Assembly (NCBI GenBank): GCA_023301745.1
Contig: JALZVW010000083.1
Location: forward strand, 1-52,543
Source: Arenicella sp.
Lineage (GTDB): Bacteria > Pseudomonadota > Gammaproteobacteria > Arenicellales > Arenicellaceae
Reading direction: 5' to 3'
DNA length: 52,543 bases
The position numbers and the translations under genes were made by a program. Shown here in pieces: positions 1 to 52,543 of this stretch. The notes beneath the pieces were generated by a model. The model searched no databases, was not told the origin of the DNA, and worked only from the letters and a program-made list of their open reading frames with translations. Every line of letters starts with the position of its first letter. The stretch's first letter is position 1.

Positions 1-90
1 CTATTACGTAATGGGCAAGAAAAATCGTTTGATGTCAAGGTCGGGTCGATTGACCAACCGGCCTATACCCTCACTGTTAAGAAGAAATGA
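1..90 (+). CDS. C-terminal end of an unidentified protein (partial, possible PDZ-domain tail)
   Basis: Reading frame 1 is open from the first base to a TGA at 88-90 and gives 29 residues ending in YTLTVKKK. The piece RNGQEKSFDVKVGS resembles the last strands of PDZ-type domains found at the C-terminus of some periplasmic peptidases (R-x-G-x-x-x-x-x-x-V pattern). The identification is weak because only the tail is in the window. A 62-codon ORF in another frame over the same bases (11-199) has no recognisable features, so this frame is preferred. Confidence 0.4.
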   Translation, partial: LLRNGQEKSFDVKVGSIDQPAYTLTVKKK

Positions 91-234
91 AACGTCCGTC
101 TATTTGAAGATCAAACTGAGTGACTATGATGAGAGCAATGCTAAGATGCTTCGCCTGTATTTGGTGGTGTGTTGGAACTATTTAGATAGCCCAACATAGA
201 AAGGCATATACATAGCTTAACGAGGCGAATTTTT

Positions 235-933
235 ATGAAAACAATCGGGCTTATTGGTGGGATGAGTTGGGAAAGTACGGTGACCTACTATCAAGCCATT
301 AACCTCGGGGTTAAAGAGCGCCTCGGTGGCTTACATTCAGCTAAGTTGATGATGATCAGCCTCGACTTCGCCCAGATCGAGGCGATGCAGAAAAAAGGTG
401 ACTGGTTAGCTGCTACCGATGCTTTAATTCAGGCCGCTCGACGTTTAGAGATTTCGGGTGCCGACGGGTTTATTATTTGTACTAACACCATGCATAAAGT
501 CGCTGACAAGATTGCAGCACAAGTCTCCATACCTCTTATACACATCGCCGATGCAACCGGTGAGGTTTTAAAGCGAAAGCGTATCCGCAAAGTTGGTTTA
601 CTCGGAACGGCTTTTACAATGGAACAAGATTTTTACAAAGGCCGCCTTGCCCAGCATGGTCTCGAGGTCGTTATTCCGAATGAACAACAAAGGCGTGTTG
701 TGCATGATGTGATTTATCAGGAGCTTTGCCAAGGCGAGGTTCGGTCGGAGTCAAAACAAGCCTATCTCGAGATAGTCGACGACTTAGTTAGTGAAGGCGC
801 AGAAGCGATCATTCTTGGATGCACCGAAATCGGCTTATTGATTCAGCAAGCCGACACGGTCGTTCGGCTCGTCGATACAACCCAAATACATGCTCAAGCA
901 GCCGTTGAATTTATGCTGAGTTCGAGAGCTTAG
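235..933 (+). CDS. Aspartate/glutamate racemase family, YgeA-type amino-acid racemase
   Basis: Predicted cytoplasmic, cofactor-independent amino-acid racemase of 232 residues, the normal family length. The N-terminus MKTIGLIGGMSWEST is the signature of the RacX/YgeA branch. The two catalytic regions are visible: CTNTMHK around residues 82-88, with Thr83 in the position normally held by the first cysteine, and GCTEI with Cys196. This Thr/Cys pair is the YgeA arrangement, which has broad specificity for D/L amino acids such as homoserine. A GAGG at 222-225 lies nine bases before the ATG. The gene ends directly against the convergent gene at 934. D-amino-acid interconversion fits the D-aminoacylase at 25309 and the amino-acid symporter at 1496, but these are not linked as one operon. 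Confidence 0.88.
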   Translation: MKTIGLIGGMSWESTVTYYQAINLGVKERLGGLHSAKLMMISLDFAQIEAMQKKGDWLAATDALIQAARRLEISGADGFIICTNTMHKVADKIAAQVSIPLIHIADATGEVLKRKRIRKVGLLGTAFTMEQDFYKGRLAQHGLEVVIPNEQQRRVVHDVIYQELCQGEVRSESKQAYLEIVDDLVSEGAEAIILGCTEIGLLIQQADTVVRLVDTTQIHAQAAVEFMLSSRA

Positions 934-1266
934 TTAGAGCGCCTGCAGGTTTTCAGTGGTGCTGATACTGGTTTTTGGTTTATCATTTACGTCGTATACT
1001 GCTAGCTTATCGGCTTCTTGTGATGCAGAGCCCTCGGATAAACTAAGCTTAATCTCGCGTTTGATTCGTTGGTAAATGTCAGCCAGTTCGGCATTGCCCG
1101 ATGATTTTGCTATTGCTAAAACTTGGCTTAAAACATCGTCGTCTCGAAGGTCAATTACTTCGCCGCACGACTTGTTGGCCGCATGAGCGAAAATTGAAAT
1201 AAGCACTAGAGCGCGCTTATTTAGCCATTCGATTTTCACGTCAGATATGTCAATCTTTTTGTTCAT
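934..1266 (-). CDS. Hypothetical protein, 110 residues
   Basis: Not recognised. A soluble, mixed-charge protein without signal peptide or membrane segment. Residues about 15-75 look helical (WLNKRALVLISIFAH, then AELADIYQRIKREIKLSL), and the C-terminal 35 residues are polar and probably disordered. The stop codon abuts the stop of the racemase, an end-to-end convergent arrangement, and the gene is read away from the symporter at 1496. Codon use does not look foreign. It is retained as a real gene because it fills a clean slot between neighbours and no better frame exists there, but there is no family evidence. Confidence 0.5.
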   Translation of the reverse strand: MNKKIDISDVKIEWLNKRALVLISIFAHAANKSCGEVIDLRDDDVLSQVLAIAKSSGNAELADIYQRIKREIKLSLSEGSASQEADKLAVYDVNDKPKTSISTTENLQAL

Positions 1267-1336
1267 TTATAAACCTAGAATACGAACAATAATGTTCATG
1301 TTGAATACGTGCATTTCATCACTAGACACAGTTTTT

Positions 1337-1380
1337 AACAATAGTGCATATGTACTAGAACAGTTTGTGTCACTATTGTT
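1337..1380. repeat. 10-bp inverted repeat in the divergent promoter region before the symporter
   Basis: AACAATAGTG at 1337-1346 is exactly complemented by CACTATTGTT at 1371-1380, 24 bases apart. The two halves also carry a loose direct repeat (CTAGACACAGTTT / CTAGAACAGTTTG). The position, between the divergently read genes at 934-1266 and 1496-2893, suggests a regulator site, but no owner is known. Confidence 0.4.
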
Positions 1381-1495
1381 TGAAGGCTATGTTAGAGTTT
1401 TAACCAGTAGATGAATCAAAAATCCAAAGCGAGTTTTCTGCTCAATGAGGTTTTTCTGCAAGTGAATAACTAATAAAAAGAGAGCTTAAATTACT

Positions 1496-2893
1496 GTGCT
1501 AAATAATTTTGTTGTTGCCGTAAACGATGTGCTTTGGGGGCATGTACTGGTCTACCTATTAGTGGCTGCTGGGTTTTGGTTTACCTTTCGCTTGGGCTTC
1601 CTTCAGGTTCGTGATTTTGGCCATATGTTTGGTTTACTTAAAACCAGCCGAGGCTCAGATAAGTCAGGCATTAGTTCTTTTCAAGCTCTCTGCACTAGCT
1701 TGTCGGCCCGTGTCGGCACTGGCAACCTGGCTGGTGTGGCGATTGCGATTTCATTGGGTGGGCCGGGCGCCATATTTTGGATGTGGGTAATTGCGTTGTT
1801 GGGCATGGCAACGGCCTTTGCCGAGTCTACGTTAGCACAAGTCTATAAGGTGCGTGATCGTAATGGCGAGTTCCGTGGTGGACCTGCCTATTATATCAAG
1901 CAAGGCTTGAATCAATCTTGGTTAGCGGTGCTGTTTTCGCTTTCCTTGCTATTCGCTTATGTATGTATATTTAGCTCCACTCAGGCAAATACTATTGCCG
2001 ATGCGCTCAACCATAGTTACGCTATTTCTGAAGGAACGACGGCGATTGTTCTTGTGGTTATTGCCGGCATTACAGTGGTTGGTGGCTTGCGTTCTATTGC
2101 TCGATTTTCTGAGGTGGTTGTTCCGCTGATGAGTTTGGCGTTTGTTGTTACAGCCTTAGGTATTACGCTAATTAATATAAGTGAAGTGCCGCGTTTATTA
2201 AGCCTGATTGTCAGTTCGGCGTTTGGCTTACAAGAAGCCGGTGCCGGCACCTTTGCCGCCGCCATGAAAATTGGAATTCAACGTGGTTTGTTTTCCAATG
2301 AAGCGGGCGCGGGCAGCGTGCCACAAGCCGCGGCAAGTGCATCACCCAACCCTAAACACCCTGTTGTACAGGGCTATATTCAAATGCTCGGTGTCTTTAT
2401 AGACACTCTTGTGATTTGCAGCTGTACCGCCGTAGTGATTTTATTAGCCGGCGATCTGGGAACAGGGACAACCGAAGGTATCGCAATAACTCAAGAAGCG
2501 ATGAGCGTTCACTTGGGCTGGTTTGGTGGACATTTTGTTGCCATCGCGATTACTTTATTTGGTTTCACATCGATTGTCGCAAATTACGCTTATGCCGAAA
2601 GCAATCTTCACTTTTTTCGTTTAGATAGCAAAGTGGGCCGCACGGTTTTCACGTTGATTTTTCTCGGGATGATGTTTCTTGGTACCCAATTAGATTTGAA
2701 AACCATGTGGGCAACGGCGGATATGGCGTTTGGCCTAATGACGCTGATAAATGTGATTGCTCTATTGGCTCTGAGCCCTACGGTTTTTGCCGTCTTGAAA
2801 AATTATCAGCAATTCAAAAAACACAGCGAGATAGAGTTTTCGAGCGAACAGTGCAAAGTACAAGGTCGAACTGAAAAAGGCATTTGGCGTTAA
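1496..2893 (+). CDS. AGCS family sodium:alanine/glycine symporter
   Basis: Inner-membrane Na+-coupled small neutral amino-acid transporter (AlsT/DagA/AgcS family), 465 residues, normal length. Hallmarks seen are the N-terminal sequence VLWGHVLVYLLVAAGFWFTF, the substrate-site stretch SSFQALCTSLSARVGTGNLAGVA near residues 60-82, GGPAYYI near residue 128, the IQRGLFSNEAGAGSVP motif in the middle and about ten hydrophobic segments. Translation starts at GTG (1496-1498). The arginine in place of the more usual glycine-rich SARVGTGN context is still family-typical. The MarR gene follows 77 bases downstream on the same strand but has its own operator, so co-regulation is only possible. Substrate (Ala, Gly or D-Ala) cannot be told from sequence. 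Confidence 0.93.
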   Translation: MLNNFVVAVNDVLWGHVLVYLLVAAGFWFTFRLGFLQVRDFGHMFGLLKTSRGSDKSGISSFQALCTSLSARVGTGNLAGVAIAISLGGPGAIFWMWVIALLGMATAFAESTLAQVYKVRDRNGEFRGGPAYYIKQGLNQSWLAVLFSLSLLFAYVCIFSSTQANTIADALNHSYAISEGTTAIVLVVIAGITVVGGLRSIARFSEVVVPLMSLAFVVTALGITLINISEVPRLLSLIVSSAFGLQEAGAGTFAAAMKIGIQRGLFSNEAGAGSVPQAAASASPNPKHPVVQGYIQMLGVFIDTLVICSCTAVVILLAGDLGTGTTEGIAITQEAMSVHLGWFGGHFVAIAITLFGFTSIVANYAYAESNLHFFRLDSKVGRTVFTLIFLGMMFLGTQLDLKTMWATADMAFGLMTLINVIALLALSPTVFAVLKNYQQFKKHSEIEFSSEQCKVQGRTEKGIWR

Positions 2894-2928
2894 CAAAAAA
2901 AATCTAAGTTTGCTCGAATTGTTATTTG

Positions 2929-2956
2929 ATATATACTTGACTGATCAAGTATATAT
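2929..2956. promoter_or_regulatory. Probable MarR operator (12-bp perfect palindromic arms)
   Basis: ATATATACTTGA at 2929-2940 and TCAAGTATATAT at 2945-2956 are exact reverse complements with a 4-base spacer. The palindrome ends three bases before the AAGG ribosome binding site (2960-2963) and 14 bases before the MarR start codon, the usual position for autorepression by MarR-family dimers. The core ACTTGA-N4-TCAAGT is typical in form for this family. Confidence 0.75.
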
Positions 2957-2970
2957 TTTAAGGTTTTAAA

Positions 2971-3399
2971 ATGAGTGAATCAAATTTGGCAGCGACTTTT
3001 TTAATTGGCCAATCGTTATTACAAAGTAAATTGCAGAGGAAAATCGATGGGCATTTGAGTCTGCACGGAATTAGTTTTACCGAGTATCAAATAATGCATC
3101 ATCTGGCCAACGCGCACGAACAGACTATGCGGCGTATCGAGCTGGCCGATTGTGTTGGTATCAGTGCGTCAGGCGTAACACGCTTATTGGCACCAATGGA
3201 GAAAAATCGCATTGTAGAGAAACGCTCTAACCCAAGAGATGCCAGAGTTAGCTTAGTGACGCTATCACACTCTGGGGCGACTCTCTATCAAGACGCTAGT
3301 GCCAGTTTTGGCCATTGCGCTAAAACCTTAGCCTCAGCCTTAAGTACTAAGCAGTTGGAAACCTTGATGGCGTTATCTAGCCGCTTGCTTATTAACTAG
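2971..3399 (+). CDS. MarR family transcriptional regulator
   Basis: Winged-helix repressor of 142 residues, normal for MarR. The N-terminal dimerisation helix is followed by the wHTH: GISFTEYQIMHHLA (residues about 32-45), recognition region GISASGVTRLLAPMEKNRIVEKRSNPRDARVSLVTLS (about 64-100, seen as the canonical wing NPRDARVSL). The operator directly upstream points to autoregulation. Other targets could be the preceding symporter or the convergent P450 gene, but I found no second copy of the palindrome upstream of either. The inducer is unknown. Confidence 0.9.
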   Translation: MSESNLAATFLIGQSLLQSKLQRKIDGHLSLHGISFTEYQIMHHLANAHEQTMRRIELADCVGISASGVTRLLAPMEKNRIVEKRSNPRDARVSLVTLSHSGATLYQDASASFGHCAKTLASALSTKQLETLMALSSRLLIN

Positions 3400-3432
3400 A
3401 TGCGCTTATGAGATTGTTTGAGCGAAAAACGT

Positions 3433-4749
3433 CTATATCGCTGTTAGCTTGAGTGGAAGCAGGTCCGAGGGTTTGCCGATTGGCGCGGGCGAGTATGGCA
3501 TTTCATAGCCAGGTTCCACGTCAATCTGGTAATTTTTAAGCAAGTGAAAAAGTATCAGCTTCACCTGTAATTCTGCGAATTTGATACCGAGACACTTATG
3601 CGCGCCACCACCAAAGGGGATCCATGCGTGTTTATGGTTCTTATCTTCTGCACGTTCTTTATTAAAGCGTTCAGGGTCAAACTTATTTGGTTCTGACCAA
3701 ATGTCGGCCATGCGATGCGTAAAGTACGGGCTAACAAATACTTGCTCGCCTTTTTTGATTTCGTAGCCTTCGAATTCACAGTCTTTAATCGCCGCTCGAG
3801 GAATGGTCGGCAAGGGTGGGTACAAGCGCAGCGCTTCTTTCAGTACCAGTCCCGCGGCGTCGAAGTCAGGCATTTGTGAATAATTTAAAGTGTCGCTGCC
3901 GTGCGCGTTAATCTCGGCGCGAATTTTATCTTGCCACTCGAGATTTTTAGCCAATGCGAAACACACGCTAGACAATGAGCTGGTGGTGGTGTCATGAGCG
4001 GCCATCATCAAAAAGATAATATGATCGATGATATCTTGTTTGCTGAAGCCTTGGCCGTCGTCACTTTGCGCGCGGCTAATTTCAGCGAACATATCTGTGT
4101 CACTCGATTGTTGTTTGCCTTCGACACGTGAGCCAAAATACTGTTCTAGGAAAGCCCGGCCTTCTAAGCCTTTTTGGTACTTATTGCCAAACATCGGGTA
4201 GCGAACGACAACCATCGACGCATCAACAACATCAACAAAGGCGGTGTTCACTTTGCCCGCCTCGTTGCTTAATGTTTCTCCAATGAATATCTTCGATGCG
4301 AGGCTTAGGGTCAGGTCTTTAATCGCAGGGTAAAAGTGAAAGTCTTTTTGTAAACCCCAACCGGCCATGGTTGAGGTAATATCAGGATTCATGCTTTCAA
4401 CATACGACTCAAGGGCGTGTGCTTTAAAGGGCGCACCCATCAAACGTCGGTGATAACGATGCTCATCGCCATCGCGTAGCATTAAACCATTGGGGAATAG
4501 TTTCTCAAGTGATTTGTTCCAAGCTTTTCGGCTAGAGAAGTTTTTGTCTCGATCAAGTAAGACGAATTCGTTACCGTCGGGGCTGAGCAGGTGAATTGCC
4601 TTGGTACTGAGAAAGTTGTTGTAATAGACTGATCCATATTTTTCATGCATCTCATCGAACAGATGGTTGCAGTTTTTTATAAAGCGAAAAACATGGCCAA
4701 AAACGGGTAGGCCGTTTTCACCAGGGATAGATTTCAATGGGATGGTCAT
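3433..4749 (-). CDS. Cytochrome P450
   Basis: Heme-thiolate monooxygenase of 438 residues, soluble bacterial length. Visible motifs are the I-helix AAHDTTTSS (oxygen activation), the K-helix ExxR in KEALRLYPPLP, the PERF motif in KFDPERFNKERAED and the heme loop FGGGAHKCLG with the ligand cysteine near residue 386. Overall the sequence looks closer to the CYP120/CYP26/CYP51-like clan (IPGENGLPVFGH start, hydrophobic SRS regions) than to camphor-type P450s, which suggests a sterol-, retinoid- or terpenoid-like lipophilic substrate. No ferredoxin or ferredoxin reductase gene is adjacent, so electrons must come from elsewhere. The gene is convergent with MarR and divergent from the RDD gene. Confidence 0.95.
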   Translation of the reverse strand: MTIPLKSIPGENGLPVFGHVFRFIKNCNHLFDEMHEKYGSVYYNNFLSTKAIHLLSPDGNEFVLLDRDKNFSSRKAWNKSLEKLFPNGLMLRDGDEHRYHRRLMGAPFKAHALESYVESMNPDITSTMAGWGLQKDFHFYPAIKDLTLSLASKIFIGETLSNEAGKVNTAFVDVVDASMVVVRYPMFGNKYQKGLEGRAFLEQYFGSRVEGKQQSSDTDMFAEISRAQSDDGQGFSKQDIIDHIIFLMMAAHDTTTSSLSSVCFALAKNLEWQDKIRAEINAHGSDTLNYSQMPDFDAAGLVLKEALRLYPPLPTIPRAAIKDCEFEGYEIKKGEQVFVSPYFTHRMADIWSEPNKFDPERFNKERAEDKNHKHAWIPFGGGAHKCLGIKFAELQVKLILFHLLKNYQIDVEPGYEMPYSPAPIGKPSDLLPLKLTAI

Positions 4750-4864
4750 GCGACAATAAACGGTAGAATTCTGATGGACACAATGTATCCTATTTGAGGC
4801 GGTTTTGTGTGAATGAATTACGGTAGTGATTCATGGTTAACGCTGCCATTATTTTAGAAATAGT

Positions 4865-4903
4865 CGTGAAACAACAACGTGTAACAACAACGTGAAACAA
4901 CAA
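4865..4903. repeat. Three tandem copies of a 13-bp unit
   Basis: Units at 4865-4877, 4878-4890 and 4891-4903 read CGTGAAACAACAA, CGTGTAACAACAA and CGTGAAACAACAA: one substitution in three copies. They lie 45 bases before the RDD gene start, in the divergent promoter region shared with the P450 gene. Confidence 0.85.
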
Positions 4904-4947
4904 AGAGTGCTTAGTCGGCACCTAAAAAGAAAAGAGTCTAGCCAACA

Positions 4948-5709
4948 ATGAGTTATACAGAAGAAAATAAGAATTATGTTACCGCTTATGCATTTGGCGT
5001 GAATGATTCATTGCTTGGTAAGGCACTGGCCAGCCCCATGCGTCGCCTATCTTCGATATTTTTCGATATCCTTGCTGTCGGGTCATTGACCTTAATGAGT
5101 TCTACAATCATGGCCGCTTGCGTCTTTGTCGTGTCTGTCGTTGGTTCAATTAAGGCGCGGCGTAAAGACACTCGCGATTCCACTGAATCTATGGCCCCGA
5201 CTGTATTGAGTATTGCTGCGGTGCTATCGGGTATCGTGTTAGCTGTGAGCTTGTTGTTTGATGGTATCAACTTAGATATGGATTCAGGTTCTACTGATGC
5301 CTCGGTTCTCGCTGATAAAGAGGCTGTGAACCTCGAGCAGAGTGAGGAGTCTAAAGCGCAGCAGGCTGAGCCGCCGGAGCAACTTAGTATCATTGCATGG
5401 TTGCGAGCGGCGCTTACTGATCTGGGTATTGGTTTTGGTTGGGCTGCGCTCTACTTCAGTGTCTTTACGGCATGGTTCCATGGCCAAACATTGGGGAAAA
5501 TTTTGTTTCGTATACGAGTTGTGAAAATCGATGGAGGTGAGATGAGTCTATGGGAAAGCTTTGGACGATACGGCGGCTATAGCGCTGGATTAGCCACCGG
5601 GTTGTTGGGCTTTTTACAAGTCATTTGGGATCCAAACAGACAGGCAATCCACGATAAAATTTCTGAGACGGTGGTGATTGATCTTCGAAAGCCTGATCGG
5701 AGCGCCTAG
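4948..5709 (+). CDS. RDD family membrane protein
   Basis: Integral membrane protein of 253 residues. The first RDD half (MRRLSSIFFDILAVGSL, residues about 31-47) and the last half (GQTLGKILFRIRVVKIDG, then DPNRQAIHDKISETVVI near the C-terminus) are typical, but they are separated by an unusually long middle section: a second hydrophobic segment, a third one near residues 90-105 and an acidic, polar linker (about 105-147, DKEAVNLEQSEESKAQQ). RDD proteins are usually transport or accessory membrane proteins of unknown substrate. The gene stands alone. Confidence 0.85.
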   Translation: MSYTEENKNYVTAYAFGVNDSLLGKALASPMRRLSSIFFDILAVGSLTLMSSTIMAACVFVVSVVGSIKARRKDTRDSTESMAPTVLSIAAVLSGIVLAVSLLFDGINLDMDSGSTDASVLADKEAVNLEQSEESKAQQAEPPEQLSIIAWLRAALTDLGIGFGWAALYFSVFTAWFHGQTLGKILFRIRVVKIDGGEMSLWESFGRYGGYSAGLATGLLGFLQVIWDPNRQAIHDKISETVVIDLRKPDRSA

Positions 5710-5974
5710 TCTTTCAATGGAAAATAATTAGCGAGCAAGTGCTATGCCTGAATATGAAAACGCCAAATTGTTAATGCCTAAGTTGGGCTCATAGATATTA
5801 GGAAAATCACGTTTATATCTGAGAAACTTGCAGAAAGTCGATTTAGATATAGTCAAGCCGCTTATCAATTAAGGCATTAATGATCTTAAATCGAACTACA
5901 GTGGAAGAATGTAGTCAAAGAGTTACTTTTTTGTTTATGATGGATCAAAATAGATCTCTGAATAGGAACAATGA

Positions 5975-6205
5975 ATGCCGTACTCAAACGATGTTGTCGA
6001 AGAATTGAATGTACTTTCCTTATTTAATCTTGATACTGATTTAGAAGGAATAAAAGTGCATAGTGCCGCCGGCGAAGCTAAAGTTTCTGCCGCTCAGCGC
6101 CTTTTTGATAAAGGGTTAACCTCGCAGGTCGATGGTGGCTACTTAACTAGCCTAGGCCGAACGGCGGCTGAGCATGCACAGGGTTTATTGCAAATATTGA
6201 AATAA
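5975..6205 (+). CDS. TIGR02647 family small protein
   Basis: A 76-residue soluble protein. The pattern ELNVLSLFNLDTDLEGIKVH, then AAQRLFDKGLTSQVDGGYLTSLG and AAEHAQGLLQIL, matches the TIGR02647 family, common in Pseudomonas and other Gammaproteobacteria. The middle (LFDKGLTSQVDGGYLTSLG) looks like a winged-helix fragment, and some members are annotated as DNA-binding, but the function is unknown. AGGA precedes the ATG by five bases. The gene is convergent with the DUF2784 gene, seven bases apart. Confidence 0.8.
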   Translation: MPYSNDVVEELNVLSLFNLDTDLEGIKVHSAAGEAKVSAAQRLFDKGLTSQVDGGYLTSLGRTAAEHAQGLLQILK

Positions 6206-6212
6206 TACTTAT

Positions 6213-6644
6213 TTATCTTACAACGGCCCTAGTGTTAGCGCTTTGCTTGAACAGCGGGCGAGGCCTAAGCCAAAGCCAGCTATAAGCGACCAATAAGCCA
6301 AAGCTTGAGTAGGCGACCGTGAATACCCAGTGTGGTAAGTCAAAATAAAGAATGCGGTCTAACCAATGAGCGATAAAAGACCCGCTGTACACGTCACCAC
6401 CCGCCTTAGAGCGAAGCCACATCTCTAAGGTGGTCAAAGGGCATACCACACCGGCCCATGCTTGCATAACAACAACGCCGATGCAGCATAAGTGGCAAAG
6501 TCTAAACCATGGGTTACGAACCCATCGCCACTTCATTGAGCCGCCAGTCAAAATAAGGACCAGGCCAAGAACCACAAACGCGACGACCATTACATGTAAA
6601 AAAAGCACAGAGTCGGCTAAAAGTAAGTAGCTCTTTGTCGTCAT
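6213..6644 (-). CDS. DUF2784 family membrane protein
   Basis: A 143-residue protein with four predicted membrane helices (about 15-35, 50-72, 90-110, 112-128). The features LHVMVVAFVVLGLVLIL, NPWFRLCHLCCIGVVVMQAWAGVVCPLTTLE and the W/L-rich last helix are the DUF2784 signature, including the conserved CPLTTLE. Function unknown. AGGA lies six bases before the ATG. Its C-terminus is convergent with the TIGR02647 gene. Confidence 0.88.
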   Translation of the reverse strand: MTTKSYLLLADSVLFLHVMVVAFVVLGLVLILTGGSMKWRWVRNPWFRLCHLCCIGVVVMQAWAGVVCPLTTLEMWLRSKAGGDVYSGSFIAHWLDRILYFDLPHWVFTVAYSSFGLLVAYSWLWLRPRPLFKQSANTRAVVR

Positions 6645-6981
6645 TATTGTTCCTGGCAGCTTAATCGATAATATAAGTGTATTCTCAGATTAGAGGCCCT
6701 GCTTGTAAGCTAAATAAATGGCAATGCGAGTCAAGAAAATAGTGATGTTGACTGAAGCGTCTCTAGGAGGCTGAGTTTTAACAGACGCAGCGACAAGTTT
6801 GCATCAGATGTCTAGACCGACTTTGTAGCACGGTCATTTGCCAATGGGTGTTGCGTAAAAGGTACTGGTCAGAGATTTCCGAGCTAGCGCAGCGCTTCTA
6901 CATCAAGGAATATCGATAAGCCATAGCGACAAAATCTTAGCGATAGGTCGTATTTATTGTGATCAAATTGTTGTTAATGTT

Positions 6982-7107
6982 ATGAAAATTATTATGGTTC
7001 AAGACATTTTGAATTTATTAGAGCACAGTTGCAATTGGGCTGTAGCAAGTCGGCCAGTTCTTTCGGTTGGATTAGCTGAGCTGCTTAATAAGGGCTTTCG
7101 ACGATGA
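6982..7107 (+). CDS. Possible small ORF, 41 residues
   Basis: ATG at 6982 to TGA at 7105-7107 encodes MKIIMVQDILNLLEHSC..., a helical-looking peptide ending in AELLNKGFRR. No clear Shine-Dalgarno is present and the family is not recognised. The stop codon falls inside the 5' arm of the hairpin at 7093-7140, a layout shared by real short genes with intrinsic terminators but also possible by chance. Confidence 0.25.
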   Translation: MKIIMVQDILNLLEHSCNWAVASRPVLSVGLAELLNKGFRR

Positions 7108-7145
7108 ACCTGTATAAATTCTGGTGCAAAGTCGAAAGCCTTTTT
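7093..7145 (+). terminator. Perfect 10-bp stem followed by five T
   Basis: GGCTTTCGAC (7093-7102) pairs exactly with GTCGAAAGCC (7131-7140), followed by TTTTT (7141-7145). The 28-base loop is longer than usual. The T run is on the plus strand only, so the transcript being ended comes from 6645-7092, where no established gene exists. Confidence 0.5.
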
Positions 7146-7209
7146 ATGACAAGCGGCTAATGGCTCTCAGGGTATTTTATGGATCTAATTTTGCGTGTTC
7201 GATGGGGCC

Positions 7210-8628
7210 TTAATTGATCAATTTTGTTTCAGGGAAAGCCGCACGCCAACCAAACCAAAATGCTCGATAATAGGGAAGCCTTTCTAAGCGATCGCCATTT
7301 TTCGCTTCAAGCCAACTTTCGTTAACGGTCCACGCTTTGCCAGACTTGTCGGTTGCGGTTGAATCGCCATCGTATTCTTTAAACTTGACCCCCTTCGGAT
7401 CATAGACACGATTGGCTCCTGTCTTGTCGGTCAGGACGACGAATTTTTGTTGGCCTATTCGGTTTTCATATACGGTATGTTTATTTAGATACTTAGTGTC
7501 AATTGCCAGTTGTTGTTCTGGTGCGGCTGGAAAACGAAGTGCTAATATTTCTTGTTTATTCTTCAACCGCTTGTCATTAAATGGTGTATTGAACATAAGC
7601 CGGTCGGTGCTGAAGTACTCGTTGTAAGCATTGCCCTCATCGTAGTTTCGCAAGTGCCCAGTATTAAGAGATAAGACACTGGTGTTAGGGTGGCGTTTTC
7701 GCCACTCTTTCCATGTTGTTGTGACCACACTTTCAAACTCTAGCTCAATGCCTTTGTCGACCAAAGGGCCGAGTACCGGCGCACCACGAGATGTGCTCCA
7801 AAGTGATTGAGTTGCTTGGTCGTACATTAATTTATTTGAACGGTAGAGAAAACCACTGGTACCGAGTTCATATTGAGTGCCCTTATGTTCCGTTCTGTAC
7901 GGTATGACCGTTCCGCATAGCGTGCAATAAACACCGGCAATATCAACCCCACCAATTGTATCGGTAAACATCTCATGCCAAGCGAGTATACGCTTGGGAT
8001 AGGCGCGTGCATCGCCGTTGATCTCGATACCAAAAACGATATTGTCATCTCCCAGGTAATCAGCTTGCTCGGCTGATACCATTTCAGGATTACGCAATGG
8101 TGGAATGCCATCTTGAACGACACCCCCCCAACGTATTTCGTCTAAGCGTATGCGTGCGCTATCTTGGCGGTCTCTAAAATATGTTTCGAACTTTTCATCA
8201 ATATTTTGGTATAAGTCGGCTTTAAAATTAGCATAGCCATCAGGCGCTTGAATGTCTTGCCCCCATAGCCATTGGTAGCGATCATTTGCGTTATCGAATT
8301 TATCTTTTGGCGTTTCTTTTTCAATCAAAGCCGCTAAGCGCGAACGCGCAAAATCTGATTGAACAAACCCTAAGGTTTCGATCGCCATTGGTAAATATTC
8401 GAGTGACCAATTGTCTTCGATTATGCCTAGAATTTTACCAACTTGAATTGGGTCGAAACTCACGAGTAAGCCAAAAAACTGATTGCTCATATCAATCTTA
8501 TCGAGTTGTGAGGCTTCGATCGGTTGAGTGATAGTTTCTTCAGCGTGCGCGTTGCTTAGGTCGAAAACCGCTGAGCCGATGGCGGTCATGAAGGTAATAT
8601 AGGCCAGTGCAGTTTTTTTAATGATCAT
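7210..8628 (-). CDS. DUF3179 domain protein, exported
   Basis: A 472-residue protein with a Sec signal peptide (hydrophobic segment at residues about 8-25, cleavage likely after NAHA at 29). The DUF3179 core spans about residues 195-460: FGIEINGDARAYP, LAWHEMFTDTIGG, VAGVYCTLCGT-type motif (seen as IAGVYCTLCGTVIPY), LGTSGFLYRSNKLMYD, QSLWSTSRGAPVLGP and the closing WFGWRAAFPET. The paired cysteines in CTLC and conserved histidines suggest a metal or redox site, but no activity is known to me. The region before the domain (about 40-180) is helical and may be a HEAT-like scaffold. The gene is alone on its strand. Confidence 0.88.
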   Translation of the reverse strand: MIIKKTALAYITFMTAIGSAVFDLSNAHAEETITQPIEASQLDKIDMSNQFFGLLVSFDPIQVGKILGIIEDNWSLEYLPMAIETLGFVQSDFARSRLAALIEKETPKDKFDNANDRYQWLWGQDIQAPDGYANFKADLYQNIDEKFETYFRDRQDSARIRLDEIRWGGVVQDGIPPLRNPEMVSAEQADYLGDDNIVFGIEINGDARAYPKRILAWHEMFTDTIGGVDIAGVYCTLCGTVIPYRTEHKGTQYELGTSGFLYRSNKLMYDQATQSLWSTSRGAPVLGPLVDKGIELEFESVVTTTWKEWRKRHPNTSVLSLNTGHLRNYDEGNAYNEYFSTDRLMFNTPFNDKRLKNKQEILALRFPAAPEQQLAIDTKYLNKHTVYENRIGQQKFVVLTDKTGANRVYDPKGVKFKEYDGDSTATDKSGKAWTVNESWLEAKNGDRLERLPYYRAFWFGWRAAFPETKLIN

Positions 8629-8986
8629 GGTTAATCGTTAAGGTTAATTTCATTACCTATGAAGACCTGCTGTGCCATCTCTCTATTGCTTAACTCATAT
8701 TAAGCTCCGTTAATAGTCGTTGTTATGTGAGAAAACCAGTGTTCGAACCATGTGCTGCCTGACTCATTGCTAAGCTGAAACGATATATCATTAATTGAAT
8801 AGGCTTGCCTGTATTGATAGTCAAGCTATGTCGATGTGTTAAGCGGCCCAGTTTGAGCTTGGTTTGATAGAGTCACTTCACACGGTGTCTATGTGTAACT
8901 TGTTTTAATCTTTCACATCTCGCTTGGAGGTGGCCGTATTTACGCTAGCTCTGAGACTGTCTAAATATAATTGTCGGAGTATTCTC
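8629..8986. other. Divergent intergenic region, no gene seen
   Basis: The 358 bases between the DUF3179 gene and the peroxiredoxin-like gene contain short AT-rich stretches compatible with two divergent promoters. I see no RNA gene, repeat or ORF with family support. The ORF extension upstream of 8987 lacks an SD and is treated as non-coding. Confidence 0.5.
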
Positions 8987-9634
8987 ATGTCTTTAAAAGC
9001 TATTCTAGAAGAAACCATGGCGGCGTCTATTAATAAAATCCCGCCAGAAGCAATGGATATTATTGTTCAGAGCTCAGCCGAGCTAGACGCTAGAGGTATC
9101 GGTAATAGTGCTCTAATTGCTGGTGATACACTGCCTGACGCCACGTTGATAGACGCTAACGGTATGCCAATTTCGATGGCATCTTTGCTCGAAAAAGGGC
9201 CACTCATAATCAATTTTTATCGAGGAGGTTGGTGCCCTTATTGTAACTTTGAACTTAAAGCGTATCAGGAGCTGTTGAGTGAGATTCAGTCTCTAGGTGG
9301 GCAGCTGGTTGCTGTTACGCCTGAACAGCCTGATAACTCGTTAAGTACGATTGAGAAAAATGAATTGAAATTTCCAGTGTTAACCGATAATGGCAATGCG
9401 TTCGCTCAAGCCTTGGGGTTAGCTTTTGAATTGCCGGAAAAATTACAGCAGGTTTACGCTGGTTTTGGTCTCGACTTGCCTGGGCATAACGCCGATACCC
9501 GTTGGGTATTGCCTATCCCTGCTACATTGGTCGTAAAGCCTGATGGTGAAATCATGTTGTCTCACGTTGACCGTAATTATACAAAACGCCTTGAGCCACG
9601 CGATGCGTTGGCCGCTTTGAAGGCTAGTTTGTAA
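8987..9634 (+). CDS. Peroxiredoxin-like (AhpC/TSA-type) protein
   Basis: Thioredoxin-fold protein of 215 residues from the chosen start (MSLKAILEE). The start at 8987 is supported by GGAG at 8976-8979; the 21-codon upstream extension to 8924 has no such site. The redox motif is GGWCPYCNFELKAYQ (CxxC in the position of a peroxidatic cysteine), preceded by DATLIDANGMPISMASLLEKGP and LIINFYRGGWC, then QLVAVTPEQPDNS and FPVLTDNGNAFAQALGLAF. This matches the peroxiredoxin-like family that keeps two active-site cysteines instead of the TxxC of classic peroxiredoxins, probably acting in peroxide or disulfide reduction in the cytoplasm. A strong bidirectional terminator follows. Confidence 0.88.
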   Translation: MSLKAILEETMAASINKIPPEAMDIIVQSSAELDARGIGNSALIAGDTLPDATLIDANGMPISMASLLEKGPLIINFYRGGWCPYCNFELKAYQELLSEIQSLGGQLVAVTPEQPDNSLSTIEKNELKFPVLTDNGNAFAQALGLAFELPEKLQQVYAGFGLDLPGHNADTRWVLPIPATLVVKPDGEIMLSHVDRNYTKRLEPRDALAALKASL

Positions 9635-9691
9635 TATGAAGCCGAGGGTTTTTCTATCAGCCCCCTTATTTTCCTAACTGTGGCTTTGAGT

Positions 9692-9726
9692 AAAAAGGCC
9701 GAGTCATTTTACTGATTCGGCCTTAT
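9692..9726. terminator. Bidirectional intrinsic terminator, 12-bp stem
   Basis: AAGGCCGAGTCA (9695-9706) pairs with TGATTCGGCCTT (9713-9724) around a 6-base loop, with one G-T wobble. Runs of A before and T-rich bases after let it serve both the peroxiredoxin-like gene and the convergent TonB receptor. Confidence 0.85.
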
Positions 9727-9767
9727 TAATACTGCAACTTTTGTATTCGAAGAGTTTTAACTAACTA

Positions 9768-12473
9768 TTAAAACTCAGCCGACAGCTGTACGTATATTAA
9801 ACGACCACGAGGGTCATGGGTTCGTGACTCGAAACCGCCGTTAGTAAAGACAACCGGTGGTTGCTCATCGGTCAGATTTGTTACACCAACAGTGGCATTG
9901 TAGTTACTATTGGCACCGAGCAGAAAGTTAACTTGGGCATCTAAGGTATCAAACGAATCGATGCGTTGGTTATCATTCTGATCATCATCAAATGAGCTGA
10001 CTGAACGATACGCTAGCCGTGCCGATATGCCTTGTGTCGCATAGTTAACACCGGTGGTAAATCGAGTTTCAGGTGTTGGACTGCCAAAGTTAGTAAAGTT
10101 TCGATTACCCGCGCCGTCGATAGAACCTGCTTGAGGGTCGATAATATCGTAACTAAATACCCGAGTTAAATCTAAAAATGGCGAGAAACTACCAACATTA
10201 GTGTCAAAGCTATAATCCACTTTGAAATCAATACCGTCGGTCTCAATATTTGACGCATTTACAAAATCATTGAACACAAAAAGAATGTTTCCGCCGGGAC
10301 CTCGAATAACATTTGGGCCTAAGGGGTCAGCATCGACAATGGCTTGTTGATTTGTTTGAATAATTGCGTCAGTAAAGTCAAAGCGCCAATAATCAAGGCT
10401 AATATCTAAATTTTTCGCCAATGAAAATGAGGCTCCAAAATTAAACGCTTCGCTCTCCTCTGGGCTAATATCACGCCCGCCCGCGGGAGCTTCAAAGCTA
10501 CGAATTGCCGCAAATGCTGCTGCACCTAGTATCGGGTCTTGCACCTGTTGTAACGAGGTTGACTGGCCGTTTACCTGAAATAGGCTAGGTGCTCGAAAGC
10601 TGGTTGAATAACTGGCCCGGAAGGATAATGTATTTAACGGGCGATATAAAAATGAAAATTTAGGGTCTACCGTGTCGCCTATATTACCGCCGTAATCCTC
10701 GTAGCGTAAGGCGGCGTTAAAATCGAGAGTAGGAGACAACGGAATGGCTATCTCCGAAAACACAGCGACAATATCACGATCGTCTTCAAAGTCAGAACTG
10801 CCGATAATAAACGCAAACGCGTCTTGATTAGACAGATCGTCAAAATCACGCCCGAAATCTTCTCGACGGTACTGTGCTCCAACCGCTAAACCGATATCAC
10901 CCGCGGCGGTTGCACCAATAGTGCCGGTGAAAACGGCGTCTAACACTAATAAATCTGATTCAGAATCAATCGTTTGCGTTTCTATAAGAAAATCAAGGAG
11001 CTCAGGGTCATTCGGTATTGGGCCAAAGCTTGTTGCAAATGGGTTAAAAAATAAGCACCCATTTTGACCAGGAACACCGGCCGCCGCATCACAGTTAGCG
11101 CCACCAAAGCCGAACAAGGCATCTTGCAAGCGGTCTGTTACGGTGTCATCGGTTTGCAATGAATGCTCATTGCTTGCATAAGTAGCCGCGACATCGTAGT
11201 TCCAGTTATCAGACCCTAGAAAAGAACCTGATAGTTCGGCACTCAGGCGCAGTGTTTCTGAATCCGCAATGGAGGGAGAAACCGAGCCGCCGTTACCGAT
11301 AACACGACCAAAAAAGATCGGTGTCCCGAGGGATGCAGGGAAAATGTTACCAGGGTTGTTCGCCGGTACGATGGCACTCCCTGTTTGTAGAAACGGAAAG
11401 CTTGGTGAATTACCACGAATCGCTTCGTAATCGGTGTACGCTGCTTCAACGCGAAGTTCATTGTCGCCGAATCGGTGGGTTACCGTACCAAACAGATTTA
11501 TTCGTTCTTCTTCGGGGACCAAGCTAAAGAAGTCACCAAAGTCAAATTGACACAAGCCCGCTTGAAATGGTATTCCAGCACCGTCAAGCAGTGGTTGAAA
11601 TGCGCTAAGAGGTGCTGCGATACCTCCTTGAGATGCACACCCAGTTGGGTCAATAACGGGCAGTGCGCCGCCAGCCAGGCCGGTTAGAAAAAACGACCCA
11701 GGGTTGCCTAATGAAGAGCTATCATCTTGAGGGCGGCTTAGCCGGCGTTCAGAGGTGGTAAGTTCGCTGCGATCAAAGTAGCTGGCCGCGACCACAACAT
11801 CTGTATTGTCATTGCCCCAACCAAATTTAACTTCGGCCGTTAGGTCAGACTGGCTGCCGTCTCCGTCTACACTCGCTGCGCGAACATTAACCGCTGAGCC
11901 TTTAAAGTCATTGTCAGTAATAAAGTTAACCACACCGGCTACAGCGTCGGTACCATAGATTGCCGCCGCCCCATCCTTTACAATTTCGATGCGCTTAAGT
12001 GCGATTTGCGGAACCAATGCATTAGTGTCAACAAAATTAATGCCGTCATTAGTTAATGCGCCAGTGCCGACTTGTCGTCGGCCATTCAAGAGCACTAGTG
12101 TTGAGGCAACGCCTAAACCTCTCAAATTGAAGTTCGATGACCCGACAGTACCATTTTGAGTAAAGGCATCAGGGTTGTTCTGTGAGCCGCTATTGATGGT
12201 TAAATTTTGTACCACATCAGCAATATTAGCGGCGCCAATATTTTCCAAGTATTTAGCGTCTAATACCGATGTTGGAGAAGGTAGATCGCTTTGACGAAAT
12301 CGGCTCAAGTAAGAACCGGTGACTACAACTTCTTCAAGCGTCTCGTCAGAATTTTCTTGAGCGTACGACATGTTTGGCAGTAACGCCGCGACCGCGATGG
12401 CAATGGCGCCTCGTTTGAACACTGTTTTACGGGTGTTTCTGGGCGCATGACCTAATGAAAATGGTTTTTTCAT
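9768..12473 (-). CDS. TonB-dependent outer-membrane receptor
   Basis: A 901-residue outer-membrane transporter. The signal peptide has a long basic n-region and a hydrophobic core near 24-35 with cleavage after SYAQ-type residues (about 38-39). The TonB box region LEEVVVTGSY follows at about 45-54, then the plug: NFNLRGLG, STLVLLNGRR, and KRIEIVKDGAAAIYGTDAVAGVVNFIT seen as the classical EIVKDGAAAIYG motif. The barrel ends in the terminal aromatic LSAEF. AGAGGAG precedes the ATG. The lack of an N-terminal STN domain or adjacent FecI/FecR genes argues against surface signalling. Substrate cannot be assigned; this large plug-rich type is used in marine bacteria for peptides, sugars and siderophores. 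A perfect inverted repeat lies upstream. Confidence 0.95.
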   Translation of the reverse strand: MKKPFSLGHAPRNTRKTVFKRGAIAIAVAALLPNMSYAQENSDETLEEVVVTGSYLSRFRQSDLPSPTSVLDAKYLENIGAANIADVVQNLTINSGSQNNPDAFTQNGTVGSSNFNLRGLGVASTLVLLNGRRQVGTGALTNDGINFVDTNALVPQIALKRIEIVKDGAAAIYGTDAVAGVVNFITDNDFKGSAVNVRAASVDGDGSQSDLTAEVKFGWGNDNTDVVVAASYFDRSELTTSERRLSRPQDDSSSLGNPGSFFLTGLAGGALPVIDPTGCASQGGIAAPLSAFQPLLDGAGIPFQAGLCQFDFGDFFSLVPEEERINLFGTVTHRFGDNELRVEAAYTDYEAIRGNSPSFPFLQTGSAIVPANNPGNIFPASLGTPIFFGRVIGNGGSVSPSIADSETLRLSAELSGSFLGSDNWNYDVAATYASNEHSLQTDDTVTDRLQDALFGFGGANCDAAAGVPGQNGCLFFNPFATSFGPIPNDPELLDFLIETQTIDSESDLLVLDAVFTGTIGATAAGDIGLAVGAQYRREDFGRDFDDLSNQDAFAFIIGSSDFEDDRDIVAVFSEIAIPLSPTLDFNAALRYEDYGGNIGDTVDPKFSFLYRPLNTLSFRASYSTSFRAPSLFQVNGQSTSLQQVQDPILGAAAFAAIRSFEAPAGGRDISPEESEAFNFGASFSLAKNLDISLDYWRFDFTDAIIQTNQQAIVDADPLGPNVIRGPGGNILFVFNDFVNASNIETDGIDFKVDYSFDTNVGSFSPFLDLTRVFSYDIIDPQAGSIDGAGNRNFTNFGSPTPETRFTTGVNYATQGISARLAYRSVSSFDDDQNDNQRIDSFDTLDAQVNFLLGANSNYNATVGVTNLTDEQPPVVFTNGGFESRTHDPRGRLIYVQLSAEF

Positions 12474-12550
12474 TCTCTATCTCCTCTGGGGTTTATATTA
12501 TTTGATTATCTAGCTCGTTATTATTTTTTTACCGTTATTATTAATCTATC

Positions 12551-12580
12551 AGTATTTTCTAGCATTAGATAGAAAATACT
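12551..12580. promoter_or_regulatory. 11-bp perfect inverted repeat upstream of the TonB receptor
   Basis: AGTATTTTCTA (12551-12561) and TAGAAAATACT (12570-12580) are exact reverse complements with an 8-base spacer, 78 to 107 bases before the receptor start. Length, spacing and position suit a dimeric regulator. It does not resemble the Fur box (GATAATGATAATCATTATC form). No regulator gene is adjacent. Confidence 0.6.
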
Positions 12581-12741
12581 ACATCGATCACATAATGATC
12601 TAATAGTGACAATATTATGTGAAACTTCTTGTCATGTTCGCAACTTAAAGCGATAACGGGCAAACGTCTATAATTGCCGCTTCTGCGATAACTACTGATA
12701 AATAATCATGGCGAGTTCCCGTTGCAGATTCAGTGCCGATT

Positions 12742-12876
12742 ATGCAACTCGACTCTGGTCGAGTCGTTAGTGTTCGCCAATCAACGTTTCAAACGTTGAT
12801 GTTTAGTGGTGTTTTTTTAATTTTTCTATCTGCAATGGCGACACTTGCAATCGGTTCTAATAGGATTCAGCATTAG
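12742..12876 (+). CDS. Possible small membrane protein, 44 residues
   Basis: ATG at 12742 to TAG at 12874-12876. The peptide has a basic N-terminal third and one hydrophobic stretch (LMFSGVFLIFLSAMATLAIG), which would be a single membrane helix. No SD is evident; a GTG nine bases upstream is in frame. Two palindromes lie inside it (CTCGAC-N4-GTCGAG at 12748-12763 and CAACGTTT-C-AAACGTTG at 12782-12798), so the interval may be regulatory rather than coding. It ends 28 bases before the lpxD-like gene. The rest of 12474-12904 shows only promoter-like AT-rich DNA and the repeat above. Confidence 0.25.
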   Translation: MQLDSGRVVSVRQSTFQTLMFSGVFLIFLSAMATLAIGSNRIQH

Positions 12877-12904
12877 AGTATTAATACAGAGAAAGGTTTA
12901 GCCT

Positions 12905-13942
12905 ATGGCATATCAGGTTCAGGATGTGTGTAATCGCTTTAGCGATTTAATTATTGACGCTAGTTGTACCGATTCTTGGTTTTCTAGAATAGATTCGGTG
13001 GAGGGCGTTCAATCAGATAGTTTAGTCTTCATCAGCGATGCCGATAGTTTGGTTAATCTAGACAGTAGCCCCGCGGTTATTGTTACTAGTGCTGAGATTG
13101 CGTCGTTAATTGAGGGTGATGCATCAAGCGTTCTGGTGGTTAAGAACGTGCGTTTAGCGCAAGCTTTTATTAAGCAGCAGTATGCCGATTACGATACCGC
13201 AGACAGCCATTGGGGCGTGATTCACCCGAGCGCGGTTATTCACCCAAGTGCTAAATTGCATGAGGGTGTACGAGTCGGCCCTAATACCGTGATTGGCCCG
13301 GATGTTGAAATTGGCACTAACACACATATACGTTCAAATTGTGTCATCGAGCATAGCGTTATTATTGGCCAAAATTGCGTGATTAATAATCTAGTTAATA
13401 TTGGCTATCTCTGCGTTCTCGGCGATCGAGTGATTGTGCGTCCTGGCGCAATTATCGGCAATGAAGGTTTTGGTTTTGCGCAAGATGAGCAGCGCCATTA
13501 TCATCGAACGCCGCATACTGGGTATGTTGATATTGGCGATGATGTGCAAATCGGCTCTAATTGTAATATTGATCGAGGTACTTACGGCGCGACTACGATA
13601 GCACGGGGCGTTAAAATAGATGCGCTTTGCCATATTGCGCACAACGTTAGTATCGATGAAGACGCGTTATTTGTGGCACAGTCTGGTATCGCTGGATCAT
13701 GCAATATTGGCAAACGTGTAATTGCATCCGGACAAACAGGGATGCTAGACCACAAAACGGTCGTTGACGATGTCATTCTGGTGCATCGATGCGGCGTTAC
13801 TGAAGATGTTTTAGAGCCTGGCTTGTGGGCAGGCACACCGCCTAGACCATTTAAAGAATATGTTCGCAACTTGGGCTTAGGCAAGAAAGTAAACAAGCTA
13901 AGTCGTGAACTCGCTGAGCTTAAAAAGCGCCAAGCCAATTGA
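12905..13942 (+). CDS. lpxD: UDP-3-O-acylglucosamine N-acyltransferase (LpxD-like), stand-alone copy
   Basis: Left-handed beta-helix acyltransferase of 345 residues (E. coli LpxD has 341). LpxD adds the N-linked hydroxyacyl chain in lipid A synthesis. The N-terminal uridine-binding domain occupies about residues 1-100, followed by hexapeptide repeats (VIHPSAVIHPSAKLHEG, VRVGPNTVIGPDVEIG, and so on) to about 310, and a C-terminal helix with LSRELAELKKR. The family motif NCNIDRGT and the catalytic histidine in HIAHNV (His246) are present. The usual neighbours bamA, skp, fabZ, lpxA and lpxB are absent, so this may be a second, divergent copy. The acidic, atypical N-terminal domain supports this. 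AAAGG precedes the ATG. Confidence 0.85.
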   Translation: MAYQVQDVCNRFSDLIIDASCTDSWFSRIDSVEGVQSDSLVFISDADSLVNLDSSPAVIVTSAEIASLIEGDASSVLVVKNVRLAQAFIKQQYADYDTADSHWGVIHPSAVIHPSAKLHEGVRVGPNTVIGPDVEIGTNTHIRSNCVIEHSVIIGQNCVINNLVNIGYLCVLGDRVIVRPGAIIGNEGFGFAQDEQRHYHRTPHTGYVDIGDDVQIGSNCNIDRGTYGATTIARGVKIDALCHIAHNVSIDEDALFVAQSGIAGSCNIGKRVIASGQTGMLDHKTVVDDVILVHRCGVTEDVLEPGLWAGTPPRPFKEYVRNLGLGKKVNKLSRELAELKKRQAN

Positions 13943-13972
13943 CTCCTCTGGCGGCACTTGATTATTGTTTTA

Positions 13973-14584
13973 TCACATGCCGAAAAACTGGCTGACCCAA
14001 CTGAGCGCGATATAGAATACGGTAAAGCCGATGGTGAACGCGATAATGCTTAAAACGCCGGCAATCATGATCATTAAACCATCCCGTTCGAGTAGCCCCA
14101 GTGCAAAGCAAATAGTCGCTAGAGCTGGAGGGAAATTACTGAACGGGAAGGGTATCGCGACGACTAGGCCTAGCAATAAAATCACTAAGCCTATTGCTCT
14201 TCGAGCAAAATCATTACTGAATACTGGCCATCTTGGCACAACCAATGTTTCTAATCGCTCGATCCAGCGGCTTATCGTCGAACCCCATTTCTGTAAGCCA
14301 GTAATACCCACTTGCCGTCGTTGAATAAAGTCTGGAAACACAGGCGCAGGCAGCCCCATAAATAGTTGGAATGCCGGCACTATCATGGCAATTCCAGCGA
14401 ATACTGAAATTCCCGGCACCATCGCTAGCAATGCGAGTATCAACAACACTCCTCCATAAGAGCGCCGTTGAAACTGGGTCATTAAGTGGCCAACTTCTAC
14501 ATGCGTGCCTTCGAGAGACTGCAGTGTCTCATTGAGTAGCGCGGAGGTTTTGATACGGCCGGGTTGCTCCGAGCGATGACTCAT
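13973..14584 (-). CDS. ExoD family membrane protein
   Basis: A 203-residue protein of the ExoD (exopolysaccharide synthesis) family. After a soluble N-terminus it shows LILALLAMVPGISVFAGIAMIVPAFQLFMG, the family's proline-rich double helix (seen in pieces MVPGIS and PAFQLFMG), then two further helical pairs near 130-150 and 160-195. LERDGLMIMIAG is another conserved block. ExoD proteins were first linked to polysaccharide production in rhizobia, but the biochemical role is unknown. It lies 45 bases after natB on the same strand and may be the last gene of that operon; it is convergent with the LpxD-like gene. Confidence 0.85.
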   Translation of the reverse strand: MSHRSEQPGRIKTSALLNETLQSLEGTHVEVGHLMTQFQRRSYGGVLLILALLAMVPGISVFAGIAMIVPAFQLFMGLPAPVFPDFIQRRQVGITGLQKWGSTISRWIERLETLVVPRWPVFSNDFARRAIGLVILLLGLVVAIPFPFSNFPPALATICFALGLLERDGLMIMIAGVLSIIAFTIGFTVFYIALSWVSQFFGM

Positions 14585-14629
14585 TGTTCATACGACGCTA
14601 AGTAATAGTGGTGAGTGTTCATATCGTCA

Positions 14630-15829
14630 TCAGCCAAGAATTCTCTCACGTTGGTAAAGCTTCACGGCTACCCAAGCAAGAGCGGCCGCTAAGACGGTGC
14701 TGCATATCATTGATAAAGCAATTAGGTCGAACGAGATTGTTTCGCCTTTGAGCGTTTCAATAATGATCATGCCTTGGCTCAATGCCGGCACCCACATATT
14801 AGACATCGCCGGTTCTGGAGATAAAAAAGCCAACGACATTAATGGCAGAGTCGGCACCATCATAACCATGCCTAGGTAGGACTGTGCTTCTTTATAGCTT
14901 TTAGTGAAGGAGGCAACCAGCACCATTAGGGCGCACCCTGCGAATACGAATGGCAAGCAGGCGACAAAGATAGTCGCTATTTTCCCAGCCCCTACTGAGA
15001 TCGAAATCAAATCTACAGGCATGTATTCGAGACCCAGTCCGAGACCGGTGAGTACCAGCAGAAAGGTTAGAGCTGAAAAAACTACCGTCGCGCCAAGTTT
15101 CGCCAGTAAGACGATGTGGCGTTTTACGGGTTGGGTCAGTAACGGTTCGAGAGAGCCTTTTTCGCGCTCTCCCGCCGTTGTGTCTACCGCCAAGTACATG
15201 CCCCCAACCATGATAAACATGATCATTAAGTAAGGCATCATTGTTAGGAACTGCCCACTGCGAGCTTGCGGTGTGGCGATATCTGAAATATTGATCCGAA
15301 TAGGGCTGGCAACTTCAGGGCTAATACCCCTAGAGAGTAGGCGCATTGATCCGATCTGACTACCGTAATTTCGTATCGCACCTTGAACCGTATTGAAGCC
15401 AATCTTCTCAAGCCCAGTAATCGAGCTATCGTGAATTAAGCGCAGTGGCGCGGTTGTCCCTTTGCTAAAGGCTTCAGGGTAATCACGGCTGATTAACAGA
15501 ATAACTCTGTGCTCGCCTCTGGCAATAGAAGCCTCTGGGTCGAGTGGCGCGTCAACAACCTCTATATTATTTTGGCCTAACCAATTCATCAAATTGGGCG
15601 CGTGTTCAGAGCCGACGACCGGCAGCTTTAATGCCTCAGAATTGACGAGATCGGTTTCTTCTTTGACGGTTTTGTCTAAGAACCATAGAAGACCAAATAT
15701 TAGCAGCGGGAATATTACGATAGACACCGCCATGGTGGTGAGTGTGCGGCGGTCCCTGGCGTTGTCGACAACCTCTTTGCGTAGGATCGTCCATAGGCTA
15801 GAGAGGTGGCTTATTTTTCGTGTATGCAT
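14630..15829 (-). CDS. natB: NatB-like ABC-2 permease
   Basis: A 399-residue ABC-2-type exporter permease. One helix at residues about 30-50 (MAVSIVIFPLLIFGLLWFL) is followed by a large extracytoplasmic domain (to about 190) and five to six C-terminal helices, including LMIMFIMVGGMYLAVDTTAGEREKGS-type sequence; the TAGEREKGSLEPLL block (near 220) is the hallmark of NatB/YhaP permeases. Family members export sodium or other small compounds together with NatA. The ATG follows the natA stop codon without a spacer, so the two are translationally coupled. True substrate unknown. Confidence 0.88.
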   Translation of the reverse strand: MHTRKISHLSSLWTILRKEVVDNARDRRTLTTMAVSIVIFPLLIFGLLWFLDKTVKEETDLVNSEALKLPVVGSEHAPNLMNWLGQNNIEVVDAPLDPEASIARGEHRVILLISRDYPEAFSKGTTAPLRLIHDSSITGLEKIGFNTVQGAIRNYGSQIGSMRLLSRGISPEVASPIRINISDIATPQARSGQFLTMMPYLMIMFIMVGGMYLAVDTTAGEREKGSLEPLLTQPVKRHIVLLAKLGATVVFSALTFLLVLTGLGLGLEYMPVDLISISVGAGKIATIFVACLPFVFAGCALMVLVASFTKSYKEAQSYLGMVMMVPTLPLMSLAFLSPEPAMSNMWVPALSQGMIIIETLKGETISFDLIALSMICSTVLAAALAWVAVKLYQRERILG

Positions 15830-16561
15830 CTATATCAACCCTTCTTCTGAACCGATGGCTTTGACAAAGGCATCTTCTAAATTTTGTTCGCCAGTATCAT
15901 TTCGTAACGCTTCTGGCGAACCGCTGGCGGCGACTGTGCCGTTAGCAATAATCACTATTTCATCGCAAAGAGCCGCGACTTCTTGCATCACATGGCTTGA
16001 AAATAGGACGCAATGGCCAGCACTTTTCAAACGTTGGATGACCTCTCGAAGACCGCGTGTTGCCATGATATCGAGACCGTTGGTCGGTTCGTCCAACAAT
16101 ACATTTTTGGGATTGTGAACTAAGGCGCGAGCGAGTGCTACTTTGGTTTTTTGCCCTTGAGAGAAACCTTTTGCTCGCCGCCCAATAAAGTCACTCATAT
16201 CGAGTAACTCGGCTAACTCGTCAATGCGCAGACTGAGCTCTTTGCCTGACATGCCGTGTAATTCGCCAAAATAACGGATATTTTCTCGGGCCGTTAAGCG
16301 TTCGTAAATACCGGCTCCATGGGTTAATACACCGATCGATGACCTCACGGCAAGCTTGTCGACAGTGACATCAAGCTTGTCGATTAAGGCGGTACCGGCG
16401 TCAGGTCTAAAAGCCGTGTATAAGATTCTTAGAGTGGTAGACTTTCCCGCACCGTTGGGGCCGAGCAAGCCGGTAATTTTCCCATCGTGGGCGCTAAAAG
16501 ACACACCATCAACGGCTTTTACGGAGCCGAAATATTTTCTCAAATTTGAAACTTCGATCAT
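15830..16561 (-). CDS. natA: NatA-like ABC transporter ATP-binding protein
   Basis: A 243-residue ABC ATPase. Seen are Walker A GPNGAGKST (residues about 34-42), Q-loop region SIGVLTHGAGIYERLTARENI, signature FSQGQKTKVALARAL, Walker B VLLDEPTNGLD and the H-loop SSHVM. The signature has SQGQ instead of SGGQ, as is common in NatA-type proteins. It works with the permease at 14630. Its ATG overlaps the stop of the upstream peptidase gene by four bases (ATGA), which ties all three genes into one operon. Confidence 0.92.
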   Translation of the reverse strand: MIEVSNLRKYFGSVKAVDGVSFSAHDGKITGLLGPNGAGKSTTLRILYTAFRPDAGTALIDKLDVTVDKLAVRSSIGVLTHGAGIYERLTARENIRYFGELHGMSGKELSLRIDELAELLDMSDFIGRRAKGFSQGQKTKVALARALVHNPKNVLLDEPTNGLDIMATRGLREVIQRLKSAGHCVLFSSHVMQEVAALCDEIVIIANGTVAASGSPEALRNDTGEQNLEDAFVKAIGSEEGLI

Positions 16562-18072
16562 GGCGTTGGCCCCGTAGTGTCGATGAAAAAGGGCATCGCA
16601 CGCTCGCGTTCAATGCAGTCAGACTTTACCTCATCGAGGTTGGCATTTTGAATGAAATCACGCAATAAAAACGGCACGCAGCCTCGACCAATTACGCCAT
16701 GACCATGGGATGGCACAATTAAGTGCTTAGAATTGCTGAACATAGCCGCTGCGCGCTCGCCGTTAGCTGGCGGAGTTATCGGGTCGGTTTCGCCCGAAAG
16801 TACTAATACCGGTTTATTGCTGGCGAAGGCTTGGCGGAAATCTGGGTCCATAATACCTCTGGGCCAGACCTCGCAGACCGCTGAGAGTCCGTCGATCATA
16901 TCGCTTCCAAAGTAGGTGTTTGACGCTTGCTCCGTTGCGTTCGCTTTAACATATGGAGCATCTTCGGCACACATTACTGAATTGTGCATTGCTGTCGCAA
17001 AATCGGCACCTAATGATTCATTGATGTTAATAGCGTGGGCAGCAAGAGGAACATAGTCGCCGTCGTGCGCGGCTGAAATCAACATCGGTAAAAGGGCCAT
17101 GCTTTCGGTGGCGTAGGGCATAAACCGTACGGCCGCCAGCAAATCGATTTCACTGACTGTGTGCTCTATTTTTTTGCCGGTCAATGGGTGTGCGATATTG
17201 ATTGCGACCGGCTGATCTTTTAGCTTTTTCCTAAGCGCTTTAAATTTGACTGCAATGTCACCAAATTGTTCACTACAGTTTGGCGTTTCGTTGCAGCGTT
17301 TGACTATATTATCGAAAGCGTCTTGCGAACGACGCGCGATCTCGGCGCCGGCTAGGTTTAAACCAACATCGACTACACCATCTATGATCAACGCGCGTGT
17401 GCTCTCTGGATAACGCCTCAGGTAGTGTTGCGCAACTCGCGTACCATAGCTCACGCCATAGATTGTAAGTTGCTCGTAGCCGGCCGCTTTGCGCACAGCA
17501 TCGAGGTCTTGTACGGCGATAGAGGTAGTGTAGAAACGCGGGTCACTGTGACTGGTTTTGGTTAAACAGGTTTGGGTTAGTTTAATGGTTTGAGCACGAT
17601 CAAAGACGTTTGCTTGCTCTTCTTCCTCTGGCGTGTCGCATTGAAGAATATTTGAACGACCCGTGCCTCGCTGATCTACGATTAGTACGTCACGTTTTGC
17701 TCGGACAAAATCCAGCACTTGACGAAGGCCAATCGCCATATCTATTGATGAACCACCTGGGCCGCCTTGAATTACCGTGAACGCGTCGGCTTCAGGTGTA
17801 GACGCGTTAGAGGGTAGTTTGACGACAAACAAATCAATTGATTTACCATCCGGGGCTTCGGGGTTCTCAGGACGCGAGAGCGTCGCGCATTCAGCATCGA
17901 TTTCGACGGCCTTGTGCTTTATTTGGCATCGTTTGAAACTAAGGCTTTGGTCGGATTCTTGCGCGTGGCTAACGGTGGTCATAGCCGCAAAAGTGGCCGT
18001 AGTAAAAATGACGACAATCAGCGTATTGACTGCCAATCCACATTTGGCAAACGAAAAGTTCATTGAGTGCAT
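16558..18072 (-). CDS. Exported S33-family peptidase (TAP-like alpha/beta hydrolase)
   Basis: About 504 residues from the chosen ATG at 18072; a second ATG at 18063 is equally possible, while the longer GTG form from 18105 puts non-signal residues ahead of the signal peptide. The signal peptide NTLIVVIFTTATFAAMTTVSHA predicts export. The alpha/beta hydrolase core shows the oxyanion region VIQGGPGGSS, DQRGTGRS, nucleophile elbow IYGVSYGTR (GxSxG), acid region SGETDPITPP and the histidine in VPSHGHGV, followed by a TAP-like C-terminal domain with Cys pairs. The family contains proline and tripeptidyl aminopeptidases. ATGA overlap with natA suggests the peptidase and exporter act in one process, for instance on a peptide or toxic compound in the periplasm; that link is inference. 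Confidence 0.88.
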   Translation of the reverse strand: MHSMNFSFAKCGLAVNTLIVVIFTTATFAAMTTVSHAQESDQSLSFKRCQIKHKAVEIDAECATLSRPENPEAPDGKSIDLFVVKLPSNASTPEADAFTVIQGGPGGSSIDMAIGLRQVLDFVRAKRDVLIVDQRGTGRSNILQCDTPEEEEQANVFDRAQTIKLTQTCLTKTSHSDPRFYTTSIAVQDLDAVRKAAGYEQLTIYGVSYGTRVAQHYLRRYPESTRALIIDGVVDVGLNLAGAEIARRSQDAFDNIVKRCNETPNCSEQFGDIAVKFKALRKKLKDQPVAINIAHPLTGKKIEHTVSEIDLLAAVRFMPYATESMALLPMLISAAHDGDYVPLAAHAININESLGADFATAMHNSVMCAEDAPYVKANATEQASNTYFGSDMIDGLSAVCEVWPRGIMDPDFRQAFASNKPVLVLSGETDPITPPANGERAAAMFSNSKHLIVPSHGHGVIGRGCVPFLLRDFIQNANLDEVKSDCIERERAMPFFIDTTGPTP

Positions 18073-18310
18073 TCCAGTAACAATAATTAGGCTGTAATTT
18101 AACACAGTTCTGCCTTTAATGAGCCGATGATATCGGTGTCTGAAGGCGAAATTAATTGATCATTACCAATGCTTGCCGTGCATCATGTTTCCTTGTCTTT
18201 AAGCGGTTCGTAACTTTTCGCTTGCTTGATTATCGTTTTCAAATTTGCTTGAACAGAACCTGCATAACTATATAAACATATTCTCGCCGCAATGCGCTAA
18301 TATTGCTTCT

Positions 18311-19195
18311 ATGATAAAGAGTATTCTCGATAGATTAAATCAGCCGTTTCCGAGCAAGAAAAGCCTGCGAGGTAGCCTCTTAAATCTATTTTATGTGTCG
18401 ATTTTTATCGCTGGATTCCTATTCATATTTAGGCCGTTTGGGATGCGCCAGGCACCAAATCCATTTGTTATTTCAGCCGCGTTTGGCGCGGTGTCTTTGA
18501 TTTTCTCGGTAAGTTTCGAATTATTTTGCCGTTTTGGTTTGAGAATTAAAACCGATATTCCAAGTTGGACTCTATGGAAGTGGTTAGTTCAATCGTTCTT
18601 AGTCGTCAGTTGGATTGCTTTCGGCAATCATCTTTTACAGTCGTTGTTGTTTTGGGGGCACTTCGGAAGCCTTAATCAGTGGCTGGCCGTTTGGCAAGCC
18701 ACTTTAACCTTGGGATGTTTTCCGATTTTTGTGTCTGGCTTAGTAGTGCAAATGCGGGCCGTAACGAACAATGTTCAACAGGCGAATGACATTGATTTGC
18801 CGAGTGAGCAAAAATCCTCTGGCCCGGTAATTGAATTCTCTTTGAATGCGAATGAGTCGTTTAGCGTCGTGGCAGCTGACTTGCTCTACGTTGAAGCGAT
18901 GCAGAACTATGTGCAGCTGCATGTACGTGGGGGTAATAAAATCTCACGCCAGATGATTCGTATTACCATTGCCAATACGCTACGGCAAATTCATGAGCTT
19001 GGCGTTACTAACATTGTCCGTTGCCACCGGTCTTATTTGGTTAACCTAGACGCGATTGATACTGTAAAAGGCAATGCGCAAGGGTTGAGGCTTGAGCTAA
19101 ATGACGCATTAGATGTTTTTGTACCTGTTTCAAGAAGCTATATTCCGGAGTTTAAACGTGCGCTAAAGCTTGCTAATCGTGCTGCTGCGTTGTGA
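18311..19195 (+). CDS. Membrane-anchored LytTR family transcriptional regulator
   Basis: 294 residues from the ATG at 18311 (MIKSILDRL); the TTG start 22 codons earlier (18245) adds residues unlike the family. Four hydrophobic segments occupy about 25-160 (FYVSIFIAGFLFIFRPFGM first). The C-terminal LytTR DNA-binding domain, about 195-290, shows LYVEAMQNYVQLHV, IANTLRQIHELG, VRCHRSYLVNLDAI and the closing VFVPVSRSYIPEFKRAL. There is no receiver domain and no adjacent histidine kinase, so the membrane part itself is probably the sensor. It reads toward the DUF2306-like gene 123 bases on, with a candidate direct-repeat site between. Confidence 0.88.
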   Translation: MIKSILDRLNQPFPSKKSLRGSLLNLFYVSIFIAGFLFIFRPFGMRQAPNPFVISAAFGAVSLIFSVSFELFCRFGLRIKTDIPSWTLWKWLVQSFLVVSWIAFGNHLLQSLLFWGHFGSLNQWLAVWQATLTLGCFPIFVSGLVVQMRAVTNNVQQANDIDLPSEQKSSGPVIEFSLNANESFSVVAADLLYVEAMQNYVQLHVRGGNKISRQMIRITIANTLRQIHELGVTNIVRCHRSYLVNLDAIDTVKGNAQGLRLELNDALDVFVPVSRSYIPEFKRALKLANRAAAL

Positions 19196-19213
19196 TTGAT
19201 TGCGCTTTGTTTG

Positions 19214-19242
19214 TCGTTCGTCAGAAAAACATGTCATCCGTC
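19214..19242. promoter_or_regulatory. Candidate LytTR direct-repeat site
   Basis: TCGTTCGTC (19214-19222) and TCATCCGTC (19234-19242) match at seven of nine bases with a 20-base period, about two helical turns. LytTR domains bind two direct repeats spaced this way. The site lies between the LytTR gene and the DUF2306-like gene, 76 to 105 bases before the latter's start. Confidence 0.4.
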
Positions 19243-19318
19243 CCAAAGCCTTAGCTTAGTGGTGTTTTAAGTCATACAGTTGTTTCAACACAAACATAAT
19301 GTTGATGGTGAAACAAAC

Positions 19319-20032
19319 ATGGAAATCCTAAGCCAAATTATCTTGATCTCTCATATAGCGGCCGGTTTCGTCGCTCTAGCCTTATTCTGGGTGCAGGCAG
19401 GGAGCCGAAAAGGCACAGCCCGTCATAGAACGCTGGGTAAGCTCTACGTACAGCTGATGTGGGCCGTTGTTGTTAGCGCTGTCTTGCTGTGTATCGTTAG
19501 CTTTATCAATGGGCGCAATGTCATTGCAACTTTTTTGATTTTTATCGCATTGATAACGGCTAAGCCGCTGTGGCTTGGGGTTGCTGTGCTTAAGGCTAAG
19601 AAAGGTCAGTACAATAAAGCAATCGGGGTCTACCGAGTTGGACATGTGTCTTTTAATCTACTTATTGTGTCTACAGGTGCGGCGATGGTTGGCTATGGCG
19701 CTTATCTCGGCGGACAGGGTTTTGCTATGTTGCTGATCATCTTTGGCGGCCTGGGGTTAGCAAATATGTTTGACTTATGGTCGTCGGTAAAGGCGATAAA
19801 CAGCGATGATTTTAGTGAGTGGACTAAAGTTCATATTGTCGGCATGGGAACAAGTGGCATAGCCGCGCATACCGCGTTCTTGGTGTTTGGGGCCAATCGG
19901 TTCTTACCTGAGGCGGTTACGCAAAGCAATTGGTCATTCGTACCTTGGTTAGCGCCAACCGTGGTTGGTACAATTTTAATTCGAATTGCGGTTACTAAAT
20001 ACCAAGCTAGGCAAACTAAAAAGCCTACTTAG
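19319..20032 (+). CDS. DUF2306-like membrane protein
   Basis: 237 residues from the ATG at 19319 (MEILSQIILISHIAAGF), which puts the first helix at the N-terminus; the upstream ATG at 19280 adds 13 polar residues. Seven hydrophobic segments. The blocks HIAAGFVALALFWVQAGSRKG, TARHRTLGKLYV and a histidine in WTKVHIVGMGTSGIAAHTAF resemble DUF2306-type membrane proteins, where conserved histidines suggest a heme or metal site. Function unknown. Its position after the LytTR gene suggests that it is the regulator's target. Confidence 0.65.
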   Translation: MEILSQIILISHIAAGFVALALFWVQAGSRKGTARHRTLGKLYVQLMWAVVVSAVLLCIVSFINGRNVIATFLIFIALITAKPLWLGVAVLKAKKGQYNKAIGVYRVGHVSFNLLIVSTGAAMVGYGAYLGGQGFAMLLIIFGGLGLANMFDLWSSVKAINSDDFSEWTKVHIVGMGTSGIAAHTAFLVFGANRFLPEAVTQSNWSFVPWLAPTVVGTILIRIAVTKYQARQTKKPT

Positions 20033-20156
20033 ACGGCCTCTGATAGACTTGTTGTGAATTCGCTGTAATGAAATAATCAAATGCAGGGTCTACTACTTTG
20101 AACTGAGAAAATGGAAAGCGCTATGTGTTTTCCTTATTGACTAACAAGAGGTTTCT

Positions 20157-20570
20157 ATGCAGCGTTCTTTATTACTTACTTTAGCATCACTGACTATGTT
20201 GATGCAGTCGTCGTTTTCTTACGCATCAGGTGGCGGTGGCGGCGGTGGTGGCTTCTCTGGCGGCGGTGGGTCTATTCCACAAGCACGACCTGTCGACCAA
20301 ACTTACGAGTTAGGCAAAGCAATCTATACGGGGAGAGCGAAAGGTGAACCATCTCTCGAGTACTGTATCGCGGTAGAAGGTGAGAAACTGCCTCTTAAAC
20401 GCAAGTCTGTTAAGGTATTTAAAGACAGCACTTATAATGACTTTGCTAACAATTTGTATAATTGCGAGGAGCCTGATCAGTTGGTTGCTGAAACCTTAAC
20501 TCGTGATAGTTTGTTATATGTTGTTTACTATCTAAATAAGCGCCACAAGCTTAAACTGCGAGGCTCTTAA
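20157..20570 (+). CDS. Glycine-rich exported hypothetical protein
   Basis: A 137-residue protein with a signal peptide (LLLTLASLTMLMQSSFSYA, cleavage near residue 24), a run of eight glycines and a second GGGG, then a folded part. YELGKAIYTGR...LEYCIAV with two cysteines (near 80 and 101) suggests one disulfide. The block ELGKAIYTGR recalls the N-terminal helix of small c-type cytochromes, but there is no CxxCH heme site. Function unknown. AGAGG lies before the ATG and a terminator follows. Confidence 0.65.
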   Translation: MQRSLLLTLASLTMLMQSSFSYASGGGGGGGGFSGGGGSIPQARPVDQTYELGKAIYTGRAKGEPSLEYCIAVEGEKLPLKRKSVKVFKDSTYNDFANNLYNCEEPDQLVAETLTRDSLLYVVYYLNKRHKLKLRGS

Positions 20571-20619
20571 TAAGCCGCGTAGGTATTCTAAAAAACTATT
20601 TATGTGGTGAAACTACACT

Positions 20620-20657
20620 AAGCCTCACAATCTCGGCAGTTATGATTTGAGGCTTTT
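20620..20657 (+). terminator. Intrinsic terminator after the glycine-rich protein gene
   Basis: AAGCCTCA (20620-20627) pairs with TGAGGCTT on the other arm, extended by a bulged AATC/GATT, with an 11-base loop and T-rich sequence after. It lies between the two convergent genes and could serve both strands. Confidence 0.7.
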
Positions 20658-20682
20658 GTGTGTTTTCTGAACATTTTTTGGC

Positions 20683-22038
20683 TTACTCAGTTGAAAATTT
20701 TGATAGTTGAAGACTGCGCCACGAGCAATAAATCGCGACCAGCATCGGTGGTGCGAATTCAAGCGCTATAACCCAATTCCAATGTGTATAAGGCTCCAAA
20801 CCTGAGTTGCTCAGATTAATACCTGATGCGTAGCTTAGTAAGATTGTTACCGACGCTAGCCATGCCCAAGGGCTGGGTCGAAGAACCGCAAAGGGTAATA
20901 GCCATACCAGATACCATGCATTGAAAACCGGTGCACACAGAAATAGCCCCGCGTAGAGAAGATCACCGCGTAACGCTTGGTGAGCAATGACTGAAGGTCC
21001 TTTCTTTAAATAGAATAATAGATAACTCGCACTGGCAACCGCAAGGGTGCCAATCAAGGTCAGTTTGACGCTGCTCAGTGATACCCATTTTCCCACCGTG
21101 ATGCTTGCAAGCAAGTACAGTGGCGCATTAAATAGCCAATCACTGCTCATTGAACTCAAGCCGTCAGGCAACCAAGCCTCTTTGATGCCAAAAGGAGCCG
21201 CAATAAGGACTGCTGTGACTAAAAATGCAAACCACGCTTTCCATTCAAATCTGAGTAAAAAAGGCAAAAGCATGACAGCAAAAATTTTCACTCCACACGC
21301 TAAAGCCATGCAAATGCCAACGCTCACAAACTGGCGTTTATTCAGCATAAATAAGGCTAAAACAATCAACATGACGCCGGCAATGTCTGGGTGTGCGGTC
21401 ACTACAAACTCTTTAATTACTAGCGGACTCCATGCATAAAGGAGTACCGAAGTAGACTTGGTTAGTTTTAACAGCAATAAAATAATGGCTAGATCGATTA
21501 GCCCAAGCAGTGCTTGTAATGCCCATATTTCTCCCGGGGCAATTAGATAAGCGAGGGCAAATAGCCACTGACTGGTTGGGCCATAAATTGTTTCAATGAA
21601 TGGGTAATTAATACCGTCTAAAATGACTTCAAACTGTTCGTTAGCGTGTTGTGTGCCAAAAAAATCGGCAGGCGCGATACCGTAAGGTGAGCCCGTTTCG
21701 ATGGTCATTCGGGCGTCCCAAAGGTAGCGATAGAAGTCGTCTTCTAATACCGGGAAGGTAAAGCCACCTATTATCCGAAACAACACCGCAAAGCCGATCA
21801 GGGTGCGCAGATTAATGTCGATGTTCTGTCGATTGTGGATATGCCAAACCCAAAAACTTAAAGCGGCGCAAAAAAGGCTCACGCTTAGTAATTGGGTCAA
21901 TTCAAAATGACCGTAATAGCGAGAGTTTAACGCCATATAAAGGTAGGCTAGGCTGGATAGGCCGCCAGCAATAATTGCCTGCAAATTCGGAGTCAACAGC
22001 CCTAGTCGGGGCGCCGAATGTCGAGCGTCGGTACTCAT
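20683..22038 (-). CDS. GT-C type membrane glycosyltransferase (GT87/mannosyltransferase-like)
   Basis: A 451-residue polytopic protein with about eleven helices. The first loop has VLEDDFYRYLWDARMTIETG, the acidic DD plus YRYLWD motif of GT-C enzymes that use polyprenyl-phosphate sugars. LAHPDIA-type and VTAHPDIAGVM sequence and the FNAWYLVWLLPFA block near residue 370 also fit. The gene starts 132 bases from the divergent GT2 gene, which resembles dolichol/polyprenol-phosphate mannose synthase. The pair could make a lipid-linked sugar (GT2) and then transfer it on the periplasmic face (GT-C). Acceptor unknown. Confidence 0.8.
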   Translation of the reverse strand: MSTDARHSAPRLGLLTPNLQAIIAGGLSSLAYLYMALNSRYYGHFELTQLLSVSLFCAALSFWVWHIHNRQNIDINLRTLIGFAVLFRIIGGFTFPVLEDDFYRYLWDARMTIETGSPYGIAPADFFGTQHANEQFEVILDGINYPFIETIYGPTSQWLFALAYLIAPGEIWALQALLGLIDLAIILLLLKLTKSTSVLLYAWSPLVIKEFVVTAHPDIAGVMLIVLALFMLNKRQFVSVGICMALACGVKIFAVMLLPFLLRFEWKAWFAFLVTAVLIAAPFGIKEAWLPDGLSSMSSDWLFNAPLYLLASITVGKWVSLSSVKLTLIGTLAVASASYLLFYLKKGPSVIAHQALRGDLLYAGLFLCAPVFNAWYLVWLLPFAVLRPSPWAWLASVTILLSYASGINLSNSGLEPYTHWNWVIALEFAPPMLVAIYCSWRSLQLSKFSTE

Positions 22039-22170
22039 TTTTTGCTGAGAATCACTTTGTAGGTAAGGAAATCATTGGGTTTAGGGTCTTTTATATCGTA
22101 AGTTAGTTTTGTTGTTAATAAATAGCAATCAGGCTATTGAGTCAAATTTAGTCGTAAAAGGTAATTTTTC

Positions 22171-22947
22171 ATGTCGTATTTCCATCAACGTGTTGCCGTT
22201 ATCATACCCGCTTTCAACGAGGCGCTTAGCATTAAGTCCGTGGTTGAAGAGTTGCGAAATTTGAAGTCACCGCAAAATAAAGATTTGGCATTGATTGATG
22301 ATTTGATTGTAGTTAACAATGGCTCAACGGATGGAACGCCGGAAATCGCGAAGCGAGCTGGCGCAAACGTGTTCAGTGAATTTCGTAAAGGCTATGGATA
22401 TGCTTGCCTGCGGGGTATTGAGCAGCTCGAGCGGCCTGGTCAGCTAGCACCGAATGTTGTGGTGTTTGTTGACGGAGATCATTCTGTTGATGTAACCGAG
22501 CTCGAGGCGCTTCTGCATGCGGTTAGTGAGGGCAATGACTTAGTTGTCGGCAGCCGCGTTAGTCGTCTCCAAGAACGTCATTCGATAGGAGCTCACCAAC
22601 AGTTTGGCAATCACTTAGCCAGTGGCCTGGTAAGACTGTTATGGAAGGAGCCGATTTCTGATCTAGGGCCGTTTAGGGCCATTCGATACTCGGCTCTTAA
22701 GCAACTTGATATGCAAGATCAACGCTTTGGTTGGACAGTTGAGATGCAGGTTAAAGCGATTCAAGCAGGCATGAGCTACCAAGAGGTGCCGGTGCGAAGT
22801 CTTAGGCGTATTGGTGTATCGAAAATTAGTGGCACGGTGCGAGGCACAATTGGCGCGGCTATCGGAATATTTTCAATGGTATTTAAACTCTATTGGCGTG
22901 AAGCCAAGTTTTTAGCGTCTCTAAAGGTCTTCTCTGAACAACGGTAA
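22171..22947 (+). CDS. Family 2 glycosyltransferase (polyprenyl-phosphate sugar synthase-like)
   Basis: A 258-residue GT-A enzyme. Seen are VAVIIPAFNEALSIKSVVEEL at the N-terminus, DDLIVVNNGSTDGTPEIA, the metal-binding VVFVDGDHSVD (DxD-like, near residue 108) and GPFRAIRYSALKQL with FGWTVEMQVKA, matching dolichol-phosphate mannose synthase-like enzymes. There is no C-terminal membrane domain. It is divergent from the GT-C gene, and the following gene is 119 bases further on the same strand. Confidence 0.88.
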   Translation: MSYFHQRVAVIIPAFNEALSIKSVVEELRNLKSPQNKDLALIDDLIVVNNGSTDGTPEIAKRAGANVFSEFRKGYGYACLRGIEQLERPGQLAPNVVVFVDGDHSVDVTELEALLHAVSEGNDLVVGSRVSRLQERHSIGAHQQFGNHLASGLVRLLWKEPISDLGPFRAIRYSALKQLDMQDQRFGWTVEMQVKAIQAGMSYQEVPVRSLRRIGVSKISGTVRGTIGAAIGIFSMVFKLYWREAKFLASLKVFSEQR

Positions 22948-23066
22948 TTTAGTGCGCGGCTGTTGATTGTAATAACCAGTTAAATGAAAAAAATATCAGT
23001 ACTTTGAATCTGACGTTCATCGGGTCATAATGACCGATGTAATAAGAAGAATTAAAGGGGCTGATT

Positions 23067-24293
23067 GTGAAGAATTTATTAATACTGGTTTTAGTTATAG
23101 TGGCCGTTGCCGTTGTCGGTAAGGTGGTCTTAGAGAAGCAATACGAAAGTGAACTTGATGATGCGATTGCCCTCACGCGAGGGTTTGCAGATATAAGGTA
23201 TGACAATATTAAGATTGGCTTTGATGGTTCGATCTCAATCAATGGGCTTAGTGTCACTCCTGCAGGCCTTGACGACAGTGTTTATATCCAAAACATTACC
23301 GCCATCTCATCTGACCGGATGTTCCCCGTTAAGGGTCTTGACGTATTTAAAGATGGACAGTTTCCTGAAACATTCGAAGTGAATGTTAGCCAACTTTCGC
23401 TTCCTCTTAGCTTAGCCGATGAATCAAAAGGAGTTTACTTAGAAAGTCTCCCCGAGGGAGGGCAGTGCCGTAGTTTGATGGCATCGCTTAATTACGAAGA
23501 CGCAGGTTATTCCAAGTTAGATGCCGATATTCGTTTTGCGTTCAACTTTAGTGATGTGTACAACGCCGTTGTTAATATTGAGCAATTCGACCAAGCGGCT
23601 AGTACGACCGTTGAATGGATTTTTGATGCTAATAAAGTTGAAGACCTTATTACGCGTCAGACAGAGCAATTGCCGGTAAGTGAGTTAAACGTCACATTTG
23701 AACTTGAGCCTGATGCTGCTGAACGGTTTATTGATCAATGTGCCAGCGAATTCAAAGTAACACCTGATGTATATTTAGATAAAGTCGTGGGCTCAGCTAA
23801 ATATTCTCAAAATAGCTTTGGCGCCGATCTTGGGCCAGAAATGCGTACTAGTTTAGTGAAGTTCATGCAGGGAGGTTCTCGCTTCGAATTGAAATCGAAA
23901 CCAGGCCCTCAATTGAAAAACTTAGAACAGCTTCAATTTTATAAAGCTCAAGACATACTCCGATGGCTGAACCTAACGGTTGCGTTAGATGGAGAAAATG
24001 TGCCACTAACGGCATCGACAGTGGCGACAGGCGAGAGCGAAGAAGCTGAATCTAAGAAGTCGAAATCTGAGGCTAAACCAAAGTACTCTACGATATCGGC
24101 ATCAAGCGCAAGTCGCTATATTGGCCGCTGGGTGCGTATTAAAAGAAGTAATGAGCGAAAGCGTCTCGAGGGGAAACTATCTGGCATCGATGATGATGAT
24201 CGCCTGATGGTTGACATGTATCGGCACGGTGGGTTAATGACATTAACCGTCGGTGCTCAAGAGATCGAACATATAGAAGTACTTAATAAATAG
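23067..24293 (+). CDS. Membrane-anchored hypothetical protein, 408 residues
   Basis: Not assigned to a family with confidence. GTG start with AGGGG six bases before it. Residues 4-22 are a strong hydrophobic anchor (LLILVLVIVAVAVVGKVVL), so the protein is periplasmic and tethered. The body is rich in beta-strand repeats (IKIGFDGSISINGLSV, VYIQNITAIS) like AsmA/DUF945-type periplasmic proteins. A lysine- and serine-rich linker (about 325-345) is followed by a compact C-terminal block, YIGRWVRIKRSNERKRLEG, then a strand-rich ending, which resembles a small Sm-like barrel. It is 17 bases from the next gene and probably in one operon with it. Confidence 0.6.
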   Translation: MKNLLILVLVIVAVAVVGKVVLEKQYESELDDAIALTRGFADIRYDNIKIGFDGSISINGLSVTPAGLDDSVYIQNITAISSDRMFPVKGLDVFKDGQFPETFEVNVSQLSLPLSLADESKGVYLESLPEGGQCRSLMASLNYEDAGYSKLDADIRFAFNFSDVYNAVVNIEQFDQAASTTVEWIFDANKVEDLITRQTEQLPVSELNVTFELEPDAAERFIDQCASEFKVTPDVYLDKVVGSAKYSQNSFGADLGPEMRTSLVKFMQGGSRFELKSKPGPQLKNLEQLQFYKAQDILRWLNLTVALDGENVPLTASTVATGESEEAESKKSKSEAKPKYSTISASSASRYIGRWVRIKRSNERKRLEGKLSGIDDDDRLMVDMYRHGGLMTLTVGAQEIEHIEVLNK

Positions 24294-24310
24294 AGTGTTC
24301 CTATGATTCA

Positions 24311-25261
24311 ATGGGCAGTGTAATGGTTGAACCACCACTCATTGACGATTTTACGCTAGACCTTTTTACACTAGAACTAGGGCGTGGCGCCGAAGTTGGG
24401 CTAGCGCTTTCGCTTTCAGTCATGATGTTCTCAGTGGCGCTGAGCCTTCGGCCTGATAGTTTTAGGTTTTTACGAGTCGCGCCACGCGCTTTTCTCATTG
24501 GAATAATCGCTCAGCTTTTAGCTTTGCCCGCATTAACCGTTCTTTTGTGTGCGCTGATCGAGCCAGCCCCGTCAGTGGCTTTAGGAATGATTCTGGTTGC
24601 TTGCTGCCCTGGCGGTAATGTTTCAAACATGTTGGTACTATTGGCGCGAGGAAATGCGGCTTTGTCTGTATCGTTAACCGCGACCTCTAGTCTCTGTGCG
24701 GCATTCATCACACCGGTTGCGATACTATTTTGGAGCAGCTTGTACCCGCCGACCGCCGAATTGCTTACCCAAATTGACTTCGATGCGATAAGCTTTTTGA
24801 TTCAAACATCGACTATTTTGGTATTGCCTCTACTATTGGGTATTGCGTGCAATGTCTATTTACCTCGAATAACGAATGCTATCCGACTACCATTAGTCTT
24901 GCTGTCGACGGCGACACTGCTTGTTCTTATCCTTGTTGGGTTAGCGAGTTATTGGAGTGCCTTTGTATCAATCGGTATCGGCTTAGTTGGGCTAGTTGTG
25001 GTGCATAACAGTTGCGCCTTTGCCTTAGGCAATGGTATAGCGCGTTTAGGTGGCTTAAGTGTCGCTGATCGCCGCGCCCTAACCTACGAGGTTGGTATTC
25101 AGAATGCTGGCTTAGGCATTGTGATTCTGCTTACCCAACTGGGCGGGCTTGGCGGGTCCGCTGTAGTCGCGGGTCTTTGGGGTATTTGGCATATTATCGC
25201 TGGCCTTTTTTTAGTTGCTGTATTTAGGCTGATGGATAAATTTAGCGGCACCGTGCCGTAA
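24311..25261 (+). CDS. Bile acid:sodium symporter family transporter (BASS)
   Basis: A 316-residue protein with nine to ten helices. Motifs seen are LALSLSVMMFSVALSL at the first helix, LVACCPGGNVSNMLVLLARGNAALS (second-substrate region, seen as CCPGGNVSN), and TYEVGIQNAGLGIVI, the E-x-G-x-Q-N sodium-site motif. Bacterial BASS proteins carry organic acids rather than only bile acids. Context with the D-aminoacylase gene 47 bases downstream suggests uptake of an N-acyl amino acid or related acid for hydrolysis; this is inference. The start could also be the ATG at 24323. Confidence 0.88.
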   Translation: MGSVMVEPPLIDDFTLDLFTLELGRGAEVGLALSLSVMMFSVALSLRPDSFRFLRVAPRAFLIGIIAQLLALPALTVLLCALIEPAPSVALGMILVACCPGGNVSNMLVLLARGNAALSVSLTATSSLCAAFITPVAILFWSSLYPPTAELLTQIDFDAISFLIQTSTILVLPLLLGIACNVYLPRITNAIRLPLVLLSTATLLVLILVGLASYWSAFVSIGIGLVGLVVVHNSCAFALGNGIARLGGLSVADRRALTYEVGIQNAGLGIVILLTQLGGLGGSAVVAGLWGIWHIIAGLFLVAVFRLMDKFSGTVP

Positions 25262-25308
25262 AGAACGTCAGTAAATATTCATAATCAACGAAATTAATTG
25301 GAGGCCTG

Positions 25309-27093
25309 ATGTACGATCTTAAAATAATTAATGGCTCTGTTATAGATGGCACTGGTTCAAAAGCATTCAGGGCTAATATAGGCGTGCGCGATGGAATGAT
25401 CGTAGAGATCGGCGACGTTATTGGTGATGCTGAGCAAGTGATTGATGCGCATGGCGCGATCGTTACGCCTGGCTTTGTCGACGTGCATACGCATTATGAT
25501 GGCCAAGTGTCTTGGGACGAAGAGCTCATGCCATCGGTTAACCATGGTGTTACAACCGCTGTGTTAGGTAATTGCGGAGTGGGTTTTGCGCCTTGTCGAG
25601 CTAATGATCGTGAGCAGCTGATTAAGTTGATGGAAGGCGTTGAAGATATCCCTGGCACAGCCTTGCACGAAGGTATTAAGTGGGGCTGGGAAACATTTCC
25701 TGAATACATGGATGCCATTGAAAAGTTGCCCCACACCATAGACTTTGCGGTGATGGTGCCTCATGACCCGTTGCGAATTTATGTAATGGGTGAGCGGGCC
25801 ATGTTTGATGAAATGGCAAATAAGGACGATATTAAGGCGATGCAAAGGGTTGTGCGTGAGGCGATGACCGCCGGTGCTGTAGGGTTCTCAACGGGACGCA
25901 GTGACTCACATAAAACCGCCGATGGAGATTGGACACCTGCGAGCGAAGCCGCGCAAGATGAGTTAGTCGGTATTGCCAAAGCATTTAACGGTTTAGACTT
26001 CGGCGTGCTGCAAGCGGTGAACGATTTTGACATGCTTCGACCCGAAGATAGCTTTGAACACGAATTCAGCATTATGGAGGCGTATTTTAAAGCCAGTGGC
26101 GGTCGGCCAGGTTCGATGTCTTTAATGCAGCGAGACTTTGCACCAAATGATTGGCTCAAAATCATCGCTGGCAGCGAAAAAATGAATGCAGAAGGTTTGG
26201 ATGTCCGCTTGCAAGTCGCGCCGCGAGCTATTGGTGTGTTCAATGGTTTGAACTGTACCTTTCATCCACTAATGGGGCACCCAAGTTATTTGGCTATTCG
26301 GGATAAAGAGTTGTCCGACCGAGTTTCTATCATGCGTGACCCTGAATTTAAAGCTAAGTTACTTTCTGAATCTCCAGTGAGCTTAGCGGGTCGTGGGTCT
26401 TCGGTGCCGCCGATGGTTGATATCATGATAGGACAATTCCCACAATTAGCTGAGAAATTATTTAAGCTAGACCATGAAGGGGTTGTTGACTACGAGCAGG
26501 GCAATGAGACTTCGATTGCGGCCAAGGCCCGCGATGAAGGCGTGTCGGTTTGGGAAAAAGTGTATGACATTATGCTAGAAGATGATGGACACGCATTAAT
26601 TTATTTTCCAGTGTTCAACTACACCGAGATGAACTACGACAACGTCTATACCATGCTAAATCATCCCAAAGCGTTACCCGGTTTATCGGATGGGGGCGCT
26701 CATGTGGGCACTATTTGCGACGCTAGTTTTTCAACATACTTGCTCTCGTACTGGACACGAGACAGGCGACGTAAAAATCGTTCGAGCATTACACCAGAGC
26801 GTGCAGTACAAATGCTTACTGCCGATGGGGCAGACTATCTAGGCATGCATGACCGAGGTCGTTTAAAGGTCGGCCTGAAAGCTGATATCAATATAATAGA
26901 TTATGACTCTTTAACGCTAGGCGTGCCGCGCATGGTGCAAGACTTACCGGCTGGAGGGCAAAGGTTGTTACAGCCAGTGGTTGGCTATAAGGCGGTTTTT
27001 GTTAGTGGTGAACAGGTAATCAAGAACGATAACATTCTCATGGCTAGACCTGGTAAATTGGTTCGAATGGCGGGCGCGAACCAAGAGATTTAA
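25309..27093 (+). CDS. N-acyl-D-amino-acid deacylase (D-aminoacylase family amidohydrolase)
   Basis: A 594-residue zinc amidohydrolase that removes the acyl group from N-acyl-D-amino acids or related amides. The metal site is visible: DVHTHYDGQ (His60, His62), the bridging-type cysteine in LGNCGVGF (Cys89, 27 residues after His62 as in D-aminoacylases), and the downstream SDGGAHVG region near residue 464. GGAGG precedes the ATG. The YFPVFNYTEMNYDNV block places it in the larger subgroup of about 580-600 residues, whose substrates are less well defined. It follows the BASS transporter closely. The last four bases overlap the convergent ParA-like gene. Confidence 0.88.
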   Translation: MYDLKIINGSVIDGTGSKAFRANIGVRDGMIVEIGDVIGDAEQVIDAHGAIVTPGFVDVHTHYDGQVSWDEELMPSVNHGVTTAVLGNCGVGFAPCRANDREQLIKLMEGVEDIPGTALHEGIKWGWETFPEYMDAIEKLPHTIDFAVMVPHDPLRIYVMGERAMFDEMANKDDIKAMQRVVREAMTAGAVGFSTGRSDSHKTADGDWTPASEAAQDELVGIAKAFNGLDFGVLQAVNDFDMLRPEDSFEHEFSIMEAYFKASGGRPGSMSLMQRDFAPNDWLKIIAGSEKMNAEGLDVRLQVAPRAIGVFNGLNCTFHPLMGHPSYLAIRDKELSDRVSIMRDPEFKAKLLSESPVSLAGRGSSVPPMVDIMIGQFPQLAEKLFKLDHEGVVDYEQGNETSIAAKARDEGVSVWEKVYDIMLEDDGHALIYFPVFNYTEMNYDNVYTMLNHPKALPGLSDGGAHVGTICDASFSTYLLSYWTRDRRRKNRSSITPERAVQMLTADGADYLGMHDRGRLKVGLKADINIIDYDSLTLGVPRMVQDLPAGGQRLLQPVVGYKAVFVSGEQVIKNDNILMARPGKLVRMAGANQEI

Positions 27094-27728
27094 GCACCAA
27101 CAGTTTTTTTAAGTAGTTTGCCTTCAGCCCAATAGTTTAAGCTGCGCCATTGCTCTCGGTCGGGACGCATTTTTTGGCCTGGCATTTCGAAAATACTTAG
27201 GCCTGCCTCAGCAGCACCGACATAATTTTGAGAGTTTCGTAATGATGCGACTACCGGTGTTTGCATCATCGAGGCAAATTTTTCGACTTCTGTATACGAC
27301 TTGAACTTAGCATTGGTACGATTTGCCACCAAGCCGATTTTTATTTTCTTACATAGGTCCGCGCGAATTAAACCACGGATGTCGAAAATAAATTTAAACG
27401 CCGCTCGATGATCAATGATCGATGGGTTGATTGGCATAATAATGACATCCGACTTGTTAATTAAATCGGTGGTTAGGCCTAGGTGTATTTGTGCGGGACA
27501 ATCATAAATTACGCGCTTCGTCGAGTAGTCGTCGGCGATTTCAGTACGTATGTCGATCTCGCCGGCTGAAGCTGGACGGCTTTTGGCCCATTGATAAGAT
27601 GAACGTTGTTGGTCTAAGTCTACCAACGATACGGGGATGTTTTTTTGTGCGTAATAGCCTGCTAGATTAGTCGCTATTGTAGTTTTTCCGCAGCCGCCTT
27701 TCGGGTTAACGACTAAAATTGATCTCAT
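27090..27728 (-). CDS. Stand-alone ParA-like ATPase
   Basis: A 212-residue deviant-Walker ATPase. VNPKGGCGKTTIATNLAGYYA gives the Walker A (KGGxGKTT, with the signature lysine), LVDLDQQRSS the A' motif and VIYDCPAQ the Walker B region. There is no N-terminal HTH and no parB gene nearby, so it is not a chromosome-partition pair. Such orphan ParA-like proteins position other cargo such as flagella, chemoreceptors or carboxysomes. Cargo unknown. Overlaps the D-aminoacylase stop by four bases on the opposite strand and lies 67 bases after the hemolysin-III gene on its own strand. Confidence 0.85.
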   Translation of the reverse strand: MRSILVVNPKGGCGKTTIATNLAGYYAQKNIPVSLVDLDQQRSSYQWAKSRPASAGEIDIRTEIADDYSTKRVIYDCPAQIHLGLTTDLINKSDVIIMPINPSIIDHRAAFKFIFDIRGLIRADLCKKIKIGLVANRTNAKFKSYTEVEKFASMMQTPVVASLRNSQNYVGAAEAGLSIFEMPGQKMRPDREQWRSLNYWAEGKLLKKTVGA

Positions 27729-27795
27729 CTTTAAACATCATAGTGTGTTCCGGTTCTTCTAAAGATATCAGTTAATGATAAATAATTGTTAATTA

Positions 27796-28407
27796 TTAGA
27801 GTAAAAAAACCGCGAAATAGTGACAAATACTGCCTCCGATCACGAACAAGTGCCAAATTTCATGGCACCACGAAAACCAATGGTCGAGAATGTAGAATAT
27901 AACCCCGGCTGAATAGATAATACCGCCGCTTACTAACAACGCAAACCCCACGTCAGACATGCCCGCCATCATTGAATCTAGAGTGAATACGCACGCCCAG
28001 CCCATGGTTAAATAAATTACTATAGGAATGACGCGCGGGCCCTTAATCGGCAGGTTTTCAATAATTATTCCGATTGCCGCTAAGCCCCAAACAACACCAA
28101 ATAACCACCAGCCGGTTTCACCTTCAATGGCTAACATGGTGAAGGGTGTGTATGTGCCGGCAATAAGTAAGTAAATCGCTAAGTGGTCGACCCGTTTAAA
28201 AAAGTCTTTAGTACGCCCTTGAAAGCTATGATAAAGGGTGGATGCGAGGTATAGAAAGAATAAGGTCGTGCCGTAGACGGCATAGCTGAAAATTTTCAGT
28301 GCGTCACCTTCGACGATGGCTAAAGTTATAAGCACCGACGCGCCTACCAACGCTAGTAGCGCACCGACTAGGTGGCTTACGCTATTGAAAATTTCACCTT
28401 TGTACAT
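27796..28407 (-). CDS. Hemolysin III / TrhA (PAQR) family membrane protein
   Basis: A 203-residue protein with seven helices. Family residues visible are NSVSHLVGALLALVG at the N-terminus, STLYHSFQG, VDHLAIYLLIAGTYTPF, and the closing HEIWHLFVIGGSICHYFAV, together giving the conserved histidines of the PAQR metal site. Bacterial members take part in lipid and membrane-fluidity homeostasis; the hemolysin name is historical. Between the HD gene (49 bases upstream) and the ParA-like gene. Confidence 0.92.
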   Translation of the reverse strand: MYKGEIFNSVSHLVGALLALVGASVLITLAIVEGDALKIFSYAVYGTTLFFLYLASTLYHSFQGRTKDFFKRVDHLAIYLLIAGTYTPFTMLAIEGETGWWLFGVVWGLAAIGIIIENLPIKGPRVIPIVIYLTMGWACVFTLDSMMAGMSDVGFALLVSGGIIYSAGVIFYILDHWFSWCHEIWHLFVIGGSICHYFAVFLL

Positions 28408-28456
28408 AATTAGGTCTTTGCGTTATGTTTAAATATTTGAGAAAGCTATGTTGAAG

Positions 28457-29029
28457 TTAGGCTTCTAGCGCGGCTTTGTAAATACTATTGATTGGTTTGG
28501 CAAATACTTCTCTGACCATTGGCTCAAACTGTTTTAACGATAACGTTGGCTTGCTGCTGTCAAATGCGAGATCATCATAATGATTAACAAAGCGTAAAGT
28601 GCGCTGGTAGTAGGGGTGATCTTGAAATTGTTCTCGCATATGGCGGTCAAGGCCCAAATGGTGAAAAAAATTGTAGCCTTGAACAATGGCATGATGTTTG
28701 ATCATCCATAAATTTTCTTCACTAATGTATGGCTCTAAGATTGCCGCTGCAACATCAGCGTGATTAGCGCTACCGAGCGTATCGCCGATATCATGCAATA
28801 GCGCACAGACCACATACTGTGTGTCTTCACCTGCTTGGGCGGCCAACTCTGCGGTTTGTAAGCTGTGTTGCAATCGATCAACCGGAAAACCGCCGTAGTC
28901 TCCGTTGAGCAACTCCATATGGGCCAAAATACGATCAGGCAGCTTGCTGAAGAAAGTCATTTGCTCAGTCATTATTGATTGCCAATCGTCTGCGGTACTC
29001 TCTGACATTTTGTTGAAACTTGCTGGCAT
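28457..29029 (-). CDS. HD-domain protein, possible mixed-valent diiron oxygenase
   Basis: A 190-residue single HD-domain protein without signal peptide. Candidate metal ligands are His55 in QHSLQTAELA, His79-Asp80 in ALLHDIGD, His90, His112 or His113 in MIKHHAIVQGYNF, and Asp152 or 153. The HxxQ motif, the 24-residue spacing from His55 to His79 and the presence of six ligands are similar to PhnZ and myo-inositol oxygenase, which use two irons to cleave C-P or C-C bonds, rather than to nucleotide phosphohydrolases. The first and fifth ligands are partly inferred. It is the first gene of a possible operon with the hemolysin-III and ParA-like genes. Function unproven. Confidence 0.75.
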   Translation of the reverse strand: MPASFNKMSESTADDWQSIMTEQMTFFSKLPDRILAHMELLNGDYGGFPVDRLQHSLQTAELAAQAGEDTQYVVCALLHDIGDTLGSANHADVAAAILEPYISEENLWMIKHHAIVQGYNFFHHLGLDRHMREQFQDHPYYQRTLRFVNHYDDLAFDSSKPTLSLKQFEPMVREVFAKPINSIYKAALEA

Positions 29030-29126
29030 AATTTTCTCAATAAAGCGTTTTAGTCTATTTTAATATTAACCTTTGCTGGTAGGCGGTGTGTGTAGAACGA
29101 TTTTTTACCAATCTAATGTATGATAG

Positions 29127-29849
29127 ATGTTGTATAGAACCTTAGCTATGGCAATGATGTTGTTGAAAATACGAATAATTTTGATCTTGTCTATGTTTGC
29201 TTGTGCCTGTGGGAGTTCTTCTTTGCATGCCCAGTTGCACGATGATGGCGTTGAGTGGAAGCTCAAACGAGATCGCAATGGTATTCAGATATTTCTTAGC
29301 AAAGTCTCAGGATCCAAATTTCGAGCGGTGATGTCTGTTATGGAAGTAGAAGCCACTCCTAAACAGCTGGCGGCATTGGTGATGGACTTAGAGAATTGTC
29401 CTAATTGGGCCTCTTTGTGTAAATCAGCCAAGATCATCGAACGAATTTCAGCAAACGAAACCTATGTGCATTCGGTAAATAACGCGCCATTCCCTGTACG
29501 AAATAGAGATATTGTTTCCCATGTGAAGTGGTCCTATGACCCTGTCAGTGGCAAGGTTTCGATGCGCAGTGACGCCGCACCAGACAAGCTCCCAAAGAAA
29601 AGAGGCCTAGTTCGGATACAGTACGCCTCTTCGGAATGGCATTTCACGCCTAAGCCTAATGGCATGGTTTTGGTCGAAAATTACGCGCATGTAGACCCTA
29701 ATGGTAAGGTGCCGGCCTGGCTTATCAATTTAACGATCGTCGAGTCACCTTATAAAACATTAAAAAATATGCGGAAGTTGATTTTAAATGGCGTTTATAA
29801 CGACGCCGACGTTGCTTTTATAAGCGATGATGAACTAGAAACAAACTGA
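29127..29849 (+). CDS. START-domain lipid-binding protein, exported
   Basis: A 240-residue protein. The N-terminus has two close methionine clusters and a hydrophobic signal (LLKIRIILILSMFACA), with likely cleavage near SLHAQ at residues 35-36; a lipoprotein site is not convincing. The START domain runs from about 45 to 225: EWKLKRDRNGIQIFLSKV, FRAVMSVMEVEATPKQL, VMDLENCPNWASLC, FPVRNRDIVSHVKW and LINLTIVESPYKTLKNM. START domains bind lipids or other hydrophobic ligands in a deep pocket. Exported bacterial members are poorly studied. Divergent from the HD gene. Confidence 0.88.
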   Translation: MLYRTLAMAMMLLKIRIILILSMFACACGSSSLHAQLHDDGVEWKLKRDRNGIQIFLSKVSGSKFRAVMSVMEVEATPKQLAALVMDLENCPNWASLCKSAKIIERISANETYVHSVNNAPFPVRNRDIVSHVKWSYDPVSGKVSMRSDAAPDKLPKKRGLVRIQYASSEWHFTPKPNGMVLVENYAHVDPNGKVPAWLINLTIVESPYKTLKNMRKLILNGVYNDADVAFISDDELETN

Positions 29850-29958
29850 TGTTGTTGAGTGCTTTTTGATTAATCTTGACATCGATTTAATTCGAATGTC
29901 TTACACTGTTCTAATCAAAAGCTCTTGCTAACTTAAAAAACACTTTACGGAATTCATC

Positions 29959-30576
29959 ATGATTACACTTCACCACCTGCGCATTGGCCGCTCTTTGTTC
30001 ACTGTTTGGCTGCTCGAGGAAGCGGGTGCCGACTATGACTTAAAGGTCTATTTACGTGACCCTGAAACTATGCGTTCTCAAGCCGACATAAAAGCCATAC
30101 ATCCATTGGGTAAAAGCCCGATCATTGAAGATGGCGATTTGATGTTGACTGAATCAGGTGCGATTACGCTCTACGTTTTAGAAAAATATGACACTGAAAG
30201 AAAATTGCACCCAAGTAGAGATAATTTGGCGAGCTGGGCCAGCTACAACCAATGGGTTGCGTATTCAGAAGGCTCAGTTTTTGCTCCACTACTTTTAAAA
30301 ATGCTAACCCTTAGAAGTGGCGTCGACCACCCAGTCATTACGCCGTTTAGCGATTCGGAAATTAAGCTCCATTATGGTCACATTGAAAGACAATTGGGCG
30401 ATAACGATTATATCCTTGGTAAGGATTTCAGCGGTGCGGACTTTGGTATTTGCTATGTGGTTTCCATGGGCGAACGTTTAGGCCAACTAACTGATTATCC
30501 AAAATTACAATCCTATATGCAACGTTGTATGAGCCGAGCCGCATTCCAACGTGCTGTCGAAAAAGCGGTCGAATAA
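29959..30576 (+). CDS. Glutathione S-transferase
   Basis: A 205-residue protein with the thioredoxin-like N-terminal domain (LHHLRIGRSLFTVWLLEEAG, then KAIHPLGKSPIIEDGD and TESGAITLYVLEKY, the glutathione-binding ES motif) and an all-helical C-terminal domain from about residue 90 with ILGKDFSGADFGICYVV. Ser and Arg in IGRSLF are the likely catalytic residues. The short form of about 205 residues is close to the bacterial GST group that acts in detoxification or has no known substrate. It stands alone. Confidence 0.9.
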   Translation: MITLHHLRIGRSLFTVWLLEEAGADYDLKVYLRDPETMRSQADIKAIHPLGKSPIIEDGDLMLTESGAITLYVLEKYDTERKLHPSRDNLASWASYNQWVAYSEGSVFAPLLLKMLTLRSGVDHPVITPFSDSEIKLHYGHIERQLGDNDYILGKDFSGADFGICYVVSMGERLGQLTDYPKLQSYMQRCMSRAAFQRAVEKAVE

Positions 30577-30846
30577 AAGCAATGACTAGCTTTCAGTGTG
30601 ATCGTTATCGTCGGCCTGGTTGCGTGTTCGCAGCGTGAGGCTTAAATTCAAAGCCCGTCGTGAGCCTTATAGATAAACCACGCTTCTATCGATATCAAAA
30701 CAGCTCAAGCAATTCAGGCAGGTGGAACCAGATTGTATTTTGATTTTGGCTAATCTTGGCCATTGTTAATAATAGACGTTTCTAGGCCGCGTTCGCTTCG
30801 TTAAAAGACGCGGTCTTATTCCCTAATTCAACCAAGTTTTTGTCTC

Positions 30847-31884
30847 ATGTCGATCAAATCGTTTCATCGCTATTTAGGCGTTGTCTTGTGTCTTATTATG
30901 TTATCGGTCAGCCTGACGGGTGTCGTGTTAGTTTGGAAGAAAGAGTTTCTCTGGCTGACGGTAGAGGGCGCACGCGAGGGTGTTAATACAGATTTATTGG
31001 CCAGCGCGATTGATAATATCGAAGCGAGTTATGCAAAAGATGAAGTCATATTTATTCAGCTTTATAGTGAAGATTTAAGTATTCATAAAGTGTTTTTGGC
31101 CGGCCGTCGCTACGCTTGGCACAATCAATATGGGGAGAAAATTCAGGTTTGGTCTGGTAATGAACGCTGGGAGGATTTTTTTCTAGACTTGCATCATCGA
31201 TTTTTATTGGGTAATACGATAGGACTAAACATAGCCGGCTTTGGTGGACTGTTGATATTGCCGTTGATTGTTGTTGGTTTGATAATTTGGTGGCCACGGC
31301 GCAGGTTCCTTTCTCGAGGCTTGTTTCCGGCTAAGTCTGATCGTAGTTCGCTGATACTAAGCCATGGTAATATTGGTGGAGTATTTGCTTTGCCGATATT
31401 AGTGCTTGCCGTGACCGGAGTGATTTTAGTCTATCCAGTGGAATCAAGGAGGGTATTGCTTGAAAGCGTCGGTGCCAATGGGCCGGCGGTTACCCAAACC
31501 AATTCTTTTGATATAAGTAATGGTATGCCTAGTTGGAGTCAATTAATTCAGGTAGCCCGGCAGAAATTCCCAGAATCACGAATACGTTCGGTTCAACCAA
31601 GCTCGGCCAAGTCGGCGAAGAGATCGGTTAATGTGCAACAGAAAGAAGGTCTGCACCGTCTAGGGCGGACATCTTTAAAATTTCACAGCAGTGGCGAGTT
31701 AGTCATTCAAGACGAACTACGGCAAGCTAGAGTGAAGCGAGTATTTGGTTTTTCATACCCGCTTCATACCGCAAAGCTTGGGCTGTTTTATCGACTTTTT
31801 GTCACCTTAGTCGGCCTAGCATTTTCTTTATTGTGTCTTCTAGGATTTTTGTCTTACCTAAAGGCATTAAGAAACAAGCGTTGA
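30847..31884 (+). CDS. PepSY-associated transmembrane protein
   Basis: A 345-residue protein of the PepSY_TM family, often linked to iron or flavin-reductase functions. Helices lie at about 9-30 (LGVVLCLIMLSVSLTGVVLVW), 122-145 (IAGFGGLLILPLIVVGLIIWWPRRR), 170-195 and 315-337. The family histidines are seen in FHRYLGVV, LDLHHRFLLGN, SHGNIGG and YPLHTAKLG. The periplasmic part between helix 1 and 2 and the segment 200-290 hold PepSY-like sequences. The 270 bases before it contain no gene I recognise. Convergent with the VOC gene, four bases apart. Confidence 0.88.
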   Translation: MSIKSFHRYLGVVLCLIMLSVSLTGVVLVWKKEFLWLTVEGAREGVNTDLLASAIDNIEASYAKDEVIFIQLYSEDLSIHKVFLAGRRYAWHNQYGEKIQVWSGNERWEDFFLDLHHRFLLGNTIGLNIAGFGGLLILPLIVVGLIIWWPRRRFLSRGLFPAKSDRSSLILSHGNIGGVFALPILVLAVTGVILVYPVESRRVLLESVGANGPAVTQTNSFDISNGMPSWSQLIQVARQKFPESRIRSVQPSSAKSAKRSVNVQQKEGLHRLGRTSLKFHSSGELVIQDELRQARVKRVFGFSYPLHTAKLGLFYRLFVTLVGLAFSLLCLLGFLSYLKALRNKR

Positions 31885-31888
31885 ATTG

Positions 31889-32272
31889 TTAGCGATAGCT
31901 GATGACCTCTATTTCTAGCTCATCAAGCGTGTGAAAATAGAAACTTGCGCCTGGCTGGTAATGGCGATGGTTGTGCGGCTTAAGGCCGGCGGCTAAGACT
32001 CTCGCTTCGCTGGCGGCTAAATCGTCAACGACAATGCCTAAGTGGTTTAAGTTCATAATCGTTTTAAAATCAGAGTTCTTTGAAACTCGTGTCTGGCTAT
32101 TGGTGTAGATCGCTAAATAGGAATTTTCTCCGCCGACGTGAACGGTATAGCCGTTATCCATCGAGTCGCCTGCCCAGCGTATCTTCCAATCGAATAATTC
32201 ACATAATATGGCGGCAGTCGCATCGGGGTTGCTAACCGTGATGTTTGCGTGTTCTAAATAAGCTTCTTTCAT
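31889..32272 (-). CDS. VOC/glyoxalase-family protein under SoxR control
   Basis: A 127-residue single-domain VOC protein from the chosen ATG (MKEAYLEHANITV); GGAG lies six bases before it, and the ATG four codons further out lacks a site. The two beta-alpha-beta-beta-beta modules start at LEHANITVSNPDATAAIL and MNLNHLGIVVDDLAASEA; candidate metal residues are His (LEHAN), His (NLNHLG) and Glu (ELEIEVI). VOC proteins include glyoxalases, dioxygenases and drug-binding proteins. The promoter has a complete SoxR box, so the gene is expected to be induced by redox-active compounds. Divergent from soxR. Substrate unknown. Confidence 0.9.
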   Translation of the reverse strand: MKEAYLEHANITVSNPDATAAILCELFDWKIRWAGDSMDNGYTVHVGGENSYLAIYTNSQTRVSKNSDFKTIMNLNHLGIVVDDLAASEARVLAAGLKPHNHRHYQPGASFYFHTLDELEIEVISYR

Positions 32273-32307
32273 TCTAATCTCCAATTGAGGTGTATTGATT
32301 GAAGATG

Positions 32308-32338
32308 AGTTTAGTATCTCAAGTTAACTTGAGGTAAA
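32308..32338 (-). promoter_or_regulatory. SoxR-controlled promoter of the VOC gene
   Basis: The perfect 16-bp palindrome CTCAAGTTAACTTGAG (32318-32333) is identical to the core of the E. coli soxS operator. On the minus strand the -35 is TTTACC (32338-32333) and the -10 is TAAACT (32313-32308), separated by 19 bases, the over-long spacer that SoxR corrects by bending DNA. The start of transcription would be near 32300, about 28 bases before the VOC start codon. Confidence 0.93.
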
Positions 32339-32417
32339 GCGTTTTTTTACGTTATTATTCCGCACACAATGAAACTCAGGTCGAGATATTACTACTTATA
32401 AAATGCGCAAAGGTACA

Positions 32418-32864
32418 ATGCTAAGCATTGGCGATGTCGCCAAGCGAACGGGCACCAGTGTTTCGGCTGTACGGTTCTATTCTGATCAAGGTTTGCTTCC
32501 TGTGGTGCGCAGTAATAGCGGGCACCGCGTGTTCGCACGAGCCGTAATTCGGAGAGTGTCATTTATCTTGATTGCGCAAAATTTAGGTTATTCACTTAAA
32601 GAGGTACGGGATGCATTGAACTCGTTGCCTGATCAGCGAACCCCAACAAAGTCTGATTGGACGCAGTTAAGCTTAAAGTTTAGTCGGGAGATAGAACAGC
32701 GCATTGAGCGTTTAAAAACGCTGCAATCAAAACTAGATGGTTGTATTGGCTGTGGGTGTTTGTCGCTAGAAAGTTGCCGTTTGTATAACCCCGATGACTC
32801 AGCGGCGGAGTTCGGTATGGGGCCAAGATATTTGCTTGGCGATCGCTACGCGCCGGATACTTGA
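32418..32864 (+). CDS. soxR: SoxR, redox-sensing MerR-family regulator
   Basis: A 148-residue [2Fe-2S] regulator. The MerR wHTH is at the N-terminus (MLSIGDVAKRTGTSVSAVRF) and the cluster ligands lie in CIGCGCLSLESC, the C-x2-C-x-C-x5-C spacing diagnostic of SoxR. The ATG at 32418 is preferred: AAGG lies four to five bases before it, and a TATAAA at 32396-32401 makes a transcription start near 32408 likely, which would exclude the ATG at 32403. No soxS gene is present, so it probably acts directly on target promoters, as in non-enteric bacteria. Confidence 0.94.
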   Translation: MLSIGDVAKRTGTSVSAVRFYSDQGLLPVVRSNSGHRVFARAVIRRVSFILIAQNLGYSLKEVRDALNSLPDQRTPTKSDWTQLSLKFSREIEQRIERLKTLQSKLDGCIGCGCLSLESCRLYNPDDSAAEFGMGPRYLLGDRYAPDT

Positions 32865-32922
32865 AACGGCTTGTCTCTTAGTATTATTGTGATGCTAAGA
32901 GACCAAGGCTGCTTTAACTGTC

Positions 32923-33210
32923 TTAGCTTTCTGACGGAATAATTAAGTCAGATTTAGGAAAATCTGAAAATGGAAACGGTCGTTGATCGCTGTTAAACGT
33001 TACATATCGTAAGATTTCTTGAACGTAACGACTCAAACTATCGCCAAAACTTAATAGTTGTGCATTCGGCGCTCCGCTAATTAGTGTAAATGCACATTGC
33101 GCAATTACGACTGCTGCGATGACAAACTGTGACAGATAGAACACTACCCAAAATATAGCGACAAATAAAACGCGCATCCAGCCGGCATTGCCTTCATATT
33201 GGTTTGACAT
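32923..33210 (-). CDS. DUF4389 family membrane protein
   Basis: 95 residues from the ATG at 33210; AGGAG lies seven bases before it, and the 14 codons to an upstream start (33252) have no such site. The body MRVLFVAIFWVVFYLSQFV starts the first of two helices (about 13-30 and 31-52), and the ending SDQRPFPFSDFP is the DUF4389 signature. Function unknown. Convergent with soxR. A 9-bp inverted repeat (GTCTCTTAG 32873-32881 / CTAAGAGAC 32895-32903) lies between the two genes, without a T run. Confidence 0.88.
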   Translation of the reverse strand: MSNQYEGNAGWMRVLFVAIFWVVFYLSQFVIAAVVIAQCAFTLISGAPNAQLLSFGDSLSRYVQEILRYVTFNSDQRPFPFSDFPKSDLIIPSES

Positions 33211-33539
33211 AAAAATCTCCTGAATTATTTGATGTTCTATATCTAGGGGCATTTACTAAATTTTAAAGTTGCTGCGGTTGAAATTGCAGGGCTTTTAGTT
33301 TGTATGCGGTGCAGGGCGAGTACGATTTGAGTGAATGAATGTGACTAAAGGCCGGTTAAAATCACTTTGACAGGTTTATTTTCTCGCTGTACCATCATAT
33401 TTATCATATAAATGCACGACGGCGTATGTGCCATGTAAGTACTCTCGAATTCGAGGCGATTTCTTGGCGCTGTATTCATCGACTCGAGAAATAATCTTGT
33501 AAGTGCAGTTTGGGGAAGGCTCCCCTTGGAGAATGCGTC
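33211..33539. other. Region upstream of dgoD with several palindromes
   Basis: Contains CTCGAATTCGAG (33444-33455), ATTTAT-CAT-ATAAAT (33399-33413), GGTTAAAAT-C-ACTTT (33354-33368, resembling a sequence at 36079-36095), and a GGGGA-AGGC-TCCCC hairpin (33512-33525) two bases before the dgoD ribosome binding site (GGAG 33528-33531). No gene is seen; the minus-strand ORF crossing here (33345-33656) is a shadow of dgoD. Confidence 0.5.
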
Positions 33540-34688
33540 ATGAAAATCACCAATTTTCGTCTTTATTCGGTTAAGCCTCGTTGGCTGTTTTTGGCTATCG
33601 ATACCGACGAAGGCATTACCGGCTGGGGTGAACCTGTTATAGAAGGTCGTGCCCATTCGGTTGCGGCGGCCGTCGAGGAGCTATCTCAGTATTTGATTGG
33701 CAAAGACCCGAGTCGAATTAACGACCATTGGCAAACTATGTACCGCGGTGGTTTTTATCGCGGTGGCCCCATCTTGATGTCGGCGATCGCCGGCATTGAT
33801 CAGGCGTTGTGGGACATTAAAGGCAAATCACTTGGTCAGCCTGTGTATGAATTGCTGGGCGGCTTGGTACGCGATAAAGTAAAGACATATTCCTGGGTTG
33901 GTGGCGATGATCCGGCCGAAGAAAGTCAACAAATGCGTACCCTTATGGCCAGTGGTTGGGACACGTTTAAGTTAAATGGTTGTGGCCGCTTACAAATGAT
34001 TGATGGGCATAAATCGGTTGATAAGGTGGTGGAACGCATCGCCGCTATTCGTGATGATTTGGGCAGTTCAGTTGATTTCGGCTTGGATTTTCATGGCCGA
34101 GTTTCGGTGCCGATGGCGAAGGTGTTGCTCAGAGAGCTTGAACCATTTCGCCCGTTATTTGTCGAAGAACCAGTGCTTGCCGAGCACGCTGAGCAATATC
34201 TAGAATTGAGTCGTGGAACGAGTATTGTGTTGGCTGCTGGTGAGCGAATGTTTAGTCGCTTTGAGTTTAAGCGCGTGTTCGAGGCAGGTGGTATTGGCAT
34301 TATCCAGCCGGATCTTTCTCATGCTGGCGGAATTACAGAGTGCATGAAAATCGCATCAATGGCTGAAGCTTATGACGTCGCATTAGCGCCTCATTGTCCT
34401 CTCGGGCCAATCGCTCTGGCGGCCTGCTTAGCCGTTGATTTTGTCTCCTACAATGCTGTTATTCAAGAGCAGTCAATGGGGATTCACTACAACCAAGGGG
34501 CGGAGCTCCTAGACTACGTTGTGAATAAAGAAGACTTCGATATTAAAGATGGTTTCATTAAACCATTACCTAAGCCTGGTTTGGGGGTAGATATTGACGA
34601 AGATTATGTAAAAGAAGTGGCTAAAGAGGGCTGCGATTGGAAAAACCCTATCTGGCGACACGAAGACGGTTCTATTGCTGAGTGGTGA
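33540..34688 (+). CDS. dgoD: D-galactonate dehydratase
   Basis: A 382-residue enolase-superfamily enzyme, exactly the length of E. coli DgoD and closely similar throughout. It dehydrates D-galactonate to 2-keto-3-deoxygalactonate. Visible are [31 protein letters not shown], the metal ligands and base in DFHGRVS (Asp, His), [17 protein letters not shown] and the C-terminal base in [13 protein letters not shown]. The start is the ATG at 33540 with GGAG eight bases before; the longer ORF from 33510 runs through that hairpin and ribosome binding site. No kinase (dgoK), aldolase (dgoA) or galactonate transporter is in the window. The DgoR-like regulator is 0.7 kb downstream. Confidence 0.95.
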
Positions 34689-34690
34689 CA

Positions 34691-34719
34691 AAAAGGCCAC
34701 ATTTATCTGGGGCCTTTAC
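34691..34719. terminator. Intrinsic terminator after dgoD
   Basis: AAAGGCC (34692-34698) pairs with GGCCTTT (34711-34717) with a 12-base loop, preceded by A and followed by a short T run. It begins three bases after the dgoD stop and can serve both directions. Confidence 0.75.
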
Positions 34720-34807
34720 GATTAGTGGCTGCTCTAACTAAGATTGTGAGTTTAACAGATTGTAAGAACCTTCTTAGTTCATCGCTGTTTCCAGCACTCT
34801 ATCAAAG

Positions 34808-35149
34808 TTAGATGGAATTTTTAGTGGTGAGCGCAACGACAACTAACACTCCAACACCCATTACTACGTAGTAAATTTGAGCCAGCCCTGAAAAATTAAG
34901 AATAAACGGGGCGGCGATAAACACGGCCGCAGCTAAAGAGTCAAAAATAATGTGAATGTTGAAGGGAATTGCCTTAGCGAGACTCAGTGCGTAGTCCGTA
35001 AGTAAACTATAAATAATTAATCCGGCCCCGCCAGCAACAGATAACCATAAACTCAAACCATCAAAGTTTAATATAAATGGAATCACAATAAGTGCTAATG
35101 CCGCAATGTAGTCGAGTGCGCCGTGCAGTGTAGGTGTAATAACTTGCAT
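34808..35149 (-). CDS. Small four-helix membrane protein, SPW-repeat-like
   Basis: A 113-residue protein with four hydrophobic segments arranged as two similar halves: HGALDYIAALALIVIPFILNF near the start and IHIIFDSLAAAVFIAAPFILNF later. Both contain an [IA]P-F-I-L-N-F element, so the protein looks like an internal duplication in the manner of SPW-repeat proteins. Function unknown. It is set between dgoD and the GntR gene without obvious functional link to either. Confidence 0.65.
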   Translation of the reverse strand: MQVITPTLHGALDYIAALALIVIPFILNFDGLSLWLSVAGGAGLIIYSLLTDYALSLAKAIPFNIHIIFDSLAAAVFIAAPFILNFSGLAQIYYVVMGVGVLVVVALTTKNSI

Positions 35150-35347
35150 TTTTCTACCTCTAAATAGTCGGATTACATGGGAATCAAAATGAGCATGATT
35201 CGTCTGTCCCTAATATTAGAGAATTGTTAATTTCTGGCTAGGTTGTATTAACCTGCTCTTATGTTTGATCGTCCAATTGACTCTCTCGTTGTTGCGCGAA
35301 AGGTAACATTTAAGTTACAGATATTGTCAAAAATAGCCGCAAGCCGT

Positions 35348-36064
35348 CTACTCTAGACCTTCGTCCAGAGCAGAGATGATCGTTGTTAAGGCGCTGCTCA
35401 TTAATACCGTCGCATGGTCGGCTGCGGTCTGAGGCTCATTGGCAACAATCGCGTCGTATATCACTTTATGTTCGGCGTGCTTGGCGGCGCGGACACCTGT
35501 TCGCATATTGGTAAATCGAATGCTGACTCGAAGGGTTGTGTCAATAATACGGCCTAACTGCGTAAAGAAACGGTTTTCACTGGCTTCTAAAATACTTAAA
35601 TGAAAAGCGATATCAGATTCAAGTGGGTCATCTAGGCCGGTTTCGGCCTTTTTCATTCGATCAAGTGCGATACCGATTTTGGCAATTTTCTCGATATTCT
35701 GGCGTTGTGCGGCGAGCATCGCGGCTTCTGGCTCTACAGCGACACGCAGCTCGGCAAATTCACGCAATAATTCAAGTGAAGGGTTTGAATCACGCATCCA
35801 GCGTAAGACATCGGCATCGAATAAATTCCATTCAGTTTCAGGTAGTACTCTTATTCCCTGTCGGGCTCTGGATGTGATGAGCCCTTTGGCCGCGAGAGAT
35901 TTAACTGCTTCACGTGCGGCGCTTCGACTGACCTGAAGTTGTTCGCACAATACAGCCTCACTAGGTACTGGGTTATGGTCACCGTACTGGCCGTTGATGA
36001 TCGCACTTCCTAAGGTCTCAGCAACTTGCTGAGTGAGGTTCATGCTTCGGTTTAGCCCTTTCAT
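35348..36064 (-). CDS. FadR/GntR-type regulator with FCD domain, DgoR-like
   Basis: A 238-residue regulator. The wHTH (about 10-75) shows QVAETLGSAIINGQYG, PSEAVLCEQLQVSRSAAREAVKSL and TSRARQGIRVLP; WNLFDADVLRWM follows, a block shared with DgoR. The FCD ligand domain spans about 90-225 with metal-ligand candidates in the DIAFHLSILEAS helix (Asp, His) and His residues in AAKHAEHK and AADHATV. By similarity and neighbourhood it probably represses dgoD and/or the alpha-galactosidase gene and is released by galactonate or a related acid. Divergent from the alpha-galactosidase gene. Confidence 0.85.
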   Translation of the reverse strand: MKGLNRSMNLTQQVAETLGSAIINGQYGDHNPVPSEAVLCEQLQVSRSAAREAVKSLAAKGLITSRARQGIRVLPETEWNLFDADVLRWMRDSNPSLELLREFAELRVAVEPEAAMLAAQRQNIEKIAKIGIALDRMKKAETGLDDPLESDIAFHLSILEASENRFFTQLGRIIDTTLRVSIRFTNMRTGVRAAKHAEHKVIYDAIVANEPQTAADHATVLMSSALTTIISALDEGLE

Positions 36065-36311
36065 GTTATAGCTCAGCTGGTTAAAATGTTACTTTACTGA
36101 TTTTATTGTATATAAATCTGATAATTGCCGCAATTTGATCCTGTAAAATACCATGGTCACTTTTGATAATGGGCTGTCTCATACCCAGCACTGAGAATTA
36201 CTGAGACCACTGAGCAAGCCTTAGACGGCAACCCTGCTAGCTCGTAAAACCAATAAAAGTGAGTTGCGATTACCCATCAGCAAGGCCCCTAAATACCTCG
36301 AAGGAATATTA

Positions 36312-38564
36312 ATGACTGCGAAAATCATTGTTACAAACGACTCATCAGCAATGCCCGTATTTGCCCTTTCAAACTCGTCGGTAAGTTATATTTTCAGGGT
36401 CTCGATCGAGGGCTTACTAGAGCACCTACATTTTGGCGGGCGAGTAGAACCAAGCAGTTGCTACCCGAGTGAACCAAAGCGGTTGCATAGAGGCTGTGTT
36501 GTTGAGTTTCAAAACTCACCACATTATAACCTCTCGGATGTGCCACAAGAATATCCAGTTTTTGGTACTAGCGATAACCGCCTACCCGCATTCCACGCCA
36601 TTAATGCTGATGGTAATAGCACTCAGGTCTTTCGGTATAAGAGTTATCAAATACTGGATAACAAGCCAGACTTAGAAGGGCTGCCAAGTGCGCGTGGTGG
36701 AGCGAGCAAAAGTTTAGTTGTTACGGTGATTGATGACATTAGTAATTTGCGTGTCGAGCTTAGTTACACCGTTTACGATGATCATAATGTTGTCGCTCGA
36801 TCTAGTCGTATTATTAACGACGGCGCTAATCGAGTGACTCTATTAAGAGCAATGAGTTCGTGTTTAGACTTACCTGCTGCGGACTATGATCTGCTGCACT
36901 TAGGCGGTACTTGGGCGAGAGAATTCAATCAAGACCGCTTGCCAGTTCCCAAAGGTCGTTTTGTTTTAGAATCGGCAACTGGCGCAAGTGGCAATGTGCA
37001 CAACCCGTTTATCTCAGTAATGGATAAAGGCACCACAGAGCGACATGGCCGAGTGTTTAGTTCCGCTTTTGTTTACAGCGGTAATTTTTCGATCAATGTA
37101 GAAAAGGGAGAGTTCGATTCTGTGCGGGTGACCACGGGCATCAACCCGTTCAATTTTCAATGGCAATTAGATTCTGGCGAATCGTTTACAACGCCCGAAT
37201 CGCTGCAGGTTTTTAGCAATGCGGGCTTAAATGGAATGAGTCAGACTTGGCATAGCTTCATTAAAGATAAACTAAGTCCAGAGAATTACCAAGGCGTGCC
37301 GCGACCGACGTATTTAAATTCGTGGGAGGCCGCCTATTTTGATATTGATGAAGACAAAGTACTAGAGCTTGCTGATCGAACAAAGTCACTAGGTTTGGAA
37401 ATGTTAGTGGTCGATGATGGTTGGTTTGAGGGCCGAAATGACGATACGACATCATTAGGAGACTGGTACTCAGATAAGCGAAAATTCCCAAATGGTATTG
37501 AAGCCGTGGCCGCAAGAGTCAAGCAGAAAGGGCTGAAATTTGGCCTTTGGTATGATCTGGAAATGGTTAGTCCAGAGAGTAACTTGTTGCTTGATCACCC
37601 AGATTGGATTATTGGCGTGCCTCACCGTGTTAACTCAAAAGGTCGTAATCAATTAACCTTAGATTTATCGCGTAGCGATGTGCAAAACTACCTATTTGCT
37701 CGTATCGATCAAATTTTGAGCTCGGGGAGTATCGATTATATTAAGTGGGATATGAATCGAACCATGACAGAGATAGGTAGCTCAAGATTGAGTGTGGATC
37801 GCCAGCTCGAAACGCCACACCGTTACATGTTAGGCCTATATTGTTTGATCAAAAAAATCGTCACCAAATACCCACAAGTGTTGTTTGAAAACTGTGCGGC
37901 TGGGGGTAACCGTTTTGACTTAGGTATGTTGCACTATATGTCACAAGGATGGGTTAGTGACATGTCTGAACCGATTGGCCGTTTACCTATTACCAATGGT
38001 GCGTCACATATTTTCCCTCCTTGCGTACAGGCATCTTATATCTGCCCAGTGCCGAATCACCTAAATGGTCGCCAAGTGTCACTTAAAACTCGTGTTGACG
38101 TTGGCTTTTTCTCTGCGGCACGTGGTTTGTCATTGAGCGCAGAAGACATTGATAAAGATTTTGAGGCATTAAAACGCTATGTTCAATTTTATAAAGACAC
38201 GGCTGATGATGTGGTAAATGGGCAGTTCTATCGCGTGCAATATCATGATAATCACGTTGTCTGGCAACTTAATTCAGCGAACAGTAAGACCGTATATTTA
38301 GGCTATTTTCATATCTTGTCGGCGGTGAATTTACCGTTTAGAAAAGCACATCTAGTGAACCTGGACCCCGAGTCTCAATATTTATTGACCAGTGATTTTG
38401 GCGTTACTAATGAGCAAGTCGATAGTCATCTTTCGTTTGGCGGCGACGCTTTAATGAATATGGGTTTAGATTTGCCGTATGTGTCTGCATTACAAGCTGA
38501 AGGTAAGGACTACCTAGAAACAGGCGACTTTACCTCTCGTCTTTTTGTCTTCAAAAAACGCTAA
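36312..38564 (+). CDS. GH36 alpha-galactosidase
   Basis: 750 residues from the ATG at 36312 (MTAKIIVTN), with AAGGA six bases upstream; the longer start at 36264 is unsupported. No signal peptide, so it acts inside the cell on imported alpha-galactosides such as melibiose or raffinose. The N-terminal beta domain (about 1-320) is followed by the TIM barrel with RPTYLNSWEAAYFDID, LVVDDGWFEGR, GLKFGLWYDLEMVSP, the nucleophile aspartate in YIKWDMNR (near residue 480) and the acid/base aspartate in WVSDMSEPI (near 549). The latter replaces the usual SDNTD by SDMSE, a group-specific change. The galactose released could feed galactonate metabolism through dgoD. Confidence 0.93.
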   Translation: MTAKIIVTNDSSAMPVFALSNSSVSYIFRVSIEGLLEHLHFGGRVEPSSCYPSEPKRLHRGCVVEFQNSPHYNLSDVPQEYPVFGTSDNRLPAFHAINADGNSTQVFRYKSYQILDNKPDLEGLPSARGGASKSLVVTVIDDISNLRVELSYTVYDDHNVVARSSRIINDGANRVTLLRAMSSCLDLPAADYDLLHLGGTWAREFNQDRLPVPKGRFVLESATGASGNVHNPFISVMDKGTTERHGRVFSSAFVYSGNFSINVEKGEFDSVRVTTGINPFNFQWQLDSGESFTTPESLQVFSNAGLNGMSQTWHSFIKDKLSPENYQGVPRPTYLNSWEAAYFDIDEDKVLELADRTKSLGLEMLVVDDGWFEGRNDDTTSLGDWYSDKRKFPNGIEAVAARVKQKGLKFGLWYDLEMVSPESNLLLDHPDWIIGVPHRVNSKGRNQLTLDLSRSDVQNYLFARIDQILSSGSIDYIKWDMNRTMTEIGSSRLSVDRQLETPHRYMLGLYCLIKKIVTKYPQVLFENCAAGGNRFDLGMLHYMSQGWVSDMSEPIGRLPITNGASHIFPPCVQASYICPVPNHLNGRQVSLKTRVDVGFFSAARGLSLSAEDIDKDFEALKRYVQFYKDTADDVVNGQFYRVQYHDNHVVWQLNSANSKTVYLGYFHILSAVNLPFRKAHLVNLDPESQYLLTSDFGVTNEQVDSHLSFGGDALMNMGLDLPYVSALQAEGKDYLETGDFTSRLFVFKKR

Positions 38565-38710
38565 ACTCCTGCCCGCTAACGAGGTCTGTAAAACGACTCA
38601 ATAATCTAGAAAACCAAATCATGGTGTCGGTGTATACTCTTTCTATTGGGGTCGATGAAGCGGGTGACTGGACATCGTATACCTGTGACACATCAACATT
38701 AAACTAGATT

Positions 38711-40012
38711 ATGAACCAAAAATTTGTACGTGACGCTTTGCGTAAATTGCTGTGGCTGTTTGTGCCGCTAATGAGTTTAGTCGTCAGCCAGAACTTCGCG
38801 CAAGAGTCATCCGAGCGCTCCTTGCCGGGCTCTTCTACTGCTAGTCAGTCGTTCGAAGATTACTATGATCAAGTCTATCAAATAAAGGTGGTATCACCGA
38901 AAGCTGGCAGTAAATCATCAATAGGGTCGGGTTTTCAAGTGTCGAGCGATGGACTGATTGTTACTAACTATCATGTTGTCTCATCGTTTGTGCAAGCACC
39001 TGAACTGAATAGAATTGAATATCAGTCTCATACTGGTCAGAAGGGCGTGCTTGAGTTAGTGGATTTTGATGTTATTCATGACCTTGCGGTGCTAAAGCTC
39101 TCTTCACCAAGCCAGCGTTTTCTTCGTTTTAGCGATACTCTGCTCAATAAGGGCGAAACAGTGTATGCCCTTGGCAACCCTAGAGATTTTGGCACAAGCC
39201 TGGTAAAAGGGCCGAACAATGGCATGGTTGAACATAGCTACAACGATCAAATTTTATTTTCGGGTAGCTTGAACCCAGGAATGAGCGGCGGGCCAGCCGT
39301 CAATGCGCTTGGCCAGGTCGTTGGAGTTAACGTCGCGACCGCCGGTAGTCAACTGAGTTTTTTGGTACCGGCTAATAATGCCGTCGAGTTAGTTAATGCC
39401 CGCCGGGTGGTGATGCCCAGCGACTACCAAAAGGAAATTGCGCGCCAAATAAAACAGTGGCAACGCCCGCGTATTCAGGAGCTTATTGATCAAGAGTGGG
39501 CCATCGAGGAGTTTGCTGGAGAGAACTTGTTCGGTGAAATCCGCAAGGACTTTCAATGCTGGGGGCAAACCAACGAGTCGAACAAAAAACGTAATATTGC
39601 TTCGATATCAAAAAGCTGCCGAGCTGGGAACTCTCTGTTCTTAGATGGTACGGCGAGTGCCGGAGAACTGTATTTTAGCTTTGATCACGCATCGGCAGTA
39701 ACACTAAGTGCTTTGCAGTTTACAAATTCTATTAGGCCGTGGATGGGTGCAAATAATAGCTCTAATTATGAACACTCAAGCAACTACCAATGTCATGTCG
39801 ACTTTATTGAGGGTAGCGAAAGCACTGCAACGTATGTTCGAGCGACGACCTGTGTAAGAGCTTTTAAGAAGCTCGCAGGTTTGTACGATTCACTGCTCAT
39901 GATTGAGCGCGTAGATGGTTTGCAACAATTCGTAAGTCATCTTTCTATCTCAGCCATCGAACGAGATCAAATCACCTCGCTGAACCGAAAATTTATGGAG
40001 AAATCTCTATGA
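38711..40012 (+). CDS. Exported trypsin-like serine protease with a novel C-terminal domain
   Basis: A 433-residue protein. Signal peptide at about 1-33 (LLWLFVPLMSLVVSQNFAQ). The S1C-type protease domain (about 45-235) has the full triad: His in VTNYHVV, Asp in IHDLAVLKL, Ser in NPGMSGGPAV. In place of the PDZ domains of DegP it has a helical linker (about 240-275) and a C-terminal domain (about 276-433) with four cysteines (in FQCW, SKSC, YQCHV and TTCV) that could form two disulfides. Its stop overlaps the start of the FHA gene by four bases (ATGA), so the two are co-translated. Confidence 0.88.
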   Translation: MNQKFVRDALRKLLWLFVPLMSLVVSQNFAQESSERSLPGSSTASQSFEDYYDQVYQIKVVSPKAGSKSSIGSGFQVSSDGLIVTNYHVVSSFVQAPELNRIEYQSHTGQKGVLELVDFDVIHDLAVLKLSSPSQRFLRFSDTLLNKGETVYALGNPRDFGTSLVKGPNNGMVEHSYNDQILFSGSLNPGMSGGPAVNALGQVVGVNVATAGSQLSFLVPANNAVELVNARRVVMPSDYQKEIARQIKQWQRPRIQELIDQEWAIEEFAGENLFGEIRKDFQCWGQTNESNKKRNIASISKSCRAGNSLFLDGTASAGELYFSFDHASAVTLSALQFTNSIRPWMGANNSSNYEHSSNYQCHVDFIEGSESTATYVRATTCVRAFKKLAGLYDSLLMIERVDGLQQFVSHLSISAIERDQITSLNRKFMEKSL

Positions 40013-40959
40013 AAAGCCTCATTGTAGAAATCTCTAACAGAGAAGGTGTTCGCATTGAACGTATTGCGCTGGACGGTAATAGTTTGTCTATTGGTCGTGC
40101 ATGGGACAGTGATTTAATAGTACAAGATAAATTCGTAGACCCCGATCATCTGGGCATAAGCCTCGGAGATGATGACCAAGTTTTCATCACTGATTTAGAG
40201 ACTAAAAATGGTTCTCGGCTTGACGGTAAGAAGCTAAATGCCGCGGCTAAAGCCTACCGACTAGGTGACGTGCTGATAATCGGTGACACGCATATTAAGA
40301 TGTTTGATGCTCAGGCTTCTGTTGGCCCTGCCGCTATTAGGTCTAATTGGTTTTTGCTGGCGGAGCGGTTAAGTAGTTTTAAAGCGATATTAATATTGAC
40401 CGGGTTAGCGATATTGTTGCAGGTAACTCAAATTTATAGTCGTTCGGGTGAGCCATTAAAGTTTGAAGACTTGATGGTCTCGGCGGTTGGGGTGTTGATG
40501 CTATTATTTTTATGGAGCTTATTGTTAGGCCTTATCGCTAAACTAATCCGAGGCGAGACTAATATAAAGCCTCTTTGGGTGCTGGGGTGTTTGGCGGTGG
40601 TTATTGCCAGTATTGTTTCGTTGATATTACTTGTTATAAGGTTTAACTTCCAAGATATTAGCTTGGGCGAGAGTGTCTCAGTTGTTGTATTTGGTGTGTT
40701 TTTTACGTGTCTACTCGCGGGTGTTTTTAGCTACGTCACCCACATTCAAAGCCGAAGTAAATGGCTTTGTTCGTTTATATTGGTAGTAAGTTTGTATGGT
40801 GTTAGCAAGTCTGACGAGTATCTCAAGGAACCCCATCAGACCTGGACGTCATCGACTAAGACCGAGCAAGCAACACTGCCGCCTGCCTTTTTGCTTCGCG
40901 AAGGGGTGTCTATCGATGATTACCTGAGTGATACAGAGGCGTTATTTGATTTTCAATAA
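40009..40959 (+). CDS. FHA-domain polytopic membrane protein, partner of the protease
   Basis: A 316-residue protein. The N-terminal FHA domain (about 1-105) keeps SIGRAWDSDL and TKNGSRLDG, but the usual S-x-x-H phosphothreonine motif is DPDH: the serine is replaced by aspartate. Five hydrophobic segments follow (near 125-145, 150-172, 186-210, 222-245, 253-270). With a cytoplasmic FHA domain, five helices would leave the C-terminal tail of about 45 residues (TWTSSTKTEQATLPPAF and on) in the periplasm, where the co-encoded protease resides. No Ser/Thr kinase or phosphatase gene is nearby. Confidence 0.85.
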   Translation: MKSLIVEISNREGVRIERIALDGNSLSIGRAWDSDLIVQDKFVDPDHLGISLGDDDQVFITDLETKNGSRLDGKKLNAAAKAYRLGDVLIIGDTHIKMFDAQASVGPAAIRSNWFLLAERLSSFKAILILTGLAILLQVTQIYSRSGEPLKFEDLMVSAVGVLMLLFLWSLLLGLIAKLIRGETNIKPLWVLGCLAVVIASIVSLILLVIRFNFQDISLGESVSVVVFGVFFTCLLAGVFSYVTHIQSRSKWLCSFILVVSLYGVSKSDEYLKEPHQTWTSSTKTEQATLPPAFLLREGVSIDDYLSDTEALFDFQ

Positions 40960-40985
40960 GCTGGGATAACAAGATGCCGGCTTTT
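40959..40985 (+). terminator. Short terminator after the FHA gene
   Basis: AGCTGG (40959-40964) pairs with CCGGCT (40977-40982, one G-T pair) and is followed by TTT. The loop is 12 bases. It separates the FHA gene from the convergent LuxR-type gene. Confidence 0.5.
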
Positions 40986-41002
40986 CTGCTCACTGAGTTT
41001 TG

Positions 41003-42688
41003 TTAGTGCCGCGAAGTTGTGCTGGTCAGTCTTTCGATTAGGGCTTTGGTTGTGACTTCTGGCTTCGTATGTATCAGTAGTTGGCCCGCATCATCAATCA
41101 CTATTAGGTGAATGTTGTCATGCGCTTGTGCCAGATTATGAATTGATGTGATCGAGCTAATGCGGTCTTGGTTGCCATGTATTAAGCTAATTCCACACTG
41201 CACTCTCTCGACATAATGCGATAGGTCTTCGGCCAATGCTAGCGCCTCGTTTGTGTAGGCTATATAACCATTCTGCGCAGCGAATCGGTAGCCAATGCAA
41301 AGGCGTTGAAATACTTCTTCGTGGTTAGTTGTGGCCAAATCCACCGACGAATTTTGATAGTTCATATCAAGCAGTTTTCGAATGCCATCACTCTCGATAA
41401 TTGCTTGTGCGGTTCGCGTTAGCGCAGGCAAAAATTTTGGAAAGTACCTAGCCGTTCGAACAATTGCACGAGCCCCTTTGGGCATTGACGCTATTTGATT
41501 TTCGCTGTCCAATGGAGTCATGCCCGCAATGTTAACGACTAACTCTATACGAGCTGGATGGAGTGCAGCCGTTGCATAAGCATGCGAAGCACCCGACATC
41601 TGGCCAAGCAAAATAACCGAGTCTAGTTTTAAATGATCGAGTAGCGCGATTAAATCGGTCGCCGAATTTTTGAGTAAATCATCGTTGTTAAGAGAGGCCG
41701 AAGAGCCTCCGAACCCAGCTCGACTTGGGCCGATTATTCGATACGCCTGATGACCTAGAGAATCGTGCATGACATCTGGAAGCTGGGGGTCATGAAGCGC
41801 TCCGTGGAGTACCACGATGACTTTTTTATGTTTCGCGCCGGTGTCGTAGTAGGCGTATTTTCGTCCATCGGGCAACGTTAGCGAATAGTTTGGGCACTTT
41901 GAGTTAGACCACTTTTCTTGATCACGATGGCTTTGCGCAAAGTTCAAACTCGTCAACAGCCGCATTAAACGAGGCTGCGAATGTGTTTGGGTTTTTTTTA
42001 GCAATGACTTAGTGTGTTGACGAACCGTGCCTAATGCTCGGCTTTCGCGTTCGGCGATATCACGTACTGAATGCCCTTGATATAAAAGCTCGGCTACAGC
42101 GCATTCTGTGTTGGTCAGCGAATACATCGATTTTAAGATCGTTTGTAGACCTTGATCCCAAGCGTGCCCAGTGAAATCTATAATAATGATCCCTGTGTCG
42201 TTTAATTTTTTTAGCCGCATTAGTGCCGGTTGATTGTTCGGTAACAGAATGACTAATTCCATTGTTTGAGTCGTGCCAGCCTGAGCAAGCACATCGAATA
42301 CGATCGCTTTGGCTTTTGGATGCACTAAATCTTGTATAAGTTGCCCTCTTTGCGTAATCGAAAATAACTTTTTAGCGTCATTATTGAATTCCAGTACCCG
42401 GCCGCTAAGAGTGATTGCGATTGATGGCCTGTTGCTCACGCCGATAAAATTGTCTAGGGTCAAATTTTCAAGTGCGTGGTCAAGGCCGGATCTCTCTAAA
42501 ATTTGAAATGCGCGATCAAAGTGATGCGACAAATGCTCATACGTTTCGGGGGCAAGGCTGACAAGTTCCTCATTTTGGTGTAAATACTCTTCCAATAACT
42601 CCGCGAATGAATTGAAATTATTTGGGTTGAGTACAAGGTCGTACAGGGCGTCAATAAGTTGATCTTGTCGAGTTTTTTGATTAGGCAT
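41003..42688 (-). CDS. PAS / LuxR-HTH / degenerate alpha-beta-hydrolase fusion regulator
   Basis: A 561-residue protein with domains in an unusual order. Residues 1-85 are helical; about 88-175 is PAS-like (PSIAITLSGRVLEFNNDAKK); 188-245 is a LuxR-type HTH (LTNTECAVAELLYQGHSVRD, TVRQHTKSLLKKT); about 265-555 is an alpha/beta hydrolase (VIVVLHGALHD, GPSRAGFGGSS, IHGNQDR). In the nucleophile elbow LLGQMSGASHA, aligned to G-x-S-x-G, Met364 takes the serine position, and the catalytic histidine position in DDAGQLLIH (normally AGHxxxxE) is Gln536; Asp508 remains. The hydrolase part is therefore probably a ligand-binding sensor rather than an enzyme. Target genes are unknown; the choice-of-anchor I gene lies upstream on the same strand, 118 bases away. 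Confidence 0.85.
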   Translation of the reverse strand: MPNQKTRQDQLIDALYDLVLNPNNFNSFAELLEEYLHQNEELVSLAPETYEHLSHHFDRAFQILERSGLDHALENLTLDNFIGVSNRPSIAITLSGRVLEFNNDAKKLFSITQRGQLIQDLVHPKAKAIVFDVLAQAGTTQTMELVILLPNNQPALMRLKKLNDTGIIIIDFTGHAWDQGLQTILKSMYSLTNTECAVAELLYQGHSVRDIAERESRALGTVRQHTKSLLKKTQTHSQPRLMRLLTSLNFAQSHRDQEKWSNSKCPNYSLTLPDGRKYAYYDTGAKHKKVIVVLHGALHDPQLPDVMHDSLGHQAYRIIGPSRAGFGGSSASLNNDDLLKNSATDLIALLDHLKLDSVILLGQMSGASHAYATAALHPARIELVVNIAGMTPLDSENQIASMPKGARAIVRTARYFPKFLPALTRTAQAIIESDGIRKLLDMNYQNSSVDLATTNHEEVFQRLCIGYRFAAQNGYIAYTNEALALAEDLSHYVERVQCGISLIHGNQDRISSITSIHNLAQAHDNIHLIVIDDAGQLLIHTKPEVTTKALIERLTSTTSRH

Positions 42689-42806
42689 TTTTCTGTGTCA
42701 TTGCTATATAACAATGACGTTCTTCTCCGCCCAGAATCGAGCAATATTGATTCTATAGCCTATACGTCTGGACTCGATTTAATGTGATTTAATCACAATA
42801 AATTGC

Positions 42807-44381
42807 TTATCTGTCTTTTTGCTCAGTTTGATTGACTTGGTATATTGATATAGTACCGCTCACTTCATTTGCTGATACCAGCAGTGGCTGACCGTTAGGG
42901 CTATCGCTTGCGTTGATAAAAACGAGGCTCTCGGGAGCTATGTCGCCAGCGTTGGGGTCGCTAGGTTCTAGGTAAGGGCTAATGGTATTTAGGTAGTCTA
43001 CAAAAAACGCCTTTTCTGGCACTGTGATGTTGTAAACCATGATCCCGCCGGTGCGTTCAAGGCCAATAAATGCATAAGTTGATTTACCCACTTTACCTAT
43101 CGTCAGCGCTTCTGGCTCAGGGCCTTTGTCGTCGCTACTCAGATCTCTGTTGTTAAAAAGTCTAGGGTAATCACGTGCGGTAATTTTTTCAAACGCTGAA
43201 CCACTGTCAAAAACTTGAACGATATTTTGGTCCCAGATTGAAAACGATCGAGAGCCAAATGAATATAGGGTGTCACTAAGCCCGTTTTTATCAGAATCGG
43301 CGCCAATGGTTGAGACGTTTAGCTGGCCAAGTTGCTTATCGCCTTGTAGGTTTTGTTCTTTTAGTGAAGAGTCGAGCGCTAAGTTTTTGACTCTTTTTTG
43401 TTCCGAGAAGCCAGAGTAATCACGTGGATCTCCTTCATTCGCTGTGACGATGAAGCTTTGGCCATTTACCTTGTAACTCGCTATCGAATCGGGCTGATAC
43501 ATTCCTCTAAGCGGCCAGGTTTTAATGTTTATCTTATTATCTTTATCACTCGCATCTAAGCCATTTTCAGTCAGCGAATGGTCTTTATAGCCCAGTGCGT
43601 AGAGTTTTTCTACACGGCCCCGTTTTAAGCTGACTTCGGCCAAGGCGTTGTTTTCCTGAAGGCTCACCCATGCAGTCTCTGAGTTGGCGGTGATGCTTAT
43701 GTACTCCGGTTCAAGGTCTTGAGCAATAGACGCATTTTTACCAAATATTCGAATCTCGGGATCGATATTATTATCAGTGAATTGATTAAAGTTTACAGAA
43801 CGAACCGACGCCGGCTCTAACGCTCTTATGTCGCCTTTGATATCGATAATGGTTATTGAACCTTCTGGGTCAACAGTGTAATCGTCGTTAGGTTCCCCCT
43901 CGTTTGCACTGACAATGTACTGACCATTTGGTGAAAATGTCACCATGTCAGGCATGGCCCCTGCTTGAAATTGATTGAGCCGCACTCCGTCGGTGCTATA
44001 GACCAGAATCGAGCCGTTTTCTTGAGGATTTTTGCCCGAGATTGCGATGGCAACGAGTTGGTTTTTTACCGCGACACTATTTATTGTCCCGAACTCCTTA
44101 AGATCAATCCTGAAGGCCAATTGTGGAGATTCAGGTTCTGATAACGATATTACATCAATAGTACGTGCATGATTGTTGGTTGCAAACGCGCGTTGCGTTT
44201 TCGGATCAAAACTGACAATTTCAGCCGCGCCGCTGTCATAGGGCCCCGACTTATAGGTGCTCAACGGGCTCAGGCTAATGCGCTCGCCTAGGGACTTATG
44301 CTCGCCATGAGCGACCGCAAGAGAGATAGATAATGGTGATATCAGCAAGCCAGCAACGGCCAATGATGAGCTTAAGTTCAT
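42807..44381 (-). CDS. Choice-of-anchor I family beta-propeller protein, exported
   Basis: A 524-residue protein with a signal peptide (LAVAGLLISPLSISLAVAHG). The series GAAEIVSFDPKTQRAFATN, INSVAVKNQLVAIAISG, GAMPDMVTFSPNGQYIVSANEGEP, GSITIIDI, EYISITANSETAWVSLQENNA, and SFIVTANEGDPRDY is the choice-of-anchor I pattern, a seven-bladed propeller related to phytase-like and alkaline-phosphatase-associated proteins. The ending lacks a visible sorting anchor, so it may be soluble in the periplasm or secreted. Substrate unknown. Same strand as the LuxR-fusion gene but separated from it by 118 bases. Confidence 0.85.
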   Translation of the reverse strand: MNLSSSLAVAGLLISPLSISLAVAHGEHKSLGERISLSPLSTYKSGPYDSGAAEIVSFDPKTQRAFATNNHARTIDVISLSEPESPQLAFRIDLKEFGTINSVAVKNQLVAIAISGKNPQENGSILVYSTDGVRLNQFQAGAMPDMVTFSPNGQYIVSANEGEPNDDYTVDPEGSITIIDIKGDIRALEPASVRSVNFNQFTDNNIDPEIRIFGKNASIAQDLEPEYISITANSETAWVSLQENNALAEVSLKRGRVEKLYALGYKDHSLTENGLDASDKDNKINIKTWPLRGMYQPDSIASYKVNGQSFIVTANEGDPRDYSGFSEQKRVKNLALDSSLKEQNLQGDKQLGQLNVSTIGADSDKNGLSDTLYSFGSRSFSIWDQNIVQVFDSGSAFEKITARDYPRLFNNRDLSSDDKGPEPEALTIGKVGKSTYAFIGLERTGGIMVYNITVPEKAFFVDYLNTISPYLEPSDPNAGDIAPESLVFINASDSPNGQPLLVSANEVSGTISIYQVNQTEQKDR

Positions 44382-44659
44382 GATTTAGTATTTTTATTAA
44401 GATCCAGTGAGCTAGTTTACATCATTCGTTTTACATATCCGTCAAACGGCATTCACTATTCGAAAAACTGGTTACAGTGAGGTTATTTAGCCCTAAGTCA
44501 GAGGCTTTCAAAAGGCTCATTAGGGCGAATTTTACTTAGCCAGTTTGAATAACAAAATACGTAGTGTTTTATCGGCTCGAGGCATATAGTTATGCTTTGT
44601 TCATACAGTCTGAGGTTAGTAATAAGTGCCTACAGTCTTATAATATTGTCGTAGGCGCC

Positions 44660-46015
44660 GTGTCCGTAACCTTAGAATTAAAGTCCTTAATAAAATTAGC
44701 CACACCGGTGTCTCTTGCACAGTTGTCGTTGGTGGGTATGTCGGCCACTGATGTGTTGATTGCAGGGCGAGCCAGTACACTTGATTTGGCGGGCATGAAC
44801 TTAGGTGTTAATACTTGGAACATGATTATTTTGTTTTTCATGGGTATCGGTTTTGCCACTCAACCTCTGGTTGCAAAGCGTTTTGGAGCGCTGGACGATC
44901 GGGGTGTAAAGCATCAATTGCATCAATCTATATGGATGTGCCTGAGTTTAGGTGTCGTGGCTATGCTGGTCGTGTGGGCCGCGGCATGGGGCTTCAAGTT
45001 CGTTAACTTTGAGCCTGAAATGTCGCGTATTGCACGTGATTTTTTATTCGCGATTAGTCTATGTGCAATACCCATGAGCTTGATGCCTGCCGTGCGAGGC
45101 ACCTTAGAAGGCATGAGCATGACCCGGGTGGTTTTCTTGGTTAATTTTTCCGCGTTTCTTATTAATATTCCGCTTGATTATGTTTTGGTGAACGGCCTAT
45201 ACGGATTGCCTAAATTCGGTGGCGTTGGCTGTGCTTGGGCAACCGTGATTCTAATGTGGGCCGCATTTTTAATTAGTCTTTGGGTGCTTAAGTCACACCA
45301 TGGTATTAAACAAAAAAAGCTATTTTCTGATTTTGAAAAACCAAATACTAAGACTATTCGCGCGACCTTCAAGTTGGGCTTGCCAATCGGTATGTCTATT
45401 GTCATTGAACTCGCAATGTTCTCTGGCGCCGGAATAATGATTGCTAAATTTGGTGTAATAGAAGCCGGCGCGCACGCGGTTGCGATTATCGTCGCGTCGC
45501 TCAGTTTTATGTTGTACACAGGCTTAGGGCAGGGCGTTACAATTCGTGCATCTCAATTACTCGGCGCATCATTGCCTGACCAAGCATGGTCCACGGTCAA
45601 GATAGGCACTCTATTTAATCTGGCGGTCTCTGTTATATTTTGTTTGGCCTATCTGGTCTTCACTGAACCACTGATTCGACTCTTTACGAGTGATCCGCAA
45701 GTAATTGAACTTGCCGTCGTGTTGCTATACTTTGGCGCGGCTTTTCAAATCGTGGACTGCCTGCAAGTGGCGATGGTCTGTGCGCTACGTGCCTATCACG
45801 ATACCGCTAGCCCGCCGAAATATCAGCTATTAGCCTTTTGGGGTTTTGGTTTGCCTATTGGTATTGGTTTGTCATTTTACGGCTGGTGGCCGGGTCTAGA
45901 GGGAGCGAAGGGTATGTGGTTTGCGATGGTAGTGAGTTTGTCCTTAGTGGGTCTATTGTTATTGCGTCGATTGGCCCAACACATGCGTGAATTTAATGCG
46001 CAACAGCAAGTTTAG
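44660..46015 (+). CDS. MATE family efflux transporter (NorM-like)
   Basis: 451 residues from the GTG at 44660 (MSVTLELKSLIKLATPVSLAQ), close to the NorM length of about 457; the GTG at 44564 would add 32 residues without family similarity. Twelve helices in two six-helix halves. The typical blocks are LIKLATPVSLAQLSLVGMSATDVLIAG, LGVNTWNMIILFFMGIGFATQPLVA, LPKFGGVGCAWATVILMW and LGQGVTIRASQLLG. It exports cationic drugs or metabolites driven by Na+ or H+. The small membrane protein gene is 68 bases downstream on the same strand. Confidence 0.9.
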   Translation: MSVTLELKSLIKLATPVSLAQLSLVGMSATDVLIAGRASTLDLAGMNLGVNTWNMIILFFMGIGFATQPLVAKRFGALDDRGVKHQLHQSIWMCLSLGVVAMLVVWAAAWGFKFVNFEPEMSRIARDFLFAISLCAIPMSLMPAVRGTLEGMSMTRVVFLVNFSAFLINIPLDYVLVNGLYGLPKFGGVGCAWATVILMWAAFLISLWVLKSHHGIKQKKLFSDFEKPNTKTIRATFKLGLPIGMSIVIELAMFSGAGIMIAKFGVIEAGAHAVAIIVASLSFMLYTGLGQGVTIRASQLLGASLPDQAWSTVKIGTLFNLAVSVIFCLAYLVFTEPLIRLFTSDPQVIELAVVLLYFGAAFQIVDCLQVAMVCALRAYHDTASPPKYQLLAFWGFGLPIGIGLSFYGWWPGLEGAKGMWFAMVVSLSLVGLLLLRRLAQHMREFNAQQQV

Positions 46016-46083
46016 CTTAGGGTATAGTCGATATTTACTCTAGATAAGACATCACGCTTATTGGTTAACAGAGAGAAAAAAAG

Positions 46084-46464
46084 ATGGGGATAGTTGTTTG
46101 TATTAGTATGTTGTTGGGCTTAACGGTGTTGCAGCCGACACCATGGAACCGTTCTGCACGAGTAAAGCAGCCGACTCAATTTGTTATGTTTACCGCCTTT
46201 TCTCTGCTGAGTTTAGGGCTGTGGAACGTTATTTATGGTTACTTTACGATCAGTGGTTTTTGGATGTGGGCTTCGTTAATTTCTGGCTCGGCGATGGTGT
46301 TAGCCAGCTTCTATGTGTTTATCGAGCAAGGCTCCGAGAGTTCTGATATTGATCATAGCAATGTGCGTAAAGCAACTACGATTGTCTTAGCGCTTAGCTT
46401 TTTAGTCTACGCGGTTACTCTAATTCAATTAAACCTGGGCTATCCTATCCTTGGTCAGTCGTAG
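46084..46464 (+). CDS. Small membrane protein, four helices
   Basis: A 126-residue protein with hydrophobic segments near 2-18, 32-52, 56-78 and 100-120, and a polar loop with ESSDIDHSN. GAGAG lies a few bases before the ATG. The pattern ISMLLGLTVLQPTPWNRSARVKQ at the N-terminus is not one I can assign. It may be co-transcribed with the MATE gene. A hairpin terminator and a tandem repeat follow it. Confidence 0.65.
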   Translation: MGIVVCISMLLGLTVLQPTPWNRSARVKQPTQFVMFTAFSLLSLGLWNVIYGYFTISGFWMWASLISGSAMVLASFYVFIEQGSESSDIDHSNVRKATTIVLALSFLVYAVTLIQLNLGYPILGQS

Positions 46465-46486
46465 AAACAGGGTTAGTCAGAAAAAA

Positions 46487-46517
46487 GGGCAACGATAAAA
46501 TTTCGTCACCCTCTTTT
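46487..46517 (+). terminator. Imperfect hairpin with T run
   Basis: GGGCAACGA pairs with TCGTCACCC apart from a two-base internal mismatch, and CTCTTTT follows. It lies 22 bases after the small membrane protein gene and leads straight into the 13-bp repeat array. Confidence 0.5.
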
Positions 46518-46592
46518 AGCCTTAGTTTTTAGCCTTAGTTTATGGCCTTAGTTTATGGCCTTAGTTTATGGCCTTAGTTTATGGCGTTAGTA
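46518..46592. repeat. 13-bp tandem repeat, about 5.8 copies
   Basis: Units begin at 46518, 46531, 46544, 46557, 46570 and 46583 (last one partial). The consensus is GGCCTTAGTTTAT; the first two units begin AG and the first ends in TTTTT. Three central units are identical, which implies recent expansion. It sits between convergent genes and ends four bases before the stop of the DUF885 gene. Confidence 0.93.
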
Positions 46593-46596
46593 CTGG

Positions 46597-48474
46597 CTAG
46601 CCCGCTAACTTTGAGCTTATCCACGAATCAACTTTGGCTTCGAGAACGTTCAAAGGCAGAGGCCCGTATTTAAGAATTTCATCGTGGTATTCGCGAATAT
46701 CAAACTTCTCACCCAACTGTTCTTTAGCGCCCGACCGTAACTCAAGAATTTTTAGCATTCCGATTTTGTAAGCGGTTGCTTGCGACGGCATTACAATATG
46801 TCGCTCAACCATCTTAACGCCATCAGAAACAGCATTAGGTGTGTTGTCAGTGTAGTAGGCAATGCCTTGCTCACGTGTCCACTTCTTTGAATGGATGCCC
46901 GTGTCTACGACTAAGCGACATGCGCGCCATAGCTCCATCGCTAAGCGACCAAAATCAGAATAAGGGTCTTGATAAGCGCCAAATTCTTTTGGGAGGTATT
47001 CAGAGTACAAACCCCAGCCTTCTGTATAGGCGGTATAACCACCAAAGCGGCGAAATTTAGGAACCCCTGTTAACTCTTGTTGAATCGCCAGCTGCATATG
47101 GTGGCCGGGAATACCTTCGTGATAGGCCAGTGCTTCCATTTGATAGCTTGGCATTGCTTTCATGTCATAAAGGTTAGCGTAATACAAACCAGGTCGTGTA
47201 CCGTCTTCAGATGGGCGTTGGTAAAAGGCTTTGCCTGCGGACTGCTCGCGAAAAGCTTCAACGGCTTTGACATTCAAGTCGGCTTTAGGCTTGGTAATGA
47301 ACATGGCGTCAAGTTTGCCTTTCATGTCATCGATTAGCGTTGTTGCCTCGCTCAGATATCGATCTTTGCCAGCTTGGTCCGAGTCATAATAAAAGCGTTC
47401 GTCATTGCGCATAAACTGCATAAACGCGTTTAAATCGCCGTCAAATTTCACCGCATCTTTGATCGCTCGCATTTCACCGTGAATACGTTCGACTTCTTTT
47501 AAGCCAATTTCATGAATTTGATCCGAGCTAAGGTCGGTGGTGGTGGTGCGCTTAAGTGCAACGTTAAAAAATTCATCGCCGTCTTTCCATTTCCACACGC
47601 CATCGTCGGTCGTCGCTTTAGTTTCGAGCTTAGTCAAATGGGCGACTAACTTCTCATAGGCGGGTTTTACTGAATTGCTAAGCGCGGCTGTTGCTGCTTC
47701 CATCAACGCTGTTTTTTCAGCGTCACTGACATTGCTCGACTCCTTAGTAGCGAGCGCATCGACCTTCTTGCTGAAGTCTGCTAGTAACGCGCTTGGTTCG
47801 CCTTCGGTGAATGGTGCGCCAGTGATGATGTTGTTGCTATCGCGAATAACATGCGGGAAGACAAACTTTGGAGGAATGATATTGGCGGCCGTACGAGCAT
47901 CAATATTGGTGATTAGTTGATCAAACAAGCTAGGAATACCGTTCAAGCGTGCAATGTAATTTTCGGCATCCTTGATGTCATCAATACGATGTTGATTAAT
48001 CAGCAACGAGACGACACCTGAATGGCGACCAAACATTTGATTGACTGGGTAGTTATAAAGGCGCCATTTATTGTCGGCGATGTCTTCTTCCATTGACTGA
48101 ATCAATAGGTCGTAGCTCAGTGTTGTCGCGTTGTCGAGCTTCGAGCGATCAATGGTTTTGAGTTCAGCTAGTTGTTTCTTAGTGATTTCAATTGATTCAT
48201 TTGCGTGAGCTTCGGATAGATCGTTCCACTCATTAGCTCGATCTTTACGGCCCAGGCGGGTCAGTGTTTCGGGGCTTCGAGCAACAGACTCTTCGAATAC
48301 GCGCTCAAAGAATGCGTTGGCACGCTCAGATTCTGACGTCTGTGGCGCAGCGGATACTTCCTGGGCAACGCTTGGATTTGATTCAGGGGTTTGGCTAGAA
48401 ATTTGGTCTGCTGACTGATTGCAGGCCGATAGCAAAAATGCAGCGCTAAGGGCTGCCGAGTACGATTTAAGCAC
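46597..48474 (-). CDS. DUF885 family lipoprotein, putative zinc peptidase
   Basis: A 625-residue protein. The lipobox LLSAC at about 14-18 predicts lipid attachment after export; no aspartate follows the cysteine (CNQS), so the outer membrane is likely. After a low-complexity linker (to about 50) the DUF885 domain fills the rest, with the zinc motif YHEGIPGHHMQ near residue 450 and the YTEGWGLYSEYL block, both as in the family, then KIGMLKILELR. DUF885 proteins look like metallopeptidases, but few have been assayed. Confidence 0.92.
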   Translation of the reverse strand: MLKSYSAALSAAFLLSACNQSADQISSQTPESNPSVAQEVSAAPQTSESERANAFFERVFEESVARSPETLTRLGRKDRANEWNDLSEAHANESIEITKKQLAELKTIDRSKLDNATTLSYDLLIQSMEEDIADNKWRLYNYPVNQMFGRHSGVVSLLINQHRIDDIKDAENYIARLNGIPSLFDQLITNIDARTAANIIPPKFVFPHVIRDSNNIITGAPFTEGEPSALLADFSKKVDALATKESSNVSDAEKTALMEAATAALSNSVKPAYEKLVAHLTKLETKATTDDGVWKWKDGDEFFNVALKRTTTTDLSSDQIHEIGLKEVERIHGEMRAIKDAVKFDGDLNAFMQFMRNDERFYYDSDQAGKDRYLSEATTLIDDMKGKLDAMFITKPKADLNVKAVEAFREQSAGKAFYQRPSEDGTRPGLYYANLYDMKAMPSYQMEALAYHEGIPGHHMQLAIQQELTGVPKFRRFGGYTAYTEGWGLYSEYLPKEFGAYQDPYSDFGRLAMELWRACRLVVDTGIHSKKWTREQGIAYYTDNTPNAVSDGVKMVERHIVMPSQATAYKIGMLKILELRSGAKEQLGEKFDIREYHDEILKYGPLPLNVLEAKVDSWISSKLAG

Positions 48475-48614
48475 GGTGGGTATCTCCGATTAGTTAGGTT
48501 GTGAGATTATTGTAACAACAAAATGAACATGAGACGTGTAGGTGATGTAATAATGACAAGCTTGAGTATGAATAACTTTAAAAGAATGTGGCTAGCTTAG
48601 CGCAGGCAATTGGT

Positions 48615-48974
48615 ATGAACAAAGATAGTTTATTTCTACTAGCCCCCGGCTTTTCTGATAATGAACGGCAAGAATACTGCCCTGAGTGCGCAGAAGTATG
48701 GGGTTTGCTAAGTTACTTTCCGACGATAAAAGAAAGTGTCGACATTTGTTATCAGCCGATATCTCGGCCTCGAACAGATCTAATTGAATTGCTTGGCCAA
48801 GAGAACCAAAATTGTCCTACCTTGATTTTGTCTGATAGTAGCCCAAACTTGGAGCGTTGCGGCATAAGGCTTTATAACGGTTTACGCTTTATCGACAACG
48901 CCCGCGATATGGGCTTGTATTATGCTCAGAGGTTTAGTTTGCCAGCACCTCGGGGGCATCGGCGTTCGAGCTAG
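48615..48974 (+). CDS. DUF3088 family protein
   Basis: 119 residues from the ATG at 48615 (MNKDSLFLLAPGF), with AGG eight bases upstream; the GTG at 48588 would add nine residues outside the family. The DUF3088 blocks are DSLFLLAPGFSDNE, YCPECAEVWGLLSYFP, ISRPRTDLIELLG and NCPTLILSD. The CPEC pair resembles a thioredoxin-fold redox motif, and the overall layout suggests a thioredoxin-like or GST N-domain fold. Function unknown. The LysE gene begins 42 bases downstream on the same strand. Confidence 0.85.
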   Translation: MNKDSLFLLAPGFSDNERQEYCPECAEVWGLLSYFPTIKESVDICYQPISRPRTDLIELLGQENQNCPTLILSDSSPNLERCGIRLYNGLRFIDNARDMGLYYAQRFSLPAPRGHRRSS

Positions 48975-49016
48975 TTGTATCCATATTTAATAACTTTTAT
49001 CTAGTAGGTAGCTATC

Positions 49017-49634
49017 GTGACGATTGAAATTTGGTTGGTTTATTTAGCAACGGTGTTGGTGTTCATGAGTACACCTGGCCCGAGCCATCTACTGATGCTG
49101 TCGAACAGTTTAGCTAATGGTTTTAATAAATCTACGGCGACGGCGGCCGGCGATCTTAGCGCCAACTTATTACAGATGGTGGCCGCTTCGCTTGGGCTCG
49201 CTACGGTTCTCAATCAATCGCAATACTTTTTTTCAGGAATCAAGTGGGCCGGGGTTGCGTATCTTAGCTATCTCGGTTTGCGGCTGATTTTTTCTAAGCA
49301 ATCAGCGCTCAAAGCAGGTCAGCACAATTCGATAAAATCTTTGTATTGGCAAGGTTTCATAACGTCAGCGGCCAACCCTAAGGCGGTGATTTTTTTTGCG
49401 GCGTTGTTTCCCCAATTCTTGTCTCCTGAGGCCTCGCTGCTGCCTCAGTTCTTAGTTTTAAGCGCTACTTACCTGATCGTTGATGGCATATTTTTATGTT
49501 TATATGGTAAGTTTGCTGACGCGTTTAGAGAGAAAATAGTCGATAACTGTGGGCGCTTTCTGAATGCGCTTGTAGGGAGCTTTTTCATCGCTGCAGCGGT
49601 ACTTCTTGGTTTGAAAGGTTTTGAACGATCTTAG
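49017..49634 (+). CDS. LysE/RhtB family amino-acid exporter
   Basis: A 205-residue, six-helix exporter. The family motif STPGPSHLLMLSNSLANGF (near 17-35), the glycine- and alanine-rich second helix and KWAGVAYLSYLGLRLIF, then GFITSAANPKAVIFFAALFPQF are all typical. Starts with GTG at 49017, with TAGGT seven bases before. Exports amino acids or derivatives; which one is unknown. Possibly co-transcribed with the DUF3088 gene. Confidence 0.92.
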   Translation: MTIEIWLVYLATVLVFMSTPGPSHLLMLSNSLANGFNKSTATAAGDLSANLLQMVAASLGLATVLNQSQYFFSGIKWAGVAYLSYLGLRLIFSKQSALKAGQHNSIKSLYWQGFITSAANPKAVIFFAALFPQFLSPEASLLPQFLVLSATYLIVDGIFLCLYGKFADAFREKIVDNCGRFLNALVGSFFIAAAVLLGLKGFERS

Positions 49635-49723
49635 CTTAATTGATCTCATGGTTGGGCCGAACGATGAGGCGCTTACAGGCCCATAATGCCGAGCAAGCGC
49701 GGGTGAGTGTTTGAGCTTCAGGT

Positions 49724-49755
49724 GAAAAATAGAGAGCGGTGTTACGGTGCTCTCT
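49724..49755 (-). terminator. Intrinsic terminator of the FMO-DUF2855 operon
   Basis: AGAGAGC (49731-49737) pairs with GCTCTCT (49749-49755). On the minus strand the stem is followed by ATTTTT, which marks the end of the operon read from 52341. Confidence 0.75.
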
Positions 49756-49790
49756 ACCTTACGTTTTAGCCGCAGCTCAAGCGTTGAGTC

Positions 49791-50873
49791 TTACATTACA
49801 ACAACCAGGCCTTGGTTGGCGGCTATGTTGCCATCACACACGTCTTGGTAAACATCGGCCAAGCTCTTTACGCCATCGAGCTCATTGATTTTCAACCACG
49901 CTCGACTTTTGGCCGCGCTATTTTTTGTATAGCTCACAGAGCGCTTACCAAACTCGTCTGCCCCTAACTCTTTCATCCGCTGTTGTATGTGGCTGGGCGC
50001 AAAAAATTGATGACTACGCTGTTGTATAATGCCATCAACTTGGCGAGGCTCATCCCAGTGCGTGAGGCCAACGTTGCTGGTATAGCGCATATTGTCGCCT
50101 AGGTGTGTGTGTAGCCGGCTTAATACATCGGTATTAGCCGACATATCGATAATGACGGTTGGCTTGTTCGGGTCAATTGTTTCTAATTTCTCGTAACTCA
50201 TTACGCTGTCATACGCCTTGATTGAATTTACGAACTCGAGATTGCGCTCAGAGGTTAAACCTATAACATGAGGCGCTCTATCGTCATCGGCTAAGCCATA
50301 GGCAAGGCCGGTGCTGGTTTTGCTCGAGGCGCTGATGATCACAACTTGTTCGGCGCCGAACCAGTCATTACTTTCTAATAGGTCATGCAGGCAATACGAG
50401 GTTAGGTGCAATACGAATAAGAGCATGCGTTCGTTATCGTTTGCCCGGTCATAGGCCGGTTCGTTATTCACTCGATTATATATATTATAGCCTGCAGGCA
50501 AGTCGGCGCGGTGTGCACTGGCATCCATGAAGTTAGCGGGAGTGACTTTTGAGGGTGTCATTATTAATTCATTGGCGGGTGGGAAGTAGCCGAATAGTCG
50601 TTCGCCTACCGCTAACGCGTCACTGCTGGATTCGATTACGTCGGCAAAACCCCATACTGGAATGATGCCCCATTGTTCAGCGTTATCGCCGCTGGGCGGG
50701 AAAAATTGCCAATATCGTAAATGATCGCCCATCACCGCGTAGGTGATATTGTTTGCGGTAAATGCGAATCGATCAACCTTAACAAGAACCTCTCCTTGGT
50801 TAATTATGTTTGCCGGCGTGTCTATCAAACGGCTCTGAGTTAGGTCGCCCTTATTTGTTTGAAATTCTTGCAT
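49791..50873 (-). CDS. DUF2855 family MDR-like protein
   Basis: A 360-residue protein resembling a degenerate medium-chain dehydrogenase/quinone reductase: an N-terminal GroES-like half (VLVKVDRFAFTANNITYAVMG, IPVWGFADVIESSSDALAVGERLFGYFPP) and a Rossmann-like half with VVIISASSKTSTGLAYGLADD. These are DUF2855 signatures. The nucleotide-binding glycine motif is replaced by SASSKTS, so normal NAD(P)H binding is doubtful. It begins 37 bases after the flavoprotein gene, in one operon under the divergent TetR regulator. Function unknown. Confidence 0.88.
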   Translation of the reverse strand: MQEFQTNKGDLTQSRLIDTPANIINQGEVLVKVDRFAFTANNITYAVMGDHLRYWQFFPPSGDNAEQWGIIPVWGFADVIESSSDALAVGERLFGYFPPANELIMTPSKVTPANFMDASAHRADLPAGYNIYNRVNNEPAYDRANDNERMLLFVLHLTSYCLHDLLESNDWFGAEQVVIISASSKTSTGLAYGLADDDRAPHVIGLTSERNLEFVNSIKAYDSVMSYEKLETIDPNKPTVIIDMSANTDVLSRLHTHLGDNMRYTSNVGLTHWDEPRQVDGIIQQRSHQFFAPSHIQQRMKELGADEFGKRSVSYTKNSAAKSRAWLKINELDGVKSLADVYQDVCDGNIAANQGLVVVM

Positions 50874-50910
50874 ATTATGCTCCTCTGGGTATTTGATTGT
50901 TAGTCAAGCC

Positions 50911-52341
50911 TTAACTGTTCGCCGTCCGTGCGGCCATGATTTTCATTGCTTGCGCTATTAATTTTGGCATATTCGCGCCAGCTTTTGGTGCCGCCTCTTT
51001 CAAGCGCATAAGCACTTGCATTTGTTCTTTGGTCGTCTCATCGCTTTGCTGAACCAAATTAGTAAAGCCGTCTAAGCGATTGCTTAATAGCCAGTCACGC
51101 AGGCCTGGTTCTTGTGACCAACGCATTTGGTTTCTCATTTGTGCCGCCATCCCAAACAGCCAATCAGTATCATGGTTGGGTAATGGTACTACTTGGCATA
51201 GGTCGTTTTTGTGAGCTTCATCGTCATAGCTAGCCTCGATATGAGCAATGAAAGCAGCACTGAAGATTGGTTGGTAAGAGCGCACGGTTTGTACCACTAT
51301 TTTATTGCCCTGAAATACATCGTAAATTTCATTTACCGGTACTGCCCGCGCTGAACAATCTACATGCATGGTATTCGCCGTTGTTGCGATGCTGTCATTA
51401 CCGAAATGAATTTTGTTTGTATCTATTCGGGTTACGCGACCCTTGCGAATCACCTTCTTAATTCGACGTAGTTGTGCAAGTTCGTCTCGGCTTACGGTGG
51501 CACCGTGAAACATTGCCGGCTTAACGTTCGGGTCCAAACGCATCAAAACACCGCCTTTTTCAAGGCGGTCAAAAAGATCGTCTATATTTTCGGCGGCCGC
51601 TACCGCTTCAGCTTGGGTCGCTTGTGCGCCCATCGTGTTCATAAAGAATTTACGCGAAGGTTGTGTGTTTTTACGATCTATCCACCAGCCGTCTCTAGGC
51701 ATTATCCAGCTAATGTCATCCGGGTTAATCTGGTTGTCTAATAACCATAGAACGGCGTCGATCGCTGTTTTTCCACCGCCGACAATAACGTAGTCATCTC
51801 TTGGCTCAATCAAGCTCGGCAGCTCGTTTAACGGACCAAATTCAACGCCATCAGCTACCTCGAAACTCGGTGTGTGAGTCGATGGTACCGACGTCTTGAA
51901 ATAAGTGCCGTCGATAATTTTTCGGTTAACCTTCACTTGGTATTGATTGTTAGACAGCATTGACGAAAATTTGCCGTCGCCCTGGTATTCACACATTGGG
52001 AAATACTGAACGCGGCCACTTGGCAGGAACGTGTGCTTCATTATTTGATCATAATAAGCCATTATTTCGGGGCCTGAGGCAAGCTCAGCCAACCCTTTGT
52101 TCAAGCCTACTTCATCAACGGTGCCGTTACTTAATTCTCTTGAGCTCACGCCGTAAAACGATGAGGGCTGATGTAAGGTGACGAATGAATATGCGTCATT
52201 CCAATGTCCACCGGGCTTGTGGTGTTTATCTACAATGACAATGTTAGCGTCTGTTTCGGCTAATAGTACATCGGCGAAGGCCATGCCTACTGCGCCACTG
52301 CCGATAATCAAGTAATCGGTTTCAAGTTGTTGAGTGTTCAT
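50911..52341 (-). CDS. FAD/NAD(P)-dependent oxidoreductase, flavin-monooxygenase-like
   Basis: A 476-residue flavoprotein. The FAD-binding site is DYLIIGSGAVGMAFADVL at the N-terminus, followed by DKHHKPGGHWNDAYSFVTLHQP, as in flavin-containing monooxygenases, and a second nucleotide site VIVGGGKTAIDAVLWLL near residue 190 for NADPH. GAGAG precedes the ATG. A C-terminal helical segment has LMRLKEAAPKAGANMPKL. It is first in an operon with the DUF2855 gene and divergent from the TetR gene, a layout typical of detoxification or catabolic units. Substrate unknown. Confidence 0.85.
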   Translation of the reverse strand: MNTQQLETDYLIIGSGAVGMAFADVLLAETDANIVIVDKHHKPGGHWNDAYSFVTLHQPSSFYGVSSRELSNGTVDEVGLNKGLAELASGPEIMAYYDQIMKHTFLPSGRVQYFPMCEYQGDGKFSSMLSNNQYQVKVNRKIIDGTYFKTSVPSTHTPSFEVADGVEFGPLNELPSLIEPRDDYVIVGGGKTAIDAVLWLLDNQINPDDISWIMPRDGWWIDRKNTQPSRKFFMNTMGAQATQAEAVAAAENIDDLFDRLEKGGVLMRLDPNVKPAMFHGATVSRDELAQLRRIKKVIRKGRVTRIDTNKIHFGNDSIATTANTMHVDCSARAVPVNEIYDVFQGNKIVVQTVRSYQPIFSAAFIAHIEASYDDEAHKNDLCQVVPLPNHDTDWLFGMAAQMRNQMRWSQEPGLRDWLLSNRLDGFTNLVQQSDETTKEQMQVLMRLKEAAPKAGANMPKLIAQAMKIMAARTANS

Positions 52342-52396
52342 GGTCTTACTCTCTAGAAGGTTGAATAGTTTCGTTATATCTCTATATGGCTTGGAA

Positions 52397-52432
52397 TATA
52401 ACGCTGTTATATATTAAAATAACAGCGTTATA
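52397..52432. promoter_or_regulatory. Double palindromic operator between the TetR gene and the FMO operon
   Basis: TATAACGCTGTTAT (52397-52410) and ATAACAGCGTTATA (52419-52432) are exact reverse complements with an 8-base spacer. Each arm is itself nearly palindromic (ATAAC-N3-GTTAT), so the site can bind two TetR dimers. It lies 56 to 91 bases before the FMO gene and 25 bases before the TetR start. A further CGTTATAT lies at 52372-52379. Confidence 0.88.
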
Positions 52433-52457
52433 ATTGTCAAGCTAAAGCGTGAATAGC

Positions 52458-52543
52458 ATGGATTCAAGAACAAAAATTCTAAATGCGACTACTGAATTGT
52501 TTCTCGAAGGTGGGGCCTCGGCGTTGAGTGTCCGTGCTATTTC
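52458..52543 (+). CDS. TetR family transcriptional regulator (partial, 5' end)
   Basis: ATG at 52458 opens a frame that runs off the window after 28 codons and two bases: MDSRTKILNATTELFLEGG then ALSVRAI. This is the classic TetR N-terminal helix pair (R-x-x-I-L-x-A-x-x-x-x-F-x-x-x-G). It is divergent from the FMO operon and close to the double palindrome, so it very likely represses that operon and itself. Confidence 0.85.
   Translation, partial: MDSRTKILNATTELFLEGGASALSVRAI

Follow-up and report, generated by a model that had tools for sequence, protein, structure and literature searches.

Contig JALZVW010000083.1 of an Arenicella sp. genome (GCA_023301745.1; its 52,543 nucleotides are called the window hereafter) encodes a regulator in which a LuxR-type helix-turn-helix (HTH) is followed by an alpha/beta hydrolase domain that has lost its catalytic serine and histidine. 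The protein is probably a one-component regulator in which a pocket inherited from the hydrolase binds, but does not turn over, a small molecule and so controls the HTH. Ligand sensing is the most economical explanation of a dead hydrolase joined to an HTH, and the repeated loss of the triad among related fusions suggests that the former catalytic pocket now detects a small molecule.

Gene and domain order

The minus-strand reading frame was open throughout, encoding 561 residues plus a stop (Table 1). The regulator gene has no clear Shine-Dalgarno sequence, but an in-frame TGA 12 bp upstream fixes its ATG as the start; a choice-of-anchor I gene lies 118 bp upstream on the same strand.

Table 1. 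Position of the regulator gene, its domains and the catalytic positions in the window.
Feature	Position	Strand	Basis
Whole gene, PAS-like + LuxR HTH + pseudo alpha/beta hydrolase, 561 aa	41003..42688	-	ORF, Pfam
N-terminal helices and probable PAS domain, residues 1-180	42149..42688	-	Weak Pfam PAS match; topology in models
LuxR/GerE helix-turn-helix, mid-chain, residues 190-244	41957..42121	-	PF00196 above cut-off
Alpha/beta hydrolase fold with helical lid, residues 264-556	41021..41899	-	Pfam, structure comparison
Met364, nucleophile position	41597..41599	-	phmmer, alignment, orthologues
Asp508, catalytic acid position, kept	41165..41167	-	Alignment, orthologues
Gln536, catalytic His position	41081..41083	-	Alignment, orthologues

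Pfam placed residues 190-244 in the LuxR/GerE HTH family (31.4 bits against a cut-off of 23.5) and matched Abhydrolase_1 to residues 290-543 (49 bits, cut-off 25.8). With both domains above their cut-offs, the mid-chain HTH and full alpha/beta hydrolase that the original prediction had read from the 561-residue chain were confirmed. The PAS-like domain that it had placed ahead of them fared less clearly: residues ~76-174 showed, in both structure models described below, the order expected of a PAS fold (two strands, helices, three strands) at low confidence, but the PAS match scored 13.7 bits, under the cut-off of 22.6, so that a PAS-like N-terminus is plausible and unproven. In a relative, L071, PAS_8 reached 19.3 bits. 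The autoinducer-binding domain of LuxR quorum-sensing receptors (PF03472) had no match in the window protein in a Pfam-A search up to an E-value of 0.1.

The AlphaFold model of the window protein, built from a 17-sequence alignment, had a mean pLDDT of 59.6, the HTH and a large part of the hydrolase core being modelled better. Its best match with VIA-align was 3kxp (Z 23.7, rmsd 3.0 over 222 residues), many esterases came next with Z 21-23, and the matches included the BphD structures H265Q (3v1k) and S112A (2puh). The model of L115, a relative from the second Arenicella lineage described below, reached a pLDDT of 78.1 and matched 9wlv with Z 29.1 and an rmsd of 2.8 over 279 residues. Pfam and model comparison together show that the C-terminal domain belongs to the alpha/beta hydrolase fold superfamily.

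Loss of the catalytic residues

When the window protein was aligned (MAFFT) with 20 stand-alone hydrolases from other genomes, Met364, Asp508 and Gln536 fell in the columns that hold Ser, Asp and His in all 20 of these controls. phmmer set Gln-Met-Ser-Gly-Ala opposite Trp-Ser-Gly-Gly-Gly of 9wlv, i.e. Met opposite Ser, and in the predicted model residue 364 lies between strand 358-363 and helix 366-376, where the nucleophile elbow is located. The elbow reads Gly362-Gln363-Met364-Ser365-Gly366 and the His region Ala534-Gly535-Gln536. Of the features of an active serine hydrolase, the Ser nucleophile (GxSxG) and the His are absent and the catalytic acid is present, and alignment, phmmer and model therefore bear out what had been predicted for all three positions. 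Because nucleophile and His are both lost, turnover by the usual mechanism is impossible.

The neighbouring Ser365 was considered as the true nucleophile, and rejected: position 365 is Ser, Ala or Gly across three orthologues, and the dead-site reading stands. The domain match and the residue losses go far beyond chance, and they recur in the orthologues.

Copies and gene neighbourhood in the genus Arenicella

A profile search found the architecture at 34 places in 17 of the 18 genomes of the genus. None of the 32 genus fusions that were aligned had both Ser and His, and 30 lacked both residues. The window protein has two orthologues, L011 at 46% identity and L012 at 34%; L011 occupies the same gene neighbourhood as the window regulator, with most neighbours 71-90% identical. 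Met364 was found in all three proteins and Gln536 in two, L012 having a His.

In the second lineage, which lies on the relA side (n=26), position 364 was Val or Ile in every member and position 536 was Glu in 25 and Asp in one, while Asp508 and Arg510 were invariant and the former His site carried a conserved motif, GYSEHxYY. The altered site is thus itself conserved in this lineage, which suits a new function better than decay.

The window's genome holds a second fusion (L101:1461-3122; 29% identity over the matched part, elbow GTVLG) between malate dehydrogenase-like and relA/spoT-like genes, these neighbours being named by eye. In several further genus genomes, too, a relA-like sequence adjoins the fusion. 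One genus copy (L015/L056, G003:C15) has an in-frame TAA and is perhaps a pseudogene or an assembly error.

Around the regulator (window positions 35348-48474), the genes for a MATE transporter and a DUF885 protein, frequently joined by one for a choice-of-anchor I protein, make up a neighbourhood conserved in the genus, in which the regulator is accessory and its slot is filled differently in other genomes. G007, which has the closest MATE (87% identity), carries an FHA gene in the slot instead. Regulation of the neighbouring MATE gene was considered and found unsupported, since MATE is present in 18/18 genus genomes and the regulator was found in that slot only in the window's genome and G012. 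Across the window and the genus neighbourhoods, the adjoining genes gave no pointer to a ligand and no firm target. At window positions 38711-40959, the gene for a trypsin-like peptidase shares four bases with that for an FHA-domain membrane protein, and the two probably form one operon.

Relatives beyond the genus

In samples drawn from the class and from the phylum, the architecture was spread through other Pseudomonadota: 39 of the 398 genomes of the phylum sample had a match at E <= 1e-45, and a few of these matches covered the hydrolase alone. Among 70 aligned fusions, nine kept Ser-Asp-His, a count that rises to 11 when Asp is accepted as a nucleophile alongside His. Neither Ser nor His was present in 40, and all patterns of loss were seen, with Ser kept and His gone, His kept and Ser gone, or both gone. 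The complete triad was missing from 61/70 fusions versus 0/20 stand-alone hydrolases (Fisher p 2e-13, related sequences not being independent). The survey of homologues of the same domain order that the original prediction had called for thus favoured a dead site throughout the genus, but turned up intact triads outside it, in more distant fusions that have no known activity.

Treating triad loss as irreversible, 11 losses were counted on the best tree of the hydrolase domain, five when branches below 80% support were collapsed, and three below 95%. Losses nested among intact relatives were seen in L149 (His to Phe), which lies within the intact L135/L139/L140 group (support 99/88), and in L072/L129 (Val, Ala) beside the intact L071/L073/L074. 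Triad loss is the rule in LuxR-HTH/hydrolase fusions and apparently came about several times over, at least three to five times if supported branches alone are counted.

The set of 70 was collected with profiles holding mostly dead members. A profile made from intact triads only recovered largely the same proteins plus six further loci, four of which had a readable catalytic region, including L172 with an intact triad (SSNG, Asp, GGH) and L182 with Cys and His. The finding of L172 in this way means that intact triads are slightly commoner than the count suggests; the proportion of dead fusions is approximate, and the pattern read from the alignments stands.

In L152, L157 and L190:4752-6389 (the last with GYDAG and a His), the nucleophile position holds Asp, the residue found there in dehalogenases and epoxide hydrolases; the elbow of L182 is GFCGG. 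These Asp- and Cys-nucleophile fusions are possibly active with other chemistry.

Such fusions are also encoded on plasmids of Aliiroseovarius, Paracoccus, Agrobacterium, Ruegeria sp. TM1040 and Pseudosulfitobacter, where they are annotated as LuxR regulator only or alpha/beta hydrolase only. Full-length matches on plasmids shared at best 21-24% identity with the window protein. Database entries WP_260519347.1 (Aliiroseovarius), WP_011536845.1 (Ruegeria sp. TM1040) and WP_069044247.1 (Agrobacterium sp. RAC06) resemble it in domain order and length, but are distant in sequence and have other residues at the catalytic positions; the Ruegeria fusion has Asp at the nucleophile position and keeps the His. 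Genes for a VWA-domain protein and hypothetical proteins lie divergently or nearby in L189, L190 and L191 (plasmids of Agrobacterium sp. RAC06, Ruegeria sp. TM1040 and Pseudosulfitobacter), and this VWA-protein gene group is a possible conserved target of the plasmid fusions in three genera.

Purifying selection on the hydrolase domain

Close pairs of the relA-side lineage had a dN of 0.06-0.09 in the hydrolase domain at a dS > 1, near saturation; where it could be estimated, dN/dS was roughly 0.05 and well under 0.1, a rough figure given the dS near saturation. In the window lineage itself synonymous sites were saturated. The low dN/dS of the close pairs indicates strong purifying selection, and the dead hydrolase domain is therefore constrained. 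The lid was no more conserved than the remainder of the hydrolase core, and these data consequently do not single out the pocket.

Proposed function and alternatives

Architecture, fold, residue loss, recurrence and purifying selection were computed, and it is from these that I infer ligand binding, a ligand class, allostery and target promoters. The regulator would be soluble and cytoplasmic, its hydrolase domain keeping fold, lid and Asp without nucleophile and His. A small molecule, probably resembling the ester, lactone or acyl compound of the enzyme ancestor, would occupy the pocket of the former active site beneath the lid; this would move the central LuxR HTH, or change how it pairs, and so alter DNA binding. 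The PAS-like N-terminus may supply a second input or a dimer interface.

A serious rival, though a rather unlikely one, is that the dead hydrolase serves as a protein-protein or dimerisation module which passes on a partner's signal or merely stabilises the protein, with no small-molecule ligand. Hydrolase folds act as interaction modules in neuroligins and NDRG, a partner-binding role would leave the same traces as ligand sensing, and it is the lid, no more conserved than the core, that makes this rival serious. The active-site positions do not drift freely, however: the Met fixed in three orthologues and the new polar motif fixed in 26 relatives both point at the pocket.

That the domain is still enzymatic, through another nucleophile or a His-independent mechanism, in what would be an enzyme-regulator fusion, is improbable. 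Some hydrolase-fold proteins do use Asp or Cys nucleophiles, Asp508 is kept, and the nine fusions with Ser/Asp/His are joined by two more with Asp and His, but the window protein itself has Met and Gln at the decisive positions and its orthologues vary at 365. About as improbable is a decaying relic under relaxed selection, which would suit the regulator's low identity to its syntenic orthologue (46%, against 71-90% for most neighbours) and the G003 copy with its in-frame stop, but not a reading frame that stays open for 290 residues and still encodes the fold, a dN/dS that lies well under 1 when close relatives are compared in pairs, or altered catalytic positions that are themselves conserved.

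The ligand-sensor reading, which the original prediction had also proposed, is thus retained for a non-catalytic hydrolase that is fused to a LuxR HTH, under selection and part of a family-wide loss of the triad; the comparison with RsbQ, KAI2 and D14 that came with it is not (see below). Only tentatively can it be extended to the proposal that hydrolase-LuxR HTH receptors form a widespread class of small-molecule sensors, which may have arisen repeatedly from enzyme-regulator fusions by triad loss, with lineage-specific residues for different ligands, possibly marine bacterial signals.

Significance and comparison with known systems

No bacterial sensor is commoner than the one-component regulator, and the step of turning a dead enzyme into a receptor is known but has rarely been documented in bacteria. 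The window protein would be a one-component regulator with an enzyme-derived sensor, of a known kind and in a new variant. A single architecture here holds intact, half-lost and fully lost catalytic sites, so that the path from enzyme to receptor that has been proposed for plant hormone receptors could be traced and tested in bacteria. If ligands were found, these proteins would add a class of receptors that could serve as biosensors.

No published study of the LuxR-hydrolase fusion architecture was found in the literature covered, mostly that outside subscription journals, and the word "hydrolase" is absent from the main text of a survey of 991 actinobacterial LuxR proteins (PMC3466318). With LuxR/GerE regulators (PF00196), especially the PAS-LuxR type, the window protein shares the GerE HTH, above cut-off, and may share an upstream PAS domain; it differs from PAS-LuxR regulators in that its HTH is mid-chain and followed by ~290 residues of hydrolase fold, and no autoinducer-binding domain was found. 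Proteins of the esterase, haloperoxidase and C-C hydrolase type (3kxp, 9wlv, 1va4, BphD) are alike in fold, lid position and catalytic Asp, but the window protein has Met in place of their Ser and Gln in place of their His; the BphD crystal mutants are changed at these same two catalytic positions.

RsbQ, KAI2 and D14, the last represented by its orthologue DAD2, likewise use a hydrolase fold in signalling, but they are separate proteins with a triad, whereas the window protein is a fusion with Met364 and Gln536. In KAI2 and RsbQ the triad is intact. DAD2 has the whole triad and needs it (PMC3531792), so the analogy drawn in the original prediction is loose and was set aside for a better precedent. 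A pseudoprotease, CspC, is a proposed bile-acid sensor (PMC6636752). The better precedent is the gibberellin receptor GID1, which arose from a lipase that lost its catalytic His (PMC3531792). Like the window protein it is a hydrolase fold without the His, turned receptor as the window protein probably was, but GID1 retains the Ser, falls within the hormone-sensitive lipase branch, and is a plant protein without a DNA-binding domain.
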